From assembly GCA_958296165.1 (NCBI GenBank), contig OY282447.1, positions 4,005,154-4,069,153 of the forward strand: a DNA stretch of 64,000 bases. The letters run 5' to 3'. Both the position numbers and the translations under genes were made by a program. The stretch's first letter is position 1. Each line of letters opens with the position of its first letter. Shown in pieces: positions 1 to 64,000 of the stretch. Under the pieces are notes generated by a model. That model was given only the letters and a program-made list of their open reading frames with translations. It was not told where the DNA came from and did no database searches. This DNA comes from an uncultured Pseudomonadales bacterium. GTDB lineage: Bacteria > Pseudomonadota > Gammaproteobacteria > Pseudomonadales > Azotimanducaceae.

Positions 1-924
1 AGCCCGGGCCTCTTGAATCCGAACGGCTATGCGGCGTTCGCCTTGGCCGGCGGTGCGGCGATGGTGGTGGCGTTGTGGGTTTGCGTACTCGGCACGGCGA
101 AGCAGATCCCGCGGCTGCGGCGCGCCGAGGCAACCACCAAGCTCTCGGCGCGGCAATTGTTGGCGGACATGGTGGACGTCTTTCGCGACCGCGACTTCGT
201 AGTGGTCTTCGTCGGATCGATCCTTGCGGCTTTGATCGGTTCCGTCGAAGCCGTTGGCACGCCGTTCATGGGCGTGCATTTCTGGGGACTCAGCACGGAG
301 CAACTCTCCTACGTAGGCGTGGTCGCCCTCATTGCATTCGGGCTGGGCTTCGCGCTGGTGTCGCTGGTCACGCGCAAACTGGACAAGAAGCTCACGCTGA
401 TCGCCTTTTTCCTGATTGCGGTGCTGGCGACCAACGTGCCGATTTGTCTACGGCTACTAGAAGTGAGTTGGTTTCCGGCGAACGACTCGCTAGGGGTGCT
501 GGTGATCTACTTGACGGCCGTGTTCATCGGCGCCACGACCTTGCCGATACTGGGCGCAACCTACAACTCCATGTATGCCGACATCGCCGATGCTCACGAA
601 CTGCGTACGCGCAAGCGCCGCGAAGGCGCAATCTACTCCACGCGAGCGTTCTCCAACAAAGCGGCCGGCGCGTTGGGGCTGTTCATCGGCGGCATCATTC
701 TGGACGTGGTGGCGTTCCCGGAGAATGCCGTCTACGGCACCGTGCCGGCGGAAATCATCTGGAATCTTGGCTTCTTCGTAGGCCCGGCTACGTCCGTTTT
801 CACGTTGCTGGCCCTTGGGCTCTTTTTCCTCTATCGCATCGACAAGGCTGCGCACGATCGTATCGCGCGGGCTTTGGAGGAACGCAAGGATGCGCAGGTC
901 GTCGAACAGCCGGTGGCGCCTTAG
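1..924 (+). CDS. MFS transporter, GPH/MFS_2-like, 5' truncated by window edge
   Basis: The frame is open from base 1, so this is the C-terminal part (about 307 residues) of a polytopic permease. Hydrophobic segments recur through the fragment, with a basic loop (TRKLDKK) after about residue 120 and a long polar loop near MYADIADAHELRTRKRREG. That charged loop followed by ATYNSMYADIAD-type sequence is typical of the glycoside-pentoside-hexuronide/MFS_2 group of sodium or proton sugar symporters, which sit in the inner membrane. A TTG at 13 is only the first possible start inside the window, not a convincing real start. The 3' end overlaps the convergent pentapeptide gene by 4 nt. The substrate cannot be read from the sequence. 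Confidence 0.8.
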   Translation, partial: SPGLLNPNGYAAFALAGGAAMVVALWVCVLGTAKQIPRLRRAEATTKLSARQLLADMVDVFRDRDFVVVFVGSILAALIGSVEAVGTPFMGVHFWGLSTEQLSYVGVVALIAFGLGFALVSLVTRKLDKKLTLIAFFLIAVLATNVPICLRLLEVSWFPANDSLGVLVIYLTAVFIGATTLPILGATYNSMYADIADAHELRTRKRREGAIYSTRAFSNKAAGALGLFIGGIILDVVAFPENAVYGTVPAEIIWNLGFFVGPATSVFTLLALGLFFLYRIDKAAHDRIARALEERKDAQVVEQPVAP

Positions 925-1655
925 CGGGCTGCCGATGTGTCCACATCGACTTGCAGCGGCAGCAATAGCATCAGCGCTTGCTCAGGATAGATACGCACGC
1001 GCTCTAAGGCGACGCTACGCGGATCCAAATTGCTGAAAGTCGCGCCGCGCAAGTCGGCGCCGGTCAAGCGTGCGTTGCGGGCAACGATATTGCTCAAGTC
1101 GGAGTCGCGCAAGTCCGCGCCGCTCAGATTGGCTTCGGCGAATACCGCTTCCACCAAGCGGCACTTGGTTAATACACAGCCGTTCAAGTTGACGCCCGTG
1201 AAATCCGCCCAAAGCAGATTGCAGCCCTCGAATGTGGCACTGGCGAACGCTTCGCCGCCGCGCCCGGCGATGCCCAATCCGAAGTCCGCATAGGAGAGAT
1301 CCAATCCGCCTGCGTTGCAGCCAATCAAGCGCAGCCCATAGGCGTGGCTTCGGCCCAGTTTCGCGGCAGTGAGATCGCAACGCTCGAACGTCGCATCGCG
1401 CAGCGTAGCCAAGGAGAAATCGCACGTTGCCTCGGGGTCGGCAGTGAAGAACGAGCAGCCAATGAATTGCGTCTCGGCGAGATTGGCATTGCGGAACACG
1501 GCACCGGCGAAGTCGCACTCCTCGAAGCAAACGCCTTCGAGATCGCAATCGACGAAGTCGGCACCGGCGCACGAGCGATCGGCGACGCGCTCCAACCGAC
1601 CGCTCCGCAGAGCCGCTAGATCCTGTTTGGAAATCGGCTTGTCTGCTAAGGCCAT
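921..1655 (-). CDS. pentapeptide repeat protein
   Basis: A 244-residue protein made almost entirely of A(D/N)LXX-type pentapeptide repeats (for example NANLAETQF, CDFAGAVF, ANLSGADLRDSDLS, ARLTGADLRGATF), expected to fold as a right-handed quadrilateral beta helix. Family members include Qnr/MfpA-type DNA mimics that protect gyrase, but most have no known role and nothing here points to gyrase in particular. There is no signal peptide or membrane segment, so it is probably cytoplasmic. The ATG at 1655 is the natural start. The gene is convergent with the MFS gene and lies just past the decayed defence island. Confidence 0.85.
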   Translation of the reverse strand: MALADKPISKQDLAALRSGRLERVADRSCAGADFVDCDLEGVCFEECDFAGAVFRNANLAETQFIGCSFFTADPEATCDFSLATLRDATFERCDLTAAKLGRSHAYGLRLIGCNAGGLDLSYADFGLGIAGRGGEAFASATFEGCNLLWADFTGVNLNGCVLTKCRLVEAVFAEANLSGADLRDSDLSNIVARNARLTGADLRGATFSNLDPRSVALERVRIYPEQALMLLLPLQVDVDTSAAR

Positions 1656-1674
1656 GGTGTCAGCCTAGCGCGTG

Positions 1675-1833
1675 CTAGAGCATGTTGCACACGTCCACCT
1701 CCGGGCGTACTTGGCCGATGCGCTGAATACGCCCTTTGCGCTGTTCGAGGCGGGAGGGGTTCCACGGCAAGTCCAGGTTGATGAGCGTACCGAGGCGTTG
1801 CAGGTTCAAGCCCTCTCGACAGGACTTAGACAT
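1675..1833 (-). pseudogene. C-terminal fragment of an SNF2/PLD-type superfamily 2 helicase
   Basis: A 52-codon frame that carries only helicase motifs V and VI: REGLNLQ, then [20 protein letters not shown] and QRIGQ, followed by stop at 1675. The DLPWNP...RLEQR.GRI.RIGQ signature is characteristic of SNF2-like helicases and is very close to helicases of anti-phage loci (phospholipase-D-helicase or DISARM DrmD types). Everything upstream (motifs I-IV) is missing: the frame runs into the end of the toxin gene at 1826-1833 with no further helicase similarity, so this is a fossil and not a small gene. The conserved tail expected after the RIGQ motif is also cut short. The exact helicase family is inference from the motif spelling. 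Confidence 0.7.
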
Positions 1834-2212
1834 GGTCGTCCTCCACAGCACGGGTGCCAGTGCTAGGCGTCCATGTTGAGCAGCCCGTTGCGAAGGCGAG
1901 CGCTTGGCAGACCTGCCCCATCTTCCCCGCGCTCAATGTGCCGACAAAACCACGCAAGCCGTGTTGTTCGACGATCCTTACGTTGTCAAGGTTAACGGCC
2001 GAGTCGTGTTGTAGTCCTTCGTCGACCCCAACTGCAACTTCGCTGGGCAGTTTGCGAATAGTGGACGTGATGGGAGCGACGATGGCCGTGTGCAACGACT
2101 GCAGCGCTTCCTGTCGCGACAACACCAACACGGGCCGGCGCTTGTCCGGCCTCTTGAACACATACCACCAAATCTCGCCACGACGCGGACGGGGGGTCAG
2201 GCGTCTGGCCAC
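1826..2212 (-). CDS. MazF/PemK-like toxin (endoribonuclease family), orphan
   Basis: A 128-residue protein with the PemK/MazF fold signature: N-terminal [24 protein letters not shown], central [10 protein letters not shown], then [13 protein letters not shown] and a C-terminal [13 protein letters not shown] helix. MazF toxins cleave RNA and are normally paired with an antitoxin encoded immediately upstream. Here the GTG start at 2212 lies inside the 3' end of the methylase gene (16 nt overlap), so no antitoxin gene fits upstream. The last 20 or so residues (after FATGC) run past the usual family end into the helicase fragment and are probably a read-through extension. It may depend on a distant antitoxin or be inactive. 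Confidence 0.75.
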
Positions 2213-5200
2213 GGGTCCTCCGAAGTCCAGTCTTCCAGTTCGTCGCTCTGCTCGGCCGCATTCCGGTAGCCGATCCGGTATCGAAGTGCGACTTCCTCGT
2301 CGATAGGCACTTCGTCACGTCGCGGTGGTTCGACACCTGCTTCGTCGCCGCCATTTGGGATCCTCGCCCGCTGCAAAACCGTCCTAGCCGCGGCGAGAGC
2401 GGATGAAGGCAGCCAGTGGCGGCGAGCGGAGGGCTTGACGACCAACACGTCTCCTTCGGGCGTGATATCGACTTCTTTGCGACCGCCAAGCGTCTGAGCC
2501 AACGAGCCGTCGAAGCGCGTTTCCATCTGCTCGATGACATCTTCCACTGCGCCGGATGCGTTCGACGCGCCAATGGCCTCGACGATTGGCGGTTGCCGCT
2601 TATCGTCCAACCAGAAACGAATCGCTCGCAGTGGGTGCGTGGCTGCGGTCTGCCAGATCTCGGCGCACATGTGAACCGTACCGTCGCTCGGTAGCCACGG
2701 TTCAACGGCTGACAGAAAGGTTCGGGCGTATTCGGCAAGCAGGTCCCAGGACGCTGGCACCGTGGAGGCTTTCCATCCGTCCTCCCACTGCCAGCTGGCA
2801 CGGAAGACGCCGTCCCTCACGACTTGCCTCTCCTCGTCGTCCAGTTCGTAGAGATCGAAAACCGCCTCGTCGAGCTGTTGCCATTGGGCCTCGGTTGGCG
2901 TCTCGGCTACGAAGGACGTGGCGAGCGCAAGCACCTTGCGTCCGACGTAGGAATCAACCGCCCACGCCAAGTCCGGTACGGGCATCGACACGACATCCTC
3001 CTGAAGCAGTCTGCGCTTGTCGATGCCGAACGTTGAGCCGGCCATGATGAAGTACCACGACGCAACCGCGGAACTTAGGATGCCGGCGAGCAGATGTCCT
3101 ACCGGTGCCTTGTCTTTCGGCAACGACGCGCCGTAGAACGCGTTTGTGAAGACGGCGTCCTGTTCGAGGACGGCCACGACAGCACGAGGCCCCCTGCTGC
3201 CGTTGTGCAAGTATTCTTTAACAATCAGCAGCGGTGCGTTGTAGATCGCCCGTTTGCGTGAACGATGGGCTGTCGATGCACGGAACCACGGAAGTTCGCC
3301 TTGTGGTGCGAATGGGCGAAGACTGTCGCGGAGTAGCGGCCTGCCACTCAGGGAACCCTCGCTGGGCGTCCCACTGCGCCCCAAAGTCAGTCCCACGCTG
3401 AACTTGGCGTTCATGCTCTGCAGGTGAAAGGACAGCGGCTCTCGCGTGTTGCACAGACGGTCCAGAAGCATCATGTCGTCGTAGCCGCCGAAGCAGGCAG
3501 CCTTCAACAAACCACCGTTGCGCTTCCAGCTAGCCGTGTGCAGCGTCGCCACGTCGCCCGGCGTGATGTCGAATGTGTGGCCACGCGATCCAGACGGTGA
3601 CCGGTGCGCTTGAACCAACTTCAGGTGGTTGTCGAGCTGCCCCTTGTCGTGCCCTGTCAACAAAGCGACGACCGGCGCGTTCGCAGGTCGGAAAAGCCAA
3701 GACGAACAGCTGGAAAGATTCACCAGCATCGCGGGTCCCAAAGCGCCGACGATGTTTTGCGCTGCGACTTTGCCGTCGTGACGACTGAAGAACGGCGTTG
3801 CCTTGAGAACCATGCCGAACCTGCTGCCGGCGTGGGCGAACCGTAGCGCCTGCTCCGCGAACACAAGGCTGCGATCCCTAGGCGGCTGTGGGGTGGAAGG
3901 TTTCGGCATCTGGCTGCGATCACGATTCTCCGTGAACGGCGGATTGCCGACGATCAAATCGAAACCACCCCTAGTGGGCTTGCGAGGCGCAGCCTTGGCA
4001 ACTGGCGCAATGTGAACATCGTGGGCGTCGCCAACTAGCAGCGTGCGGCCGACAATCGGCCTGAATCTCATCCCTCGACCGCCAGACGGATCTTGGTCAA
4101 GCTCCAAGGCAGCGAGGTAAAGACTGAACGCGGCCACCCGTATCGCCGCAGGGCTGATGTCCACGCCATGCACCTGCTCGTAGAGCGCCTCGCGAATCAT
4201 CGCCCGCGCCGGCTCGCCCTGTCCCGCTTTGGCGCGCACCAGTCGCCGCAGCGCCTCTACGAGGAAGACCCCGGATCCGCAAGTGATGTCCAGCACCGTC
4301 TCGTCGCCGGTCAGATCGGCCATGATTTGGTCCAAGATGAGCGAGACCGCCGCAAGAGGCGTGTAGTAGACACCGGACTTCCTAGCCTTGCCGCCCGGTT
4401 TCGAACTGTCCGCCGAGTGTACGAACTGCTCGTAGATCGAGCTGATGAGTTCCACCGGGATTAGGTCGAAACGATAGGGGAACAGGGACGTCTGGCCGGT
4501 CTGCAGATTCACGCCATCAAGGAAATCGGCCACCAGCGCCAAGTGCCGGACGGGGGGAACCTTGACGGCGGACGGGAACATGTCGCCGTTGAATCGGCCC
4601 ACTAGCCAATCGAACAGCTTGGTTGCCGACGGGGAACTGCGCAGCGCTTGCTGGAGTGTTTCGCAGTCCATCTGCCGGAATAGCTGGTCCGGGATGATCT
4701 GGCGGTCCGCTAGATACTTGGCGAAGATCGAACGGCCGATCAACCCTTGTGCTGCGTCTACATCAAGACCAGCAGAAAGCAACGCGCTTTCGAGCGCTGC
4801 CACGTCCTGAAGAAGGCGTTTGTCGACGGTATTGTTTCTCTTTACGCGCGGTTCATTGATCCAGAAGCGGCCTGTTTCCATCGACAGGCGACCGGCCATA
4901 GCATTGAGTTCGGGAAGGCCCTTCGTGCTTGAAGGAGAATCGAGTGGATGGTCGTGCTCGAAGACGGCCAGCAGGCTGGAAGTTGCGGTCTTCGGCCCCT
5001 CGGGCAACGCGAAGCCGTTGTACACCTCGGTTTTGCCAGGCCCAATAAGCCAGAGCAGCGGAACCGTGGCCTCGTTCCACACTTCCTGCTGCCAAGTGGA
5101 GATTTCGTCCTTTGAGGGATTGACCGCGTACTTGAAGTAGACGCCCAGGTTCTCTCGGCGCCAGCAAACGTCCGGCTGGAACGACCCGCGCCGAGTTGGC

Positions 5201-5298
5201 GCATCGCTGGCGAACGTAACGGTCGCGGCAGCCGGCTCGCCATCGTCGCGCAGGTAGCCGGTGGCGGTCAGCGCACGACGGAGGGCGGGCTCAAGCAT
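2197..5298 (-). CDS. Eco57I-type N6-adenine DNA methyltransferase / putative type IIG restriction-modification protein
   Basis: About 1033 residues. The centre holds the gamma-class adenine methylase motifs: SAM-binding motif I as LDITCGSGVFLVEAL after YYTPLAAVSLILDQIM, and catalytic motif IV as DLIVGNPPFTENR. These indicate transfer of methyl to N6 of adenine in DNA. The N-terminal 150 residues (FQPDVCWRRENLGVYFKY, WQQEVWNEATVPLLWLIGPG) could be a nuclease-type domain as in type IIG enzymes, but I see no clear PD-(D/E)XK triad, so cleavage activity is unproven. The start is ambiguous: ATG 5298 lies 13 nt after the DUF2513 stop, while ATG 5367 would overlap that gene by 56 nt. I prefer 5298. 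It forms a run with DUF2513 upstream and the toxin downstream. Confidence 0.85.
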   Translation of the reverse strand: MLEPALRRALTATGYLRDDGEPAAATVTFASDAPTRRGSFQPDVCWRRENLGVYFKYAVNPSKDEISTWQQEVWNEATVPLLWLIGPGKTEVYNGFALPEGPKTATSSLLAVFEHDHPLDSPSSTKGLPELNAMAGRLSMETGRFWINEPRVKRNNTVDKRLLQDVAALESALLSAGLDVDAAQGLIGRSIFAKYLADRQIIPDQLFRQMDCETLQQALRSSPSATKLFDWLVGRFNGDMFPSAVKVPPVRHLALVADFLDGVNLQTGQTSLFPYRFDLIPVELISSIYEQFVHSADSSKPGGKARKSGVYYTPLAAVSLILDQIMADLTGDETVLDITCGSGVFLVEALRRLVRAKAGQGEPARAMIREALYEQVHGVDISPAAIRVAAFSLYLAALELDQDPSGGRGMRFRPIVGRTLLVGDAHDVHIAPVAKAAPRKPTRGGFDLIVGNPPFTENRDRSQMPKPSTPQPPRDRSLVFAEQALRFAHAGSRFGMVLKATPFFSRHDGKVAAQNIVGALGPAMLVNLSSCSSWLFRPANAPVVALLTGHDKGQLDNHLKLVQAHRSPSGSRGHTFDITPGDVATLHTASWKRNGGLLKAACFGGYDDMMLLDRLCNTREPLSFHLQSMNAKFSVGLTLGRSGTPSEGSLSGRPLLRDSLRPFAPQGELPWFRASTAHRSRKRAIYNAPLLIVKEYLHNGSRGPRAVVAVLEQDAVFTNAFYGASLPKDKAPVGHLLAGILSSAVASWYFIMAGSTFGIDKRRLLQEDVVSMPVPDLAWAVDSYVGRKVLALATSFVAETPTEAQWQQLDEAVFDLYELDDEERQVVRDGVFRASWQWEDGWKASTVPASWDLLAEYARTFLSAVEPWLPSDGTVHMCAEIWQTAATHPLRAIRFWLDDKRQPPIVEAIGASNASGAVEDVIEQMETRFDGSLAQTLGGRKEVDITPEGDVLVVKPSARRHWLPSSALAAARTVLQRARIPNGGDEAGVEPPRRDEVPIDEEVALRYRIGYRNAAEQSDELEDWTSEDPWPDA

Positions 5299-5311
5299 GG
5301 GCACAATGGAC

Positions 5312-5653
5312 TCAGCTTCCCATTGCTTTGGTGACGATATCCACAACGGCCTGGGCGGCGCGGGCATAGGGTACGCCGCTGTTGAACAACTCGATGAACT
5401 TGGACGTCGCCATCTGGCCGGTGGTCGGATTGTTGGTCGCGTTTAGGAAGTCGTAGCCGGCGTTGGTGATGCGGGCGATGTGCTGCTCACTTCCAGTCCA
5501 CTCAGCGTGGCCGGTGTCGACCAAGAGTTCCACATGATGGCGATGCTCCCGTGCTTCGTCCGTCATATCGTATGTCATGGGTACGGTCAGGCGGCCCAAA
5601 TCGTCCCTCGACATCTCTTCAAGCAGTTCGAGCATCAATTCAGGCTTCCGCAT
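5312..5653 (-). CDS. DUF2513 family protein
   Basis: A 113-residue protein (MRKPELMLELLEEMS... HVELLVDTGHAEW... ITNAGYDFLNATNNP...) matching the DUF2513 pattern: a small predicted winged-helix-like protein in which a helical N-terminus is followed by a short beta hairpin and an ITxxGYDFL segment. DUF2513 genes are common in prophages and defence islands, with no established function. It is the first intact gene downstream of the DUF1156 fossil and lies 13 nt upstream of the preferred methylase start, so the two are probably cotranscribed. A regulatory role for the methylase is possible but is only inference. Confidence 0.75.
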   Translation of the reverse strand: MRKPELMLELLEEMSRDDLGRLTVPMTYDMTDEAREHRHHVELLVDTGHAEWTGSEQHIARITNAGYDFLNATNNPTTGQMATSKFIELFNSGVPYARAAQAVVDIVTKAMGS

Positions 5654-5695
5654 GGCTGCTCCTAGATTGGCGCGGTCCGGTGCCGAGACGCACCC

Positions 5696-6378
5696 TCACA
5701 CATGGTTGTTCTACACAGCGCCGGCGACCAGTTGTTGCCGCCGTGGCGTCTTGGCGCCAGTGGTCGATGTCTACGCGGGCTAAGTAGCGTAGCACGGTGG
5801 TTAGGGACTCGCGTCGGTGCCAGTAGTCGGGTAGTCGGGCAGTTCTGTGCGTAGCCAGGTGAGGCTCTCGGCCACCTCGCCGGTTTCGGTGGTGCGCCAG
5901 ACGGCGTAGCGGACCAGGGTGCGGTCCTGGTCGCCGTGGGCAAACTCGGTGGCGGTTTTCAAGCGGGTTTGGTTGGCTTTGGCGGTGTGCAGCAGGTGGG
6001 CGTAGTCCTGTACGCCGAAGCCGCGGGCGAACTCCTGGTAGACGCCGGCACGGAAATCGCTGTGGCGTTCCACGTCCAAACCCTTGAGGTAGAGCTTCTC
6101 CACCTGCGTGGGACGATGCCAGAGGTGATCCGGTAGGCCGGCGGGGACCAGATAGTTGCTGGCGGTGCGCACGGCTTGGGCGATGATTCGCCCGATGGAG
6201 TGGGGCTCGTCTCGGCGGCGTTCGCCGGCGATGTCCATGCCCTCGATGGCCCCGTATTTGGCGAGCACGCGCACCGCGGCGGCGTAAGCAGCGAGATGGA
6301 GGTCGGCGTTGGAGAAGTTGGATTGTCGCGTCCAAGACTTGTGCGGTATCGACGCTGAACTCGGCGTCGGTGCCACTA
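5696..6378 (-). pseudogene. 3' remnant of a DUF1156 (anti-phage-associated) methylase-type gene, multiply frameshifted
   Basis: Three frames must be joined to recover one C-terminus. First VDTAQVLDATIQLLQ ends near 6312. A shift then gives ADLHLAAYAAAVRVLAKYG ... YLKGLDVERH ... FGVQDYAHLLHTAKAN ... LRTELPDY. A second shift near 5835 gives WHRRESLTTVLRYLARVDIDHW. A third shift near 5740 gives QLVAGAV, an in-frame TAG at 5711-5713, then NNHV and stop at 5696. This is the conserved end of DUF1156 proteins found in anti-phage loci with DUF499 and PLD-helicase genes. The N-terminal methylase part is absent: the remnant begins right at the HicB stop. Family assignment is from remembered consensus and would need an HMM search to confirm. 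Confidence 0.7.
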
Positions 6379-6381
6379 AGG

Positions 6382-6591
6382 TCACGTGACCAAGACGGTC
6401 TGGGTTCCCACGTACTCACCATCCAAGATCGGCTCGCCATCCTCAAGCAGCAGCTCGATGACTTCCCGGAGATTGGCGTTCAGCTCCTCCAACGTTTCCC
6501 CTTGGCTGTGCGCTCCTGGGAATCCGGGAACGTAGCCAACGTACAAGCGGGTGTCTGGGCAACGTTCGATGACCGCCGTGTAAGTGCGCAT
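6382..6591 (-). CDS. HicB-like antitoxin, orphan
   Basis: About 69 residues from the internal ATG at 6591: MRTYTAVIERCPDTRLYVGYVPGFPGAHSQGETLEELNANLREVIELLLEDG. This is the partly degraded RNase-H-like HicB fold: an N-terminal strand, VGYVPGFPGAHSQGETLEEL and a following amphipathic helix. HicB normally neutralises the HicA mRNA interferase encoded next to it. No HicA frame (short basic protein with a GSH motif) is visible on either side: upstream is the MFS gene, downstream the DUF1156 fossil. It may be a free-standing HicB-like regulator or what is left of a pair. A longer frame starting at 6648 adds a non-conserved N-terminus and is less likely. Confidence 0.7.
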   Translation of the reverse strand: MRTYTAVIERCPDTRLYVGYVPGFPGAHSQGETLEELNANLREVIELLLEDGEPILDGEYVGTQTVLVT

Positions 6592-6667
6592 TGGCGTTGC
6601 CTCAAAGTTGGCGAGCCAGGATACTACCGGCGGCAGCAAGGCAATCAACGCCGATGCGGCGCTTGCC

Positions 6668-8053
6668 CTAACCGCGCCTCGGCGGGCGTATCGCCAGGAT
6701 CAATGCAGCGGCGGCGAGATTGGCGATGGCGACGACCAGCAAGGCGCCGTCGTAGCTGCCGACCGCATCGCGGTAGAGCGAGACTAGCAGTGGTGCGCCA
6801 GCGCCGAAGATCAGGGAGAACGGCAGGGCTGCGCTGCGCACCGCGCCGAGGTGACGGCGGCCGAAGAACGATGCCCAGATCACCTCCTGCAAGGGGATCA
6901 TGCCGCCCCAGCCGACGCCAAGCAGAAAGAAGCCGGCGTAGATGCCAGGCAGCGAGCCGGCGACAACGCTCGCCACGATTGCCAAGAGGGCGGCGCCGGC
7001 CAGGGCGGCGCCAAGCGCGGCAAGGGGCTGGACGCTGGATCGCCTTCGCGTAGACGCACGCGACGCGGCGTGTTGGCGTTGTGCAATCGGGGCGCGCGCT
7101 GCCAAGCGGTCGATGAAATGTCCCCAGATCGGCTTGGCGAGCATCGCCGGCACGGAGGTGATCACGATCATCATGGCGGCGGTGGTGCGGCCGTAGCCGG
7201 CCTCGGTGATGTAAGGCACCGTTTGCAGAAGCATGACGCTGATGTTGATGATGAACAAACCGAAAGCGAGGACGAGCAGGTGGAAGGCGCTGCTCCTCAA
7301 CGCTTGCCTTCGCGTTAGCGAATCTGCGTAGTCGGCCTCGGCGAGCGCCGCCCGGCCAGCGGCAACCTCGTCTGCGCTGTGGCCGTCCGGATGCAAGCCG
7401 TAGTCTTCGGGTGCGCGGCGCATGATGAGTGCGAAAGGCAAGCCGAGTACCAGCGTTGCAGCGCCGAGCGCTTCCCATGCGGAGCGCCAGCCCCAGGCAT
7501 CGATCAGCCAAATGAAAACCGGCGTGCCGCCGATGCCGCCAAAGGACACGCCCATCGCCGCAATCGCCACGGCGCGGCCGCGCAGCTCCACGAACCACTT
7601 GGCCAGCGTGACGTTGACGACGAGATTGCCGAACATCGCGGCGCCAACGGTGAGCAACACGCCGTTCAGCAGGATCCACTCCAGCAGCGTTGTCGTGGCG
7701 CCTAGCAGCCACAGGGCGGCGGCGCTGGTCAACACGCCGCCGATCATGAAACGCCGGCCGCCGAGGCGATCCACCCAAGTGCCGATGAAGAAGCCAGTCA
7801 GCGCCATCACGAAACCGCCGAGCGAGCGTGGGATCGTGAACTCGGCATACGTCCAGCCAAGCTCTTGGGTCATCGGCGTCAAGAACGGCCCGGCCGCGTA
7901 GTTGGTGATGCCGACGGAGACGAACTGCGTGGCGAAAGCGCCCGCGATCAACCAGTATCCGAAGTAGATCGGCGTAGCGCGAGGACGCGCTAGCCCGCTC
8001 CTTATCGCTTGAGTCGAGGGCAGCACGACGACGCTCTCGCTGCCCACAGGCAA
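6668..8053 (-). CDS. MFS transporter (12 TM, oxalate/monocarboxylate-like group)
   Basis: A 461-residue permease with about 12 hydrophobic segments. The N-terminal half carries ITNYAAGPFLTPMTQELGWTYAEF and the conserved loop 2-3 motif WVDRLGGRRFMIGG (the MFS G-x3-D-x2-G-R-R motif). A cytoplasmic basic loop (QRQHAASRASTRRRSSVQ) separates the halves. The sequence style resembles OFA/monocarboxylate porters that take up small organic acids, but the substrate is unknown. It lies 49 nt downstream of the fused acyl-CoA carboxylase on the same strand, so it may import a carboxylic acid used by that enzyme; this is inference from position. Confidence 0.85.
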   Translation of the reverse strand: MPVGSESVVVLPSTQAIRSGLARPRATPIYFGYWLIAGAFATQFVSVGITNYAAGPFLTPMTQELGWTYAEFTIPRSLGGFVMALTGFFIGTWVDRLGGRRFMIGGVLTSAAALWLLGATTTLLEWILLNGVLLTVGAAMFGNLVVNVTLAKWFVELRGRAVAIAAMGVSFGGIGGTPVFIWLIDAWGWRSAWEALGAATLVLGLPFALIMRRAPEDYGLHPDGHSADEVAAGRAALAEADYADSLTRRQALRSSAFHLLVLAFGLFIINISVMLLQTVPYITEAGYGRTTAAMMIVITSVPAMLAKPIWGHFIDRLAARAPIAQRQHAASRASTRRRSSVQPLAALGAALAGAALLAIVASVVAGSLPGIYAGFFLLGVGWGGMIPLQEVIWASFFGRRHLGAVRSAALPFSLIFGAGAPLLVSLYRDAVGSYDGALLVVAIANLAAAALILAIRPPRRG

Positions 8054-8102
8054 TCCAACCGAGCTTCCACCCTAGCTGCGGGCGCGGCAGCTGTGGCGCA
8101 GC

Positions 8103-11100
8103 TCAAGGGCGGAACTGCAACGTGCGCGGCTTGAGCCGCGCCGGCTGCGAGACCAGCCGCCAGGCCGTTTCCACCCATTCGCAAATCAGCCGCCGCGTAT
8201 CCCGAGGATCGATCAGCTCCTCGATCTGGAATCTCGACAGCGGCCCCACCGGGCCACGGGCGCTCTCGATGCGAGACATCAATTCGTCGCGCAGGGCGCG
8301 CGGATCCTCGGCTTCCGCCAGCTGGCGCTTGTATGCCGCTTCGATGCCTCCCTCCGGCGGGATGCCGCCGACATCCGCCGCCGGCCAAGCCACGCGCACC
8401 GAGGAGCGCGAACGGGGCGTGGCGTAGTTGTTGCCCGCCACGCCAAAGCTGCGGCGCATCAACACGGTGAAGATCGGCACCGTCACCTGCGAGAACGCCA
8501 CCATCCACTCGCCGCCGCGCCGGATGGTGCCGGTGATCTCGTGTTCCAGGCCCACCGCGAAGCCGGGGTTGTCGATGAGATTGAGCACCGGCAGGTGGAA
8601 GAGATCGCAGAGGTCCAAATGGCGGGTGAGCTTGCTGCAGCCGTCGGCGGTCAAGGCGCCGCCGTTGGCGTGCTGGCTGTCGGACGCAATCACTCCCAAG
8701 GGGTGGCCGTTGAAGCGCACGAAGCCGGTGATCTGGTCGGTGGCCCAAAGCGGGCCGATCTCGAAGAACGAATCGCGGTCGGCCATCAGCCGGATCGCCT
8801 TGCGCATGTCGAACGTGGTGGTGCGCTTGCGCGGGATGAGGGTGAACAGTTCTTCCTCGCGGCGGTCCGGCGGGTCGTCGCTGCGCGGCGGCTGTACCGG
8901 CGCGGTCTCGTAGACGCTGCCGGGCAGGTAGGAGAGGAAGCGCTGCGTCAGCGCCGCCGCGTCTGCTTCCGTCTCGGCTAGGTTGTCCACGGAGCCGTTG
9001 CGGCAGTGAATGTGCCAGCCGCCCAAGTCCTCCTTGGTGATGTCGTAGCCCATGGCGTGCTGCACCACCGGCGGCCCGGCCACGAACAGTTGCGCGATGT
9101 CGCGCACCATCACGGAAAAATGGCCGAGCACGGCCTTGGCTGCGCCGATGCCCACCACGCTGCCGAGCAGCATGTTCACCACCGGTACGGTGGAGAGCTG
9201 CTCCGCATACATCGCGCTGCCGAGGTGGCCGGGCAGAAATGAACCGCCGCCGCCGGCAACGCGCGGCCGACCGGCCTTGATGGCGCCGCTGCTCTCCTTG
9301 GCCTTGCTCTCTCCTTCCTTCTTTTGCGCCGGCACCATCGCGGCCACGCTGCCGCCGCCGGACGAGCCGTCCAGCAAGCGGATGGAGGGAACGTGCAGTT
9401 CCAACGCGAGACGATCCAAATAGCCGCTTTTCGCGCCGATGGCGCCGTCGGCATGGCCGCCGCGAGATGTGAAGTCGTCGGCGCAAACCACCACCGAGCG
9501 GCTTTCGATCCTGCCCCAGCCGCCGACGTGGTTGGCGGGAGTGAACGCGGCGATGTTGCCTTCGTCATCATAGGAGGCGAAGCCGGCGACGCTGCCCACT
9601 TCGCGGAAGCTGCCTTCGTCCAAGAGCAAGTCGATGCGTTCCCGGCAGGTCAGCTTGCCGCGGCTGCGTTGGCGCACCACCCCTGGGTCTTCGGACCCCG
9701 GCGCCAAACGCTGCAACGCCAATGCCTTCATGGTGGCGATGTCCTCGAGCAGGGGCGCCCAAGTGTCGTCCACGCTGGGCCGAACGCGCTCTGCGCCTGC
9801 CGCCGGAGCGATGGCGGCGAAGACTTGGCCGGCTTCCACGTTGTCGCCGGCGTTCAAGGGTTGGGCAGCCGCTACTACGCCGTCGCAGGGCGAAACAACC
9901 TGCGATTCCATTTTCATGGCGCTAACGATCAGCAGCGTGTCGCCGGCCTTCACGCTGTCGCCTTCTCGAGCCCGAATCTCCAATAGGGAACCCGCCATCG
10001 GGCAAGCCACGGCTTCATGGCCCGGCGCTACTTCCAAAGCCGCCGTCGCGGCGCCGGCGGGAGCGGCACCGGCGCCGTTGACGGCTGTCACGCCCATCAC
10101 TGTGGCCTGCTGGCGCAGCAACGCCAATGCGCCGTTGCCGTCGCCGTGCGCAGCGGGGGAGAGCAGGGCGGGCTGCTCGTCTAGCAGAGTGGTGCGGGCG
10201 TCGCCGCCGCGTACCGCCGGATGGCTCAGGATGGCCTTGAGCTGGCCCAAATTGGTGGCCAGCCCGCTCACGTGGAACTCGTCCAAGGCCCGCAACGTGC
10301 GATCCACCGCCGAGGCGAACGTGGCTGCGGAACTCGACGTGCCGATCACTTTGGCCAGCAGCGGATCGAATTGCGGCGGCGGCGCGTAGCCGACGTAGCC
10401 GCAGGCATCCACGCGCACGCCGGCGCCGGAAGGCTCTTTGTAGGCGCTCAAGTTGCCAGCGCCGCGCGCGACCACTCGTGCCTGCACCGCGAATCCAAGC
10501 GGCGCTCTTATTGCCTCTTGATCGCCTAGGCCGAGAGAGGCCAGCGTCGCGCCGGCGGCGATGTGAAACTGCGCTTCCACGAGGTCTACGCCGGTCACCT
10601 GCTCGGTGACGGTGTGCTCCACTTGGATGCGCGGATTGCATTCGATGAAGTAGTGCTCGCCCGTCTCCGGCAGCACCAGAAACTCTACCGTGCCGGCATT
10701 GACGTAGTGCGCCGCCTGCACGAGGCGGACGGCGTCCGCCAGAATGCGCTGCCGCAGCGCTTCGTCCAAATTGGGCGCTGGGGCCGCTTCCACCACTTTC
10801 TGATTGCGCAGTTGCACGGAGCAGTCGCGCTCGTGCAGATGAACCACATTGCCGTGCGCGTCTGCGAGAACCTGCACTTCGATGTGCCGCGGGCGCACGA
10901 CGCGCTTTTCGAGAAACAGCGTTCCGTCGCCGAAGGCTGCGGCTGCCTCGTTCCGGCAGCGCTCGAATGCCTCCGCCATCGCTTGCGGCTCGTCCACGCC
11001 GCGCATTCCTCTGCCGCCACCGCCGGCGGCTGCCTTCAACATCACCGGATAGCCTAGTTCCGCGGCCAGCGCTTGTGCGTCAGCCGCGCAAGTGAGCGGC

Positions 11101-11537
11101 TGCTCGCTGCCCGGCATCACAGGAATCTCCAACGACTGCGCCAGGCCGCGGGCACGGACCTTGTCGCCGAATAGCTCGAGAGCGGCCGGCGGCGGGCCGA
11201 CGAAGGCGATTCCCGCCGCTGCGCACAGTTCCGCGAACGGCGCGTTCTCGGCCAGGAAGCCGTAGCCGGGGTGGACGCAATCGCAGCCATTCTGCTCGGC
11301 TGCCTTAACCAGCGCTTGGCCATCGAGGTAGGCGCTGACGGGGTCTTGCGCCGTGCCGTTGCCGATCTCGGTTGCGCTGGTCGCCATCCGAGTGTGCAGC
11401 GACAGTGCATCCACCGGCGCGTAAACAGCTACGGACTCCATCCCCAAGGCATGCGCCGCCTTGCTGATGCGAATGGCGATTTCGCCCCGGTTGCTCACCA
11501 GTACCCGCTTGTGCAGCCCTGCTTGCATCTGTCGCAT
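8103..11537 (-). CDS. fused acyl-CoA carboxylase: biotin carboxylase - biotinyl domain - carboxyltransferase
   Basis: About 1144 residues from ATG 11537, which follows a purine-rich GCGGGGG; an ATG at 11624 would add a non-conserved leader. Biotin carboxylase spans roughly residues 8-450 (RVLVSNRGEIAIRI, ATP-grasp glycine loop AAAGGGGRGMRG, YFIECNPRIQVEHTVTE). The biotinyl domain follows, with modified lysine K542 in AMKMES. The carboxyltransferase spans about 610-1144, with beta-type GSSGGGS and MGYDITKEDLGG and alpha-type NLIDNPGFAVGLEHE segments. The enzyme carboxylates an acyl-CoA with bicarbonate and ATP in the cytosol. All three activities in one chain is an uncommon but known architecture. 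Whether the substrate is acetyl-, propionyl- or another acyl-CoA cannot be told here. Confidence 0.9.
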   Translation of the reverse strand: MRQMQAGLHKRVLVSNRGEIAIRISKAAHALGMESVAVYAPVDALSLHTRMATSATEIGNGTAQDPVSAYLDGQALVKAAEQNGCDCVHPGYGFLAENAPFAELCAAAGIAFVGPPPAALELFGDKVRARGLAQSLEIPVMPGSEQPLTCAADAQALAAELGYPVMLKAAAGGGGRGMRGVDEPQAMAEAFERCRNEAAAAFGDGTLFLEKRVVRPRHIEVQVLADAHGNVVHLHERDCSVQLRNQKVVEAAPAPNLDEALRQRILADAVRLVQAAHYVNAGTVEFLVLPETGEHYFIECNPRIQVEHTVTEQVTGVDLVEAQFHIAAGATLASLGLGDQEAIRAPLGFAVQARVVARGAGNLSAYKEPSGAGVRVDACGYVGYAPPPQFDPLLAKVIGTSSSAATFASAVDRTLRALDEFHVSGLATNLGQLKAILSHPAVRGGDARTTLLDEQPALLSPAAHGDGNGALALLRQQATVMGVTAVNGAGAAPAGAATAALEVAPGHEAVACPMAGSLLEIRAREGDSVKAGDTLLIVSAMKMESQVVSPCDGVVAAAQPLNAGDNVEAGQVFAAIAPAAGAERVRPSVDDTWAPLLEDIATMKALALQRLAPGSEDPGVVRQRSRGKLTCRERIDLLLDEGSFREVGSVAGFASYDDEGNIAAFTPANHVGGWGRIESRSVVVCADDFTSRGGHADGAIGAKSGYLDRLALELHVPSIRLLDGSSGGGSVAAMVPAQKKEGESKAKESSGAIKAGRPRVAGGGGSFLPGHLGSAMYAEQLSTVPVVNMLLGSVVGIGAAKAVLGHFSVMVRDIAQLFVAGPPVVQHAMGYDITKEDLGGWHIHCRNGSVDNLAETEADAAALTQRFLSYLPGSVYETAPVQPPRSDDPPDRREEELFTLIPRKRTTTFDMRKAIRLMADRDSFFEIGPLWATDQITGFVRFNGHPLGVIASDSQHANGGALTADGCSKLTRHLDLCDLFHLPVLNLIDNPGFAVGLEHEITGTIRRGGEWMVAFSQVTVPIFTVLMRRSFGVAGNNYATPRSRSSVRVAWPAADVGGIPPEGGIEAAYKRQLAEAEDPRALRDELMSRIESARGPVGPLSRFQIEELIDPRDTRRLICEWVETAWRLVSQPARLKPRTLQFRP

Positions 11538-11714
11538 CCCCCGCGTTTGTACCGTGCGAAGTGAAGCGGAAACGCGGCGCGGTTGTCTAGCGCCGCGGAT
11601 CGACGCGTGCCCACCCCTGCCCACGCCCGCCTCGCGGCAGCGGTCTCAGGCCGAAGTCCGCCTAGCGGCGGAGTTGTCGTATTCTCGCGAGTTTCATACC
11701 GAATCGGCGCACCG

Positions 11715-12971
11715 ATGACTGATAGAGCGTCCACCGATCCAAGCGCCCGCCGCTCGCTGCCGATCGCGCTCGTGGCAATAGCGGCATTCGCCATTGGCGG
11801 CGAAGGCGGCGAAGAGACGCAGCGCGAGGCGAACGACACGACGGCGCCCTCGTTGACCGCGCCAGCGCCGGCCGGCGACGAGGCGCCGTCCGCCGAGTTC
11901 ATGGCAGAGGTGTATGCCGTATCGGATTACGGCGTGCGGCTCTACGACGAGCGCCGCTACATGGAAGCGGTGCCGTATCTTCTGGCCGTAGCACAATACG
12001 GCTTCAAGCTGGCGCAAGCGTCGCTCGGCGACATCTATCTGCACGGTCGCGGCGGCGTGGAGCGCGATCTGCAAGCGGGCCTCGGCTGGCTAGGCGCCGC
12101 GGCCGAGCCGCGTACGTTGAGCCGGATCGAGAGCTACTACCAACAAGTGCTAGCGCAGCTGCCGGCCGAACAGGCGAGCCTGGCGCGGCACTTGGCAGCG
12201 CGGTATCGGGCCGAGTTCGGCGCAGCCGCGCGTGGCGTCGCTTGCGAGGTGTTCGGCAGCGTGGTGGAAGACCTGCGCTGCCGCTTCGTAGACGATCGGG
12301 AGTTCGAGTCTGCAATGACAAGCGAGCCGGAGGTCGTCTACGCCGATGGCGAATACGTCGAGGAGATGGTCGTCACCGCGCCCATCGTCACCGTCCCGGC
12401 GCCGGACTTCGGCCGCATGCCTTCTGGCGAGTTCATCTCACAGGTGTACGACGCGGTCAATCGCGGCAGCGATCTGTACCGGCAGAAGCGCTACAAGGAG
12501 GCGCTGCCCTATCTGCTCGTCGCCGCACGGCGCGGCTTCAAGTGGGCACAGGCGTCGGTGGGCGACATCTACCTGCATGGGCGCGGCGGCGTGCCGGCGG
12601 ATCTGGAGGCCGGGATAGGGTGGCTGGGCGTGGCCGCGCAGCAGCGCACCACCAACTCCATCGTGCAGTTCTACAAGACCAGCAGAGGGCTCTTGCCGGA
12701 GCGGTTCACCGATGCGGCCGTCGCGGAAATCGTCGGCGACTACCGCACGCAGTACGGCCACGAGAAGCATCGAGTGGCGTGCCGGTTCGATGTCGACGAA
12801 GGCCGCAGCTTCAGCCTGCGCCTAAAGAGCCTGCGCTGCCACTTCATCGACGAAGCCACGCAATGCCGAGACATCTCTATCGACGACAGCGATTTGGGTG
12901 GCGAGGTGCAATCGCGCTGGACGTGCCGGCCGCTAAGCGGCACGCGCGGCATCGACATGCGGCGCAACTAG
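11715..12971 (+). CDS. Sel1-like repeat protein with internal duplication, N-terminal membrane anchor
   Basis: About 418 residues from ATG 11715; the open frame extends upstream to 11583 but without a plausible start. A hydrophobic stretch (LPIALVAIAAFAIGG) near residue 15 suggests a membrane anchor or signal. Two halves of roughly 150 residues are clear duplicates: YDERRYMEAVPYLL...LAQASLGDIYLHGRGG and YRQKRYKEALPYLL...WAQASVGDIYLHGRGG, each followed by a WLG(A/V)AA segment, an FY/YY helix and a cysteine-containing tail (RGVACEVF, HRVACRFD). The YLHGRGGV..DL.AG..WL pattern is the Sel1/TPR-like repeat used for protein-protein contacts. Likely periplasmic or membrane associated; function unknown. 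Confidence 0.7.
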   Translation: MTDRASTDPSARRSLPIALVAIAAFAIGGEGGEETQREANDTTAPSLTAPAPAGDEAPSAEFMAEVYAVSDYGVRLYDERRYMEAVPYLLAVAQYGFKLAQASLGDIYLHGRGGVERDLQAGLGWLGAAAEPRTLSRIESYYQQVLAQLPAEQASLARHLAARYRAEFGAAARGVACEVFGSVVEDLRCRFVDDREFESAMTSEPEVVYADGEYVEEMVVTAPIVTVPAPDFGRMPSGEFISQVYDAVNRGSDLYRQKRYKEALPYLLVAARRGFKWAQASVGDIYLHGRGGVPADLEAGIGWLGVAAQQRTTNSIVQFYKTSRGLLPERFTDAAVAEIVGDYRTQYGHEKHRVACRFDVDEGRSFSLRLKSLRCHFIDEATQCRDISIDDSDLGGEVQSRWTCRPLSGTRGIDMRRN

Positions 12972-13035
12972 AGGCCGTGAGCGCGGTGCCGTCCTCTGCG
13001 GCCTAACGTTGCATGAAGGACGCTCGGTGGAGTGC

Positions 13036-14661
13036 CTACCGAGCCAACAGCACGGTCAGGCGCGGCTGCTCGGTGGCGGCGCGACGATGCAGCAGGATGT
13101 CTTGTTTGCCGTCGTCGTTCATATCCGTTAGGTACACGTTGCGTTCGTTGTTCGGGACGGTGACGGCGAGCGTCGTCGGTTGTCGCGCGAACAGGCGCCC
13201 GGACCGGTTGCCGGCGAATACGGCGAGTTCGTGACGGCTCTTGCCTCGAATCAGATCCACGTGCCCGTCGCCATTGACGTCGCCGAGCAACACAGGGGCA
13301 AAGAACACGTCCTTGTTGAGTGGCCGGATGGCCGGTCGGATCTTATGTACTGCGGTCGGCTGATCGGGATACGCGTCGTTCTCCATGCGGTAGAACTCCA
13401 GATTCATGGTGATGGAACTGCCGGCCACGGCACGGATGATCTTGGTAACGCCCATGTTGACGTTGCCGATCATCATGTCGCTGTCGCCGTCGCTGTCGAA
13501 GTCCTGCACGACGAGCCAAGAGTAGCCGGCTGGCGAGAGTCCGCCAGCCCAGCCCTTCGATTGAGCTGCGGTGCTCGGTTGTGAAGCGAACACGGTGGCC
13601 GCGCCTTTGCGAGCGCCGAAGTGTGCTTGGTAGCGGCTGCGCAGCCGTATCAGGCTGCGTCCGCGCAGGGTATGGGTGAGCAAGTCGGCTACGCCGTCGC
13701 CGTTGAGGTCGCGCACCAGCCGCAACACGGTGTTCGTGGTGCGTCGCCGCAGCCCGACCATCAGCGCGAATGCGCTTGTGTCGCCGAAGCCAAAGACGAG
13801 CGAATAGACGCCATCGGAATCGAAGGGTGCGCCGGCGGGGACGGATTGCGCTTCGGCGTCGAAGCCGCCCTTCACGTTCTGGCGATGCACGTCGAAGTGG
13901 CCGCCGTTCCAGAACGCGAGGTCTTGGCGACCGTCGTGGTCGTAGTCGAGTGCGTGAACGCGGCTCATGTACCAAGGGATCGTGGTCGGCGAGAGACCCG
14001 CTGCGCCGTAGCTGTGGCTGTCGCCGAAAGCGGTCTGGTCGCGGAAGGGCTCTGGCGGGCCGAGCAGGACGGGTGCGGCGAACGAGCCGTCCTGCCTCTG
14101 CACGGCGATCTGAAAGCCGTCGAGATGCGGCACGACCAAATCGTCGAGACCGTCGCCGTTGACGTCACGCGTGATGTCCACCGCCGCGACCTCTCCTTCG
14201 ACTGCACGCAGGTGGTGCGTTCGGATTGGTGCCAGCGGACGCTCGACGAGCGCGTCTGGGTCGAACCAGTGGATGCCTTCGCTGTTCACGATGACCAGCC
14301 GATCGCGCCCGCCGATCCTAGCCACATCCGCAAACGCGACATCGGCGCGGAGCGTTGCATCTAGGGCCTGCGCCCACGCGCCGTCGCCATCGAACGCATG
14401 GATTTGCAGACGGCGTTCCCCGCTTCCGTCCGTGTGCAGCACGGCGATGTCGGCGAGAGCCCCGCCGAGCAGGAAGCCGGTGAACACCGTCTCTTGCTTG
14501 CTGGCGGTGGTGGCAACCGCGTATTGGTCGAACGCCGGCGGGTCGCCGTTGGCGGCGACCGCGCAGCCCAGGACTACCCAGCAAGCATGTAGCGAACCAA
14601 TGCCCCAGCGGCATCTTGCCGCGCGTCGGCTTGGCGAGTGGCTAGGGGCGCATGTTCTCAT
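13036..14661 (-). CDS. secreted FG-GAP/VCBS repeat protein
   Basis: 541 residues with an N-terminal signal-like segment (LHACWVVLGCAVAANG near residues 24-39) followed by calcium-binding-type blades: DVNGDGLDDLVVP, DYDHDGRQDLAFW, DLNGDGVADLLTH, DFDSDGDSDMMIG, DVNGDGHVDLIRG and DMNDDGKQDILLH. These DxDxDG..D loops define FG-GAP/VCBS repeats forming a beta propeller like integrin alpha chains. Such proteins are exported and often bind surfaces or sugars, but no catalytic domain is attached here. It is convergent with the Sel1-like gene and divergent from the molybdenum hydroxylase genes. Confidence 0.85.
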   Translation of the reverse strand: MRTCAPSHSPSRRAARCRWGIGSLHACWVVLGCAVAANGDPPAFDQYAVATTASKQETVFTGFLLGGALADIAVLHTDGSGERRLQIHAFDGDGAWAQALDATLRADVAFADVARIGGRDRLVIVNSEGIHWFDPDALVERPLAPIRTHHLRAVEGEVAAVDITRDVNGDGLDDLVVPHLDGFQIAVQRQDGSFAAPVLLGPPEPFRDQTAFGDSHSYGAAGLSPTTIPWYMSRVHALDYDHDGRQDLAFWNGGHFDVHRQNVKGGFDAEAQSVPAGAPFDSDGVYSLVFGFGDTSAFALMVGLRRRTTNTVLRLVRDLNGDGVADLLTHTLRGRSLIRLRSRYQAHFGARKGAATVFASQPSTAAQSKGWAGGLSPAGYSWLVVQDFDSDGDSDMMIGNVNMGVTKIIRAVAGSSITMNLEFYRMENDAYPDQPTAVHKIRPAIRPLNKDVFFAPVLLGDVNGDGHVDLIRGKSRHELAVFAGNRSGRLFARQPTTLAVTVPNNERNVYLTDMNDDGKQDILLHRRAATEQPRLTVLLAR

Positions 14662-14860
14662 TGGCGGCCGAGCGCGTGCGATACGGGCGTCACTCTACGC
14701 TCTGTTGCGCCTCGGCGCGACGCGCCGCTGCTTGGGCAGGCTAGGCAGGCGCTAAGGCGACTAGGCCCATTTTGGCCGTGCGCAATGCGCCGTCCACGAT
14801 CGCCGGAAAGCGCTACACTGAGGCCGTCTTTTGAGGAACAGACGGTCGGAGGGAGAAGCG

Positions 14861-15331
14861 ATGGCGACATTGCGCCTGAACGTGAACGGCGAGCAGCGCA
14901 CGCTTGATGGCGTGGACGATGCCACGCCGCTGTTGTGGGTATTGCGCGACGAGCTGGGCTTGGTGGGCACCAAGTTTGGTTGCGGCATCAGTCAATGCGG
15001 GGCATGCACCGTGCTAATCGACGGCAATCCGGTGCGTTCGTGCTCGTTTCCGGCCGCAAGCGTCGCCGGCGAGATCACGACGATCGAAGGGCTCGCGGGG
15101 CCGAACGGCGAGTTGAATCCCGTGCAGCAGGCGTGGGTGGATCTGGATGTCGCGCAGTGCGGCTACTGTCAAGCCGGCCAGATCATGGCGGCAGAAGCGC
15201 TGCTGCGCAGCAACGCCAATCCCACCGACGCGGACGTCGACCAGGCGATGGCTGGCAACATTTGCCGCTGCGGCACCTACATCCGCATTCGCAAGGCCGT
15301 CAAGACGGCCGCCGCCAACCGCGGCGCTTGA
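14861..15331 (+). CDS. (2Fe-2S)-binding small subunit of a molybdenum hydroxylase (IorA-like)
   Basis: 156 residues from ATG 14861, preceded by a good ribosome site (GGAGGGAGAAGCG). Two iron-sulfur clusters are recognisable: the plant-ferredoxin type in [15 protein letters not shown] and the four-helix-bundle type in [11 protein letters not shown] with NICRCGTY. This matches the small subunits of isoquinoline 1-oxidoreductase, aldehyde and xanthine dehydrogenase families, which pass electrons from the molybdenum site. It lies 14 nt upstream of the catalytic subunit, forming a two-gene operon without the usual FAD subunit, as in the IorAB type. Substrate unknown. Confidence 0.9.
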
Positions 15332-15345
15332 AGGAGGAACTAGAG

Positions 15346-17583
15346 ATGGTTGCGTTGAACTACCAAGGCATTCAAGACATATTCGATGCCGTCAACAACC
15401 AGCGCTGGGCAGGCGCTGGCGGGTTCCAGATCGCCAAAGTGGGCCGCCGGGACTTCATGAAGATCACCGGCCTGGTCGGCGGGGGCTTGATGCTGTCGTT
15501 CACGCTGCCGCGCGCGTCCGCCAAGAGCGGCCCGTTGCAGCCGAACGGCTATGTTCGCATCGACGAGACGGGCATCCTGATCTACGCCAAGAACCCCGAG
15601 ATCGGCCAAGGCGTGAAGACCTCGCTGCCGATGATGGTGGCCGAGGAGCTGGATGCGGCTTGGGACGACGTCCAAGTCGTGCAGGCGCCGGTCGATCAAG
15701 CCACTTACGGGGCGCAGTTCGCCGGCGGCTCCATGTCCACTCCCATGAACTGGCTGCCGTTGCGCAAGGCCGGGGCCACGGCGCGCGCCATGCTGGTAGG
15801 AGCAGCCGCGCAGCGGCTGGAAGTGCCGGTCGACGCGCTCTTCACTCGGGACAGCCACGTCGTACACAAAGACACGGGGCGCAAGCTGGCCTATACGGAT
15901 CTGGCCGCGGCAGCTGCCGCCATGCCCGTGCCCGAAGCCGATTCCGTAGCGCTCAAGGAACCACGCTACTTCCGCCTGCTGGGCAAACGCATTACGGGCG
16001 TGGACAACGACGCGATCGTGCGCGGCGAGCCGCTGTTCGGCATCGATCAGACCCTGCCGGGCATGAAAATAGCCACCTACCAGAAGTGCCATGCGATCGG
16101 CGGCAAGGTGAAATCCGCCAATCTCGATGAAATCAAGCAGATGCCGGGCGTGCATGACGCCTTCGTGCTGGCCGGAAACGGCAACGCGATGGAACTGCTG
16201 CCCGGTGTCGCCATCGTGGCGGACAACACTTGGGCGACGATTCGCGCCAAGCGCGCTTTGCGGGTGGAATGGGACGAGAGCGAAGCCGCCACGGACAGTT
16301 GGAGCGGCGCGTCGGCGAGCGCCGAACGGCTGCGCGGCGAATCCGGCCAACGCGTAGTGGATCAAGGCGATGTGGATGCCGCGTTCAACGCTGCCGCCAA
16401 GCGCATCGACTCGTCCTATACCTACAACTTCGTCACCCACGCGCAGCTAGAGCCGATGAATTGCACGGCGCACTACCAGGATGGCGCCATCGAGATGTGG
16501 TCGCCGACGCAGACGCCGGGCTTCGCCATCGCCAACGTCGCCAACGTGCTCGGCATCGACCCTGCCAAGGTGACCGTGCATCAGGTGCGCTGCGGCGGCG
16601 GCTTCGGGCGCCGCCTCTACAACGACTTCATGTGCGAGGCAGCCGCCATTGCGCAACGCGCCGGCGTGCCGGTGAAGCTGCAATGGACGCGGGAGGACGA
16701 CATGTGCTGCGACCTCTTTCGCGCCGGCGGCTTCCACCAGCTTGCCGGCGCCGTGGACGGCGACGGCAAGGTATCGGCTTGGCGCGACCACTTCGTCACC
16801 TTCACGAACGACGGCAAACGCCCGGTCAGCGGCCTTTCAGCGCGCGTGTTCCCGGCCGAGCTTTTGGCCAACGTCCGCTTCGAGCAAACGCAATTGGATT
16901 GGAGCACGCGCTGCGCGGCGTGGCGGGCGCCGGGCTCGAACGTGTTTGGGTTTGTGGTGCAGAGCTTCCTGCATGAACTCGCGCAGGCAGCCGAGCGCGA
17001 CCACTTGGAGGTGCTGCTCGAGGTGCTGGGCGAACCGCGCTGGCTAACGCAGGGCAACCCGCAAGCGTTGCACACCGGGCGCGCCGCCGGCGTCGTGAAG
17101 CTGGCCGCAGAGAAGGCCGGCTGGGGCAAGGAAATGCCAGCCGGCAGGGCGTTGGGCTTGGCGTTCTACTTCAGCCACGGCGGCCACATCGCCGAAGTGG
17201 CAGACGTGAGCGTGGACGCAAACAAGAAGGTGAAGGTCCACAAGGTCACGGTGGCCGCGGATGTGGGCCCCATCGTGAACTTGAGCGGCGCCGAGAACCA
17301 GATCGAAGGCGCGGTGGTCGATGGCCTTTCCACCATGCTCGGCTTGGCGGTGACGTTCGAGAACGGGCGGGCGCAGCAAACCAACTTCGACAAGTACCCG
17401 ATGCTGCGGATGCCGGCGACGCCAGAGGTGGACGTGCATTTCGTAGCCAGCGACTACCCGCCCACCGGCTTGGGCGAACCGGCCCTGCCGCCGCTGGCGC
17501 CAGCCGTGTGCAATGCCATCGCCGCGGCCACCGGCGCGCGCATCCGCACCCTGCCGATCAGCGAGGAGGGCTACACGGTTTAG
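15346..17583 (+). CDS. molybdopterin-binding large subunit of a molybdenum hydroxylase (IorB-like)
   Basis: About 745 residues, starting at ATG 15346 behind GGAGGAACTAGAG. A Tat-type signal is visible near residue 35 (GRRDFMKITGLVGGGLMLSF), so the complex is probably exported folded to the periplasm. The conserved GGGFGRRLYNDF segment contacts the cofactor, and GLGEPALPPLAPA near the C-terminus carries the catalytic glutamate of the xanthine dehydrogenase/isoquinoline oxidoreductase family. The reaction is hydroxylation of an aldehyde or N-heterocycle using water. Electrons would leave through the upstream Fe-S subunit; a cytochrome partner is not encoded nearby. Confidence 0.9.
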   Translation: MVALNYQGIQDIFDAVNNQRWAGAGGFQIAKVGRRDFMKITGLVGGGLMLSFTLPRASAKSGPLQPNGYVRIDETGILIYAKNPEIGQGVKTSLPMMVAEELDAAWDDVQVVQAPVDQATYGAQFAGGSMSTPMNWLPLRKAGATARAMLVGAAAQRLEVPVDALFTRDSHVVHKDTGRKLAYTDLAAAAAAMPVPEADSVALKEPRYFRLLGKRITGVDNDAIVRGEPLFGIDQTLPGMKIATYQKCHAIGGKVKSANLDEIKQMPGVHDAFVLAGNGNAMELLPGVAIVADNTWATIRAKRALRVEWDESEAATDSWSGASASAERLRGESGQRVVDQGDVDAAFNAAAKRIDSSYTYNFVTHAQLEPMNCTAHYQDGAIEMWSPTQTPGFAIANVANVLGIDPAKVTVHQVRCGGGFGRRLYNDFMCEAAAIAQRAGVPVKLQWTREDDMCCDLFRAGGFHQLAGAVDGDGKVSAWRDHFVTFTNDGKRPVSGLSARVFPAELLANVRFEQTQLDWSTRCAAWRAPGSNVFGFVVQSFLHELAQAAERDHLEVLLEVLGEPRWLTQGNPQALHTGRAAGVVKLAAEKAGWGKEMPAGRALGLAFYFSHGGHIAEVADVSVDANKKVKVHKVTVAADVGPIVNLSGAENQIEGAVVDGLSTMLGLAVTFENGRAQQTNFDKYPMLRMPATPEVDVHFVASDYPPTGLGEPALPPLAPAVCNAIAAATGARIRTLPISEEGYTV

Positions 17584-17604
17584 GACGATGCGTGGCTGAA
17601 GTGG

Positions 17605-17630
17605 GGAGGCTTGGCCTCCGCCTTCGGCGG
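17605..17630 (+). terminator. possible terminator hairpins after the molybdenum hydroxylase operon
   Basis: Two overlapping GC stems lie 21 nt after the stop: GGAGGC-TTG-GCCTCC (17605-17619) and CCGCC-TTC-GGCGG (17618-17630). They share bases, so only one can form at a time. There is no clear T-tract, which makes this a weak candidate. The rest of the roughly 300 base gap up to 17889 holds the 18-bp repeats at 17730 and the translation start region of the next gene; no gene was seen in it. Confidence 0.3.
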
Positions 17631-17729
17631 CGCTTGATTACTAAGCTACTGCTGGCGCCGTGCGTTCGGTTGCGCACGTGTGGTTAGTCGTCGCGCCTTG
17701 GCGTGGCGAATGATGCCGATGCGCGCGAG

Positions 17730-17777
17730 GAGCCCTCAGCGCGCAGAGAGCCTTCAGCGTGCAAAGAGCCTTCGCTT
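17730..17777. repeat. 18-bp imperfect tandem repeat
   Basis: Two full units, GAGCCCTCAGCGCGCAGA (17730-17747) and GAGCCTTCAGCGTGCAAA (17748-17765), are followed by a partial third starting GAGCCTTCGC. They lie in the gap before the YqiJ-like gene. The repeat could be read as short peptide repeats on the minus strand, but no start or conserved protein supports that. Confidence 0.6.
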
Positions 17778-17888
17778 TCCTTCCGTATTGTTTGCACAGA
17801 ACTTCCCACGTTCTTGAGTTGCTCCTGCCGGCTGGACTGCTGACAATATATGTCAACGCGGCCGGCGCCGCATCGTGGAGGAATAGTC

Positions 17889-18473
17889 ATGGGGGCTTGG
17901 TTCAACAGCCTTTCGGCGCTTGAGCAAACGCTCGTGGTGATCGCGGCGTTCTCGACCACGGTGTTCGCCATTCAAGTGGCGTTCACGCTCTTTGGCATTG
18001 GCGAGGTGGACGATGCGGACCCGGACCAAGGGGCCATCGCCGACGACGTCGGCAGCGGCGGCGGAATCCCGTTCGGAGACGTCTTCACCATCCGCAACGG
18101 CGTGTCGTTCTTGATGGGCTTGGGTTGGGGCGGCCTCATGGCGCACGATTGGGGCCTCACGCACACCGCCTTCGTGCTCTTGGCAGGCATGTTCGTCGGT
18201 GCCGTGTTCGTGGCCATCAACATCGGCCTGTTGGCCTTGATGTCCATGCTCAGACACGAAGGCAACCTGCAAGTGGAGAACGCCATCGGTCAATTCGGCA
18301 CCGTGACGCTGGCGGTGCCGGAGAGTCGCTCCGGCGTAGGCAAAGTCAGCGTCTCTGTGCAGGGGCGGCTGTTGGAGTGGCACGCCGTCACCGATGGCGG
18401 CGCCCTGGATCGCAACATGTCCGTCACCGTTGTGGGGCTGGCCGGCAGTCAGCTAGTCGTCGCCGGCAACTAG
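17889..18473 (+). CDS. YqiJ-like inner membrane protein with C-terminal OB-fold domain
   Basis: 194 residues from ATG 17889, behind GTGGAGGAATAGTC. Three hydrophobic helices are visible: TLVVIAAFSTTVFAIQVAF near residue 13, FLMGLGWGGLMAHDWGL near 75, and FVLLAGMFVGAVFVAINIGL near 95. The soluble C-terminal 60 residues (GQFGTVTLAVPESRSGVGKV ... VTVVGLAGSQLVV) have the beta-rich pattern of the NfeD/YqiJ OB domain. Such proteins are encoded beside flotillins and act with them in membrane microdomains. The flotillin gene starts 87 nt downstream, so the pair is very likely one operon. Confidence 0.8.
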   Translation: MGAWFNSLSALEQTLVVIAAFSTTVFAIQVAFTLFGIGEVDDADPDQGAIADDVGSGGGIPFGDVFTIRNGVSFLMGLGWGGLMAHDWGLTHTAFVLLAGMFVGAVFVAINIGLLALMSMLRHEGNLQVENAIGQFGTVTLAVPESRSGVGKVSVSVQGRLLEWHAVTDGGALDRNMSVTVVGLAGSQLVVAGN

Positions 18474-18560
18474 GCCGTCGCTGGCGTTGACGCCGGCATT
18501 CAAACAAACAACATCGAGCAGGCAAGTCAAGCAAGCAAGTCACGCAAAAAGGAGCTCACA

Positions 18561-19985
18561 ATGAACTTTTCGCCCACAATCATCGTCGCCGTCCTGCTGG
18601 CCGTGATCTTCATGGTCGCGGTGATCGCAGTCATTCGCCGTATCCGCACCTGTCCTTCAGACCGAGTCCTCGTCAAGTACGGTCAAGTCGGCGGCGACCG
18701 CATGGCCAAGCCCATCCACGGCGGCACGACCTTCGTCTGGCCAGTGATCCAGGGCTATCGGTATCTGGACCTCACGCCGATGACAGTGGACATCGACCTG
18801 CGCGGAGCGCTCTCCAAGCAAAACATCCGCGTCAACGTGCCCTCGCGCTTCACCTTCGGCATCGGCACGATTCCGGAGCTCATGAACAACGCTGCCGAAC
18901 GCCTCCTTTCGCTCGATGCCCGGCAAATCGAGGAAGCGGCGCGCGACATCATCTACGGCCAGCTGCGCGCCACCATCGCCATGATGGACATTGAAGAGAT
19001 CAATGGCGACCGTGAGAAGTTCGAGAGCCGCGTGCTCGAGAACATCGAATCCGAGCTCACCAAGATTGGTCTGCGCCTCATCAACGTGAACATCTCGGAC
19101 ATCACGGACGAATCGGGCTACATCGAGGCACTCGGCCAGCGCGCTGCGGCGGAAGCCATCAACAAGGCCAAGGTGCAAGTCGCTCAGCAGGAACGCGACG
19201 GCGCGGTGGGTTCCGCAGAGGCAGAGCGGGAGCAGCGCATCCGCGTCTCGGACGCCAACGCCAAGGCGGTGACCGGCGAGAACCAGGCGCGCGCAATGGA
19301 GGCAGCTTCGGAAGCGGACCTGCGTGAAGCCCAAGCGGAGGCCAAACGTCGCGGCGATGCGGCTGACTCCGTGAAGCACGCCGCCGCCGAGCAGGAGGGC
19401 TACGTTGCCGAACGCGAGGCGGAGGTCGCCCGCGCCGACCGCGACCGGGCGCGAGAGTACGCGAACATCGTGGTGCCGGCGGAGATCGAACGCGACCGCG
19501 TGCGTACCGAAGCCGAAGGCGAGAAACAAAAGGACGTGCTGGCCGGCGAGGCGGAAGGCGAGGCCGTGCGCGCCCGGCTGGCCGGAGAAGCGATGGGCCG
19601 CATGGAAATCCTCACCAAGATGGCCGATGGTTTCCGCGACATCGTCGCCGCCGCCGGCGGCGATGCGGACAAGGCCGCGCGGCTGATGATCGTCGACAAG
19701 CTGGAGAACGTCGCGCAGATTCAGGCCAGCGCCATCAGCAATATCGATTTCGAGAAGGTTGTGGTGTACGACGGCGGCAACGGCAACGCCGTGGGCAACT
19801 TCCTCGGCGGCTTGACCCAGGCGCTGCCGCCGTTCCACGAAGTGGCCAAGATGGCGGGCATCGAATTGCCGGAGTTCCTTGGCGAGATGGCGGAACGCGC
19901 CGGCAAGGCGGATGGCGATTCCAAGGCGGCGATTGCCGCGCCGGATGACAGCGGCTCGACGGAACCTGCCGAGCGCGGCGGGTAA
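18561..19985 (+). CDS. flotillin family protein (YqiK/FloT-like)
   Basis: 474 residues with a strong ribosome site (AAAAAGGAGCTCACA). An N-terminal membrane helix (IIVAVLLAVIFMVAVIAVI) is followed by CPSDRVLVKYGQVGG and the SPFH/band 7 domain to about residue 210. A long alanine- and glutamate-rich coiled coil follows (repeats such as EAEREQRIRVSDANAKAVTG and ADLREAQAEAKRRG). The C-terminus ends in a low-complexity acidic tail. Flotillins are integral inner-membrane scaffolds forming oligomeric microdomains. Length and order match YqiK/YuaG proteins, and the neighbouring YqiJ-like gene supports the call. Confidence 0.9.
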   Translation: MNFSPTIIVAVLLAVIFMVAVIAVIRRIRTCPSDRVLVKYGQVGGDRMAKPIHGGTTFVWPVIQGYRYLDLTPMTVDIDLRGALSKQNIRVNVPSRFTFGIGTIPELMNNAAERLLSLDARQIEEAARDIIYGQLRATIAMMDIEEINGDREKFESRVLENIESELTKIGLRLINVNISDITDESGYIEALGQRAAAEAINKAKVQVAQQERDGAVGSAEAEREQRIRVSDANAKAVTGENQARAMEAASEADLREAQAEAKRRGDAADSVKHAAAEQEGYVAEREAEVARADRDRAREYANIVVPAEIERDRVRTEAEGEKQKDVLAGEAEGEAVRARLAGEAMGRMEILTKMADGFRDIVAAAGGDADKAARLMIVDKLENVAQIQASAISNIDFEKVVVYDGGNGNAVGNFLGGLTQALPPFHEVAKMAGIELPEFLGEMAERAGKADGDSKAAIAAPDDSGSTEPAERGG

Positions 19986-20098
19986 AGCTCTTAGCGTATG
20001 GTACACGCATGGTGCCGAGCCCGGTGTAGGCGAGACCCAACACCGTGGCGGGCACCATCACACCGCCATGTGCAGCCGTGCGTGCCTAGCGGTGGACG

Positions 20099-21562
20099 CT
20101 ACCCCGCGAACACGTCCACAACCTTGCCATACAGCGTGTACGCCGCGAAGCCGATGTACATGATGGACGCCAACACCATGAAGAAGATGTTGATCCAGCC
20201 CGGGCGCGCAGACTTGGGCAGCCGGGTCAGATTCATATAGAGGATCACCGGCACGTAGACAGCCATGGCGAAGCCGCCGATGAGGGCGGCGATGAACAGG
20301 AAGTCGAGGCCGGCGATGTCGTACTTGCCAAAGAACCAGACGCTGAAAATCCCCACCACCATGGTGGTGGCTACCAGAATCACGTACCACTGCTCTAGCT
20401 TGAACCAACGCCCGAACTTGAAGTTGGTGTGCAGAAGGTCTGAGAAGATGCGGCTGCCGCCGTCGACGCCGCCGAGTTGGGTGCTGAAGAGCGCCGCCAT
20501 GCCGACGATCAAGAAGATGTAGCGGCCGGTGGTGCCCAGACTCTCTTCGAGGATCGAGGCGAGGTCCCATACCAGGCTGCCGCGGTCCGGCACCAAGCCG
20601 ATCGGGTGCAGGACGGCGAGTGCGCCGAAGATGAACAAGAACATCGTGAAGCTGCCGAGCAGCCAGAAAAAGAGCGTCTGATCCACAACCACATAGCGAA
20701 ACCAGTCTTTGAAGCGGCGCTGGTTCTCGGCTGTCTCGGTATACATGTAGCCGGTGTCCATCTCCTTGGTCTCGTGCTTGTGTACGGGGCTCATCAGCGA
20801 CGGCATCTTGGCACCCATGCCGATGTTCTTCTCGCGCAGGTAGTAGGCGTAGTACAGATTGCCGAGGCCCCCTGCCCCGGCGAAGACCACCGCGCCGAAG
20901 AAGCGGCTGAACGTGAGTTGCTCGCGCACGGTGCCGTCGTCCGCCATCACGTCCACGGGAAAGTCGGGGAAGTCGAAGAAGCTGATCACGCCATTCCACA
21001 TGGCGAGGAACACGTCTGCGGAACCGATCTCCCAGACGACGTAGATGAGGCCGCCGACGATGACCAGGATCAGAATGCCGATGCAGCGTTCAACAGCCGT
21101 ATAGATGACTTTGGGGCCGAACAGGATCACGGCGACCAAGGCGAAGACGATCGCCGTCCAGAGCCAGGGTGGGGTGTCGTGACCGGGGCCGAAGATGAGA
21201 TCGCGCAGCGCGATGCCGGTCTCCCGAGCCCAGCCGGGCAGGAACTTGCCGACGAAGATCATGAACACGAACATGTACACGAGGAACTTGAGCACCCTCG
21301 CCATGCCTGTGAACGGGCTCTCGCCGGTGACGATCGTCCAGCGGCCGATCTCGATGTTCACCCAGAGCTGCAAGAAGATGCCGATCGCTGCGGCCCAAAG
21401 CAGTTGGGCACCGACTACAGAGGTGATCCAAGGCCACATGATGAGCTCGCCTGAGCCAATCGCGAGGCCAGCCATCACGATGCCAGGGCCCATCATCTTG
21501 TAGAGCGGCGCCTTGCGAGCGGGCAGATCGGCTTCTTTGAAAGGCGGTATGGGCAGGGGCAT
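20099..21562 (-). CDS. NRAMP-family-like membrane transporter
   Basis: About 487 residues with 11-12 hydrophobic helices. The N-terminal MMGPGIVMAGLAIGSGELIMWPW aligns with helix 1 of NRAMP divalent-metal transporters, but the canonical metal-binding DPGN there is replaced by GSGE. The helix 6 region reads FFGAVVFAGAGGLGNLYYAYYLRE, again without the usual MPHN. This fits the NRAMP-related subgroup of uncertain substrate, so manganese or iron transport should not be assumed. I chose ATG 21562 (MPLPIPPFKEAD); an earlier ATG at 21688 adds an unconserved leader. The gene stands alone between convergent flotillin and divergent mazE. Confidence 0.8.
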   Translation of the reverse strand: MPLPIPPFKEADLPARKAPLYKMMGPGIVMAGLAIGSGELIMWPWITSVVGAQLLWAAAIGIFLQLWVNIEIGRWTIVTGESPFTGMARVLKFLVYMFVFMIFVGKFLPGWARETGIALRDLIFGPGHDTPPWLWTAIVFALVAVILFGPKVIYTAVERCIGILILVIVGGLIYVVWEIGSADVFLAMWNGVISFFDFPDFPVDVMADDGTVREQLTFSRFFGAVVFAGAGGLGNLYYAYYLREKNIGMGAKMPSLMSPVHKHETKEMDTGYMYTETAENQRRFKDWFRYVVVDQTLFFWLLGSFTMFLFIFGALAVLHPIGLVPDRGSLVWDLASILEESLGTTGRYIFLIVGMAALFSTQLGGVDGGSRIFSDLLHTNFKFGRWFKLEQWYVILVATTMVVGIFSVWFFGKYDIAGLDFLFIAALIGGFAMAVYVPVILYMNLTRLPKSARPGWINIFFMVLASIMYIGFAAYTLYGKVVDVFAG

Positions 21563-21682
21563 GGTTGGTCGTTCTTCGTTGGCGGGGCTCGGCACGATCA
21601 TACAACCGGCAGCGGCCGATAACGCGCATGACGTCGGACGCCGTTGCTCGGTACGCCCAAGCTGGCCATCGGATGCGCCTGC

Positions 21683-21804
21683 GATCAAAACTCCATCAAA
21701 TGTTGGTTACCTTCGTAACAGATTGTTTTACGAGCGTTTTTTCGTAGAACGGGTCGCCAAGAGGGGCCAATATGGGCGCTTGGATCAAAACCTCGTCAAA
21801 TCTT
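21683..21804. repeat. pair of 22-bp direct repeats in a long intergenic region
   Basis: GATCAAAACTCCATCAAATG plus TT (21683-21704) recurs exactly 100 bp later as GATCAAAACCTCGTCAAATC plus TT (21783-21804), with 4 mismatches. Between them is a short AT-rich inverted repeat (CGTAA...TTACG, about 21715-21735). The 21563-21963 gap carries no credible gene. The repeats may be regulatory for the NRAMP-like gene, or debris; I cannot tell. Confidence 0.45.
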
Positions 21805-21963
21805 TCCACGGGTTTGCACCGCTGCATCTACGCCCAAAACGGCACATAGCCGGGCGAGTTCGGCAAGCGCCCGTGTCCCGCTGCGGCAATCGCCTTGTCG
21901 ACACCGGTGCACTGTCAGAACGGCCTGGATCGCAGTCAGGCCTCCACACTATCGCATGGCACG

Positions 21964-21994
21964 TTGACAGCGCTGACACAGCCACTACTGTGTC
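21964..21994 (+). promoter_or_regulatory. putative mazEF promoter and palindromic operator
   Basis: A TTGACA box at 21964-21969 is followed by the palindrome GACACAG (21975-21981) and CTGTGTC (21988-21994), 28 nt before the mazE ATG. MazE-type antitoxins bind palindromes in their own promoters, so autoregulation is the expected use. The -10 element is not clear. Confidence 0.45.
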
Positions 21995-22021
21995 TAACTC
22001 GTATTGTCAGGACGCACATCG

Positions 22022-22264
22022 ATGGAGGCACAGATCAAGAAGTGGGGCAACAGCTTGGCCCTCCGTATCCCCAAGTCTGTCGCCAAGCAGTTGGCCTTGG
22101 AGGTGGACTGCCCCGTTGGGCTCGCCTGCGAGGGCGCAGTTCTGACGGTTCGTCCGCTCAATCGCCGCGGCCTGCGCTTGAGCGATCTGCTTCAGCGGGT
22201 CTCCGAGACCAATCGGCATGGAGAGGTACAAACCGGCGCGGCGCGTGGCGAGGAAGCGTGGTGA
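22022..22264 (+). CDS. mazE: MazE-like antitoxin (AbrB/SpoVT fold)
   Basis: 80 residues from ATG 22022: MEAQIKKWGNSLALRIPKSV with the swapped-hairpin AbrB/MazE N-terminus, then LTVRPLNRRGLRLSDLL and the toxin-binding tail ETNRHGEVQTGAARGEEAW. The protein would bind DNA as a dimer and neutralise MazF. Its stop overlaps the expected mazF start (GTG 22261), the usual translational coupling. The antitoxin is intact although the toxin gene is broken by point insertions and by an insertion sequence, so it is now likely an orphan DNA-binding protein. Confidence 0.9.
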   Translation: MEAQIKKWGNSLALRIPKSVAKQLALEVDCPVGLACEGAVLTVRPLNRRGLRLSDLLQRVSETNRHGEVQTGAARGEEAW

Positions 22265-22418
22265 GTTCCGCTGCGTGGTCCCCCCCGACGCGGCGACGCG
22301 GTGTGGATTGACCCTCGATCCACAGGCGGGCAGCGAACAAGCAGGACGGCGTCCCGCGCTTGTGGTGTCGCCCAGTGCCTACAACGGCAAAGTCGGCCTT
22401 GCGCTGCTCTGCCCCATC

Positions 22419-24488
22419 CAGGGCCATCCTGAAGTTAGCAGCAAGTCATTGAGGCGGCAGGGGAATCAAGCCGTACTGGACATTCTCGGTTGGATGGATC
22501 AGGATGGGCGCATCGTGGCGGTGGGCGAGGCGTCGTGGGAAGGTCAAGCGCGGGCGGGGTGAAGCTGTCGGAAGTGTCGGTGCGTCCGGTGGTCGGCGGC
22601 GCGGAGCGGGCGGAATGGGACCGTCTGATGGAGAGTCACCACTATCTGGGGTTTCGGTGTCTGTTCGGGGGCGGGGTTCGGCACGTCGCGGCGACGGCGG
22701 ACGGGCGCTGGCTGGCGCTGGTCGGCTGGCAGTCCGGGGCGTTCAAGGTGAAGGCGCGCGACGCCTGGATCGGCTGGACGCCGGAGCAGCAGTTCCGGCG
22801 TCTGCGGCTGGTGGCGAACAACACGCGCTTTCTGATTCTGCCGGGCGCGCGGGCGCCGCAGCTGGCGTCGCGGGTGCTGTCGCTGTCGCTGCGGCGTCTG
22901 TCGTCGGACATGGAGGCGGCGCTGGGGCATCCGGCGCTGGTGGCGGAGACGTTCGTGGATCCGTCGCGCTTCGAGGGGACGTGCTACCGGGCGTCGAACT
23001 GGGTCGAGCTGGGCGAGACGCGGGGCTACGCGAGGTCGCGCGGCGAGTGGGTGGCGCACGGGCAGCCGAAGCGGGTGTTCGCGTATCCGCTGCGGCGCGG
23101 CGCGCGGGAGGCGCTGCGCGGGCTGGACGAGCCGGCGCCGCTGCCGGCGTCGTCGCCGCCCGAGCCGCCGTCGGACGCGCGGCTGCGCAGCCTGTGCGAC
23201 TTTCTGCGCCAGGCGCCGGAGCATCGCGGGCGGCGCGGCCTGCGGCATTCGCTGGCGACGGTGCTGGCGCTGTCCGTGGCCGCGAAGCTGGCGGGGGCGC
23301 AGGGGCCGACGGCGATCGCCGAGTTCGCGGCGCGGCTGACGCAGCGCCAGCTGGGGGCGGTTCGGTCGTTCCGCAGCCCGGCCACCGGACGGCTCGTGGC
23401 GCCGTCCAAGTCCTGCGTCCACCGCGTGCTGTCGGAACTCGACCCCGACGCCCTGGACGACGCCGCGCGGCGCTTCGCCGCGGCCGGGCGGCCCGCCGGC
23501 GGCGCGCTCGCGGTGGACGGCAAGTCGGCGCCGCTGAACCGTCCCGGCGGCCCCGACCCGGACCGCATGTTCGTCGCCGCGGTCGAGCACGGCAGCGGCG
23601 TGGCGCCGGCCAGGTCGCCTCCGACAGCGCCGGCGGCGAGATCGAAGGCGCCCGCCGGCTGCTGCGCGGGATCGGCGTCGCCGGCCGCGTCGTGACCCTC
23701 GACGCGCTGCATGGCTGCCCGAACACCGCCCGGCTGATCGCCGACGGCGGCGGCGACTGCGTCGTGCCGATCAAGGACAACCACCCGACGCTGCTCGACG
23801 ACCTGCGCCTCTTCGACTGGAACGGCGCCCCGTCCCGCCGCGCCGTCGACAAGGGCCACGGACGGCTCGAGGAACGCGTCTGCGCCGTCGTGCCCCTCGA
23901 CGGCGTGCCCGACGACGTCGCGGCGCTGCCCGGGCGCCGCCAGGCGTTCCGCATCGTTCGGCGCCGCACCGTCCTCAAGTCCGGCAGAACCTCCAGGGAA
24001 ACCGTCCACGGCCTGACCTCGCTCGCCCCGAAGCGTGCTGGCGCTTCCGAGATCCTCGCCCTCAACCGCGGACACTGGGAGATCGAGAACCGCGTCCACT
24101 ACGTCCGCGACTTCTCCTTCGACGAGGATCGCTCCCGCATCCGCGCCGGCAGGCTGCCCCGCAACCTCGCCTGCCTCTCCAACGCCGCCATCTCGATCGT
24201 CCGCATGCGCGGGCGCTTCCGGCGCCAGCCCCAGGCGCACCGCCACTACGCCGCCCGGCAGGCCGACGCCCTGCGCGAAGTGCTCGCCCCGGCCTTCTGA
24301 CCCCGCCCCGCCGAAGAACGGCGGCACGCGCCGAGCCGCCCCGCGGCCGCCTCCCGGCCAGCGGCAGAAAAAGAGCCCCGGCGACTCTGAAAACCGCCCT
24401 CCCGTCCGACTCCGAGCCAGTCGAATCCCCATCCCGGCAACCAGCCCGACCCGAACGCGCGTCAAGCGCTAACTTCGGGATGGCCCTG
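22419..24488 (+). mobile_element. ISAs1-family insertion sequence (2070 bp) with terminal inverted repeats
   Basis: The left end CAGGGCCATCCTGAAGTTAG (22419-22438) and the right end CTAACTTCGGGATGGCCCTG (24469-24488) are 20-bp inverted repeats with one mismatch. The element is flanked by an exact 10-bp target duplication, CTGCCCCATC, at 22409-22418 and 24489-24498. Terminal sequence and duplication length suit the ISAs1 family. It sits inside mazF in the same orientation and carries one frameshifted transposase gene that also has an N-terminal DruA-type domain. Confidence 0.9.
22559..24300 (+). pseudogene. ISAs1-type transposase with N-terminal DUF4338 (DruA-like) domain, frameshifted
   Basis: From GTG 22559 one frame runs to about 23605. 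Residues 5-190 resemble DUF4338/DruA (MESHHYLGFRCLFGGGVRHV, WIGWTPEQQFRRL, NNTRFLILPG, ETFVDPSRFEGTCYRASNW). Next comes the ISAs1 H-repeat region (GRRGLRHSLATVLALSVAA ... LAVDGKSAPLN). A shift near 23604-23610 moves the DDE part to a second frame: AGQVASDSAGGEIEGARRLL, TLDALHGC, VPIKDNHPTLLDDLRLF and NRGHWEIENRVHYVRDFSF. Both halves belong to one roughly 580-residue enzyme. Programmed frameshifting is not known to me for ISAs1, so I read it as an inactivating indel or a consensus error. Confidence 0.8.
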
Positions 24489-24946
24489 CTGCCCCATCAC
24501 AAGCCGTGTGAAGGGCTACCCCTTTGAGGTCACAATCCCAGACGGTCTGGAGGTGACAGGCGTGGTCTTGGCAGATCAGATCAAAAGTCTGGATTGGCGG
24601 CGACGCGATGCGATGTTCATTAGCGCATTGCCCGCGGTGACGGTGGATGCGGTGCTGGAGAAGGTCCTGCTGCTCTTGGCGTGAGCCCGAGGCCATGTCG
24701 CGGAACCATCTCGGCGGCGCGGACAATCTGAAACCATAAAGAGCTCATCCAGCGACATAACCGCCGCCAGCCGAACGACTGCTATGTTGGCAAGGTCGGA
24801 TCGTGGCGCCTTGGTCCGAGGCGTCGCTCCAAAAGTCGTCGGTCCCGACACGCTGCTCGAAGGGTTGATGGTCACTCAGTAGTCGGCGCGAGCGCCTCGG
24901 ACAGGATGCGTGGCTGCGCGGAGAACCGCGCTAGCCACTGCGTGCA

Positions 24947-26584
24947 TCATGTTTTGACGTCGCCCTTGCGCTCAGCCGTTACCTCGAACTCGAAGCCGCC
25001 ACTGGTGCATTCGCCGCTTAGGCGGTCGCCGGCAATTCTGCCGTCGAACTCGACGTCTACCTCCGTTTCGCCCTTGTACATGATGAACACGAACCGGACT
25101 CGGTCTGCGTCGATGCGAACGTCGCGGATCTTCGAGACCTCGCCGAAAGCCTTGAACTCCACTTCTCCGGACAAGTCAGGACGCACCGTAAGCATAGGTT
25201 CGCCCCAGCCGAGGTTGAGTTTCCATCTTCCGGGCAGCTTGCTGTTGGTTGTCGCGGCAGCGGCAGCCTTGGCCGGTTCCGGCGCTGGCGGAGCGAGCAT
25301 GTCCATGGCAACGCGATAGGTGCGTTCCGACAACTCCGAGATGCGGTTGTCGTTGCAGTCCCGCACGCACGACAGGAGCCGGTCGCCAAGCACGCCCGTC
25401 CACTTCTGCGGCAACGCCGCAGCGCCGAACTTCGCGCCCAGGATCGAGCCTACCGTGGCGCCGTTGCAGTCCGTGTCCCAACCGCCGCGCACGGTGGCCA
25501 CGATGCCCGCCTCGTAGTCCTCGGCGCCGAACGCGAGCCCCATCACCACGAGCGCGGCGTTGTTGATCGTGTGGACGCCGTGGTAGTGGCCGTACTTTTC
25601 GTGGATGCGATCCCAAACTGCCTCCCAATTGGACCCCTCCTGGCACCACGCCAACGTGTCGCGCACCGCTTCGGCCAGGCGGCAGCGGGCGGGTATCTCG
25701 GTGAGGCCGATGCGCACGATCTCGTCTATGTCGCTCACCACGAATGTGGCCGCCAGCATAGCGGCGACGAACATCTCGCCGTAGATGCCGTTCTTGACGT
25801 GCGAGATGCTGGCATCCCGGTACGCCAGTTCCGCCGCCTTCTCCGGCCAGCCCGGCGCTACCCAACCGAACACGTCGGCGCGGATCTGCGCACCGATCCA
25901 CTCTCTATACGGATTGCGCCATTCAGCGCTCTCCGGCGGCCAGCGCCCGTTGACGAAGTTGCGATAGGCGGCCGACTCCGCCGTGTACACAAAGTGGAAC
26001 GGCATGCGGCCGAGCCAGGTGTTGGCCATGTTGCGCGCAGTGAGTTCCGCGCCTTTGGCTTCCAGCGTGAGCAGGCCGAGAATGGGGTAATCCATGTCGT
26101 CGTCGCGGGCCATGCACTCGATGTTGCCGCGCGTGCTGGTCTTCAGCCGCGGCGAAATCGCGCCTTCCTTGAACGGTATGTAGTCGTCGAGCGGCAGCGC
26201 ATCCGTCGATTCGAGATACGCATCGATCCGCTTGCGCGGCCAGCCCTCCACGGGCTTGCCAAGCGAGCAGCCGGCCGCACGGCCCAGCCACGCGCCGTGG
26301 ATCCGATCGCGGATCGCATTGCTGCTGAGATCCAATGCCATGCGGCGAGGGCCATCCGGCCGCAGCGCTTGGATTGCGTCGAGCGCGGAGGGCTCCTCAA
26401 AGGGGAAAGACGCCGCCGGCTGCAATGCGTCGAGCTCGTCGTAGAGCGTGTCGAACAACGCTTCCGAGCTGTCGTCGTCCGCCAGAGCGGCGGCTATGCG
26501 CGGCTCGATGCTAGATGTGTCGCAGCCTTCTTCGCGGCGCTGAACTAGCTCCGTTCGGATGAGCTGTCGTGCTAGGTTTGCCAA
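24947..26584 (-). CDS. ADP-ribosylglycohydrolase family protein with C-terminal beta domain
   Basis: 545 residues from a TTG start at 26584, behind TGAGGAGAAAATC. The fold is signalled by IHGAWLGRAAGCSLGKPVEGW, the acidic metal motif ARDDDMDYPILGLLTLE and the C-terminal WDTDCNGATVGSILGAKFG, which together bind two magnesium ions. The family removes ADP-ribose from proteins or hydrolyses ADP-ribosylated small molecules. The extra C-terminal 110 residues (after about 430) look like a beta-sandwich (KFGRWKLNLGWG-like, VRFVFIMYKGETEVDVEFDG) with no catalytic motif. It follows the PhyH gene by 58 nt on the same strand and is probably cotranscribed with it. Confidence 0.88.
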   Translation of the reverse strand: MANLARQLIRTELVQRREEGCDTSSIEPRIAAALADDDSSEALFDTLYDELDALQPAASFPFEEPSALDAIQALRPDGPRRMALDLSSNAIRDRIHGAWLGRAAGCSLGKPVEGWPRKRIDAYLESTDALPLDDYIPFKEGAISPRLKTSTRGNIECMARDDDMDYPILGLLTLEAKGAELTARNMANTWLGRMPFHFVYTAESAAYRNFVNGRWPPESAEWRNPYREWIGAQIRADVFGWVAPGWPEKAAELAYRDASISHVKNGIYGEMFVAAMLAATFVVSDIDEIVRIGLTEIPARCRLAEAVRDTLAWCQEGSNWEAVWDRIHEKYGHYHGVHTINNAALVVMGLAFGAEDYEAGIVATVRGGWDTDCNGATVGSILGAKFGAAALPQKWTGVLGDRLLSCVRDCNDNRISELSERTYRVAMDMLAPPAPEPAKAAAAATTNSKLPGRWKLNLGWGEPMLTVRPDLSGEVEFKAFGEVSKIRDVRIDADRVRFVFIMYKGETEVDVEFDGRIAGDRLSGECTSGGFEFEVTAERKGDVKT

Positions 26585-26595
26585 GATTTTCTCCT

Positions 26596-26631
26596 CAATT
26601 TGGCCAATTTGGCCGATTTGGCCGGGATTGC
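26596..26631. repeat. 9-bp tandem repeat in the PhyH-ADP-ribosylglycohydrolase spacer
   Basis: CAATTTGGC (26596-26604), CAATTTGGC (26605-26613), CGATTTGGC (26614-26622) and a degenerate CGGGATTGC form about four units directly upstream of the ribosome site of the ADP-ribosylglycohydrolase gene. Each unit holds a TTTGG core. It may be a slippage-prone spacer. Confidence 0.65.
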
Positions 26632-26642
26632 CCCGAATTGTC

Positions 26643-27794
26643 CTAGATTGCGATGTCGCGCGTGTTGTAGTCGCGTATCACCTTGTCGAAGGTCTCTGGA
26701 TTCCAGCGGTACTGGTCGGCTGTGTCTCGGCGCGGCTGATACACGAACGGCGTCTCGTCCGTGTAGAGCTGGCTGCGGGCGTCGATTGCGACGGCAATAA
26801 CGTCTGCCCGCTTGTCCACGAACTCGTCGTCGTAGACCACATGCGGCGGCTGCATGAGATGACCATGCTGGCCGAGGACGGCGGCGCGCCGATGGAATCC
26901 CCAAGAGACGGATATTCTGAAGTCGCTGGACGTATTCGCGAACGAGGCGTGCAGGGTCTGCCTGTTGACGATCGTGACGTCGCCGGCCTCGCAGTAGAGC
27001 GGAATCGCGTCCGGCAGCCGATCCGAGCCGCCGTTCCGTTCGACCATGGCGGCGATGTCGACCTTGCCGAGCTTGTGCGTGCCCGGCACGACCCAAAGGC
27101 AGCTGTGCGCCGTGGTCTTGTTGAGCTGGGCCTGAAAGTTCACGCCGTGAATGCCTTCGTCCCAGTTTGGGCTGTGCCAGTGCGTTACGCCGTCCTGATG
27201 CCACGCCACGGAACTGCCGAGCCCGGGCTGCTTGATGAAGATCGCATCGTTGTAGGGCACGAAGTCCGGGCCGTTGATCGCTTCGGCGATGGCCAAGAGC
27301 TCCGGATGGCCATAGACGCGCAACCCGGACTCCATGAGCTGGCACATCCCGGCGATGATCAGCACGACGTGGTCCGGCACGTTTCCGTCCGGCACCGGCG
27401 CGGCCATCTTGCTGGGGTGCCGGCCGCTGGAGGCGTCGGTGCCTCCCCACGGATCGGCCAGCGGTTTCGCAAAGGCGTAGGGATTGCGCTGCATGTCGAT
27501 GCCGACGGCCGGGTTGCCCTCGGCGTCCACGGTTGCGCCGGGGGCGACGGGCGCACGCTCCAGGATGTGCAGCACGTCGCGGCGCAGCTCTTCTATTTCC
27601 GCCTGCCGCAGCACACCCTCGAAGACGTAGAAGCCGTGCTGCCAATAGGCATCGACGATGTCTGGATGGATGTTGCCGTGCGCATCGAAACGCACCGGCC
27701 CGCGATTGCCGATCCGCTGCGCCCGCTGCATCCCTTCGCGCACGTACACGGTCATGCGCCTGGCGTGCTCCGCCGCAGACAGACTCTCCGTCAT
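26643..27794 (-). CDS. phytanoyl-CoA dioxygenase (PhyH) family protein
   Basis: 383 residues from ATG 27794, preceded by a strong ribosome site (CGGGAGGAGGCAC); an upstream ATG at 27878 lacks one. The double-stranded beta-helix iron site is visible: WHQDGVTHW supplies the first His and Asp, and QTLHASFANTS supplies the distal His, with a 2-oxoglutarate-binding arginine expected in the following DFRISVSWGFH. These enzymes hydroxylate or halogenate small molecules using Fe(II), oxygen and 2-oxoglutarate. The actual substrate is unknown. The neighbours (ADP-ribosylglycohydrolase and a secreted hydrolase) do not define a recognised pathway. Confidence 0.88.
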   Translation of the reverse strand: MTESLSAAEHARRMTVYVREGMQRAQRIGNRGPVRFDAHGNIHPDIVDAYWQHGFYVFEGVLRQAEIEELRRDVLHILERAPVAPGATVDAEGNPAVGIDMQRNPYAFAKPLADPWGGTDASSGRHPSKMAAPVPDGNVPDHVVLIIAGMCQLMESGLRVYGHPELLAIAEAINGPDFVPYNDAIFIKQPGLGSSVAWHQDGVTHWHSPNWDEGIHGVNFQAQLNKTTAHSCLWVVPGTHKLGKVDIAAMVERNGGSDRLPDAIPLYCEAGDVTIVNRQTLHASFANTSSDFRISVSWGFHRRAAVLGQHGHLMQPPHVVYDDEFVDKRADVIAVAIDARSQLYTDETPFVYQPRRDTADQYRWNPETFDKVIRDYNTRDIAI

Positions 27795-27864
27795 GTGCCT
27801 CCTCCCGATCCGTTCAAGCGGCCGAACCCTGCCATCGCCAGGCCATCTCCAGCATAGCGCACAG

Positions 27865-29250
27865 TCAAGGCGCGGCATCGTCGCCCGGCTTCTGCGCGTC
27901 TAGGCGCGTTGCCCAAGCCGCTGCTTGCGCCCGCATCGCTGTGGCGTCTTCGGGCAAGACCATCCCCTGCTCGATGGAACGCTCCAAAGCGGCGTTCCAA
28001 GCGTCGAGGTAGTGCTTGCTGTCTGGATACAGCGCTGCGAGCTGATCGGCATCGAAGTCGGTCGCGGTGCCGTACAGGAAGCCGAATCGTGAGCCTTCCC
28101 TGCGCGTCCCGAAGCCGCTGTGGGAGGCAGTCGGCACCTCGATGTCGGGCAGACGAATGCCGCCGAGGGCGTTGCCATGTTCGTCTCTTACCACCGCTGG
28201 CCGGGGTGTAGCGGGCTTCACCTCCACACGCGGCATCTTGGGCGGCGCTACGCCGTCCTTGATCCATCGGTGCAGATGCCGGATTGAGGCGTTGTAGACC
28301 GGCGAGTAGGACATCCAGTTCGAGCCGCCCTCGGTGGGTTCGGCGGGCCTCGGAACCGATACGTGCGAAGTGCCCGGCACTTCCCAGAGCCGGAACCGGG
28401 GCGAATCGAGCTCGCGCACGCCGTAGTAGCTCATCACCTCCGTCTCGGAGTTGACGACGATGACGGGAACGTCGAGATCGGCCCTGATCGATGCGTTCGC
28501 ACGACCGCGTCGGGCGGCGAGATCGGCTGCGAATGGCACGACCCTGCCGAAGTCGATGAACGGCAGGTAGCCGTCGAACAGGCCCGTCAAGTGGTGTACG
28601 CCGTTGATGTAGGTGCGCAGGCGCGCGGCGGATTGGGATGCTCCTGCCGCGATGAGCCGCTCGACCGGGAGCCCTGCCATGGGGTCTAGCCCCTCCGCGT
28701 CCCGCTCGGGGCCGACGGCGCTCGCCGCTTGGGTGAAGATGTCGTAGGAGTAGGCATCGCCCGGGTGATCGAGCGAGCCGTAGCGCTCGGCATCCCACGC
28801 CTTCAAGCCTTGTGGATTCTGGGGGAAGCCGTGGATGCCGATCTTCTGCGCGGAAACGCCGACCCAGGCGTAGCCGCGCAGCGCCTCGCCGCTCGCTGAT
28901 CCCAGCTCGAAGCCAGCGGTGACGTTCAGCCAGAAGACGACGACCGTGCCGTTGAACGTGGCGGGGTCTTCCGGTCGGACCACCAGAATGCGCGTCTTGA
29001 AGCTGGCCTTGTCCGCGCCGGGGCGCGTTTGCCAGGCGCCGTCGGGCGTGTGTTCGCCCTCGCTCAATTCGTAGGCCGTCGCTTCGCCGGCCAGGAAGTA
29101 CTCCTCGGTCACATAGCCCAGATGCGCCACCTCCGCGGCTGCAAACGGCGCCCCGCGCGTACCGCCCGTGACCGGGCCGGATAGCGTGGCCGCGTCCACG
29201 GCAACTGCAAAGCAGACGCCAAGCGCCAGCAACGTACCCTTTAGTTTCAT
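27865..29250 (-). CDS. secreted alpha/beta hydrolase domain protein (Abhydrolase_10 type)
   Basis: 461 residues from ATG 29250, with a classical signal peptide (MKLKGTLLALGVCFAVAVDA) and GGGCGGGCGA-type ribosome site; a start at 29319 would bury the signal. The pattern FNGTVVVFWLNVTAGFELGS, AGASQSAARLRTYINGVHH (candidate nucleophile serine in GASQS), VIVVNSETEVMSYYGV and EVPGTSHVSV (candidate His) matches the large uncharacterised alpha/beta hydrolase group found in marine and soil proteobacteria. It is probably a periplasmic esterase or lactonase. Substrate unknown. It lies upstream of, and on the same strand as, the PhyH and ADP-ribosylglycohydrolase genes. Confidence 0.8.
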   Translation of the reverse strand: MKLKGTLLALGVCFAVAVDAATLSGPVTGGTRGAPFAAAEVAHLGYVTEEYFLAGEATAYELSEGEHTPDGAWQTRPGADKASFKTRILVVRPEDPATFNGTVVVFWLNVTAGFELGSASGEALRGYAWVGVSAQKIGIHGFPQNPQGLKAWDAERYGSLDHPGDAYSYDIFTQAASAVGPERDAEGLDPMAGLPVERLIAAGASQSAARLRTYINGVHHLTGLFDGYLPFIDFGRVVPFAADLAARRGRANASIRADLDVPVIVVNSETEVMSYYGVRELDSPRFRLWEVPGTSHVSVPRPAEPTEGGSNWMSYSPVYNASIRHLHRWIKDGVAPPKMPRVEVKPATPRPAVVRDEHGNALGGIRLPDIEVPTASHSGFGTRREGSRFGFLYGTATDFDADQLAALYPDSKHYLDAWNAALERSIEQGMVLPEDATAMRAQAAAWATRLDAQKPGDDAAP

Positions 29251-29315
29251 TCGCCCGCCCGGTTTCGTGTTCGACAGTGAGCGCGTGAGTGTAGCAACCG
29301 TGGCGGCAACTGGCG

Positions 29316-29455
29316 TCAAGCCGCCTCAAAGATCAACACGCCACGCGGGTCACCCAAGCCTGCCTGCTTGCCAATCTGGCTGAACGGCTGGCAGGGCGGC
29401 CCACCGTGCAGCAGCCCAGTTCGCCCGCCTTGAACCCCAGCACGTCCAGCAGACG
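29316..29455 (-). pseudogene. fragment of a C5-cytosine DNA methyltransferase (Dcm-like)
   Basis: One frame gives LLDVLGFKAGELG and another, one base off, continues LLHGGPPCQPFSQIGKQAGL then GDPRGVLIFEAA and a stop at 29316. GGPPCQPFSQ is the catalytic motif IV of C5-cytosine methylases, with the nucleophile cysteine. Motif I and all of the C-terminal recognition part are missing, and a frameshift separates the two pieces, so this is a dead relic of a restriction-modification gene. It abuts the promoter region of the hydrolase gene. Confidence 0.8.
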
Positions 29456-29568
29456 AACTGATCCTTGACATCCATGGAACCAAGGTTGAAGAACGGTGAA
29501 GAACGGGGGTGGGGCGACCGGGATGGCGCTAATATGCGAACAGTCATCACAAGGACTAGGAGGATAGG

Positions 29569-30366
29569 TTGGCCTATTTCGACGACGTCGCTCAGTACAA
29601 TCAGGATCGCTGGGAGGAGCTCGCCGCTCGGGGCATGCAATGCACCAAGCCCATGTTGGACTTGGACGCCGAGGCTTCGCTTGCGCTGGTGGACCCCCAC
29701 GGGGTCGCCGGAAATGTCGCAGGCAAGGACGTGCTGTGTCTGGCCGGCGCGGGAGGGCAGCAGTCGGCCGCCTTTGGGATACTAGGCGCGACGGTGACCG
29801 TGCTCGACCTGACGGAGACGCAGTTGAAGAGAGACCACGAAACGGCGGCGCACTACGGCTTGGAGGTGCGCACGGTCCAAGGCGACATGAGGGATCTGTC
29901 GGCATTCGACGACGGCGCATTCGACCTCGTGCATCATGCCTACTCCATCAACTTCGTCCCCGACCCCATGCCGGTCTTCCGGGAGGTCGTCCGGGTGCTG
30001 CGCCCCGGAGGGCTGTACATGCTGAGGTGCGCCAACCCCTTCGCCCAAGATCTGTACTCCCGTTGGAACGGGGATGGCTACGTCCTGAAGGATCGCTACG
30101 AGGACGGCGAACTCAACGAAGCCCCTTGGGAGTTCCAAGGATTCGACGGGAACCGCGAGAAGGTCGTAGGAGCGAGGACGTTCCGACATACGCTGAGCAC
30201 GCTGCTGAACGGCCTCGCGGAGATGCGGCTGGTATTGCTCGGCCTGTGGGAGGGTGCCGCCCTGTGGGATGACGCCGGCGCCAAGGCCCCCGAGCCGGGC
30301 TCCTGGGAGCACTTCGTGTCGGTGGCCCCGCCCTACCAGACCATATGGACGCGGCTGGATTCCTAA
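29569..30366 (+). CDS. class I SAM-dependent methyltransferase
   Basis: 265 residues starting at TTG 29569, supported by AGGACTAGGAGGATAGG just upstream. Motif I is VLCLAGAGGQQSAAFGILGA, followed by VTVLDLTETQL (acidic residue of motif II), VQGDMRDLSAFDDGAFDLVH (motifs III-IV) and VRVLRPGGLYMLR (post-motif). This is a UbiE/type-11 small-molecule methyltransferase of the cytosol. The target is not deducible. It lies convergent with the HATPase-PrnB fusion gene. Confidence 0.85.
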   Translation: MAYFDDVAQYNQDRWEELAARGMQCTKPMLDLDAEASLALVDPHGVAGNVAGKDVLCLAGAGGQQSAAFGILGATVTVLDLTETQLKRDHETAAHYGLEVRTVQGDMRDLSAFDDGAFDLVHHAYSINFVPDPMPVFREVVRVLRPGGLYMLRCANPFAQDLYSRWNGDGYVLKDRYEDGELNEAPWEFQGFDGNREKVVGARTFRHTLSTLLNGLAEMRLVLLGLWEGAALWDDAGAKAPEPGSWEHFVSVAPPYQTIWTRLDS

Positions 30367-30413
30367 ACGCGGGCCGCGCATCGCCCACTTCGTAGCGAAC
30401 GCCGACACCGAGC

Positions 30414-30439
30414 GGGGGACGCCACAGGCAGCGTCTCCC
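30414..30439. terminator. possible bidirectional terminator between convergent genes
   Basis: GGGGGACGC (30414-30422) and GCGTCTCCC (30431-30439) form a 9-bp stem with one G-T pair and an 8-nt loop, between the stops of the methyltransferase and the HATPase fusion gene. No T-tract follows on either strand, so it is only a candidate. Confidence 0.35.
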
Positions 30440-30450
30440 TCACCCATCGG

Positions 30451-31995
30451 TCAGCGAACGCGGTTGATTAAGGCATCCAATTCGTCAATCGAACCGCGAG
30501 TGAATTTCGTGAGCGTTTCCAGCATCTCCGTATCGTAGCCGCCGCTTCCTGTGCTGCCTGAAGGGCGCGAGGCGAAGCTCGCCCGCGCCAAGCGGAGGTG
30601 CGGCACGCGAAACTTGTACAGCTGTTGAAACAACTCGCGCAGGCTAGCCAGGCTGGCGCGGTCGGCGAGCCGGCCGTCCTTGGCCAATTCCAGGAGCGAG
30701 GGATAGTCGCGCAGGCGCTCTGCGATGCGCCGAAGTTCCTGCGGCAAGGGTTGGCTGGTCAGCGCGAAATACGCTTCATAGTCGCTCCGATCCGTCAGTT
30801 CGGCGGGGAACATCAGCCGGTCCACGATCTGAACGCCAAGGTGGGCGGCGCTCGGCCCGTCGTAGCGCCTTCCCGCTATCTCCAGATCGGGAAAGCACGG
30901 TGCGAGATGCGCTGAGAACACCGAGGGCGACATGGTGCGTTTCACTCTGACCAGTGCGGAAACCAACGATTCCAACGCCATCGCCGCCTGCGTCAGACAC
31001 TCGGCGACTTCGGATCTCGCCGCGGCCAAGGCGCTGCCGAGACCCAAGGCGAGGTGCCCGATACACAGCGGCAGACAGCGTGCGGCTTTTGCTATCGAGA
31101 GGATGAATATGCGCTCCTCCGGCAGCGTCGTGAACGTCCGCATGCGTGGTCCCGACGGATTGCGCGGACCGTACGAGTAGAAGGTGTCTCGAGGCACCTC
31201 TAGCGCGGTCTCGTGCAGCGCCAGCAGCGCTTGCGCCACACTGTCCGTTTCACACGCATGCACTGCGTGACGCTCGAGCACAGAGGCGAGGAAGCCGAGG
31301 TCGCGCAGCCCCGCCAGCGCTTCCTCTCGGCTCCAGCGCCGCTTGAGCGCCCGCTCGGCGGCGTCTCGGCATGTTTGTTCAGCTTCGTCGAGGTTCGGGG
31401 CCGCCTGCCGCAGCGACGTGACAGAGGCATCCAGGCTGAGCGGGTCGAGCGCGGCGACCCGCAAGTCCCGCTCCGTTATCCCGAAGAGAGCCTGTATCTC
31501 CTCAGAATCCAGGCTGAACGGGCATGCGCTCGATGCGCTGGCGACGCGGAGGGCGCTAGGCCGAGACGGCGCAAATGTCTTCGGAGCCTGCAGGATCAGC
31601 GTGGTGTGATTGCGGCCATCTCGTCGCCCGTAGGCGATCTCGTCCATGAACGATTTCACGAAATGAACGCCCAACCCCTTGGTCTCGCGTACCTCCAGAC
31701 CCGATTCCAAGTCTGGGTCGGGCGCGTCGGTAGACGGATCGAACGCAACTCCCTCGTCCACTAGGACGACTTCAAGCGCTCCGTCCCGCTCGCTCAGGGT
31801 GACGAGGATCTCGTGCTCGTCGTTGTCCCGATAGCCGTAGTTGATGACGTTGGAAAGCAACTCGTCAAGCGCAAGGTTGACGCTCGTGATCCATTTCGGC
31901 GGCCAACCGCGGGCCTCGCCGTGCGCCTCAACCGCCTTGGCGCTGCGGACGACCTCCGAAAGGTCATTCTTCAGGGTCAGCGCGAGAGTCGTCAT
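30451..31995 (-). CDS. fusion of RsbW-like HATPase domain and PrnB/indoleamine-dioxygenase-like domain
   Basis: 514 residues from ATG 31995. Residues 1-140 form a GHKL ATPase domain of the anti-sigma-factor kinase type: N-box ELLSNVINYGY (E45, N49), G1 box DEGVAFDP (80-87) and G2 box ETKGLGVHFVK (104-114). Residues about 240-514 resemble the PrnB/IDO heme superfamily: a helical ERHAVHACETDSVAQALLAL region, CLPLCIGHLALGLG, RRYDGPSAAHLGVQIVDRL, then FRVPHLRLARASF with candidate heme-ligand H466, and GSTGSGGYDTEML (480-491), which recalls the GTGGT motif of indoleamine dioxygenase. No sigma factor, anti-anti-sigma or PrnA/C/D gene is nearby. Domain 2 assignment rests on motif memory and is less certain than domain 1. 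A start at 32016 is possible. Confidence 0.7.
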   Translation of the reverse strand: MTTLALTLKNDLSEVVRSAKAVEAHGEARGWPPKWITSVNLALDELLSNVINYGYRDNDEHEILVTLSERDGALEVVLVDEGVAFDPSTDAPDPDLESGLEVRETKGLGVHFVKSFMDEIAYGRRDGRNHTTLILQAPKTFAPSRPSALRVASASSACPFSLDSEEIQALFGITERDLRVAALDPLSLDASVTSLRQAAPNLDEAEQTCRDAAERALKRRWSREEALAGLRDLGFLASVLERHAVHACETDSVAQALLALHETALEVPRDTFYSYGPRNPSGPRMRTFTTLPEERIFILSIAKAARCLPLCIGHLALGLGSALAAARSEVAECLTQAAMALESLVSALVRVKRTMSPSVFSAHLAPCFPDLEIAGRRYDGPSAAHLGVQIVDRLMFPAELTDRSDYEAYFALTSQPLPQELRRIAERLRDYPSLLELAKDGRLADRASLASLRELFQQLYKFRVPHLRLARASFASRPSGSTGSGGYDTEMLETLTKFTRGSIDELDALINRVR

Positions 31996-32072
31996 GCCAG
32001 CTTTCTTCTGCCGCACCCTCTATACCATACCTTGAACTGGTTCAGTAGATATGGCACTGGGGGCTAGGCGGG

Positions 32073-32141
32073 CTAGGCAGCCTCCTGAGCGACGAGGTAC
32101 TCGTTGGGGGCGAGGTAGTCGAGAGCCGACTGGCGGACCAC
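32073..32141 (-). pseudogene. C-terminal tail of an integrase-core (IS3/IS481-like) transposase
   Basis: Reads VVRQSALDYLAPNEYLVAQEAA then stop. The S(A/S)L.YL.P.E(Y/F) pattern is the standard C-terminal end of DDE integrase-core transposases. Nothing upstream of it keeps similarity. The rest of the 32017-32486 gap holds no recognised gene; a plus-strand frame ending DWIIECESGDELLSRLRSIA at 32252 has no start or family I know. The gap presumably contains the promoters of the two divergent neighbours. Confidence 0.45.
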
Positions 32142-32486
32142 TTGGCCGGCCTGACGACCAGGGAGGATCGTGGACCGCGTCGGCGACTGGATCATCGAGT
32201 GCGAGTCCGGCGACGAGCTGCTGTCGCGCCTGCGCTCCATCGCCTCCACGTGAATCACGACGGCGCGTCCGCATGCTCGCCGAGTTTCCGCCCCTCGATG
32301 CGCGAGCGGCGCGGGCTCAAGCGGCCGGCTGACGACCACTGAGACCGCGTCGCCAGGCCGCCACATGAAGGACGCCGTGAGCAATCTGACCTACCTCTGT
32401 CGCACACCCGAGGCGGCTTGCCACGATGCCATAGCTGGGCGTTATCTGGTACGGTAGCGACCGAACCAATCTAGGGGAGGCTCGCC

Positions 32487-35273
32487 GTGGTCGAGATCAC
32501 GAATGCGCGGGTGCGTGCGCTGCTAATGGGCATCGCCGCGCTGTCTTGCGCCGCGCTGGCTGGTGCCGTAGCGGCAGAGGAAGCCGATGCCGGGCAGGAG
32601 GACGAAACCGAGGCCATCACGGAGGAAATGGTGGTCTACGGCATTCGCGGCAGCATGGAGCAATCGTTGCAGCGCAAGCGGAACGCCGATCACTTCGTAG
32701 ACGCCATCACGGCCGAAGACATCGGCGCGTTCCCCGATCAGAACCTCGCCGAATCATTGCAGCGCATCAGCGGCGTCGCCATTGACCGCAAGTCCGGGGA
32801 GGGCGCCTTCGTGAGCGTGCGCGGGTTGGGTCCTCAGTACGTGCAAACGACCATCGGCGGGCGCGTCGCGGCATCCAACGTCGACCCCGGCCAACACGAT
32901 GGCAGAGGCCAGGCGAACAGAGGCACGCGGGTGGTCGGCTTTCATTCGTTCCAATCCGGGCTGGTGCAGGCCGTGGAAGTACACAAGTCGCCACGCGCCG
33001 ATCACGTCGAGGGCGGGCTCGGCGGCTTCATCGACGTACAGACGCGCCGGCCGCTCGAAATGGGGAGTCGCCATCTTGCCGCGTCCTTGGACGGCCATGT
33101 GAACGAGCTGGCGGACGACGCAGCGCCGGGAGTTTTCGCTCTCTACAGCGATGCGCTCAGCGATACGCTCGGCGTGATGGTGTCCGCGCAGTGGGACAAC
33201 CGAGTCGTTCGATCGGACTCGCTGCATCATTATTCCTACGTTCCGAGCCCGCGCACGTACACCGTCAATGGGCAGCAGTTGACCGGCTATCACCCGCGCC
33301 AGATCCTAGGCGAGTTGCACCAGACGGACCGCGACCGCCTGAACGTCTCTTCTTCCGTGCAGTGGCGTCCTTCGGATCGCATCGATGCAACGTTCGATAT
33401 GTTGTACACCGACGTGTCGAGCGACGAGAAGGACTACTGGCGCGACTTCCGCATCCAGCAGCGACTCGCCAACAACATCACCGCCGCTACGCTCACGAAC
33501 GACAACGGCACAGGCGTCTTCACGTCGATTTCCACCTCAGGCGCCGGCGCGTTCATACAACAAGGCTCAGAGCAGGTTGATACCGAAGCGCTCACGTTCG
33601 GTGCCAATTTGCAGATCCAGGCGACCGACGACCTCGCCCTGAATGTCGACTTGTCGGTTTCCAATACCGATTCGCCGAGCATGAATCGAGACTATCTGAT
33701 GCGCAACACGAACACGCAGATGTCGTACGGCAAGTTCGGCCCGGGCGGCATTCCGTCGCTGACTTCCTCTTCCCCTCTGAATGACCCGGCTTGGTTTCAT
33801 GTCGTAAAGCACTCCATTCAGAGCCATCTGGTAGACGACCAGATCGTCCAATTCAGAGTGGACGGCACCTTCGATGTGGGCGGGAGTTGGCTCGACACGA
33901 TTCAAGTCGGCTTCCGGTCCGCCAAGCAGGAACGCGGCGACAGATTCAGATACTTGAACAGCAGGGCGTTTATCGGTTCGCCGATCACCGAGTTCGGCGG
34001 CGACGATCCATTCCCGGCCGAAGCGGATTTCCTAAGCGGTCTTGGCAACGAGTTCCCGTCGAACATCGTCAATCCGAACTTGGCGGTCATTCAGCGGACG
34101 TTCGTCACCCGGCCCGATGAGATACGCAGTGGCCGTGGTTTCAACACGGGTACGGAGAAGTCCCTTGAGGGATACGTGCAAGGCAGCTTCAACGAAGATC
34201 TCAATCACGAGGACGACTCCGTCGCCGTATATGCCATGGCCACATTCGCCGGCGAAATGGGCAATACGCCGTATTCGGGCAATTTCGGCGTGCGCTATGT
34301 GCAGAACGACACCGGCTCGATAGGGCAAATATCGACGCCTACCGGCTTCGACATCTCAGACCCCACCCAGCCTGAACTGCTGCTTTCGCCACCTGAGTTC
34401 CTGAACGTAGCGCACAGCTATTCGGAGCTGTTGCCTTCGCTCAATCTGAGATTCGATCCGCGCGAAGACGTCGTCGTGCGGGCGTCGGTGGCAAAGGTGC
34501 TGAGTCGGCCAGCGTATGGGGATTTGAACCCTAGATTTACCGGTGGCGGCATCGGCCGTACGATACGGGCCGGCAATGGCGAACTTGATCCAACGATCGC
34601 AACGCAAGTGGATGTCGCGCTGGAGTGGTACTTCGCCGATTACTCGATTGCCTCGGTCGGAGTCTTCATCAAGGACATCGAGGCGTTCGTTCAGCTTGAT
34701 CTCGATCAAGTCCGGTTCGACAACGTGGTCGATCCCGACACCAACCTGCCGGTCGTCTTGACTGCCCGCAGACCGCTGAACAGTGGCCAATCGCGCTTGA
34801 CGGGGATTGAACTGGCGTTTCAGAGGACGTTCGCGGATCTGCTGCCCGCTCCGTTCGATGGTCTTGGCGTGATTGCCAACTGGACGTATATCGATTCCGG
34901 CTCGGACTTCCGCAACGAGTCGACCGGCGCCACCTACAGCATTCCTGGTCTGTCCGAGAACACCGTCAATTTAACGGCGTTCTACGAGAAAGGCCCGTGG
35001 CGCGGGCGTGTGTCCTACAACCTGCGCAGCGACTTCCTGGATCAGATCGCGGACGGCCAAGGCCACCCGTACTTCGTCGACGAGTACGATCAGATCGATG
35101 CATCGTTTGGCTACATGTTGAACGAAAGGGTGACGTTCAGCGTGGAAGCGATCAATCTCAGAGACGAGAACGTGTACTACTACAATCGGCTGGGAACAGG
35201 CACCCAAGAGCATTTCTCAAGCGCGATCAATGCCGGCCGCCGATTTCAATTCGGCGTGCGTGTGAAGCTGTAA
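32487..35273 (+). CDS. TonB-dependent outer membrane receptor
   Basis: 928 residues from GTG 32487, behind AGGGGAGGCTCGCC. A signal peptide (LLMGIAALSCAALAGAVAAE) is followed by a TonB-box region (EEMVVYGIRGS) and the plug domain: NADHFVDAITAEDIGAFPDQ, NLAESLQRISGVAIDR, GEGAFVSVRGLG. The remaining 700 residues are an alternating-strand barrel ending in the aromatic-rich FGVRVKL typical of outer-membrane insertion. This spelling of the plug matches TonB receptors for complex carbohydrates or similar ligands in gammaproteobacteria. Ligand unknown, since no glycoside hydrolase or siderophore genes lie alongside. Confidence 0.92.
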   Translation: MVEITNARVRALLMGIAALSCAALAGAVAAEEADAGQEDETEAITEEMVVYGIRGSMEQSLQRKRNADHFVDAITAEDIGAFPDQNLAESLQRISGVAIDRKSGEGAFVSVRGLGPQYVQTTIGGRVAASNVDPGQHDGRGQANRGTRVVGFHSFQSGLVQAVEVHKSPRADHVEGGLGGFIDVQTRRPLEMGSRHLAASLDGHVNELADDAAPGVFALYSDALSDTLGVMVSAQWDNRVVRSDSLHHYSYVPSPRTYTVNGQQLTGYHPRQILGELHQTDRDRLNVSSSVQWRPSDRIDATFDMLYTDVSSDEKDYWRDFRIQQRLANNITAATLTNDNGTGVFTSISTSGAGAFIQQGSEQVDTEALTFGANLQIQATDDLALNVDLSVSNTDSPSMNRDYLMRNTNTQMSYGKFGPGGIPSLTSSSPLNDPAWFHVVKHSIQSHLVDDQIVQFRVDGTFDVGGSWLDTIQVGFRSAKQERGDRFRYLNSRAFIGSPITEFGGDDPFPAEADFLSGLGNEFPSNIVNPNLAVIQRTFVTRPDEIRSGRGFNTGTEKSLEGYVQGSFNEDLNHEDDSVAVYAMATFAGEMGNTPYSGNFGVRYVQNDTGSIGQISTPTGFDISDPTQPELLLSPPEFLNVAHSYSELLPSLNLRFDPREDVVVRASVAKVLSRPAYGDLNPRFTGGGIGRTIRAGNGELDPTIATQVDVALEWYFADYSIASVGVFIKDIEAFVQLDLDQVRFDNVVDPDTNLPVVLTARRPLNSGQSRLTGIELAFQRTFADLLPAPFDGLGVIANWTYIDSGSDFRNESTGATYSIPGLSENTVNLTAFYEKGPWRGRVSYNLRSDFLDQIADGQGHPYFVDEYDQIDASFGYMLNERVTFSVEAINLRDENVYYYNRLGTGTQEHFSSAINAGRRFQFGVRVKL

Positions 35274-35375
35274 GTTCGCCGCGTTTCGACGGGGCAGCGT
35301 CGTTCTTCAGCCGGCGCTGTTGTCGGCGCACGCCACGACGAAATCAGCAGTCCGCTGCGGCGAAGCGTGCATGCC

Positions 35376-37415
35376 TCAAGCCGCTACGGTCTGCAACTCC
35401 ACGAAGCGCCGGTAGTGGCCGTCCGGCAACGCCATCAACTCCGCGTGGCTGCCGGTCTCGCGCAAGCTGCCGTCTTCAAGGAAGACGATCTTGTCGGCGC
35501 TGGCAATGGTGGAAAGACGATGCGCGATGACGATCACCAGCCGGTCGCGGGCCGCCTCCTTCAGCGAGCGCACCAGGAACTTCTCCGTTTCCGGATCGAG
35601 CGCGGAAGTCGGTTCGTCGAGAATCAGCACGCGCGAGTCGCGCAAGAGGCCGCGCGCGATCGCGATGCGCTGCTTCTGGCCCACCGAGAGCTTGCTCATG
35701 CTGGTGCCGAGCCTGGTGTCGTAGCCTTGCGGCAGGGCGGCGATGAAGTCGTGCGCGCCGGCGACGTGAGCAACCCGTTCGACCTCTGCTTGGCTTGCGT
35801 CCGGTTTGCCGAAGCGGATGTTGTCGCCGACGGTGTCCGAGAAGAGCTGGGTTTCCTGGAACACATACGTCACCTGGCTGCGCACGCTTGCCAAGGTCGC
35901 ATCCTTGACGTCCACGCCGTCGATCAGCACTTCGCCCTCCGTGGCGACTCGATAACGGGGAATGAGGCTGGCAAGCGACGTCTTGCCCGCGCCGGTGGGG
36001 CCGGCGATGGCGACGATCTGACCGACCTCTGCGCTCATGTTGACGCCGGCCAGGGCGCGCCGCCCGTCTGGATAGACCAGCCCGGCGTCGCGGAACACCA
36101 CGCCGCGCTCGATGGGCGGCAGGGTCTTGCTGCCTAGATCTTCCTCGCCGGGCGTGTCGGTCAGCGCGAACACGCGGCGCAGCCCGGCGGCGTGGTATTG
36201 GAGATGCACCCATGTGAGCCCCATGCTGCGCGCCGGCCCTCGAATCCATTTGAAGTAGAACAGCAGCGCACCGTAGTCGCCTGGCGACAGCACGCCGTCG
36301 ATCACTTGCGTGGAGGCGTACAGCACCGAGCCCATGACGATCATGTAGTAGCCGACTTCAACGAGCTGGCCTACCGTGATGCCCACCCACACATAGCCTC
36401 GGTAGCGCTTGAAGGACTCGCCGCTATCGTCGGCGAAACGTCCTCTCTCCTTGCGATTCCCACCCAGGCTCTGCACTGCGAGCACGTTGTCCATGCCCTC
36501 CTCGATGGTGCTGGTGGCAATGGCGCCGGCGGCCCGCGACGCCTGCGCACGGCGGCGCGACATGCGCGCGAACCCCACGGACAGGACGAAGAACAACGGG
36601 AACACCGCCGCGGTGAGCAGGATGAAGCCGGGCGAGTACGGGTAGGCGCTCATGAACGTGCCGATGGCCATCATCATCACGGCCATCGCCATGGGTATGC
36701 CCCACCAGATGCCGTAGAAGCCGTGGTTGATGGATGGCGCGTCGTACATCACGCGGTAGACGCTGTCGCCGATGCGCTGATCCTCGAGGGTCGTCATCGG
36801 CAGCGCCTTGATGCGCTCGAACAATCGTGCCCGCAGGTAGTGGTTCACCGATTGGGTCAGGCGGGTGTTGATCTTGAAATCGATGTAGCCGTAGATCCCG
36901 CCTAGGTAGCTGTGAGCGCCGTGCAGGCTGTTCTCGACGCGAGTCGCCGTGTCGTGGCCCTCCTCGAGGTTCCCCTCGGTCTCGTCCCTGGCGTTGTCGC
37001 CTTGCGCGTAGCCGCCGATCAGCAATATCAAGACGGCGAAAACCGCAAGCACCGCCAGCAGCACTTCGAGCGGCGATGCGCCGGCCAGCGCGGTGAGAAA
37101 CGGTCGCCAGATGGGCGGATAGCCGGTGGCCTCGGCGATGGGCCGGCCGAGCACCACATGGTCGATGATGATCTTCGTCGGCCACGGGATGATCGTCACC
37201 GGCACCGTGATGGCGAAGAACATGAGCGCGGCCTTGGTGAGGAAGCGGCCCAGGAAATGGCGCACCAGGAACATCCCGCGCGCAGCGATCTCCAGGGTCT
37301 CCGAGAAGGTGAGGTCCGTGTTCGTATCGATCAGGCTGGCGCGCCGATCCAGCGCCGCCTCGCGCTGACGCAGCTTCGAGCTGGGCCTCTCGGCCGGCGT
37401 GGCGGCTTGCGTCAC
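35376..37415 (-). CDS. ABC exporter half-transporter (second gene of pair)
   Basis: 679 residues from a GTG at 37415 that overlaps the upstream ABC gene by 4 nt (GTGA), so the longer frame to 37649 is rejected. The ABC membrane region is about residues 50-400 (WPTKIIIDHVVLGRP, LEDQRIGDSVYRVMYDAPSI, TSTIEEGMDNVLAVQSLGGN). The nucleotide-binding domain has Walker A GPTGAGKTS, signature KLSVGQKQRIAIARG and Walker B VLILDEPTSALD. An unusual polar loop (GDNARDETEGNLEEGHDTAT) lies between two N-terminal helices. With its partner it should form a heterodimeric exporter in the inner membrane. Substrate unknown. Confidence 0.9.
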   Translation of the reverse strand: MTQAATPAERPSSKLRQREAALDRRASLIDTNTDLTFSETLEIAARGMFLVRHFLGRFLTKAALMFFAITVPVTIIPWPTKIIIDHVVLGRPIAEATGYPPIWRPFLTALAGASPLEVLLAVLAVFAVLILLIGGYAQGDNARDETEGNLEEGHDTATRVENSLHGAHSYLGGIYGYIDFKINTRLTQSVNHYLRARLFERIKALPMTTLEDQRIGDSVYRVMYDAPSINHGFYGIWWGIPMAMAVMMMAIGTFMSAYPYSPGFILLTAAVFPLFFVLSVGFARMSRRRAQASRAAGAIATSTIEEGMDNVLAVQSLGGNRKERGRFADDSGESFKRYRGYVWVGITVGQLVEVGYYMIVMGSVLYASTQVIDGVLSPGDYGALLFYFKWIRGPARSMGLTWVHLQYHAAGLRRVFALTDTPGEEDLGSKTLPPIERGVVFRDAGLVYPDGRRALAGVNMSAEVGQIVAIAGPTGAGKTSLASLIPRYRVATEGEVLIDGVDVKDATLASVRSQVTYVFQETQLFSDTVGDNIRFGKPDASQAEVERVAHVAGAHDFIAALPQGYDTRLGTSMSKLSVGQKQRIAIARGLLRDSRVLILDEPTSALDPETEKFLVRSLKEAARDRLVIVIAHRLSTIASADKIVFLEDGSLRETGSHAELMALPDGHYRRFVELQTVAA

Positions 37416-39949
37416 GAGTCGCTGCCCGTCGCGCGGGAAAGATGCGATTCCGCCTCGACGAATGCCCGGTAGCGACCGCCGGGCGTGGCCATGAGCTGGT
37501 CGTGGTCGCCGCTCTCGATGATCCTGCCGTCGTCCAGATAGAGGATGTGATCGGCGCGGCGGATGGTGGAGATGCGGTGCGTGATGAGAAAGATGGCGCG
37601 CTTGTCCGTTTGCTGGGCGCCGCTCGCGCTCGCTGCGCCGCTTGCCCACTGCGACAGATTCGTCATCACCCGGTTTTCCGTCTCCGCGTCGAGCGCGGCG
37701 GTTGGTTCGTCGAGTATCAGCAGGGGCGTGTTCCGCACCACGGCTCGGGCGATCGACAGGCGTTGGCGCTGGCCCGTGGAAATCCGCCCGCCGCGGTCGC
37801 CGAGCACGGTGTCGAGGCCCGCCGGCAAGCCCGCCACATAGTCCTCCATGCAGGCGATGCGGATGGCTTCGCGGACTTGGCTCTCGTCCGCGTCGGCGGC
37901 GGCGTAGCGGATGTTCTCGCGCACAGACAACGCGAACAGCACGTTCTCCTGCAGTGCGATGGCGATGTTTGCCCTGAGAGATTCCACGGTGTAGGCGCGC
38001 AGATCGACGCCGTCGATCGAGACGGCGCCTGCATCGGGGTCGTACAGGCGCAGCAGAAGGCCCATCAGCGTGCTCTTGCCGGAACCGGTGGGGCCGACGA
38101 TGGCCGTGATGGTGCCGCGCTCGGCGACGAAGCTGACGCCATTGAGCACCGGCCGATCCGGCTGGTAGGCGAAGGAGACGTTATCGAAGCGCACCTCCCG
38201 TCGAATGCGCGTCAGCGGCACGGCGTCGTCGGCGTCGACGACGTCGGGCTCCAAGTCCAGGATGTCGAAGACGCGCTTCAAGCCCATGGCGATGTCCTGG
38301 GCGGACAGCCAATTCCACATGGCGCCGCGTATGCGGGCGGCTGCGCCTTGAAACTCGTCCCGCGACCACTGGTGCGCGGCGAGGTTCCAAATCACGAAAC
38401 TCAAGCCCACGAAGGCGATCAGTTCAACGGAGAACGTCGGCACGCCCAGATGCGCCCAGCGCGCGATCAGGTACTCGCTGGCGAGCATGGCGACCGCGAC
38501 GATGCTGAACGTGACGATCCCCACCAAGGCCATGAGCACCCGCACGCGATAGGCGGCGTTGAACAGGATCACCGAGTCTTCCTCGAGCCGCCGCTGAATG
38601 CGGTCCTCCGCGCCGTATGCCTTGATCAGCCGGATGGCGCTGAAGGACTCCTGCAAGCGGGAAGTCACATCGGAGGTCGCCGCCCGCGCCACCAGCGACT
38701 TGGTGCGCATGCGCGGCATGGCCCACTTCGCATAGATCAAGGTCGGGGCTACCACCGAGAGCATGATGAGACCGAGCCAAGGGCTTAAGAGCGACAGCAG
38801 GAAAACGGCCACGGCGTAGCTGAAGATCGTCGTCGAGATGCCGAGCAGACGGTCGATCACGGCGGTGACCTGCGCGCTGTCCTGATAGATGCGGAAGATC
38901 GAGTCGCCGGTGCGGTGGTCGCTGTGGTAGCTGAGCGACAGCGTGTGCCAGCGCTCCACCAGCGCGGTGCGCAAGTCCTGGTTGATGCGCTGCAATATCC
39001 AGATGTTGTACCAGCCGGCCCCGGTGCCGTACATCACCCACGAGTATTCGCCGCCGCCCACCATAACGCGCAGCGGCGTCTGGCCGACCAGCAGCGCGAC
39101 GCTGATGCCAACGTAGACCCACTGGTAGTAGTAGCGCTCCTCGACGCTCAAGGTGCGTTCGAGGATGCCGCGCGCCAAGTCGTGCTGGCCGATGGCGTTG
39201 GCCAGCACCGGAATGACCGGATCAGCTTGCAGAATCGACTGGAACAGGAGGTCCGCCAGCACGAGCCCGGTCGCCAAGCCGATCAGCTTTTGCAGATACA
39301 CCATGAAGAAGAAGTACACGAGGTGCGTGGATGCGCGCACGCGGGCGTCGATGCGGCCGTTCTCCAAGCGCAGCTGCACCAGCCAGCCGAGCGCACAGGC
39401 GCCGGTGACCCACGCGATCCACTTGCTGGCGGCGAAGTCCGGCATGGCGGCGGGGGCGACGACGACGTTGCCGTATGCGGCGAGCAGCAGCGCCGCCATC
39501 GTGGCGCCGACGCGCGGCCGTGGGCTGCTGCTGAAAGCGATGATCCAGCTCCACGCCGTCATGCCGGCGACGCAGGCGTAGACGGCGAGCGGATAGAGGA
39601 CGTGGCGTTCCGAGTTGGCTGGGAAGACGTCGTAGTAGACCAGCCCGCCGACGGCGAGCGCGGTGACTAGGTACGGGAGATAGGCGTAGGAGTAGCCGCC
39701 GCCATCGGCGCCGTGGGCTGGGATCCGATCGCTGCCGGTCGTCGCTATCCAGTGGCCGAAGAACTGCGGCTTGATGTAAGGCCACGAGCGCAGGAAGAGC
39801 TTGATGATCGACACCAGGCTGTCCTGGTCGTCCTTGATGTCCAGGTCGCGGCCGGCGGGAATGGGGCCGTCGCCCATGATCGGCAGCGCCCGCGCCAGTG
39901 CGCGCCGTTCGGCGTACTCCTGCTCGGCGCTCTTTCCGTTGTCCGGCAT
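37412..39949 (-). CDS. ABC exporter half-transporter with extended N-terminal membrane region
   Basis: 845 residues. Before the standard exporter domain there is about 180 residues with extra hydrophobic helices (YLPYLVTALAVGGLVYYDVF, YPLAVYACVAGMTAWSWIIAF, MAALLLAAYGNVVVAPAAM, STHLVYFFFMVYLQKLIG), roughly four more membrane spans than a normal half-transporter. The exporter core contains LVERWHTLSLSYHSDHRTGD. The nucleotide-binding domain has Walker A GPTGSGKST, signature ISTGQRQRLSIARA and Walker B LLILDEPTAALD. It overlaps the downstream partner gene by 4 nt and follows a small membrane protein gene, giving a three-gene operon. Confidence 0.9.
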   Translation of the reverse strand: MPDNGKSAEQEYAERRALARALPIMGDGPIPAGRDLDIKDDQDSLVSIIKLFLRSWPYIKPQFFGHWIATTGSDRIPAHGADGGGYSYAYLPYLVTALAVGGLVYYDVFPANSERHVLYPLAVYACVAGMTAWSWIIAFSSSPRPRVGATMAALLLAAYGNVVVAPAAMPDFAASKWIAWVTGACALGWLVQLRLENGRIDARVRASTHLVYFFFMVYLQKLIGLATGLVLADLLFQSILQADPVIPVLANAIGQHDLARGILERTLSVEERYYYQWVYVGISVALLVGQTPLRVMVGGGEYSWVMYGTGAGWYNIWILQRINQDLRTALVERWHTLSLSYHSDHRTGDSIFRIYQDSAQVTAVIDRLLGISTTIFSYAVAVFLLSLLSPWLGLIMLSVVAPTLIYAKWAMPRMRTKSLVARAATSDVTSRLQESFSAIRLIKAYGAEDRIQRRLEEDSVILFNAAYRVRVLMALVGIVTFSIVAVAMLASEYLIARWAHLGVPTFSVELIAFVGLSFVIWNLAAHQWSRDEFQGAAARIRGAMWNWLSAQDIAMGLKRVFDILDLEPDVVDADDAVPLTRIRREVRFDNVSFAYQPDRPVLNGVSFVAERGTITAIVGPTGSGKSTLMGLLLRLYDPDAGAVSIDGVDLRAYTVESLRANIAIALQENVLFALSVRENIRYAAADADESQVREAIRIACMEDYVAGLPAGLDTVLGDRGGRISTGQRQRLSIARAVVRNTPLLILDEPTAALDAETENRVMTNLSQWASGAASASGAQQTDKRAIFLITHRISTIRRADHILYLDDGRIIESGDHDQLMATPGGRYRAFVEAESHLSRATGSDS

Positions 39950-39955
39950 AGGCGG

Positions 39956-40252
39956 CTAGGGCGGCGGCGAGACCCGCATCCTCCGCCGTTCGCGGCGTCT
40001 GGCGATCAGCATGGCCGGATAGCCCACCAACGCGCCGAGGGAAAGCACTAGAACCGCCGAACCGACGGCCCACGCATAGGGCGCCAGGATGTTGGTTGCG
40101 ACCGTGCCCGCGAAGAACTCCCAAAGCGCATCGTTCAGGCCGATGGCGACCAACGCGATGACGGTGATGATCGGCGCGACGAAGACCAACGTGGCGACGA
40201 ACATCCTCGCGCCCAAGGCAGACGCGCGGTCCTCAAATCCCGTGTCGTTCAC
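39956..40252 (-). CDS. small two-helix membrane protein of the ABC exporter operon
   Basis: 98 residues from GTG 40252, which follows a clear CCAAAGGAGCGTGCAAAA ribosome site; the frame extends to 40405 without a better start. Two membrane helices are evident (MFVATLVFVAPIITVIALVAIG and YAWAVGSAVLVLSLGALVGY), ending in a strongly basic ARRRERRRMRV tail that should stay cytoplasmic. It lies 6 nt upstream of the large ABC gene, so a subunit or assembly role for that exporter is likely but unproven. I know no family for it. Confidence 0.65.
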   Translation of the reverse strand: MNDTGFEDRASALGARMFVATLVFVAPIITVIALVAIGLNDALWEFFAGTVATNILAPYAWAVGSAVLVLSLGALVGYPAMLIARRRERRRMRVSPPP

Positions 40253-40269
40253 TTTTGCACGCTCCTTTG

Positions 40270-40319
40270 GTACGAAAGGGGTACGAAGGGGTGCGAGGGG
40301 GCGAAGGGGCACGCCCCTT
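40270..40319. repeat. 10-bp degenerate tandem repeat ending in a 16-bp palindrome
   Basis: Units GTACGAAAGG, GGTACGAAGG, GGTGCGAGGG and GGCGAAGGGG run from 40270 and end in the perfect palindrome AAGGGGCACGCCCCTT (40304-40319). They lie just upstream of the ribosome site of the ABC operon (minus strand), downstream of a CGCTATAGT box near 40367-40375 that could be its -10. The hairpin would fall in the 5' untranslated leader. Confidence 0.55.
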
Positions 40320-40457
40320 GCGTTGCTCGACGGTGCCCCCGCTCCGAAACCCTCCAATAACCGACTATAGCGCACGCCAGCGCTTGCCGTGCCGGATCGC
40401 CGCATGTCTCAGATGCCAGCCGGCGACTGCTCCGCCTGCGGCCCTGCACAGTGGTCG

Positions 40458-41351
40458 TCAATCAAGCCGCGGCACGGCGTCGGCCGGCAGCTGCGGCCAT
40501 ATCTCGGCCCACAGGAGCAGCAGGCGCTGCAGCTGCATCGGCCGGTTCAGACCGGTGTTGACGAGTGCCGCCCGTCGCACGGCGAGCAATGCCGCGGCGA
40601 ACGCGAGGATCGGTGCGATGCTTGGCGCTGGCGCGTGCCGGGCCAGCCAATGCACGATGCGCAGCCAACGCCCGGCGAGTTCGGCGAGATCGTCGTCGCG
40701 CAGCGCCTGGGCTAGGTCGCGGCCTGCCGCTGGCTTGCGCCCAGCCGTTGCCAACGTCGGCCACAGTGGAGTCTGTTCCCGTTCGATGGCGTCGAGAACG
40801 GCGAACGGCGCTCCGCCGTACTCCACCGCCAGATAGCCCGTTGGCGCCGGATCAGCGCCGGATTGAGCGAGCCAGGCGAGCACCTCCGAGGTGCGCGAAG
40901 GATGCACTTCGATACGCTGACAGCGGCTGCGCACCGTCGCAAGCAGTCGCTCCGGAGCGCCCGTCACTAGCGCAAGGAAGCTCTCCGGCGGCGGTTCCTC
41001 CAACGTCTTCAGCAGCGCGTTGGCGGCGTTCTGGTTCATCCGCTCGGCGCCGGCAACAACCGCAATCTTGCGGTTGGCGAGGCGCGGCGTCTGCATGAGG
41101 AAGTTGATCAGAAGGCGGATGGCGTCGATCTTGATGACGCCGTCTTCGGGCGCCAGCCAACGCAGGTCCGGATGGGCCACCTCCTGCGCTACGCTGCCAG
41201 CCGGCAGGCCGATGACGTCTACCGCGAGAGCGGCGGCCACGCGATCCTCGCCCCAGCCGCCCGGGCCCTGAATCAAGAGCGCATGCGGCAGGCGCGTGGC
41301 TAGGCCTCGCACTTGGCGCAGCGCGTCGGCTAGCCACGGCGGTTCGTTCAC
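40458..41351 (-). CDS. holB: DNA polymerase III delta-prime subunit
   Basis: 297 residues. It has the clamp-loader AAA+ layout: LLIQGPGGWGEDRVAAALAV in place of a strict Walker A, AVVAGAERMNQNAANALLKTLEEPP (the NALLKTLEEPP signature) and the arginine-finger region TVRSRCQRIEV. The zinc-binding four-cysteine module of Escherichia coli delta-prime is absent: between DVIGLPAGS and HPDLRWLAPEDG there are no cysteines. Its role is in loading the sliding clamp. It overlaps the tmk stop by 1 nt, in the usual gammaproteobacterial order. Confidence 0.9.
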   Translation of the reverse strand: MNEPPWLADALRQVRGLATRLPHALLIQGPGGWGEDRVAAALAVDVIGLPAGSVAQEVAHPDLRWLAPEDGVIKIDAIRLLINFLMQTPRLANRKIAVVAGAERMNQNAANALLKTLEEPPPESFLALVTGAPERLLATVRSRCQRIEVHPSRTSEVLAWLAQSGADPAPTGYLAVEYGGAPFAVLDAIEREQTPLWPTLATAGRKPAAGRDLAQALRDDDLAELAGRWLRIVHWLARHAPAPSIAPILAFAAALLAVRRAALVNTGLNRPMQLQRLLLLWAEIWPQLPADAVPRLD

Positions 41352-41977
41352 TAGGGTGCCGCTAGGAAGCGTTCCAAGGCGCGTTCGATGTCGCGGCGCA
41401 CCCCGCCGTGCCCTTGCCCGGCATCGATCTGGACGATGCGTTCGTGTTCCTGTGCCCGCTGTCGAAACACCGCCCTTGCGCGCTCGAAGAACTCTTCCGG
41501 TTGGCGCTCGAAGCGGTCGTGTTCGCGGCCTCTGATGCGCTCTAGCGCCACATCGGTCGGCGCGTCGAGATACAGCGTGAGGTGCGGCCAGCGGTCGTGG
41601 TGAACTTGCGCCGCCAGCGCCTCCAAAAGCGCCGTGGGAACGCCCCGGCCGCCGCCTTGGTACGCAAAAGTGGAATCTGTAAAGCGGTCGCAGAGCACCC
41701 AGCGACCGCTTTGCAGGGCTGGCTCGATTACTGTGGCGAAATGCTGAGCGCGGGCTGCGAAGATCAACAGCGTCTCGGCGAGCGCGTCTACGCGCTCATC
41801 GCGCGGCGCTAGGAGCACGGTGCGTATTTCTTCCGCCAGCGGCGTGCCGCCGGGTTCGCGCGTTACCAGTGCGTCGATGCCCCTTGCGCCTAGAAATCGA
41901 TGCACGAAAGCTAAGCTGGTGCTCTTGCCGGCGCCTTCGGCGCCCTCCAGAGTGATGAAACGTCCGGTGCCGTTCAT
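41351..41977 (-). CDS. tmk: thymidylate kinase
   Basis: 208 residues. P-loop LEGAEGAGKSTSLAF at residues 9-23, DR(F/Y) motif VLCDRFTDSTFAYQGGGRG, and the lid region RGREHDRFERQPEEFFERA. It phosphorylates dTMP to dTDP in the cytosol. The start overlaps the mltG stop by 4 nt, and the gene is translationally coupled to holB downstream. Length and motifs are normal. Confidence 0.95.
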   Translation of the reverse strand: MNGTGRFITLEGAEGAGKSTSLAFVHRFLGARGIDALVTREPGGTPLAEEIRTVLLAPRDERVDALAETLLIFAARAQHFATVIEPALQSGRWVLCDRFTDSTFAYQGGGRGVPTALLEALAAQVHHDRWPHLTLYLDAPTDVALERIRGREHDRFERQPEEFFERARAVFRQRAQEHERIVQIDAGQGHGGVRRDIERALERFLAAP

Positions 41978-42984
41978 CGCCCTGCGCGCAGCTGATAGCG
42001 CCGCACGGCGGCGTTGTGTTCGGCGAGAGTCGTCGAGAATTCGCTGCTGCCGTCTCCGCGCGAGACGAAATACAGCGCTTCGCCGTCGTGCGGATGCAGG
42101 GCGGCATCGATGGAAGCCAGGCTAGGCAGGGCGATGGGCGTTGGCGGCAGGCCGGCGCGCCGGTAGGTGTTGTAGGCGTTGTCCGTCTGCAAGTGCAGCC
42201 GAGTGAGATTGCCATCGAAGGCGTCTCCCAAGCCGTAGATCACCGTAGGGTCGGACTGCAGGCGCATTCCCGTGTGGAGTCGGCGCACGAATACGCCGGC
42301 CACCTTGGCGCGGTCGGCGGCGAGAGCGGTTTCCTTCTCCACGATAGACGCCATTATCAACGCTTCGTAGGGCGTTGCGTAGGCTAGCCCGGGCTTGCGC
42401 TCGGCCCACGCCTTGGCAAGCGTTTCTTCCATCTTGGCGTGGGCGCGAGCGAGCAGCGCCGATGCCGGATAGCCGCGCGCAAACAGATAGGTATCTGGAA
42501 AGAAGCGGCCCTCCGCATGCCCATCGCCTAGGCCCAGCCGTGCCAGCACGTCTTCCGCCCGCGCATCGGTGAGGTCGAACTCGATCCGAGCGTCTTTGGC
42601 CAGTTGCGCCAGCAGCGCCGCCGAGGTATGTCCTTCCGGGATGCGCAAGCGGTGCAGCACCACTTTGCCGGCAACCAAACGATCCAAGAGCAGGTCCGGC
42701 GTGTCGCCTTGCCGCAGCCGGTATTCGCCGCTTTTCACCGATTCCTGCAGGCCGCGCTGTTTGGCGCGCAACACGAAGGGAGTGCGATTCACCACGCCTG
42801 CGGTCGCTAGAGTCTCCGCCACGGCCGAGAAGCTCTGGCCGGGCGGAATCGTGATCTGGACGGCTTTCGTTAGCGGCAGTGGCTGTCCTGCCCAGTGCGC
42901 CAGGTAGACCTTGACGCCAACGAGCACTGCAAGGCCCATGACGATTACGGCCGTGGGGATGAACAGTAGGCGTTTGGGCGCCAT
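41974..42984 (-). CDS. mltG: endolytic murein transglycosylase
   Basis: 336 residues with one N-terminal membrane helix (LLFIPTAVIVMGLAVLVGVKVYL), a LysM-like domain (QITIPPGQSFSAVAETLATA) and the YceG/MltG catalytic region. The catalytic glutamate sits in IMASIVEKETALAADRAKVA, followed by VFVRRLHTGMRLQSDPTVIYG, NTYRRAGLPPTPIALPSLAS and YFVSRGDGSSEFSTTLAEHN. It cleaves nascent peptidoglycan strands in the periplasm. It lies directly downstream of fabF, the place where pabC would normally intervene in many gammaproteobacteria; pabC is missing. Confidence 0.93.
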   Translation of the reverse strand: MAPKRLLFIPTAVIVMGLAVLVGVKVYLAHWAGQPLPLTKAVQITIPPGQSFSAVAETLATAGVVNRTPFVLRAKQRGLQESVKSGEYRLRQGDTPDLLLDRLVAGKVVLHRLRIPEGHTSAALLAQLAKDARIEFDLTDARAEDVLARLGLGDGHAEGRFFPDTYLFARGYPASALLARAHAKMEETLAKAWAERKPGLAYATPYEALIMASIVEKETALAADRAKVAGVFVRRLHTGMRLQSDPTVIYGLGDAFDGNLTRLHLQTDNAYNTYRRAGLPPTPIALPSLASIDAALHPHDGEALYFVSRGDGSSEFSTTLAEHNAAVRRYQLRAGR

Positions 42985-43038
42985 CCTCTAAGACTCTGCA
43001 AGATCTCGTTGCCGCCGCCGACGGCCAGGCAACATGCA

Positions 43039-44280
43039 CTACACGGCGGCGAATATCAGCGTGCCGTTGGTGCCGCCGAATCCGAACGAGTTGGAGAGTG
43101 CCGCTTGGATGGGCATCTCGCGCGGCACATGCGGCACGAAGTCCAAATCGCAGGCCGGGTCCGGGTTGTCCAAATTGATGGTGGGAGGGGCGACCTGCTT
43201 CGCTATCGCCAGCACCGAGAAGATGCCTTCCACCGCGCCGGCGGCGCCGAGCAAGTGGCCGATCATGGATTTGCTGGAGCTGACGGCCACCGATGTGCGG
43301 CTACCGAACACGGCTTTGATGGCCAATGTCTCGGCGATGTCGCCCTGCGGGGTGGAGGTGCCGTGTGCATTGATGTAATCGACGTCGTCTGCTTTCAATT
43401 CGGCATCGGTGAGCGCGTTGCGCATCGATGCGACCGCGCCGCGCCCGTCGTCCGGCGGGCTGGTGATGTGCCAGCCGTCCGCACTCATGCCGAAACCGAC
43501 GACCTCGCAATAGATGTTGGCGTTCCGCGCCTTGGCGCGCTCGTACTCTTCGAGCACCAAAACGCCGGCGCCGGCGCCGAGCACGAAGCCGTCGCGATCT
43601 CGATCCCAGGGGCGGCTGGCGCGTTCGGGATCGTCGTTGCGGGTGGACAGCGCCTTCATGGACGCGAAGCCAGCGACCGTCACCGGCGAAGTAGCCTGTT
43701 CGGCGCCACCGACCACCATCACGTCCGCCTCGCCATGCTGGATCATGCGCATGCCAAAGCCGATGTTGTGCGTGCCGGTAGTGCAGGCGGTCACGATGGC
43801 GATGTTGGGACCGCGAAAGCCGTACTTGATGGAGAGATTGCCGGAGATCATGTTGATCACGCTGGACGGCACGAAGAAGGGCGAGACGCGCCCCGGGCCG
43901 CGATCCATGCAAACCGAGTGGGTGGCCTCGATGGTGTTGATGCCGCCGATGCCGGAGCCGATGGCTACGCCTATGCGCTCGGCGGCGTCGGCCTCGCCGC
44001 CGGCGTCTTCAAGGCCGGCGTCGCGCACCGCCTGGATGCCGGCCACCATGCCGTACAGGATGAAGTCGTCGAGGCGGCGCGCTTCCTTGCGGTCGATGTA
44101 GTCGGCAACGGGCGCATCCTTGACGCTGGCGGCAATCGTGACGCTCTGGCCGCTGGTATCGAAGGAGTCGATGGTTGCCGCCCCGCTCTTGCCAGCGAGG
44201 GCGTTCTCCCATGCCTCATCGACGCTGTTGCCGATGGGCGACAAGAGGCCAAGGCCCGTCACGACGACTCGTCTGCTCAT
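43039..44280 (-). CDS. fabF: 3-oxoacyl-ACP synthase II
   Basis: 413 residues. The catalytic triad is complete: C166 in [14 protein letters not shown]306 in [12 protein letters not shown] and H342 in [13 protein letters not shown]. It condenses malonyl-ACP with acyl-ACP in fatty acid elongation. The ATG at 44280 is the natural start, and the gene follows acpP by 92 nt on the same strand. Length and motifs are normal for FabF. Confidence 0.96.
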
Positions 44281-44372
44281 CTAAGGCACCTTAAGGCACT
44301 GGTGCCGGAACCGTCGCGCTCCCTCCTGGCTCTGGCTACCTCGCGCGCACCGTGGCGTTGTTCCATGAGACC

Positions 44373-44606
44373 CTACTGGTGCGCCAGAATGTAATCGATG
44401 GCCTCTTTGACCGTGGTGATGTTCTCGGCTTCCTCGTCGGGGATTTCGGTCTCGAACTCCTCCTCGAGAGCCATGACGAGTTCAACCGTGTCTAGCGAGT
44501 CGGCGCCGAGATCGTCGACGAACGATGCTTCGTCCTTGACCTCGTCGTCCTTCACGCCCAACTGCTCGCAGATCAGCTTTTTGACCCGTTCTTCGACACT
44601 GCTCAT
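44373..44606 (-). CDS. acpP: acyl carrier protein
   Basis: 77 residues from ATG 44606, with AGGAGC 7 nt upstream; a TTG at 44612 is less likely. The phosphopantetheine serine is S37 in [10 protein letters not shown], within the acidic four-helix ACP pattern ([10 protein letters not shown]-like, [19 protein letters not shown]). It carries the growing acyl chain. fabG, which usually precedes acpP, is not there: 69 nt upstream lies an insertion site, so the promoter must fit between 44607 and the 19-bp repeat at 44676 or be supplied by the element. Confidence 0.96.
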
Positions 44607-44694
44607 GTCCAATAGCTCCTGTGTGTGGTAGTTCGAATTGGCGCGGCGTAGTTTAGCCGCTTTGCGGCGCGTTAGACACCGCTGTTTGGCAACC

Positions 44695-46279
44695 TGTCAA
44701 CGCAAAGCAGAAATGTCCCCTTTTGTGCAAAGCAGAAATGTCCCCTTCGCCGGCTCGCGCAGCCGACTGAAAAGCGCCTGCGCGAGGCGAGCAGTCGAGT
44801 CGCGTCCGAATGGCGTTTTCCACGGTCTTTCCACGGGCGCGGTCCCCGACCAGAAGATCGGCGGTGGGAAGACGGTGGGAAACGCGGCGCCGCTTCGGAT
44901 GCCGTCCCGCCGATGCGGCCTCATGCGGCGCGCTCCGCCGGCTTGAACGGCCGCCGCCACGGATGGTCCGGCGCCGGCTTCCAGTCCGGCCTCGCCGCCT
45001 GTGCCGCCTTCGCCGCGTCCACCCGGTCCCGCACGCCCTTCTCGTCCTCCACGGCGACCGCAGCCTCGCCCTCCGCCAGCACGCGGAACGCCAGCCTGCG
45101 CCCTGGGCAGCACCGCCACGGCGCCGTCGAAGCCCTTGCACACCGTCACGGCCGCGCCGCGAAGGCGGTAGCCCCTGCCTTCGCCGACCAGCTGGCACTC
45201 GCGCCGCTCGAACTGGAACGTCAGGTTCTTCGACAGCTTCCGCGTCGCCTGCTCGCACAGGATCAGATCCGGCTCCTCCGCGTCGTGCGGAACCGGACGG
45301 TGCGCGTCCTCCGCCTCGCGCGGCGCCGCCGCGAAGCGCCGGTTGAAGTCCGCCATGAACTCCGGCAGGTACGCGTTCGCCGCCTCCATCCCGTCGATCC
45401 CCCGCAGCCGCATCTCCTTCACGAGCCGATCCTGCAGCGTCCGGTTGGCGCGCTCCACCCGCCCCTTCGCCTGCGGCGCGCTGGCGTGGATCGGCTCGAT
45501 GTCCAGCGTCCCGAGCGCCCGCGTGAACTGCGTCGGCGCGTCCTCGCTCCCCTTCCGGTTGACCCGGAACACGCCGTAGCGGTCCGAGCACGGCGCCGCC
45601 GGCCGGCCGTGCGCCGCCAGATGCGCGCGCAGCGTCTCCATGTACGCCTGCGTCGTCTCCGACCCGAAAAAACCAAGCGCCAGCAGCCGGCTCGTCGCGT
45701 CGTCGACGAACACGATCAGCGCGCGGCGCGGCCCGCGCCCCTCGAACCAGTCGTGCGGCGAGCCGTCCACCTGCGCCAGCTCCCCGACCCGCGCGCGGCG
45801 CGGGCGGCTCTGTGGACCCGCGCCTCCCGGCGCCGCTTCGGACGCCGCAGCCCTTCCTCCGCCATCCACTTCCCCGCGTCTCCCGCGACACCGACAGGCC
45901 GTGCTCCTCCGACAGCTTCTCCGCCGCGAACGTCGGCCCGAAGTCCGCGCAGCGCTCCCGAACCAGCGACATCGCCGCCTGCCGAACCCCGGCGCCCAGC
46001 GCGTTGTTCGGGCGCCTGCGCCGGTGCCCCGAGACCATCCCCGCCGCGCCGCGTTCCCGGTACCGCTTCGCCAGACGCTTCACCTGCCTCACGCCCACCC
46101 CAAGCCGCGCCGACGCCTCCTCCTGGCGCAGCCGCCTCTCGACCACCGCCTGCACCGCCAACGCCCTGTCCGCCTCCCTCATCGTCATCGTCCCTTCGAC
46201 CTTCAATCCTCACCCCAGCGAAGTTGCCAAAAGGGGACACTTTAGAATTGCAGAAAGGGGACATTACCGCTTTGCGCTA
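44695..46279 (-). mobile_element. ISNCY-family insertion sequence (1585 bp) flanked by a 19-bp direct repeat
   Basis: An exact direct repeat, ACACCGCTGTTTGGCAACC, lies at 44676-44694 and 46280-46298 and fits a target duplication. The element ends share inverted sequence: left CGCAAAGCAGAAATGTCCCC (44700 on) against the complement of the right end CGCAAAGCGGTAATGTCCCC, each followed by a second GTCCCCTT block. The GCAAAG..AATGTCCCC ends and the encoded protein suit the ISNCY (ISDol1/ISLdr1-like) group. The element is inserted between acpP and the transketolase-like gene. Confidence 0.8.
44921..46188 (-). pseudogene. ISNCY-type transposase, at least three frameshifts
   Basis: Frame one, from ATG 46188, gives RQEEASARLGVGVRQVKRLA and RYRERGAAGMVSGHRRRRP up to LSVSRET. 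A second frame supplies KWMAEEGLRRPKRRREARVH. A third frame, from about 45815, supplies VGELAQVDGSPHDWFEGRGP, VFVDDATSRLLALGFF, CSDRYGVFRVN, PIHASAPQAKGRVERANRTL and GYRLRGAAVTVCKGFDGAV. A fourth stretch, after about 45105, gives RRLAFRVLAEGEAAVAVED and ends WRRPFKPAERAA at 44921. The helix-turn-helix and DDE integrase core are recognisable, but no single frame encodes them. Either the gene is dead or the assembly is poor here. Confidence 0.75.
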
Positions 46280-46482
46280 ACACCGCTGTTTGGCAACCGA
46301 AGGCAGCCGGGCAGGGCAGCGGCCAGTGCCGCGGAGAGCGGCGTTGGCGTTCGCGTACCCAGCCTGGTGACATGACAGCGGTGCGCCCGCTAAGGTAGGC
46401 TTTGCGCCTTCGACACGCACGCGCTTGCCGCTTGCAGCCCGGCGCGGCACGTGTCTACCGCCACACGACGAGAGAGCACCGA

Positions 46483-49038
46483 ATGCCCAACGGAACCACC
46501 GTTCAGGTACGCACCCTGGGGCGCATCGCCTCGGCGCGGGAAGAGGCCGTCGAAACCGCCGTCGAAGTTCCCGCCTACGACCGCCAGCGCCTGGAAGACG
46601 TCGGCTTCATGACCGCCATGACGCTGACGCTGCTCGGCAACTACCAGCAAACGGGCCACTTCGGCGGGCCTTTGGCCTACACCCCTTACAACGTAGCGCT
46701 GCACTTGGCGGGCCCCGCCAACGGCGGCCTGCGCTACGACTACCGCCGCCCCAAGCACCCGTTCGGCGACAAGCTGCTGCTGGCTGGCGGCCACAACATC
46801 CCCACCCTCTACGCGCTTTGGATGATTCAAGGCGAGGCCATGGCGCGGCGGTTCGACGCCAGCGGCGACGAGCGCTTCCGCGTGGATCCGCGCATCGCCA
46901 TGCTGGCCATCGACGCCTTGGGGTTTCGGCGCGGCGCAGGGGCGCTGAAGACGTTGTTGGCAGACGCTAACCTCGCGCAGGACCCGCTGTTCGCCCAGGC
47001 GAAGCTGCGCGGCATCCGCTCTTTGGCTGGCCACTCCGAGACCACCGACCTCATCAACGACGTGAACGGCGGCCCGTCCGGCATCGGCATCGCCACCGCC
47101 GCCGGCAAGGCCGCGTTCTGGGATTTCATGGGCGCCGGCGAGTCGCCCAAGATCGTCGCCCTCGAAGGCGAGTTCGCGATGACCGCCGGCCACGCCCAGG
47201 AACTCAAGACGCAGGCGGTGGCGCAGCGCGTCGGCAGGCGCCTGCGCGTGCTTCTCTCCTACAACAACGCCGGCATCGACGATTCGCTGATCGGCGGCGT
47301 GGTGGCGGATTCCATCGACGGCTACCGCATCGCGGATCAGTGGGCTTCCTACGGTTGGAACGTGATCTGCCTGGACGACGGCAACGACTACGACCAAGTG
47401 CTGGCAGCGCTCAAGACGATGGAAGAGTGGGACCCCAACGACCGCCGCCCGATGATCGTGGTCGGCAACACCACCAAGGGCTGGTGGCCGGCGGCGCACG
47501 AAGGCCAGATCCCCGGCTTCGGCGATCAGGTGGTGGGATACCCCAGCCACCCCTACGACATGAAGATGAACGCGCCGTACTTCGTCGCCTTGGCCGAGAC
47601 GTTCGAGCAGCGCTTCGGCGTGGAGTTCGAGGGCATCCGCGACGGCGCCGTGGCGGATGAGGCGAAGCGGTTGCGCCAGTTCAAGACCAACATCGACGTG
47701 GTGATGTCTGTGCTGCAGCGCGACGGCTTGGGCGAATGGCTGAGCGACCGGCTCGTCGCCATCGGCGACGAAGTGCGCGACGATCACAAGCTGCGGCTCG
47801 ATGCCACGCGCGACCCCTTTCAGGACGAGCGCCTGCGCGTGGCGAATCTCCCCGTCGAACCGCAAACCGTGGCGGCAACGCCCAACGGCCAGCCCGCCGA
47901 AGTGCGCATCGAGCTGTTCAAGGCCGCTGGCGAGGTGGCCGGCACGCGGCGCGCGATCTCCGAGGTGGCGAAGTGGATGAACCACGTCACCGACAACCGT
48001 TTCCTGACCATCTCCGCCGACCTTTCCAGTTCCATCAACGTGGAGAAGGGCACCCTCACCGGCCACTACGACCCGGTCTCGAACCAGCCCGGCACGCGCC
48101 TGAAGGCGGCGATTCAAGAGGCTGGCAACGCCTCTACCGCGGTGGGCCTGGTGGGCCAGAGCGCTTCGCTCGACCCGACCGTCCACAGCGGCGTGTGGGC
48201 GCTGTCTGGCAGCTACGGAGCGTTCACTCCGTTCATGTACCTGCCGGCCCGCGTGTGGAGCCAGCAGAATCAGGACAGCCCGTTCCGCGTCGGCGTATTG
48301 AACATCCTCGCTGGCCACTCCGGCCCGGAAACCGCCGCCGACGCCCGCACGCACTTCGGCATCTTCGCGCCGCAGGTGTGGAAGCTGTTCCCGCGCGGCC
48401 AGGCCATCACGCTGAACTTCTGGGATTACAACGACGTGGCGCCGGGCTACTTCGCAGCCGCGGAGATCGCCGCCCGCGACCCGCTGGTGGGCGTGATCGT
48501 GCTGGAGGTGGCGCGCCCGGACTTCCCCGTCGCCGACCGTTCCACCTTCGCAGATTCGGACCTTCGCGCCGCTGCCAAGGGCTTCTACGTGTTGCGCGAC
48601 TTCGACCCGCGCAAGCCGAAGCACGGCTACGTGGTCGCCCAAGGCTCCAGTTCCACGGTGAACTTGATGAACGCGCTGCCGGAGCTGGTGCAGGACGGCG
48701 TGAACGTGAAGGTGATCGCCGCCATCAGCGAGGAACTGTTCGACCGGCAGCCGCAAAGCTATCGAGACGCGGTGCTGCCGGCGCAAGCCAAGCACGACTT
48801 GATGGTGGTGACCACCGGCACGCGCCGCATGTGGCCGGTGCGCGGCGTGGGGCCGCTAACGGACGAATACTCGGTTGTCTCGGACTGGCACGATCGCTGG
48901 CTCACCGGCGGCTTGGAGCCGGACGTGATCGCAGAGGCGCACTTGGATCGGCAGTCCATTGCCGATGCAGTGGCCCGCTTCGCCGGCGAGCGAGAAGCGC
49001 GGCTGGCGCGACAACGGGAAGCGCTGGCGGCGTTGTAG
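46483..49038 (+). CDS. transketolase / pyruvate-dehydrogenase-E1-like thiamine diphosphate enzyme
   Basis: About 851 residues from ATG 46483. The N-terminal thiamine diphosphate domain has GGHNIPTLYALWMIQGEAM, SLAGHSETTDLINDVNGGPS and EGEFAMTAGHAQELKTQAVA ... LSYNNAGIDDSL, in which an unusual EGEF replaces the canonical GDG before the conserved NN. The pyrimidine-binding domain follows (FLTISADLSSSINVEKGTL), with a C-terminal transketolase-like domain (PVADRSTFADSDLRAA). The overall layout is that of transketolase-family proteins near 800 residues whose substrates are undefined, so a pentose phosphate role should not be assumed. The upstream frame to 46402 lacks a ribosome site. Confidence 0.8.
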   Translation: MPNGTTVQVRTLGRIASAREEAVETAVEVPAYDRQRLEDVGFMTAMTLTLLGNYQQTGHFGGPLAYTPYNVALHLAGPANGGLRYDYRRPKHPFGDKLLLAGGHNIPTLYALWMIQGEAMARRFDASGDERFRVDPRIAMLAIDALGFRRGAGALKTLLADANLAQDPLFAQAKLRGIRSLAGHSETTDLINDVNGGPSGIGIATAAGKAAFWDFMGAGESPKIVALEGEFAMTAGHAQELKTQAVAQRVGRRLRVLLSYNNAGIDDSLIGGVVADSIDGYRIADQWASYGWNVICLDDGNDYDQVLAALKTMEEWDPNDRRPMIVVGNTTKGWWPAAHEGQIPGFGDQVVGYPSHPYDMKMNAPYFVALAETFEQRFGVEFEGIRDGAVADEAKRLRQFKTNIDVVMSVLQRDGLGEWLSDRLVAIGDEVRDDHKLRLDATRDPFQDERLRVANLPVEPQTVAATPNGQPAEVRIELFKAAGEVAGTRRAISEVAKWMNHVTDNRFLTISADLSSSINVEKGTLTGHYDPVSNQPGTRLKAAIQEAGNASTAVGLVGQSASLDPTVHSGVWALSGSYGAFTPFMYLPARVWSQQNQDSPFRVGVLNILAGHSGPETAADARTHFGIFAPQVWKLFPRGQAITLNFWDYNDVAPGYFAAAEIAARDPLVGVIVLEVARPDFPVADRSTFADSDLRAAAKGFYVLRDFDPRKPKHGYVVAQGSSSTVNLMNALPELVQDGVNVKVIAAISEELFDRQPQSYRDAVLPAQAKHDLMVVTTGTRRMWPVRGVGPLTDEYSVVSDWHDRWLTGGLEPDVIAEAHLDRQSIADAVARFAGEREARLARQREALAAL

Positions 49039-49135
49039 CGTTGGGGCATATCGGCGCCAACGCAAGAATGCGCTCGTCGTCGTAGCCGACGCGCCGGCTG
49101 ACGCGGTCGCGCAAATCTGATCCAAGCCCGGCGGA

Positions 49136-50407
49136 GTGCGGCGAATCGTGCGTCGAGCGATACGAGCCTTCGGATTGGGAACCGTCGCCGGCGCTAAAAC
49201 CGTCCGCTGGTTCGCCGCCGAGGTCGTTCGTCAGTTCGTCCGGCATCAATGCCTGAACGGCGCCGCGGCGCTCACTTTCACAACGTTGCTGGCGCTTGTG
49301 CCGTTGATGACGGTGACCTATGTGGTCCTGTCGGCGTTTCCGGAGTTGGCCGGCGTCGGCCGCGCGGTCGAGAGCTTTCTGTTCGACCTCTTCGTGCCGC
49401 AGGCGAGCACTGCGCTGGTGGAGAAACTCGCCGAGTTCTCGGACCGCGCCGCGCAACTCGGCGTCGTCAGCTTCGCCATCCTGTTGCTGGCCGCGTTCCT
49501 CGCGTTGGTGCGCATCGAGAGCGTCTTCAACGCCATCTGGGGCGCACCCGTGCCGCGCACGGGGATGCAGCGATTGCTCGTCTATTGGGCCGCATTGACC
49601 TTCGGGCCGCCGCTCTTGATCGGTGCGCTCTTGGCTACGTCCTATCTCTACGCGCTGCCGTTTGTGATGGAGCTTGATGCCTGGGGCCTGCGTGAACGGC
49701 TGCTGGCCGCAGCACCGGACGTGGCCATCGCGGCCACCTTCACGTTCCTCTACTGTGCGGTGCCGAACACGCGGGTGCGCATCTGGCATGCGCTGATCGG
49801 CGGCATCCTCACGGCCCTCTTGTTCGAGGCAGCCAAGTGGCTGTTCGCCGCGTTCGTCGTCCGCTCCAGTACCGAGTTGGTGTACGGCACGTTCGCAGCG
49901 GCGCCGTTCTTTCTCATCTGGCTCTACTTGGTGTGGACGATGGCCTTGGGCGGGGCGGTATTCGTGCGCACGCTGTCGCTGCCACGCGCCTCCGATGCAG
50001 GCAGCGAGCCGCGCCTGGTGCAATGCATCCGCGCCTTGGCAGTGTTGCGCACGGCGCACGCAAAGGGCGAGGCCGTCACGGCGACGACGCTCGGCACTGC
50101 CGCCGGCCTGCACGATGCAGACCGGGAAGACGTGTTTCGCGCCCTCAGCGCGGAACGGCTGCTGATGCCAACGGACAACGGCCTGCTCACTTTGGGCCGC
50201 AGCCTGCAAACAGTGACGCTGCTGGATCTATGCCGACGGCTGCCGGAGCCGCTGGAGTCGCAGCGCTTGGATGGCCTGCGAGACATGCCGAACATCGCAA
50301 GCCGACTACGGGCGGTGGCGGAAGTCGGCGAAAGAGAGTTGCAGGTGAGCCTGGAAGATGCGCTGGCGGAGACGGCTTCCGCCGTCTTGTCAACGCAAGG
50401 GAGTTGA
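49136..50407 (+). CDS. YihY/BrkB-family inner membrane protein
   Basis: 423 residues from GTG 49136. Six membrane helices match the YihY/UPF0761 pattern: LTFTTLLALVPLMTVTYVVL, LGVVSFAILLLAAFLALVRI, LVYWAALTFGPPLLIGALLA, DVAIAATFTFLYCAVPNTRV, WHALIGGILTALLFEAAKWL and FFLIWLYLVWTMALGGAVFV, with the conserved IESVFNAIWGAP loop. The C-terminal 130 residues are soluble with a winged-helix-like pattern (GTAAGLHDADREDVFRALSA). Once annotated as ribonuclease BN, the family is now regarded as a transport-type membrane protein of unknown role. It is convergent with the HSDR_N relic. Confidence 0.85.
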   Translation: MRRIVRRAIRAFGLGTVAGAKTVRWFAAEVVRQFVRHQCLNGAAALTFTTLLALVPLMTVTYVVLSAFPELAGVGRAVESFLFDLFVPQASTALVEKLAEFSDRAAQLGVVSFAILLLAAFLALVRIESVFNAIWGAPVPRTGMQRLLVYWAALTFGPPLLIGALLATSYLYALPFVMELDAWGLRERLLAAAPDVAIAATFTFLYCAVPNTRVRIWHALIGGILTALLFEAAKWLFAAFVVRSSTELVYGTFAAAPFFLIWLYLVWTMALGGAVFVRTLSLPRASDAGSEPRLVQCIRALAVLRTAHAKGEAVTATTLGTAAGLHDADREDVFRALSAERLLMPTDNGLLTLGRSLQTVTLLDLCRRLPEPLESQRLDGLRDMPNIASRLRAVAEVGERELQVSLEDALAETASAVLSTQGS

Positions 50408-50687
50408 TTTATATGGGTACGCCTGAATCGCCCCCTGAACCGAACGGCTTGCCCTTGCAATCCGCACATGAAAACCTCAACCCTTGGTGTGTTTTCGTGC
50501 CTCGCGGAGGTTCGTTCTGATGATGCCGTAGTGTAGAAGATTTGCCACGAACTCCTTCGAGTTCGCCCATCGCACTGACTCAGCCACTGGCAGCGAGCCC
50601 AGACGCACCCACTCTTTGCCATTGTCGTCGACATAGACCCAATGGCCGCAGTTGGCCTCCCAAACGGCCTTCAAAACGACAGCACGC

Positions 50688-50701
50688 GGGACATGGGACA
50701 T
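50688..50701. repeat. 7-bp tandem duplication causing a frameshift
   Basis: GGGACAT occurs twice in tandem (50688-50694 and 50695-50701). Deleting one copy restores the reading frame WDVWHDVPRAVVLKAVWE in the HSDR_N gene, so the duplication is the likely inactivating lesion. Confidence 0.75.
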
Positions 50702-51388
50702 CGTGCCAAACGTCCCAGCGCTGCTGCTTCTCATCCCAAAAGCAGTACTTCGAGAAGTCGGCCTGCAAGGTGTGGTGTTGGCGCCCTGCCCTGGAGGCAC
50801 CGACGCACAGCCGAATACTTTCGGCGTCCCACATGTTGATTGCGACTGACATGGCTTCGACTCTGCCCCTCGTCGCCGCGACGAAGTCCGCGTACCGTGC
50901 GTAGTAATAGCCGCCCGGGGTCGTGAACTGGTGGAAGGCGACCCCCAGGTACTCAAGCAAATGGACACCTTTCGTAGGAGTACGGCAGCTTCTTCTCGGC
51001 AAAAACCTCGAAGATGGCCTTATAGAGCGCCAACGTGAATCGCCTCTCGGCCACCATCTGTTGATTGTTCAGCAGCCCCAAGCCCATCTCGTCCAGATAT
51101 CGCTCAACGTCGGCAGCATCTCGCACATCTGGAAACGCGATTCGGCCCGTTGGCGGTTCGTACGTCTCGCCGAGCGGGGCGATGGAGCTGACGGCTGTCC
51201 AGCCCCCACCCTTGTTATTTGGAACGAGGAACTTGTGCTGCTCGCCATTGGTAACCCAGATGTACTCCGCTTCAGACTTGATCGCGTACTCGATGGCTTG
51301 GTCGTCAGGGCGATTGCATTTGGGAATCTTTGGTGGGTTACGTGGCCAAACAGCCCCCGGCCGGGGCCGATTTCACCTCCAAAACGCC

Positions 51389-52648
51389 TCAAGTATCCCC
51401 TCATTTTTCGACGACCTAAATGATGCCGAATACGTTTCGGAAGACGCGTTGCTCCAAAAGAAGTTCCTCGAACTGTTCGAGCAACGGTCGCAAACGCTCG
51501 TCCGGCCAGTTGGGAATGTGGCCGTACAACATCACTCCCTGGCGGAACAGCGAATGCGTCCGCCGCTTGACGGTGTTCGTCTTCAGCCAGCGGTCGTAGC
51601 CGAGCCGTTCGCCAGCCGCGCCCAGCAGCGTCAGCAGGGCCAGCGCCATCGCCCCGATCAGCAGCATCCGGTCGCGCCGGTCGGCGCGACCCACCCGCGC
51701 CTCCTTCAGGCCCATGCCGAAGCGCGGGTTCTTCACGTCCCGGAAGCTCGTCTCGATCCCCCGCCGTTTCGCGTACAGCGCCGCCATCGCCCGGGCGCTG
51801 CGCCGCTCGCTGGCCACCAGGCGCCAGGGCTCCTTCATGTCCCGGTCCTTCAGGCACGCCACCGTCGCCGCCTGCCAGCGGTGCGCGTCCGTCACCGCCG
51901 CATCGCGCAGCGTCCGCGCACGGCCGCCCGGCCCCGCCCAGTCCGCCGCCTTGCGCTTCTCCCCCGACGCGCTCGTCACCAGACAGTCCCCGCGCGGCCG
52001 GATCACGCAGCCGAAGCCCAGTTCCCCAGAAACTCCAGCAGGCGGCAGTCCGCGAAGCCCCGGTCCGCCAGCACCGTCACCCGCGTCCGGCCCCCAACCA
52101 CCTCCCACAGCCGCCGCAGCAGCGCGTCCTCGTGGTCGTTCCGCTTCCCCTTCAGCTCCGACGCCTCCACCGTCCGCCACATCAGCGGCGTCGACCGCCC
52201 GTGGCCCGTCGACATCGACAACGCCGCCACCTCGTGGCCGTCCGCCGCGAAGCTCGTCCAGTCCACCGACGCCGCCACCTCCTCGCGCGCGCCGATCACG
52301 TGCGGAACCCACAGCCCGAACCACTCCCACACGTCCAGCCTGCCGTTGCCCAGCAGCCGATCCGCCTGCTTCACCCCGTGCTTCGCACTCGTTCCCCGCG
52401 CCTGCGCCAAGCCCACGCCTATCGCGCTCACGCCCAGCGACGCGCTCGCCAGCGCTCCCGTCGCCGCGTTCGAAAGCGACGCCGCGCGCGCCGCATGCAC
52501 GTCGCCGCCGCACACCGCCTTCACGAACTTCGCCACCTGCTCCGGCCGCATCCCCGCCAACGCCGACATTCGTCCCCTCCTTGGAACAGAAAAACCAAAA
52601 GCATCATAAATCAATCAGTTACAGGATGAAAATGAGGGGATACTTAAG
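51389..52648 (-). mobile_element. IS4-like insertion sequence (about 1260 bp) nested inside the MITE
   Basis: The ends share a perfect 17-bp core AAGTATCCCCTCATTTT in inverted orientation (51391 on, and complement ending 52644). A 10-bp direct repeat CCAAAACGCC flanks it at 51379-51388 and 52649-52658. The element carries one transposase gene, now frameshifted. Insertion order is clear: MITE first, then this element. Confidence 0.85.
51416..52569 (-). pseudogene. IS4-like DDE transposase, one frameshift
   Basis: Starts at ATG 52569, behind AAGGAGGGGACGA. Frame one carries MRPEQVAKFVKAVCGG, the first acidic residue in VDWTSFAADGHEVAALSMST, KRNDHEDALLRRL and VTVLADRGFADCRLLEFLG (second acidic residue). 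A shift near 52015-52022 moves the rest to frame two: ELGFGCVIRPRGDCLV, KEPWRLVASERRSARAMAAL, YAKRRGIETSFRDVKNPRFG (the Y-R-E signature with the third acidic residue) and LLIGAMALALLTLLGAAGE. All IS4 landmarks are present, but split over two frames, so it is probably inactive. Confidence 0.8.
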
Positions 52649-53262
52649 CCAAAACGCCCGAAATGGGTCTGACAAGACGGTTTTGAGGGGTCGCTTGCCA
52701 CTGTTCGGCGTGCGTTTGGGCGACGAGACGACATTTTATGTCCTAATGCAATCGCCCTGCTTGGTCGTCAACTGCCTTGCTCAGCGGCACATCCTCGTGC
52801 TTGCATTCGACCACAACGACAACGCCGCCGTCCTCGTCAAGCAATTCGATGTCTGGTTTGATGTACGACCTACTGGCATCGCTCTCCCACGCGTAAGCCC
52901 TTTCGAGCTGAATCAACGTCGTCGTCCATCCTTTGGTGTTGATAAGCCAATGCAAGACGCGCTGGCGAACGCGCTCCTCCGGTGTTGCAGGCACGTCGTA
53001 GTTGCGGATTTGGCACCGGACCTTGTTTCGCCGCTTCGCCGGCGTTTCGGCTAATTGGAATGCTGGCAGGAAGTTCTCGCTCGTTGACATACATCTCTCT
53101 AGTAACGGGAAAAAAATCGGACCCGGGATCTCGAACCGTGGTTTTTCGGGTGGCCCTGCGGCTGGTCGTCCACCGGCGGCAAGTAGGTCGTGCCCACCGT
53201 GCGCCCGCCGCTGCCGTTTGGTCGGTTCACGGCGTGAACGGAGGAATCGTAGTCTGACCCGC

Positions 53263-53310
53263 AGGGCGACTGCAATTGGGATTCTTAGGGGCTTGGTGGG
53301 TTTTACGTGG
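53263..53310 (+). repeat. second, diverged copy of the MITE left end
   Basis: AGGGCGACTGCAATTGGGAT followed by TCTTAGGGGCTTGGTGGGTT and TTACGTGG resembles the MITE left arm (AGGGCGATTGCATTTGGGAA, TCTTTGGTGGGTTACGTGG) with a few substitutions and two short insertions. No matching right end was found before the IS1380-family element at 53483, so it is truncated or very degenerate. The rest of the 53091-53482 gap shows no gene; it must contain the promoter of the HSDR_N gene. Confidence 0.55.
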
Positions 53311-53482
53311 TCGAGCGGCTCCTGCCGGGGACCTTGTGTTGTCGGCCCGCCACGATGATCTCCATGCCTGCAAGAGGCTGATCCGTGCCATTCATTCCTG
53401 CCTCTCCCCATGCGGGTCATTGAGGTCCGCGCCGTCCGGATGAGGAACGTGTGCGCTATCTTGCTCGAGTGGCCGAAGTCAA

Positions 53483-55227
53483 CCCTATTGTTGCATTAGA
53501 TTCTCAATCTATCCCCTTGGGATTGAGCGGCACGGCGAGTCGTAGTCGGTTCTCCCGACGAAACGAAGCGGGAGAAGAGTAGGCGCGCACCAAGGGAAGG
53601 CGCGACGAAGGCGTTTCGGCGAGGACGATTCGGATCCTCCCCGATTGGATCCAATGCGGATTTTCGGCGTTGCCGCTCAAACGCACCGGCGGTTGGCCTG
53701 AGCGGCGCCGCTCCGACGACGCCTTTCGGCCCTTTCGAAAACCGATGCCGAATCGTTCTGCGGATCTCGGAAGCGGCGGCCTCCCTTGGTACGATGGAGG
53801 TGCTCAAACAAACATCGAAGGAGGCCGCCGAAGTGAAGATTAGCAGGAACGCCGTGCGCGGAAAAGCGAACCGGGCGCTGGAAATCCGATTCGAGGCGCA
53901 GCGCCTCACGTCGCACGCCGGGCTGGTCGTCTTCCAGCGGCTGTTCGCCCGGCTGGGGCTGAAGGAGCGCCTGCGGCCGTGCTTCCGGCACCTGCCCGAG
54001 CGCGCCTACCCGCCGCACGCCGTCGTCCTGCTGCTGGTGGTTCACCTGCTGCTCGGCTGCCGCAGCCTGCGCGACATGGCGCGCTACCGCAACGACGAGG
54101 CGGTGCGGCGCGCGGTGGGGCTGCGGCGGCTGCCGGACGTGTCGACGGTCTCGCGCGCGCTCGCCGGCATGGACGGGCGCTGCGTCGACAAGATGCGGGC
54201 GGCGAACCGGGAACTGGTGGTCGAGCGGCTGCGGGCGCTGCGCCCGGGGCGCGCGACGGTCGACTTCGACGGCTCGGTGCTGGGCACGAAGCGGCAGGCG
54301 GAAGGCACGGCGGCGGGCTACAACCCGCAGCGCAAGGGCCAGCGCAGCTACTGGCCGCTGTTCGCCACCGTGGCGCAGACCAGCCAGGCGCTGGACGTGC
54401 TGCACCGCCCCGGCAACGTGGCCGATTCCACGGGAGCCCGGGAGTTCATGGACGAAACGCTGGCCCGCCTGCGCGACGCGCTGCCCGGAACGCGGCTGGA
54501 GGCCCGCGCCGACGGCGCCTTCTTCGGCGAGGACGTCCTCGGCCTGTTCGAGCGGCGCCGCGTCGACTACTCCGTGTCCGTGCCCTTCGAGCGCTTCCCG
54601 GCGCTCAAGCAGCTGATCGAGAGCCAGACCCGATGGCGCAAGGCCGGCCGGGACGCCGAGTGCTTCGAGCCGGACTGGAAGCCGAACAGCTGGGCCAGCC
54701 AGCGCCGCATCGTCGTGATCCGCCGGCGCGTGCCGATCCGCCGCCCGGGGCCCCTGCAGCTCGACCTGTTCGAACCCCGCGCCCACGGCTTCGAGTTCAA
54801 GGCCGTCGTCACCAACAAGCGCCAGAGCGCCCGGCGCGTCGCCCTGTTCCACGACGGCCGCGGCGCCCAGGAGGCCCTGTTCGCCGAACTCAAGTCGCAG
54901 TGCGGACTGTCCCGCGTCCCCGCCCGCCGCGAACCCGCCAACCGCCTGTTCGCGCTCGCCGCCATGCTCGCCCACAACCTCGCCAGAGAACTCCAGATGG
55001 CCGCCCGCGCGCCGCAACGCCGCGCCAGCGCCAAGCGCTCGCCGCTTTGGAACTTCGAGCAGCTGCGCACGATGCGAAACGACTTCCTGCTGCGCGCCGG
55101 ACGCTTCCTGTACCCGCAGCGAAAACCCGTCCTTTCCATCATGTGCGACCCCAGGACCGAGGCCACGATGAACGACTACCTCGCCGCTTTCGCCCTATAG
55201 ATCGGCGTACTTAATGCAACATTAGGG
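53483..55227 (+). mobile_element. IS1380-family insertion sequence (1745 bp), apparently intact
   Basis: Left end CCCTATTGTTGCATTAGA (53483-53500) and right end TTAATGCAACATTAGGG (55211-55227) form imperfect inverted repeats, bounded by the 4-bp duplication TCAA (53479-53482 and 55228-55231). A 4-bp duplication and CCCTA-type ends are usual for IS1380. Unlike the other elements in the window its transposase is uninterrupted, so it may be the most recent arrival. Confidence 0.88.
53794..55200 (+). CDS. IS1380-family transposase
   Basis: 468 residues in one frame. Recognisable blocks are HAVVLLLVVHLLLGCRSLRD, MARYRNDEAVRRAVGLRRLP, DVSTVSRALAGMD, VDFDGSVLGTKRQAEG (first acidic residue), RADGAFFGEDVLGLFERRRV (second), and QEALFAELKSQCGLSRVPAR with NRLFALAAMLAHNLARELQM (third, the Y-R-E-like region). 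This is the IS1380/transposase DDE group 1 pattern. It should excise and insert the surrounding 1745 bp element. A GTG at 53833 is an alternative start. Confidence 0.9.
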   Translation: MEVLKQTSKEAAEVKISRNAVRGKANRALEIRFEAQRLTSHAGLVVFQRLFARLGLKERLRPCFRHLPERAYPPHAVVLLLVVHLLLGCRSLRDMARYRNDEAVRRAVGLRRLPDVSTVSRALAGMDGRCVDKMRAANRELVVERLRALRPGRATVDFDGSVLGTKRQAEGTAAGYNPQRKGQRSYWPLFATVAQTSQALDVLHRPGNVADSTGAREFMDETLARLRDALPGTRLEARADGAFFGEDVLGLFERRRVDYSVSVPFERFPALKQLIESQTRWRKAGRDAECFEPDWKPNSWASQRRIVVIRRRVPIRRPGPLQLDLFEPRAHGFEFKAVVTNKRQSARRVALFHDGRGAQEALFAELKSQCGLSRVPARREPANRLFALAAMLAHNLARELQMAARAPQRRASAKRSPLWNFEQLRTMRNDFLLRAGRFLYPQRKPVLSIMCDPRTEATMNDYLAAFAL

Positions 55228-55239
55228 TCAAGCAAGATG

Positions 55240-55266
55240 GCACGGCGTGCACGGCGTGCACGGCGT
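55240..55266. repeat. 9-bp tandem repeat, three units
   Basis: GCACGGCGT is repeated exactly three times (55240-55248, 55249-55257, 55258-55266), 12 bp beyond the IS1380-family element and upstream of the kinase gene. Units are contiguous without spacers. Confidence 0.8.
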
Positions 55267-55303
55267 GAGCGCTTGTGCGGCGTTTTAAGCGTTTGACGGG
55301 CTT

Positions 55304-56536
55304 TTGAACCGTAAGTTGAGTTGGGAGGGCAAGACATGCCGCCAAAGTTCAAGAAAAGGCGATGTTGTCGGAAGTGACCGGAAGTACAGCATTGAACGAG
55401 AGCTCGGGAGTGGTGGCTTTGGCACAACCTACGAAGCGGTCAATACTTCCACGAACGCCACGGTGGCATTGAAGTTCTTGGAACCGGGGGCGTTTCAAGA
55501 GGCGAGCAAGGAGGGTAGCAAAGTGACCGAGCACAACCACGATGCTGTCGTCAAGGTCCTCGACGTCGTCGAGTGGGACTTTCCTTTCATTGTGATGGAG
55601 TTCGTCGACGGTCAGGTTCTGTCGGACTTCTTCGATCGGAACGCGCCACTAAGTCCAAGCCAGTGGTGGGAGAGTCTTCGACCCCTCTTGAAGGGTCTTC
55701 ACCACCTACACGCGACAGGGACGGTTCACCGCGACATCAAACCGGCGAACATCATCCTACGACACAGGCAGCCACACCTCCCGGTGATCGTTGACTTTGG
55801 CGCCGCGCGGCACACGGGCCGAGATCTAACGCAGATTATCCACTCGCAGCACTACACGGATCCCGAAGTCCGCCGCCTTGAACTACGGGTGGCAGAGCCT
55901 AGTTGGGACATCTACTCCTTGGCCGTGGTCTCATTTGAGGCCCTGTTCAATGATGAGTTTACTGAGCTCGTGGATGCGTCGGCACCGGAGGCGTTCCGCG
56001 ATCAGATGTTGGGGTTGGTCATGAGGTGTGACAGCTGTTTTCTACAGGCTATCGGTCGGGGGTTAGAGCCGCGGGAGCAAAGGCCGAAGCAAGTAGTTGA
56101 TTGGATGACGCTGATGGTCGCTCCCGATGGCGTCGTTCGCGAGGCCGATCCAGTCCCTAGTAGCTCTACCACAGACGGCAAACCAAGCGCTGTTTCGCGT
56201 GCAACGAGGCACACCGTGGCCGCAAAGTGCTCGGAACTTGAAGAGCGTTACGGCTTACCGTCAGGCTCCGTTGGCCTAATGGCCGACGGTGAACCGCTCC
56301 GGGGACAGACGTCCCTCGTGTCCTTCTGGCGATCTTGGGAATACTCCGTTGATGGCGGCCGTGATGAGTTCGCCACCCTCGTCGATGATGGTGACACTGT
56401 GTCCAGCGTTCGCGATATGGTTCAGCGCCACCTGAAGTACCCAGTCGAGTCTGTTTGCCTCGTCCAACCAGACGGTAGCGTGTATCGAGGTAACACTAAG
56501 ATCAAGACAGTACGAGGGGATTTCCAGGGGAAATAG
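55304..56536 (+). CDS. Hanks-type Ser/Thr protein kinase with unknown C-terminal domain
   Basis: The kinase domain has all catalytic elements: glycine loop ELGSGGFGTTYEAV, VALKFLEPG lysine, GTVHRDIKPANIIL catalytic loop, VDFGAARHTG metal loop and PSWDIYSLAVVSFEALF. The C-terminal 130 residues (ATRHTVAAKCSELEERYGLP, then SVRDMVQRHLKYPVESVCLV QPDG, SVYRG) suit no family I can name; a beta-grasp fold is possible. No membrane segment is visible, so it is cytosolic. The start is odd: the ATG at 55336 has the best ribosome site (GGGAGGGCAAGAC) but is one base out of frame, because of an AAAA run at 55354-55357. Only a TTG at 55304 is in frame. The kinase may be frameshifted at its N-terminus. Confidence 0.75.
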   Translation: MNRKLSWEGKTCRQSSRKGDVVGSDRKYSIERELGSGGFGTTYEAVNTSTNATVALKFLEPGAFQEASKEGSKVTEHNHDAVVKVLDVVEWDFPFIVMEFVDGQVLSDFFDRNAPLSPSQWWESLRPLLKGLHHLHATGTVHRDIKPANIILRHRQPHLPVIVDFGAARHTGRDLTQIIHSQHYTDPEVRRLELRVAEPSWDIYSLAVVSFEALFNDEFTELVDASAPEAFRDQMLGLVMRCDSCFLQAIGRGLEPREQRPKQVVDWMTLMVAPDGVVREADPVPSSSTTDGKPSAVSRATRHTVAAKCSELEERYGLPSGSVGLMADGEPLRGQTSLVSFWRSWEYSVDGGRDEFATLVDDGDTVSSVRDMVQRHLKYPVESVCLVQPDGSVYRGNTKIKTVRGDFQGK

Positions 56537-56627
56537 CGGTCTGGCCCTACACGTCAGTCGGCGTTCCGTGGGCCTATAGTCGACGTAGCGAGGGTGTCTT
56601 CGACCCTGCGCCAAGCCGGGATGGCGC

Positions 56628-58469
56628 TTAGGCGAATGGATTAGCGGGCTGTAGCGAGATCTCGCGCTCGTAGCCCGGCACCGCGATGCGCTCGTCGATT
56701 ACGTCCAAGTGCTCGCCGCGCAGGACGCCCTCGCCGTAGCGGTAGATGGTCCTCGCGTCGCCGCTGCTAGCGGCTTCGTCGTATGCGCGCGCTCTCTCGC
56801 TGGCGCGTTCGGCCAGAGCCTGCTGGCGCTGCAATGCTTGTTTGCCATGCCTCGCACTCATCAGGGCCGTGGCGACGTGCGGCGCCAGGATCAGTCCGGT
56901 CGCGTTGTTGCCTCCGAATCCTTTGGAGTTCACCAGCGCGAGATCGATTGCGTTGGGATCGATCTCAAGGTGTTCGGGCGCAATCCGCAGATGGTCTTGA
57001 TGGACGTCGTCGGCAGCGGCGTCGATTGTGGCGATGCCCGGAATCCACCCATGTGCCCAAGTACCGAGCGCGAACGCCGTCTGGTCGCCGGATGCGGGCG
57101 CTAGCGTGTGCCCCAAGTACGCCTTCACCGCCGCGACCGGCCAGTTCTCAATCCCAAACGTCTTCGCCATCTCGTTCAGGATGTGGCTCTCGGTTACGCG
57201 GTTTTGCGGCGTGCCGGTGCCATGCGCATGCACGTACGAGCGATGCCGAACGGCATCCGTATCCAGAATCGCGCGCCCCAGCGCCAGCGCCTTGGCGACG
57301 GTGATGTAGTTTCCTACTCCGGGCCCCGGAATGGATTGCTTGAATCCGTCCGCGTTCACGAACACGCCGGCCACCGCGCCGTGGATGTTCGCCCCCATCT
57401 CCACCGCTAGCGCGTCGTCCGTGAGCACCAGATATACGGCAGCCTCCGCCAGCGTGAACCCGCAGTTCATGCCGAAGGGTCGGCACGCCCGGCGGTTGTC
57501 CACCGCATCCGTGCCGTCGATGGCCATGAGCTGCTCGTCTTCCGCGAGGGCGCCCATGGTGCGATACGCCTCCACGATTTCCGGCACGATGGGCGCTTCG
57601 GCACCGCCAATCACAGCGACGCGGCAGCGGCCAGCGCGAATGTCGTCGACCGCCTGCTTGAGGTTGTAGAGGAAGGTCGCGCAGGCCCCGATCGCGCCGC
57701 CCGTGCCGCCCAAGCCGCCAATCACATAGGCGTTGATGAAATCGGCAGGCATTTCGCACAGGCCGAGCGCCGCCTGCTTGGAAGTGGCGCGTTTGCCCAT
57801 CAGGGGGAACTGCATCATGCCGCCGGCGCTGTAGCTGTCGAGTTGGCCCATGGCGCTGCCCGAGTAGCAGGCGAATTGGTCTGGGCGCACATGCTTCTTG
57901 AAATCTTCCCACGGGATGCCTACGGATTGCACGGCGTCCGAAGCGGCGTACACGGTGAGCTGCAAGCCGCGCGGGTGGCTGCGGGAAGGGTAGAGCTTGC
58001 CCGGTTCGAAGCCCTTGGGACATTGCCCGGCGGAAGTCACGCGCGAGCCACGGCGGTCCGGCAGCAGCACATCGGCGCTGTCGGCGGTCACCTCGACGCT
58101 GCCGTCTTCCCGGCGCTTGACGACCCAGCCGGCAGGGATTTCTTCCGGGATGTCGCGGCGGTGCAGGATGAAGGTGAGCTGTTCGCCGCTCGCCGGGTTC
58201 AAGCGGGCGGTGCGTTGCCAATAGACGCGGTCCGGGTCGAAGCAATCGATGCGGCGCACGAGGGTGTTGTCGCGGATGTGTTGGCGCACCGATTCGTCGC
58301 CCGAGTCGCGTTCGATGTTCATCAGCGCGGCGAGGCTGGCATACGTGGCGTCGGCGCACCTCTTGTCGATGACGTCGATCACAGTACGCCGATAGGCGTG
58401 ATGGAAGGAAACTCGCCCGGCGGCGTTGACGCCGCCGAAACCGACTATTACGGGCAGAGGTTCGCCCAT
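56628..58469 (-). CDS. FabY-like beta-ketoacyl-ACP synthase
   Basis: 613 residues, much longer than FabB/FabF (about 410), with an N-terminal LPVIVGFGGVNAAGRVSFHH and extra insertions. The condensing-enzyme triad is present: Cys in IGACATFLYNLKQ, His in YVHAHGTGTPQNRV and His in KAYLGHTLAPASGDQ. Size and N-terminus resemble Pseudomonas FabY, which can start fatty acid synthesis from acetyl-CoA and malonyl-ACP. Ribosome site AGGAAGGAGGAGGAAGC precedes ATG 58469. It lies next to a thiolase gene on the same strand, 131 nt apart. Confidence 0.82.
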   Translation of the reverse strand: MGEPLPVIVGFGGVNAAGRVSFHHAYRRTVIDVIDKRCADATYASLAALMNIERDSGDESVRQHIRDNTLVRRIDCFDPDRVYWQRTARLNPASGEQLTFILHRRDIPEEIPAGWVVKRREDGSVEVTADSADVLLPDRRGSRVTSAGQCPKGFEPGKLYPSRSHPRGLQLTVYAASDAVQSVGIPWEDFKKHVRPDQFACYSGSAMGQLDSYSAGGMMQFPLMGKRATSKQAALGLCEMPADFINAYVIGGLGGTGGAIGACATFLYNLKQAVDDIRAGRCRVAVIGGAEAPIVPEIVEAYRTMGALAEDEQLMAIDGTDAVDNRRACRPFGMNCGFTLAEAAVYLVLTDDALAVEMGANIHGAVAGVFVNADGFKQSIPGPGVGNYITVAKALALGRAILDTDAVRHRSYVHAHGTGTPQNRVTESHILNEMAKTFGIENWPVAAVKAYLGHTLAPASGDQTAFALGTWAHGWIPGIATIDAAADDVHQDHLRIAPEHLEIDPNAIDLALVNSKGFGGNNATGLILAPHVATALMSARHGKQALQRQQALAERASERARAYDEAASSGDARTIYRYGEGVLRGEHLDVIDERIAVPGYEREISLQPANPFA

Positions 58470-58488
58470 TCGCTGCTTCCTCCTCCTT

Positions 58489-58533
58489 CCTTGATCTTTA
58501 CGACCTTGATCTTTACGACCTTGACCTTGGCCC
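58489..58533. repeat. 15-bp tandem repeat upstream of the FabY-like gene
   Basis: CCTTGATCTTTACGA is repeated exactly (58489-58503 and 58504-58518), then a degenerate third unit CCTTGACCTTGGCCC. It lies between the thiolase stop and the FabY-like start, next to the ribosome site of the latter, and may affect its translation or stability. Confidence 0.75.
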
Positions 58534-58600
58534 TAGCCTTGGCCATCCATTGGCTTGGCGACATCCGTGCGAGCGTGGCTGTCGCTGCCGGGCCGCGAGT

Positions 58601-59746
58601 CTATACCCGTTCCAACGCGATGGCGGTTGCTTCGCCGCCGCCGATGCACAAGGAGGCGATGCCGCGTTTGCCGCCGGTGGCGTTCAGCGCGTGCGCCAAG
58701 GTCACGATCACGCGGCTGCCTGTGGAACCGATGGGGTGGCCTTGAGCGCAGGCCCCGCCGTAGAGGTTGACCTTCTCCGCGTTGAGGCCCAGTTCGTCGA
58801 TGGCCATCATCGGCACGCAGGCGAACGCTTCGTTGATCTCGAAGATGTCGACGTCGTCTTTGTGCCAACCCACCGCTTGCAGCAGTTTGGCGATGGCGCC
58901 AGCCGGGGCGACGGTGAACTCCGAAGGATGGATGGAGTGCGTGGCGTGGCCGACGATGCGGGCCAAGGGGGCGGCGTCCAGCGCCGCGGCTTCGTCGCCG
59001 ATCACCAGCGCCGAAGCGCCGTCTGAGATCGAGCTGGCGTTGGCCGCGGTGATGGTGCCGTCCTTCTTGAAGGCGGGGCGCAAAGAGGGGATGCGGTCGA
59101 TCTTCGAACGGCGCGGCTGCTCATCCTCTGCCACATCGCCCAGCGCGTCGATTTCAGCATCGAGAGCGCCGGAATCCATCGCGGCGCGGGCTTTCGTGAC
59201 CGAGGCGATGGCGAACTCGTCCATGGCTTGGCGAGTGAGCTGGCGTTGGTCTGCGCTGTCCTGCGCGAAGCTGCCCATGGCGCCGCCGGTCTCTGCGTCT
59301 TCAAGGCCGTCTAGGAACATCGCATCCTGCAGTTTGGCGTGGCCCATGCGCAGGCCGGCGCGCGCCTTCTGCATTAGATAGGGTGCGTTCGACATGCTTT
59401 CCATGCCGCCTGCCAGTACGCGGCGAGCGCTGCCGGCGCGGATGAGGTCGGTTGCCAACATGGCCGCCTTCATGCCCGAGCCGCACACCTTGTTCACGGT
59501 GGTGGCGCCTACGCCGTCCGGTATGCCAGCGCTGCGCATGGCTTGGCGGGCGGGGGCCTGCCCAACGCCGGCACTCACCACGCAGCCCATGAAGACCTCG
59601 TCGATGGAGCTCGCGTCGACGTCCGCGTGCTGCACGGCGGCGCGGATGGCGTGTGCGCCGAGTTCCGGCGCGGTGCGATCCGAGAGTGCGCCTTGGAAGC
59701 TGCCGATGGGCGTGCGCTTGGCGCCGAGGATGAAGGCTTGGGTCAT
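58601..59746 (-). CDS. thiolase (acetyl-CoA C-acetyltransferase family)
   Basis: 381 residues. The acylated cysteine is in TVNKVCGSGMKAAML (about residue 88). ALVIGDEAAAL, DIFEINEAFACVPMMAIDEL (NEAF motif), GGACAQGHPIGSTGSRVIVTLA (catalytic His) and SLCIGGGEATAIALE (second Cys) complete the site. It condenses two acetyl-CoA or cleaves 3-ketoacyl-CoA; direction cannot be inferred. Its start overlaps the moaB stop by 4 nt, so both belong to one transcript starting upstream of moaB. Confidence 0.92.
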   Translation of the reverse strand: MTQAFILGAKRTPIGSFQGALSDRTAPELGAHAIRAAVQHADVDASSIDEVFMGCVVSAGVGQAPARQAMRSAGIPDGVGATTVNKVCGSGMKAAMLATDLIRAGSARRVLAGGMESMSNAPYLMQKARAGLRMGHAKLQDAMFLDGLEDAETGGAMGSFAQDSADQRQLTRQAMDEFAIASVTKARAAMDSGALDAEIDALGDVAEDEQPRRSKIDRIPSLRPAFKKDGTITAANASSISDGASALVIGDEAAALDAAPLARIVGHATHSIHPSEFTVAPAGAIAKLLQAVGWHKDDVDIFEINEAFACVPMMAIDELGLNAEKVNLYGGACAQGHPIGSTGSRVIVTLAHALNATGGKRGIASLCIGGGEATAIALERV

Positions 59747-60303
59747 GGTTGCTCCGGTGGTTTTCTGCCCGGCGGCGCGTGTTCGAAGAAGCGTGGCAGC
59801 AGTTCTGCGAAGTTGCAGGGCTTGGTGGCGATGTCTAGCTGAGCGCGAAGGATCTTGTCCCAGGCAGTGCGGCAGGCGCCGGTCGAGCCGGGCATGGCGA
59901 AGATCAACGTGCCGTTGGCGAGGCCGCCGACTGCACGGGATTGTACGGTGGAGGTGCCGATTTCCGCGAAGGAGACGTGTCGGAACAGCTCGCCGAAGCC
60001 ATCGATGGCCTTGTCGAAGAGCGGCAGCAAGGCTTCCGGCGTGCTGTCGCGGCCGGTCAATCCGGTGCCGCCGCTAGCAAGGATGACCTGCACGTCGGCG
60101 CTCGCGATCCAGGCGCTCGCCACGGCACGGATTGCATAGACGTCGTCGCGTACGAGGCGGCGATCCGCCAAGGTGTGGCCGGCGCTGGCGAGGCGTTCTG
60201 CCAGAAGGTCGCCAGAGGTGTCCTCGGCCAGGCTGCGGCTGTCCGAAACGGTGAGTACGGCGATGGCGAGAGCGGTGTTCGGCATGGCTGGGGCGGGTGG
60301 CAT
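59743..60303 (-). CDS. moaB: molybdenum cofactor biosynthesis protein MoaB-like
   Basis: About 186 residues from ATG 60303; the open frame reaches 60591, but the extra N-terminus is unlike the family. ATG 60285 is also possible. Motifs are [56 protein letters not shown] (the MoaB/MogA molybdopterin-binding SGGTG loop) and [19 protein letters not shown]. It adenylylates molybdopterin or a related step of cofactor synthesis. The molybdenum hydroxylase at 14861-17583 could use its product. It is divergent from the giant carboxylase gene. Confidence 0.88.
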
Positions 60304-60514
60304 CGAGTGCCGCGTAGGGCGCGGACTTGGAACTGGCAGTGACGACTGGGCGCGGATTATACGCTGCTTGGCTTTAGTTCCATGGCACGGCCGTGTTGAC
60401 GTGCGGCGACGAAAAAGGACGAGCGTTTGCACGCCGGCGGAGTCCCTCACAACGCATTGAATTGCCGTTGACTTTGTGGAATCGTTCGCGTTGCCATTTG
60501 AGCGGCTGACAGGG

Positions 60515-63500
60515 ATGGATTCCGCAACGCAACCGATGCCGAAGGCGCCGCCGGCTAGCGGTGCCGTCGGCACGGAACAGGCCGCTGACACGCGGGGAGA
60601 TCAGCTGTTTCTAATCGCTGAGGAACTCGCTCGTGATTCTTCCTTGGTGCCCGAGCGCGAGCGTGAGTTCGACCCGCCTTTGCGAGGCGTGCTGGCAGAC
60701 GCCGAAGTGTTGCGCCAAGCCGAAGCGCTCGATCATCTGGACATCGATTCCTACATCGAAGCCGTGATGACCGGCGCGAACGACCCCAAACGCATCGCCG
60801 CGCCGGAGGTCATCGCCCGTTTGGGCAAGGTGGAAACCGAGGAACGCGACGGGCCGTTCTACGCGGCAACGGTAGCGATGGACTTCGACGGCGAAGAGCG
60901 GCGCGTCGGCTTCATCGCGCAGAGTCGCGCCGTGCGCAGCGGCGAATGGATGCCGGAGCATCACCTGCGCGCGGCGGCCGCTGTTAACGAGTTCGCCAAT
61001 CGATCGCTGCCGATCGTGAGCTTGATGGATACGCCGGGCGCCGCTGGTGACGAGGCGGCGAACAAGAACAACCAGTCGCACAGCATCTCGCGGCTGATCG
61101 CGGAGATGTCCAACACGGACGTGCCGAATCTCGGCATCGTCTATGGCCTCGGCTATTCCGGTGGCGCGATCCCGCTAGCCGCCAGCAACCTCATCCTGTC
61201 CGTGCGCGACGGCGTGTTCAGCACAATCCAGCCGAAGGGCCTGGCCAGCATCGCCAGACGTTTGAATCTCTCGTGGCAGCAGTGCGCCAAACAGGTGGGC
61301 CTCTCGCCGGTCGAGCTCAAGCGGCAGGGCAACATCGATGCGGTGATCGACTACGTGCCAGGGGAAGACGTTGAGAATCTGCGCCTTGCCATCGTCTCCG
61401 GCATTCGGCATGTGGAGGAAACCACGCGCAGTTTCGTGGCTGAGAATCCCTACATTCTCGATCACTACCGGCGTAATTTGCAGCGCTATCTGCACCCTTC
61501 CGAGCGCTTGCGCCAGCTAGAGGCGAGTGCGTCGCTAACGCTCACCAAGAACCCTACCGAATACCAGAACGTGTTCGGCGTCGCCTATCGTTATTTGCGT
61601 TATCTACGCGTGCGGCGCCGCATCAAGGCCACGCACACCGCTTCCTACGGCCGCTTGGCGGAGCAAGAACTGCCAAGCGGAGATTTGGCGGCGCGTACCG
61701 ATCGCGAGCGGCGCCAGACCTTTCTGCGCTGGTTGCAGGATCCCGACAAGGTGATCTACGACGACGCCCTCTCCAAAGCGTGGAAGAACTACGCGGAGAA
61801 GAAGGCCACCGTCAACGAAGTGCGCAGCCGCTTCGCGCAGTTCTTCCTAGGCGAGCGCAGGAAGAACTACGAGGACGCCCGCGCACTTCTGATCTCCAGC
61901 ATTGGCATGTATCTCTACAACCGCTGGAAGATCGACGCCGCCGGCAACTTCGGAGCGCTGCAGGCGTTTGCAGAGAACGAAGCCGAAACCCGCGCGTTAT
62001 TCCGCGTTTCCGAACTGGCCCAGCCGCGCGGGCTGATCGAGGCGATTCGCGCCGACGCCGAGCTTGGCGCACTGCTGCGCGAGCGTTTCACGCATGAGGG
62101 CATGAAACTGTTTTCGGAAAGCGCGGACATGTCCGACGCTGCGTTGCGCGAGCAGTTGGCTGCGGAACTCAATCTGGCGATTACCGACGGCCCGCTGGCG
62201 CTGGCGCCGGGAACGCTGTCTGCCGACTGTCGAGCTTCTGTAAACGGCGAATCCTCTAGCATCGTCGCCAACCGGCTGGCGATCGACGACCGCTTCGGAC
62301 GATTGTTCGAGAGAGCGAACGCTGGCGTCGGCGCGCGGCCGTTGGCGGAGGTGACCGTCATGGACGCCGTGCTGCAGCAGGACCTGCGCCGAGATTTCGT
62401 ACACGAGTGCGAAAACCTGCTGTTGTTCGATCAGGTCTACGACAACATCGTCGCCAATTTGGATTCCATCGCCGCAGAAGCCAAATCGACGCGCGCGCTC
62501 TCTCATGCTTCGCTGCGCAAGCTGATCGAAGACACCTTGTTGGCAGCGGCGAAGAACGTCGGCAACGCTGCCGAAGCCACGCCAGAGCGTTTGCGCACGC
62601 AGTTCTTCGGCTGGTACGGCCGCATCGAGAAGACGTCGCGGCTAGGCCACTTCTTGCGCGACGTAGAAGAATGGAAAAAGAACGCTTCGTCGCGCGTCTC
62701 CGATACGCTGTTCGTGGTCGTGACGTTCCTGTTCGAGCGACTGCTAGCTTCCTACCTGCACGCCGAGTGGGATGGGCGTCGCTATGACGGCCGTATCGCG
62801 CCGCGCAGCATCGGCCGCCGCAAGGATTTCTGGAATCGCCTCATTCAGGCCTATCGAGATTTGCTCATCCGCGACGTATTGCAGCGCCAAAAGCGTAGCA
62901 AGAGCACGGGATACAGCGCCTTTGTGGGCGAGTTCTTCGAGCACTTCGAGGAATACAACGGCGATCTCATCAGCTCGGACCCGCATCGCTTTCCCGGCTT
63001 GCGGGTTTCCATCGAGAGCGCGTTGCAGAAAGGCGAGCCGCCCTGCGGCGTGGTAACGGGCGTTGGCCGCTTCAAGATCGGCGCTGGCGGCTTGAGCGCC
63101 GGCGGCTTGACGAGCGCCGGTAGCCACACCGTAGGCGCGGTGATTTCCAACACGGCATTCAAGGCCGGCGCATTCGATATGGCGAGCGCCGAGAAAGTGT
63201 GCAAGCTGCTGGTGGTTTGCGCCGAACGTCGCCTGCCGGTGATCTGCTTTATCTCCTCCGGCGGCATGCAGACCATGGAAGGCGCCGGCGCGTTGTTCTC
63301 GATGGCGGCCGTGAACGACCGCATCACTCGCTTCGTGCGCGATTTCGACCTGCCGGTGATCGTATTCGGCTTCGGCGATTGCACGGGCGGCGCGCAGGCG
63401 AGTTTCGTCACGCATCCGCTCGTGCAGACCTGCTATTTCTCCGGTGCCAGCATTCCCTTCGCCGGCCAGATCGTGGTGTCGAGCTACTTGCCGAGCGACT

Positions 63501-64000
63501 CGCATATCGCCAACTATCTGTCCGCAGTGCCGGGCGCCATGCAGGCGTTGGTGAAGCATCCCTTCGCGGCCGGCCTGGACGACGAACTGCGCGGCATCGA
63601 TCCGACGATTCCTGTACCGCGCGAAACGGTGCGCGACGTGGTGCAGCGCGTGATGGCCGGCGTTCTCGAAGACGAGGGGCCGGTAGCCGAGACGCCTAAC
63701 TCGCAGTTCGTAGAATCAGCACTGTATCGACAGCCGCGCAAGATGCTGGTTCATGCACGTGGCTGCACTGCCGTCAAGCTAGTGCGAGTTGCGCAGAAGC
63801 ACGGCGTTGCCGTTGTCTTGGTGCAGTCGGATCCGGATATGGAATCGACCGCGGCGGACATGCTGGGCGATAAAGACACCTTGGTGTGCATCGGCGGCAA
63901 TACGCCGGACGAGAGCTACCTCAACGCCCGCTCCGTGGTGAGCATCGCCGAGCACGAAGGCGCGGACGCGCTGCATCCCGGCATCGGCTTCCTTTCCGAG
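60515..64000 (+). CDS. giant fused acyl-CoA carboxylase (CT-alpha, CT-beta, biotin carboxylase), 3' truncated by window edge
   Basis: 1162 codons from ATG 60515 without a stop to the window end; an in-frame GTG lies at 60476. Residues about 160-340 are carboxyltransferase alpha-like: SLMDTPGAAGDEAANKNNQS, YGLGYSGGAIPLAASNL, IQPKGLASIARRL. A linker of about 450 mostly helical residues follows. Residues about 840-1040 are beta-like: GVVTGVGRFKIGAGGLSAGG, CFISSGGMQTMEGAGALFSM, GFGDCTGGAQASFVTHPLV. The last 90 residues begin a biotin carboxylase (RKMLVHARGCTAVKLVRVAQ, ADALHPGIGFLSE). The order is the reverse of the carboxylase at 8103-11537. A biotinyl domain should follow outside the window. Substrate unknown. 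Confidence 0.87.
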   Translation, partial: MDSATQPMPKAPPASGAVGTEQAADTRGDQLFLIAEELARDSSLVPEREREFDPPLRGVLADAEVLRQAEALDHLDIDSYIEAVMTGANDPKRIAAPEVIARLGKVETEERDGPFYAATVAMDFDGEERRVGFIAQSRAVRSGEWMPEHHLRAAAAVNEFANRSLPIVSLMDTPGAAGDEAANKNNQSHSISRLIAEMSNTDVPNLGIVYGLGYSGGAIPLAASNLILSVRDGVFSTIQPKGLASIARRLNLSWQQCAKQVGLSPVELKRQGNIDAVIDYVPGEDVENLRLAIVSGIRHVEETTRSFVAENPYILDHYRRNLQRYLHPSERLRQLEASASLTLTKNPTEYQNVFGVAYRYLRYLRVRRRIKATHTASYGRLAEQELPSGDLAARTDRERRQTFLRWLQDPDKVIYDDALSKAWKNYAEKKATVNEVRSRFAQFFLGERRKNYEDARALLISSIGMYLYNRWKIDAAGNFGALQAFAENEAETRALFRVSELAQPRGLIEAIRADAELGALLRERFTHEGMKLFSESADMSDAALREQLAAELNLAITDGPLALAPGTLSADCRASVNGESSSIVANRLAIDDRFGRLFERANAGVGARPLAEVTVMDAVLQQDLRRDFVHECENLLLFDQVYDNIVANLDSIAAEAKSTRALSHASLRKLIEDTLLAAAKNVGNAAEATPERLRTQFFGWYGRIEKTSRLGHFLRDVEEWKKNASSRVSDTLFVVVTFLFERLLASYLHAEWDGRRYDGRIAPRSIGRRKDFWNRLIQAYRDLLIRDVLQRQKRSKSTGYSAFVGEFFEHFEEYNGDLISSDPHRFPGLRVSIESALQKGEPPCGVVTGVGRFKIGAGGLSAGGLTSAGSHTVGAVISNTAFKAGAFDMASAEKVCKLLVVCAERRLPVICFISSGGMQTMEGAGALFSMAAVNDRITRFVRDFDLPVIVFGFGDCTGGAQASFVTHPLVQTCYFSGASIPFAGQIVVSSYLPSDSHIANYLSAVPGAMQALVKHPFAAGLDDELRGIDPTIPVPRETVRDVVQRVMAGVLEDEGPVAETPNSQFVESALYRQPRKMLVHARGCTAVKLVRVAQKHGVAVVLVQSDPDMESTAADMLGDKDTLVCIGGNTPDESYLNARSVVSIAEHEGADALHPGIGFLSE

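Follow-up and report, generated by a model that had tools for sequence, protein, structure and literature searches.

An RsbW-like kinase domain joined to a PrnB-like domain in two gammaproteobacterial genomes, a possible heme- or indole-gated switch

In PMC11791213, members of the IDO/PrnB superfamily are described only as enzymes, and it is stated there that purified PrnB binds tryptophan with the amine on the heme, without turnover in vitro. The same paper assigns to Ser319 of FbPrnB the role of holding the substrate carboxylate. That heme can control a kinase pathway of a related kind has a precedent in the O2-sensing stressosome of Vibrio (PMC4976288, PMC9237108). No fusion of a PrnB or IDO domain with a kinase was found in the literature searched, among the matches listed; subscription papers lay mostly outside its scope.

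The DNA analysed here, called the window, is a stretch of 64,000 nucleotides from an uncultured Pseudomonadales bacterium (contig OY282447.1, positions 4,005,154 to 4,069,153), whose genome is one contig. An earlier note, made from the letters alone, had reported an uninterrupted 514-residue frame joining an RsbW-like ATPase domain to a PrnB/IDO-like domain. An open-frame check agreed with this, and the gene was located on the minus strand, which the earlier note had left unstated. The motifs were also where it had placed them, namely N49, DEGVAF (80-85), ETKGLG (104-109), FRVPHL (H466), and GSTGSGGYD (480-488). The GC contents at the three codon positions are 0.67, 0.48, and 0.77 (computed for the frame from 32016). 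The parts of the gene and its surroundings are listed in Table 1.

Table 1. Features of the fusion gene and of the block that carries it, in window coordinates. A3 is the alignment of nine kinase rows; L051 is the OY282378.1 locus carrying the second copy of the fusion gene.
Feature	Coordinates	Strand	Basis
Fusion gene, 514 aa: HATPase_c_2 kinase-like domain, linker, and PrnB-like domain	30451..31995	-	Single open frame; ATG at 31995, stop ending at 30451, 514 codons, 0 internal stops
HATPase_c_2 (RsbW/SpoIIAB-like) domain, residues 10-134	31594..31968	-	Pfam E=1e-22
N box, E45 to N49	31849..31863	-	E45 and N49 identical in 9/9 rows of A3
G1 box, D80-E81-G82	31750..31758	-	D80 and G82 identical in 9/9 rows
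G2 box, G107-L108-G109	31669..31677	-	Identical in 9/9 rows of A3
Linker, residues 146-174	31474..31560	-	Alignment and frame offset; 4-bp length difference from the OY282378 copy (L051) located here
PrnB-fold domain, residues 179-501	30493..31461	-	phmmer to PrnB 2.8e-29; AlphaFold2 model with PrnB crystal structures as best matches
H466, predicted proximal heme ligand (FRVPH)	30598..30600	-	Aligned with FR.PH His of PfPrnB and FbPrnB
GSTGSGGYD loop, residues 480-488, with S484	30532..30558	-	Alignment to FbPrnB Ser319; low confidence in the model
Block common to the window and L051, 89.5% identical	30368..32027		Whole-window blastn search against L051
Remnant, start of the NCS2 permease gene that is next after the fusion in L051	30368..30447	-	Homology ends here

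The claim of an RsbW-like ATPase domain was borne out. Pfam HATPase_c_2 covers residues 10-134 with 81 bits against a cut-off of 27.4, and phmmer against PDB sequences matches residues 30-133 to SpoIIAB and RsbW (E=2.8e-5 to 4e-5). A profile of the nine kinase rows of A3, which are seven stand-alone kinases and both fusions, matches RsbW 6m36 with E=1.5e-11. The NCBIfam equivalog cut-offs are missed for both RsbW (33.5 vs 145 bits) and SpoIIAB (34 vs 135 bits). Judged by these cut-offs, the kinase half is not RsbW or SpoIIAB itself. E45 is aligned with the SpoIIAB Glu sited four residues ahead of its Asn. I take E45 to be the catalytic Glu, N49 to be the Mg-ligand Asn of the N box, and D80 to be the Asp of G1. 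Residue 106 is Gly in the seven stand-alone kinases, Lys in the window, and Arg in L051. Among 28 columns invariant in the seven stand-alone kinases, the window protein keeps 25, and 23 are kept by both fusions. The label "anti-sigma" in the earlier note exceeds the evidence, since five stand-alone relatives adjoin PP2C phosphatases and the genome has a stand-alone STAS protein.

For the C-terminal half too, the earlier domain call stood, by profile, sequence, and fold. Pfam PrnB (PF08933) matches residues 219-499 of the window protein with 43.2 bits against a cut-off of 27 (E=3e-11) and the L051 copy with 49.2 bits. By phmmer against PDB sequences, residues 179-501 match PrnB 9dfg (E=2.8e-29) and 2v7i (E=8.4e-26). 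Membership in IDO was rejected; Pfam IDO gives 12.2 bits for the window protein and 17.8 for the C-terminal half of L051, below the cut-off of 26. Thus, PrnB is the better label, and the nearest solved relative of the C-terminal domain is PrnB rather than IDO.

AlphaFold2 was run without templates on a 30-row alignment of PrnB relatives, and the mean pLDDT of the model is 76.2. From residue 161 on, the ten-residue blocks score 82-96 except for 191-200 (67) and 471-490 (64-67), and the GSTGSGG loop falls in the latter low-confidence stretch. The blocks of residues 1-160 score 22-77 because the kinase domain is covered by only one other alignment row, and the model says nothing firm on the kinase half or on the packing of the two halves. 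In Foldseek, PrnB chains take the first 12 of the 50 rows shown (E 1.8e-17 to 1.8e-14; target-normalized TM 0.84-0.87), and SO4414 and human IDO1 come next. Since the top matches are all PrnB chains, the model confirms the PrnB fold. The structure prediction thus gave, for the C-terminal half, the PrnB/IDO helical fold expected from the earlier note (TM up to 0.87).

H466 was placed as the putative heme ligand by alignment only. It faces the FR.PH His at chain position 313 of PfPrnB in the phmmer alignment, and its column is at least 90% conserved in structural alignment A2, which combines L051 with 27 loci drawn from the 76 of L052-L127 by clustering at 80% identity. The His at PfPrnB position 313 is presumably the proximal heme ligand. 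In the phmmer alignments, Y275 faces FbPrnB Tyr104 and S484 faces FbPrnB Ser319, where the FbPrnB residues are matched through an inferred offset of 20 between chain and paper numbering. The window protein has Ala-Ala where FbPrnB has Gly210-Gly211, and several PrnB columns that are at least 90% conserved in the 30-row alignment are changed (e.g., 274 is Ser for His and 396 is Phe for Trp). A FastTree tree was made from 27 sequences, namely those of the window, L051, and 25 PrnBs from 22 of the 77 pattern-scan loci and three of the five plasmid loci; nine DUF1864-type loci, for which the motif filter gave no sequence, were left out. The PrnB domains of the window and L051 share one branch, which is about 2.6 substitutions per site long. 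It is deep and separate, far from the 25 PrnB sequences.

Is this pairing found in other bacteria? When the family was searched with the C-terminal domain, two of 206 genomes gave a match: that of the window and one other, whose match is weak and partial (30% over about 100 residues, E=6.9e-4). In the class, the only match among 369 genomes is the window genome itself. PF08933 matches were found in 18 of 293 genomes of the order and seven of 398 genomes of the phylum (six above the cut-off), with the window genome in both sets. The open frames of the other PF08933 genomes encode 390-439 residues, apart from a single frame with 497 residues and a weak match with 57, and the kinase HMM found no match in the loci of these other genomes. 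A scan of 84,980 species genomes with a single short peptide pattern, which could miss divergent fusions, matched 445 stretches, 77 of which encode a PrnB relative. The kinase HMM was then applied to six frames of 106 loci (77 from the pattern scan, five from plasmids, and 24 from the order and phylum, the last with short flanks and therefore a local kinase check). It found two kinase-like ORFs, the window's own and that of L051. In summary, the pairing of a kinase with PrnB is rare and was found in two genomes.

The second genome, OY282378.1, is an uncultured gammaproteobacterial chromosome of 5.73 Mb. The earlier note had named an assembly join as the danger to its reading. This was rejected, since a distantly related gammaproteobacterial genome has the same pairing. 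The block shared by the two loci begins 32 bp before the start codon and ends about 80 bp into the following gene, and the rest of the window has no blastn match in L051, flanks included. The linker of L051 is 4 bp shorter, and its kinase and PrnB halves are thus in different frames. The second frame is open from 6866, and the earliest ATG, GTG, or TTG in it is a TTG (7013) that lies where the PrnB core begins. In the 25 codons that precede the aligned core, there are 10 nucleotide changes and three amino acid changes, compared with 6.5 expected (P=0.014). Since the linker evolved like a coding sequence in the fused frame, the common ancestor was most likely fused. Until the two copies split, the linker thus seems to have been translated in the fused frame. 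L051 is most likely the altered copy, or else its assembly errs at the linker.

Downstream in L051, an intact NCS2 permease gene (L051:8031-9806) overlaps the end of the PrnB frame, and about 80 bp from its start are left in the window. Several NCS2 (xanthine/uracil-type) permease paralogues exist in both genomes; those noted in the window genome (G000) are at G000:C1:2771066-2772808, 280877-282640, and 1201532-1203274. The C-terminal tail of about 150 residues of these permeases resembles a degenerate HATPase_c_2 (hhalign P=5.9e-5, probability 65%, one comparison). Around the L051 fusion there are five NHLP-like RiPP precursors (L051:1635-1979, 3623-3934, 4312-4878, 12297-12638, and 13291-13641). 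The one ORF tested, L051:3623-3934, passes the NCBIfam TIGR03793 cut-off, and the other four are look-alikes. An HMM of the five sequences found no such precursor in the window. Thus, a RiPP cluster is not the shared context of the two copies, and membership in one was rejected.

The fabF gene of the window is 78% identical to that of three of the four same-genus genomes tested and 74% identical to that of the fourth. Compared with OY282378, it is 69% identical (over aligned codons 68%, with 64% amino acid identity and a dS of 0.94 by NG86). In contrast, the dS of the fusion gene between the window and L051 is 0.15-0.22 in the two domains, and about 0.5 in the small sample of 25 linker codons. 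Since the shared block is so much less diverged than fabF, the fusion has moved horizontally. When the order of OY282378 was searched, 17 genomes came up, and the window genome was not one of them. Stand-alone kinases of the OY282378 family (17 genomes) are 54-60% identical to the N-terminal half of the fusion (51-59% by another search), compared with at most about 44% for the kinases of the window's genus. Among these 17 genomes, a PrnB domain was found in OY282378 alone. Because the closer stand-alone kinases are found there, transfer was likely from the OY282378 clade to the window genome. A viral origin was rejected, as no viral-contig relative was found with the full protein, PrnB alignment A1, or kinase alignment A3; the C-terminal domain found none in phage records, and no PHROG family matches at E<=0.001.

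A convergent methyltransferase gene (29569-30366) has its end abutting the edge of the shared block. It too looks accessory, since even the closest matches among the 15 further genomes of the genus are only 43-44% identical. A comparison through this neighbor identified no orthologous empty site in those 15 genomes. A transposase-like ORF (22504-24297; DDE_Tnp_1, 27.3 bits over part of the ORF) lies some 6 kb away from the shared block. Two successive genes for ABC exporters (ABC_membrane and ABC_tran; 35376-39949) are beside a gene for a TonB-dependent receptor (32487-35273).

It had been noted that no partner gene (STAS or sigma factor) lies alongside, and this holds for the eleven other window proteins scanned with Pfam. 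None of prnA, prnC, and prnD was found among ten window proteins scanned. In plasmid loci L047 and L048, PrnB is beside halogenases and a Rieske protein. In the OY282378 clade, a stand-alone kinase adjoins a HAMP-SpoIIE phosphatase in all five loci with genes listed (L169-L173; the L172 kinase was placed by tblastn). These phosphatase and RsbW-like kinase genes form operon-like sets in the five genomes, close to a gene for an MFS-like protein (assigned with Pfam in L169 and MFS-like only by resemblance in the others). Potential STAS and PP2C partners, not adjacent to the fusion among the scanned proteins, are present elsewhere in the window genome. There, a receiver-SpoIIE protein, a kinase, and a stand-alone STAS protein are encoded within about 6 kb, in a partner-switching set at L143:4876-11171 (G000:C1:4515875-4522170). 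This set also has a ligand-binding-protein-like ORF (identified by eye) and a sensor histidine kinase, and its STAS gene is on the opposite strand. PF01740 (STAS) matches OY282378 at one place and the window genome at three. Between the two genomes, the stand-alone STAS proteins show 59% identity and have ISSAGLR in common, which presumably contains the phospho-Ser.

I compared the two copies by neutral reshuffling of the observed changes (5000 simulations). The PrnB half has 32 amino acid changes, compared with 55.8 expected under neutrality (P<0.0002; none of the 5000 simulations gave so low a count). In the kinase half, purifying selection was undetected in a test of low power (43 nucleotide changes): 26 amino acid changes were observed and 28.3 expected (P=0.26). 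Nor do the kinase differences avoid the invariant columns, which hold three of 21, compared with 4.6 expected (P=0.28). The dN/dS between the window and L051 is 0.26 (NG86) or 0.33 (YN00) for the PrnB half, 0.59 or 0.48 for the kinase half, and 0.11 for the linker. When the 26 kinase differences were polarized with five stand-alone kinases, 11 were ancestral in L051, 10 in the window, and five unclear. Thus, neither copy looks like the sole decaying one. This lack of detectable constraint on the kinase half, next to a constrained PrnB half, is the strongest argument against reading the fusion as a sensor kinase. The idea of gating by heme is weakened, because the kinase half has no detectable purifying selection and the second copy is frame-split. 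Further points against it are the occurrence in two genomes only, the lack of a STAS, PP2C, or sigma gene beside the fusion among the proteins scanned, the strong divergence of the PrnB half with its changed near-invariant columns, and the low confidence of the N-terminal half of the model.

Even so, a heme- or indole-gated STAS kinase is the best reading of the fusion, tentative as it is and a little short of an even chance. It is preferred because a heme fold covalently joined to a switch kinase is an ordinary sensor architecture, and because the motif residues are kept in both parts and the linker was once seemingly constrained. The stand-alone kinases beside HAMP-SpoIIE phosphatases and the partner-switching set of the window genome also speak for it, as do the kept pocket residues H466, Y275, and S484. 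Heme binding, catalysis, the ligand, and the direction of control I infer. The PrnB half would bind heme via H466, and the distal pocket would take indole or a tryptophan-like ligand (or O2 or NO). The ligand or the redox state may alter how the attached kinase phosphorylates, in trans, the conserved Ser of a stand-alone STAS protein, for which G000:C1:4521760-4522062 is a candidate substrate in the window genome. A partner switch of PP2C, kinase, and STAS proteins would then receive the heme or indole status with no stressosome involved. It was probably in the OY282378 clade, with its close stand-alone kinases next to SpoIIE phosphatases, that the fusion arose before it passed to the window genome. 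That this is the first case of an IDO/PrnB heme fold used as a sensory input, on a one-polypeptide heme- or indole-gated serine kinase that feeds a STAS switch in trans and has spread as a single gene between distantly related Gammaproteobacteria, is a wider proposal that I regard as possible and rather doubtful.

The main rival is that a PrnB-like indole or tryptophan enzyme does the work and that the kinase-like domain is an oligomerization or regulatory appendage, or is en route to loss. It fits the selection result better than a sensor kinase does, as selection is detectable on the PrnB half and the linker only. Two of the five plasmid PrnB loci belong to pyrrolnitrin-type operons that also encode tryptophan halogenases and a Rieske protein, and a natural-product role is imaginable because the L051 fusion is about 2.5 kb from an NHLP-leader RiPP precursor. 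However, the surroundings of the gene in the window yielded no halogenase, Rieske protein, or NHLP-type precursor, the kinase motif residues are kept in both copies, and the tree sets the C-terminal domain well apart from its 25 PrnB sequences. I consider this rival unlikely on balance. The horizontally acquired gene may instead be a passenger, severed from its downstream neighbor and not or no longer functional here. The shared block stops about 80 bp into the next gene and leaves a permease remnant, the second copy is frame-split, only two genomes have the gene, and the kinase half is near-neutral. Yet the window frame is intact over its 514 codons and its PrnB half is clearly constrained, while a stop was acquired in 76% of the neutral simulations for the PrnB half and 37% for the kinase half; a passenger is improbable. 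That the L051 halves are in different frames might also mean that two overlapping genes, as read in L051, were joined in the window by a sequencing error. This would be very surprising, since the second L051 frame has its first common start codon only at the edge of the PrnB core, yet the 25 codons upstream of the aligned core evolved as coding in that frame, and the window is from a one-contig genome.

If the fusion is a gated STAS kinase, it would bring heme into partner switching by a route independent of a stressosome. A natural fusion of a PrnB fold with a signaling kinase would suggest that the binding of tryptophan to heme can be a signal. The fusion might thus represent a novel kind of switch under heme or indole control; two copies of its gene were found, one of them interrupted. 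The idea is directly testable, because the protein is of moderate size and a candidate substrate is named in its own genome.

The fusion shares with PrnB (monodechloroaminopyrrolnitrin synthase, PF08933, of the IDO/TDO-type heme-dependent aromatic oxygenase superfamily) the fold, the proximal-His motif, the equivalents of Tyr104 and Ser319, and the GSGG loop. In contrast to PrnB, it bears a kinase domain, has Ser instead of His at 274 among several altered near-invariant columns, is only about 23-34% identical, and has no prn genes among its scanned neighbors. With the STAS kinases RsbW and SpoIIAB, which are anti-sigma factors, it has in common the HATPase_c_2 domain, the N, G1, and G2 boxes, and the Glu before the N box. 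It differs in scoring far under their equivalog cut-offs, in being joined to a heme-fold domain, and in having no partner genes found alongside. The kinases of the HAMP-SpoIIE phosphatase operons (L169-L173), 54-60% identical to the N-terminal half of the fusion, are stand-alone proteins of about 140-154 residues without a PrnB domain. The heme-RsbR stressosome of Vibrio, as described in PMC4976288 and PMC9237108, and the present fusion would both couple a heme domain, a GHKL-type serine kinase, and STAS proteins. In Vibrio, the heme domain is a globin borne by the STAS protein RsbR, with RsbT as a separate kinase, whereas here a fold of the IDO/PrnB type is on the kinase itself.
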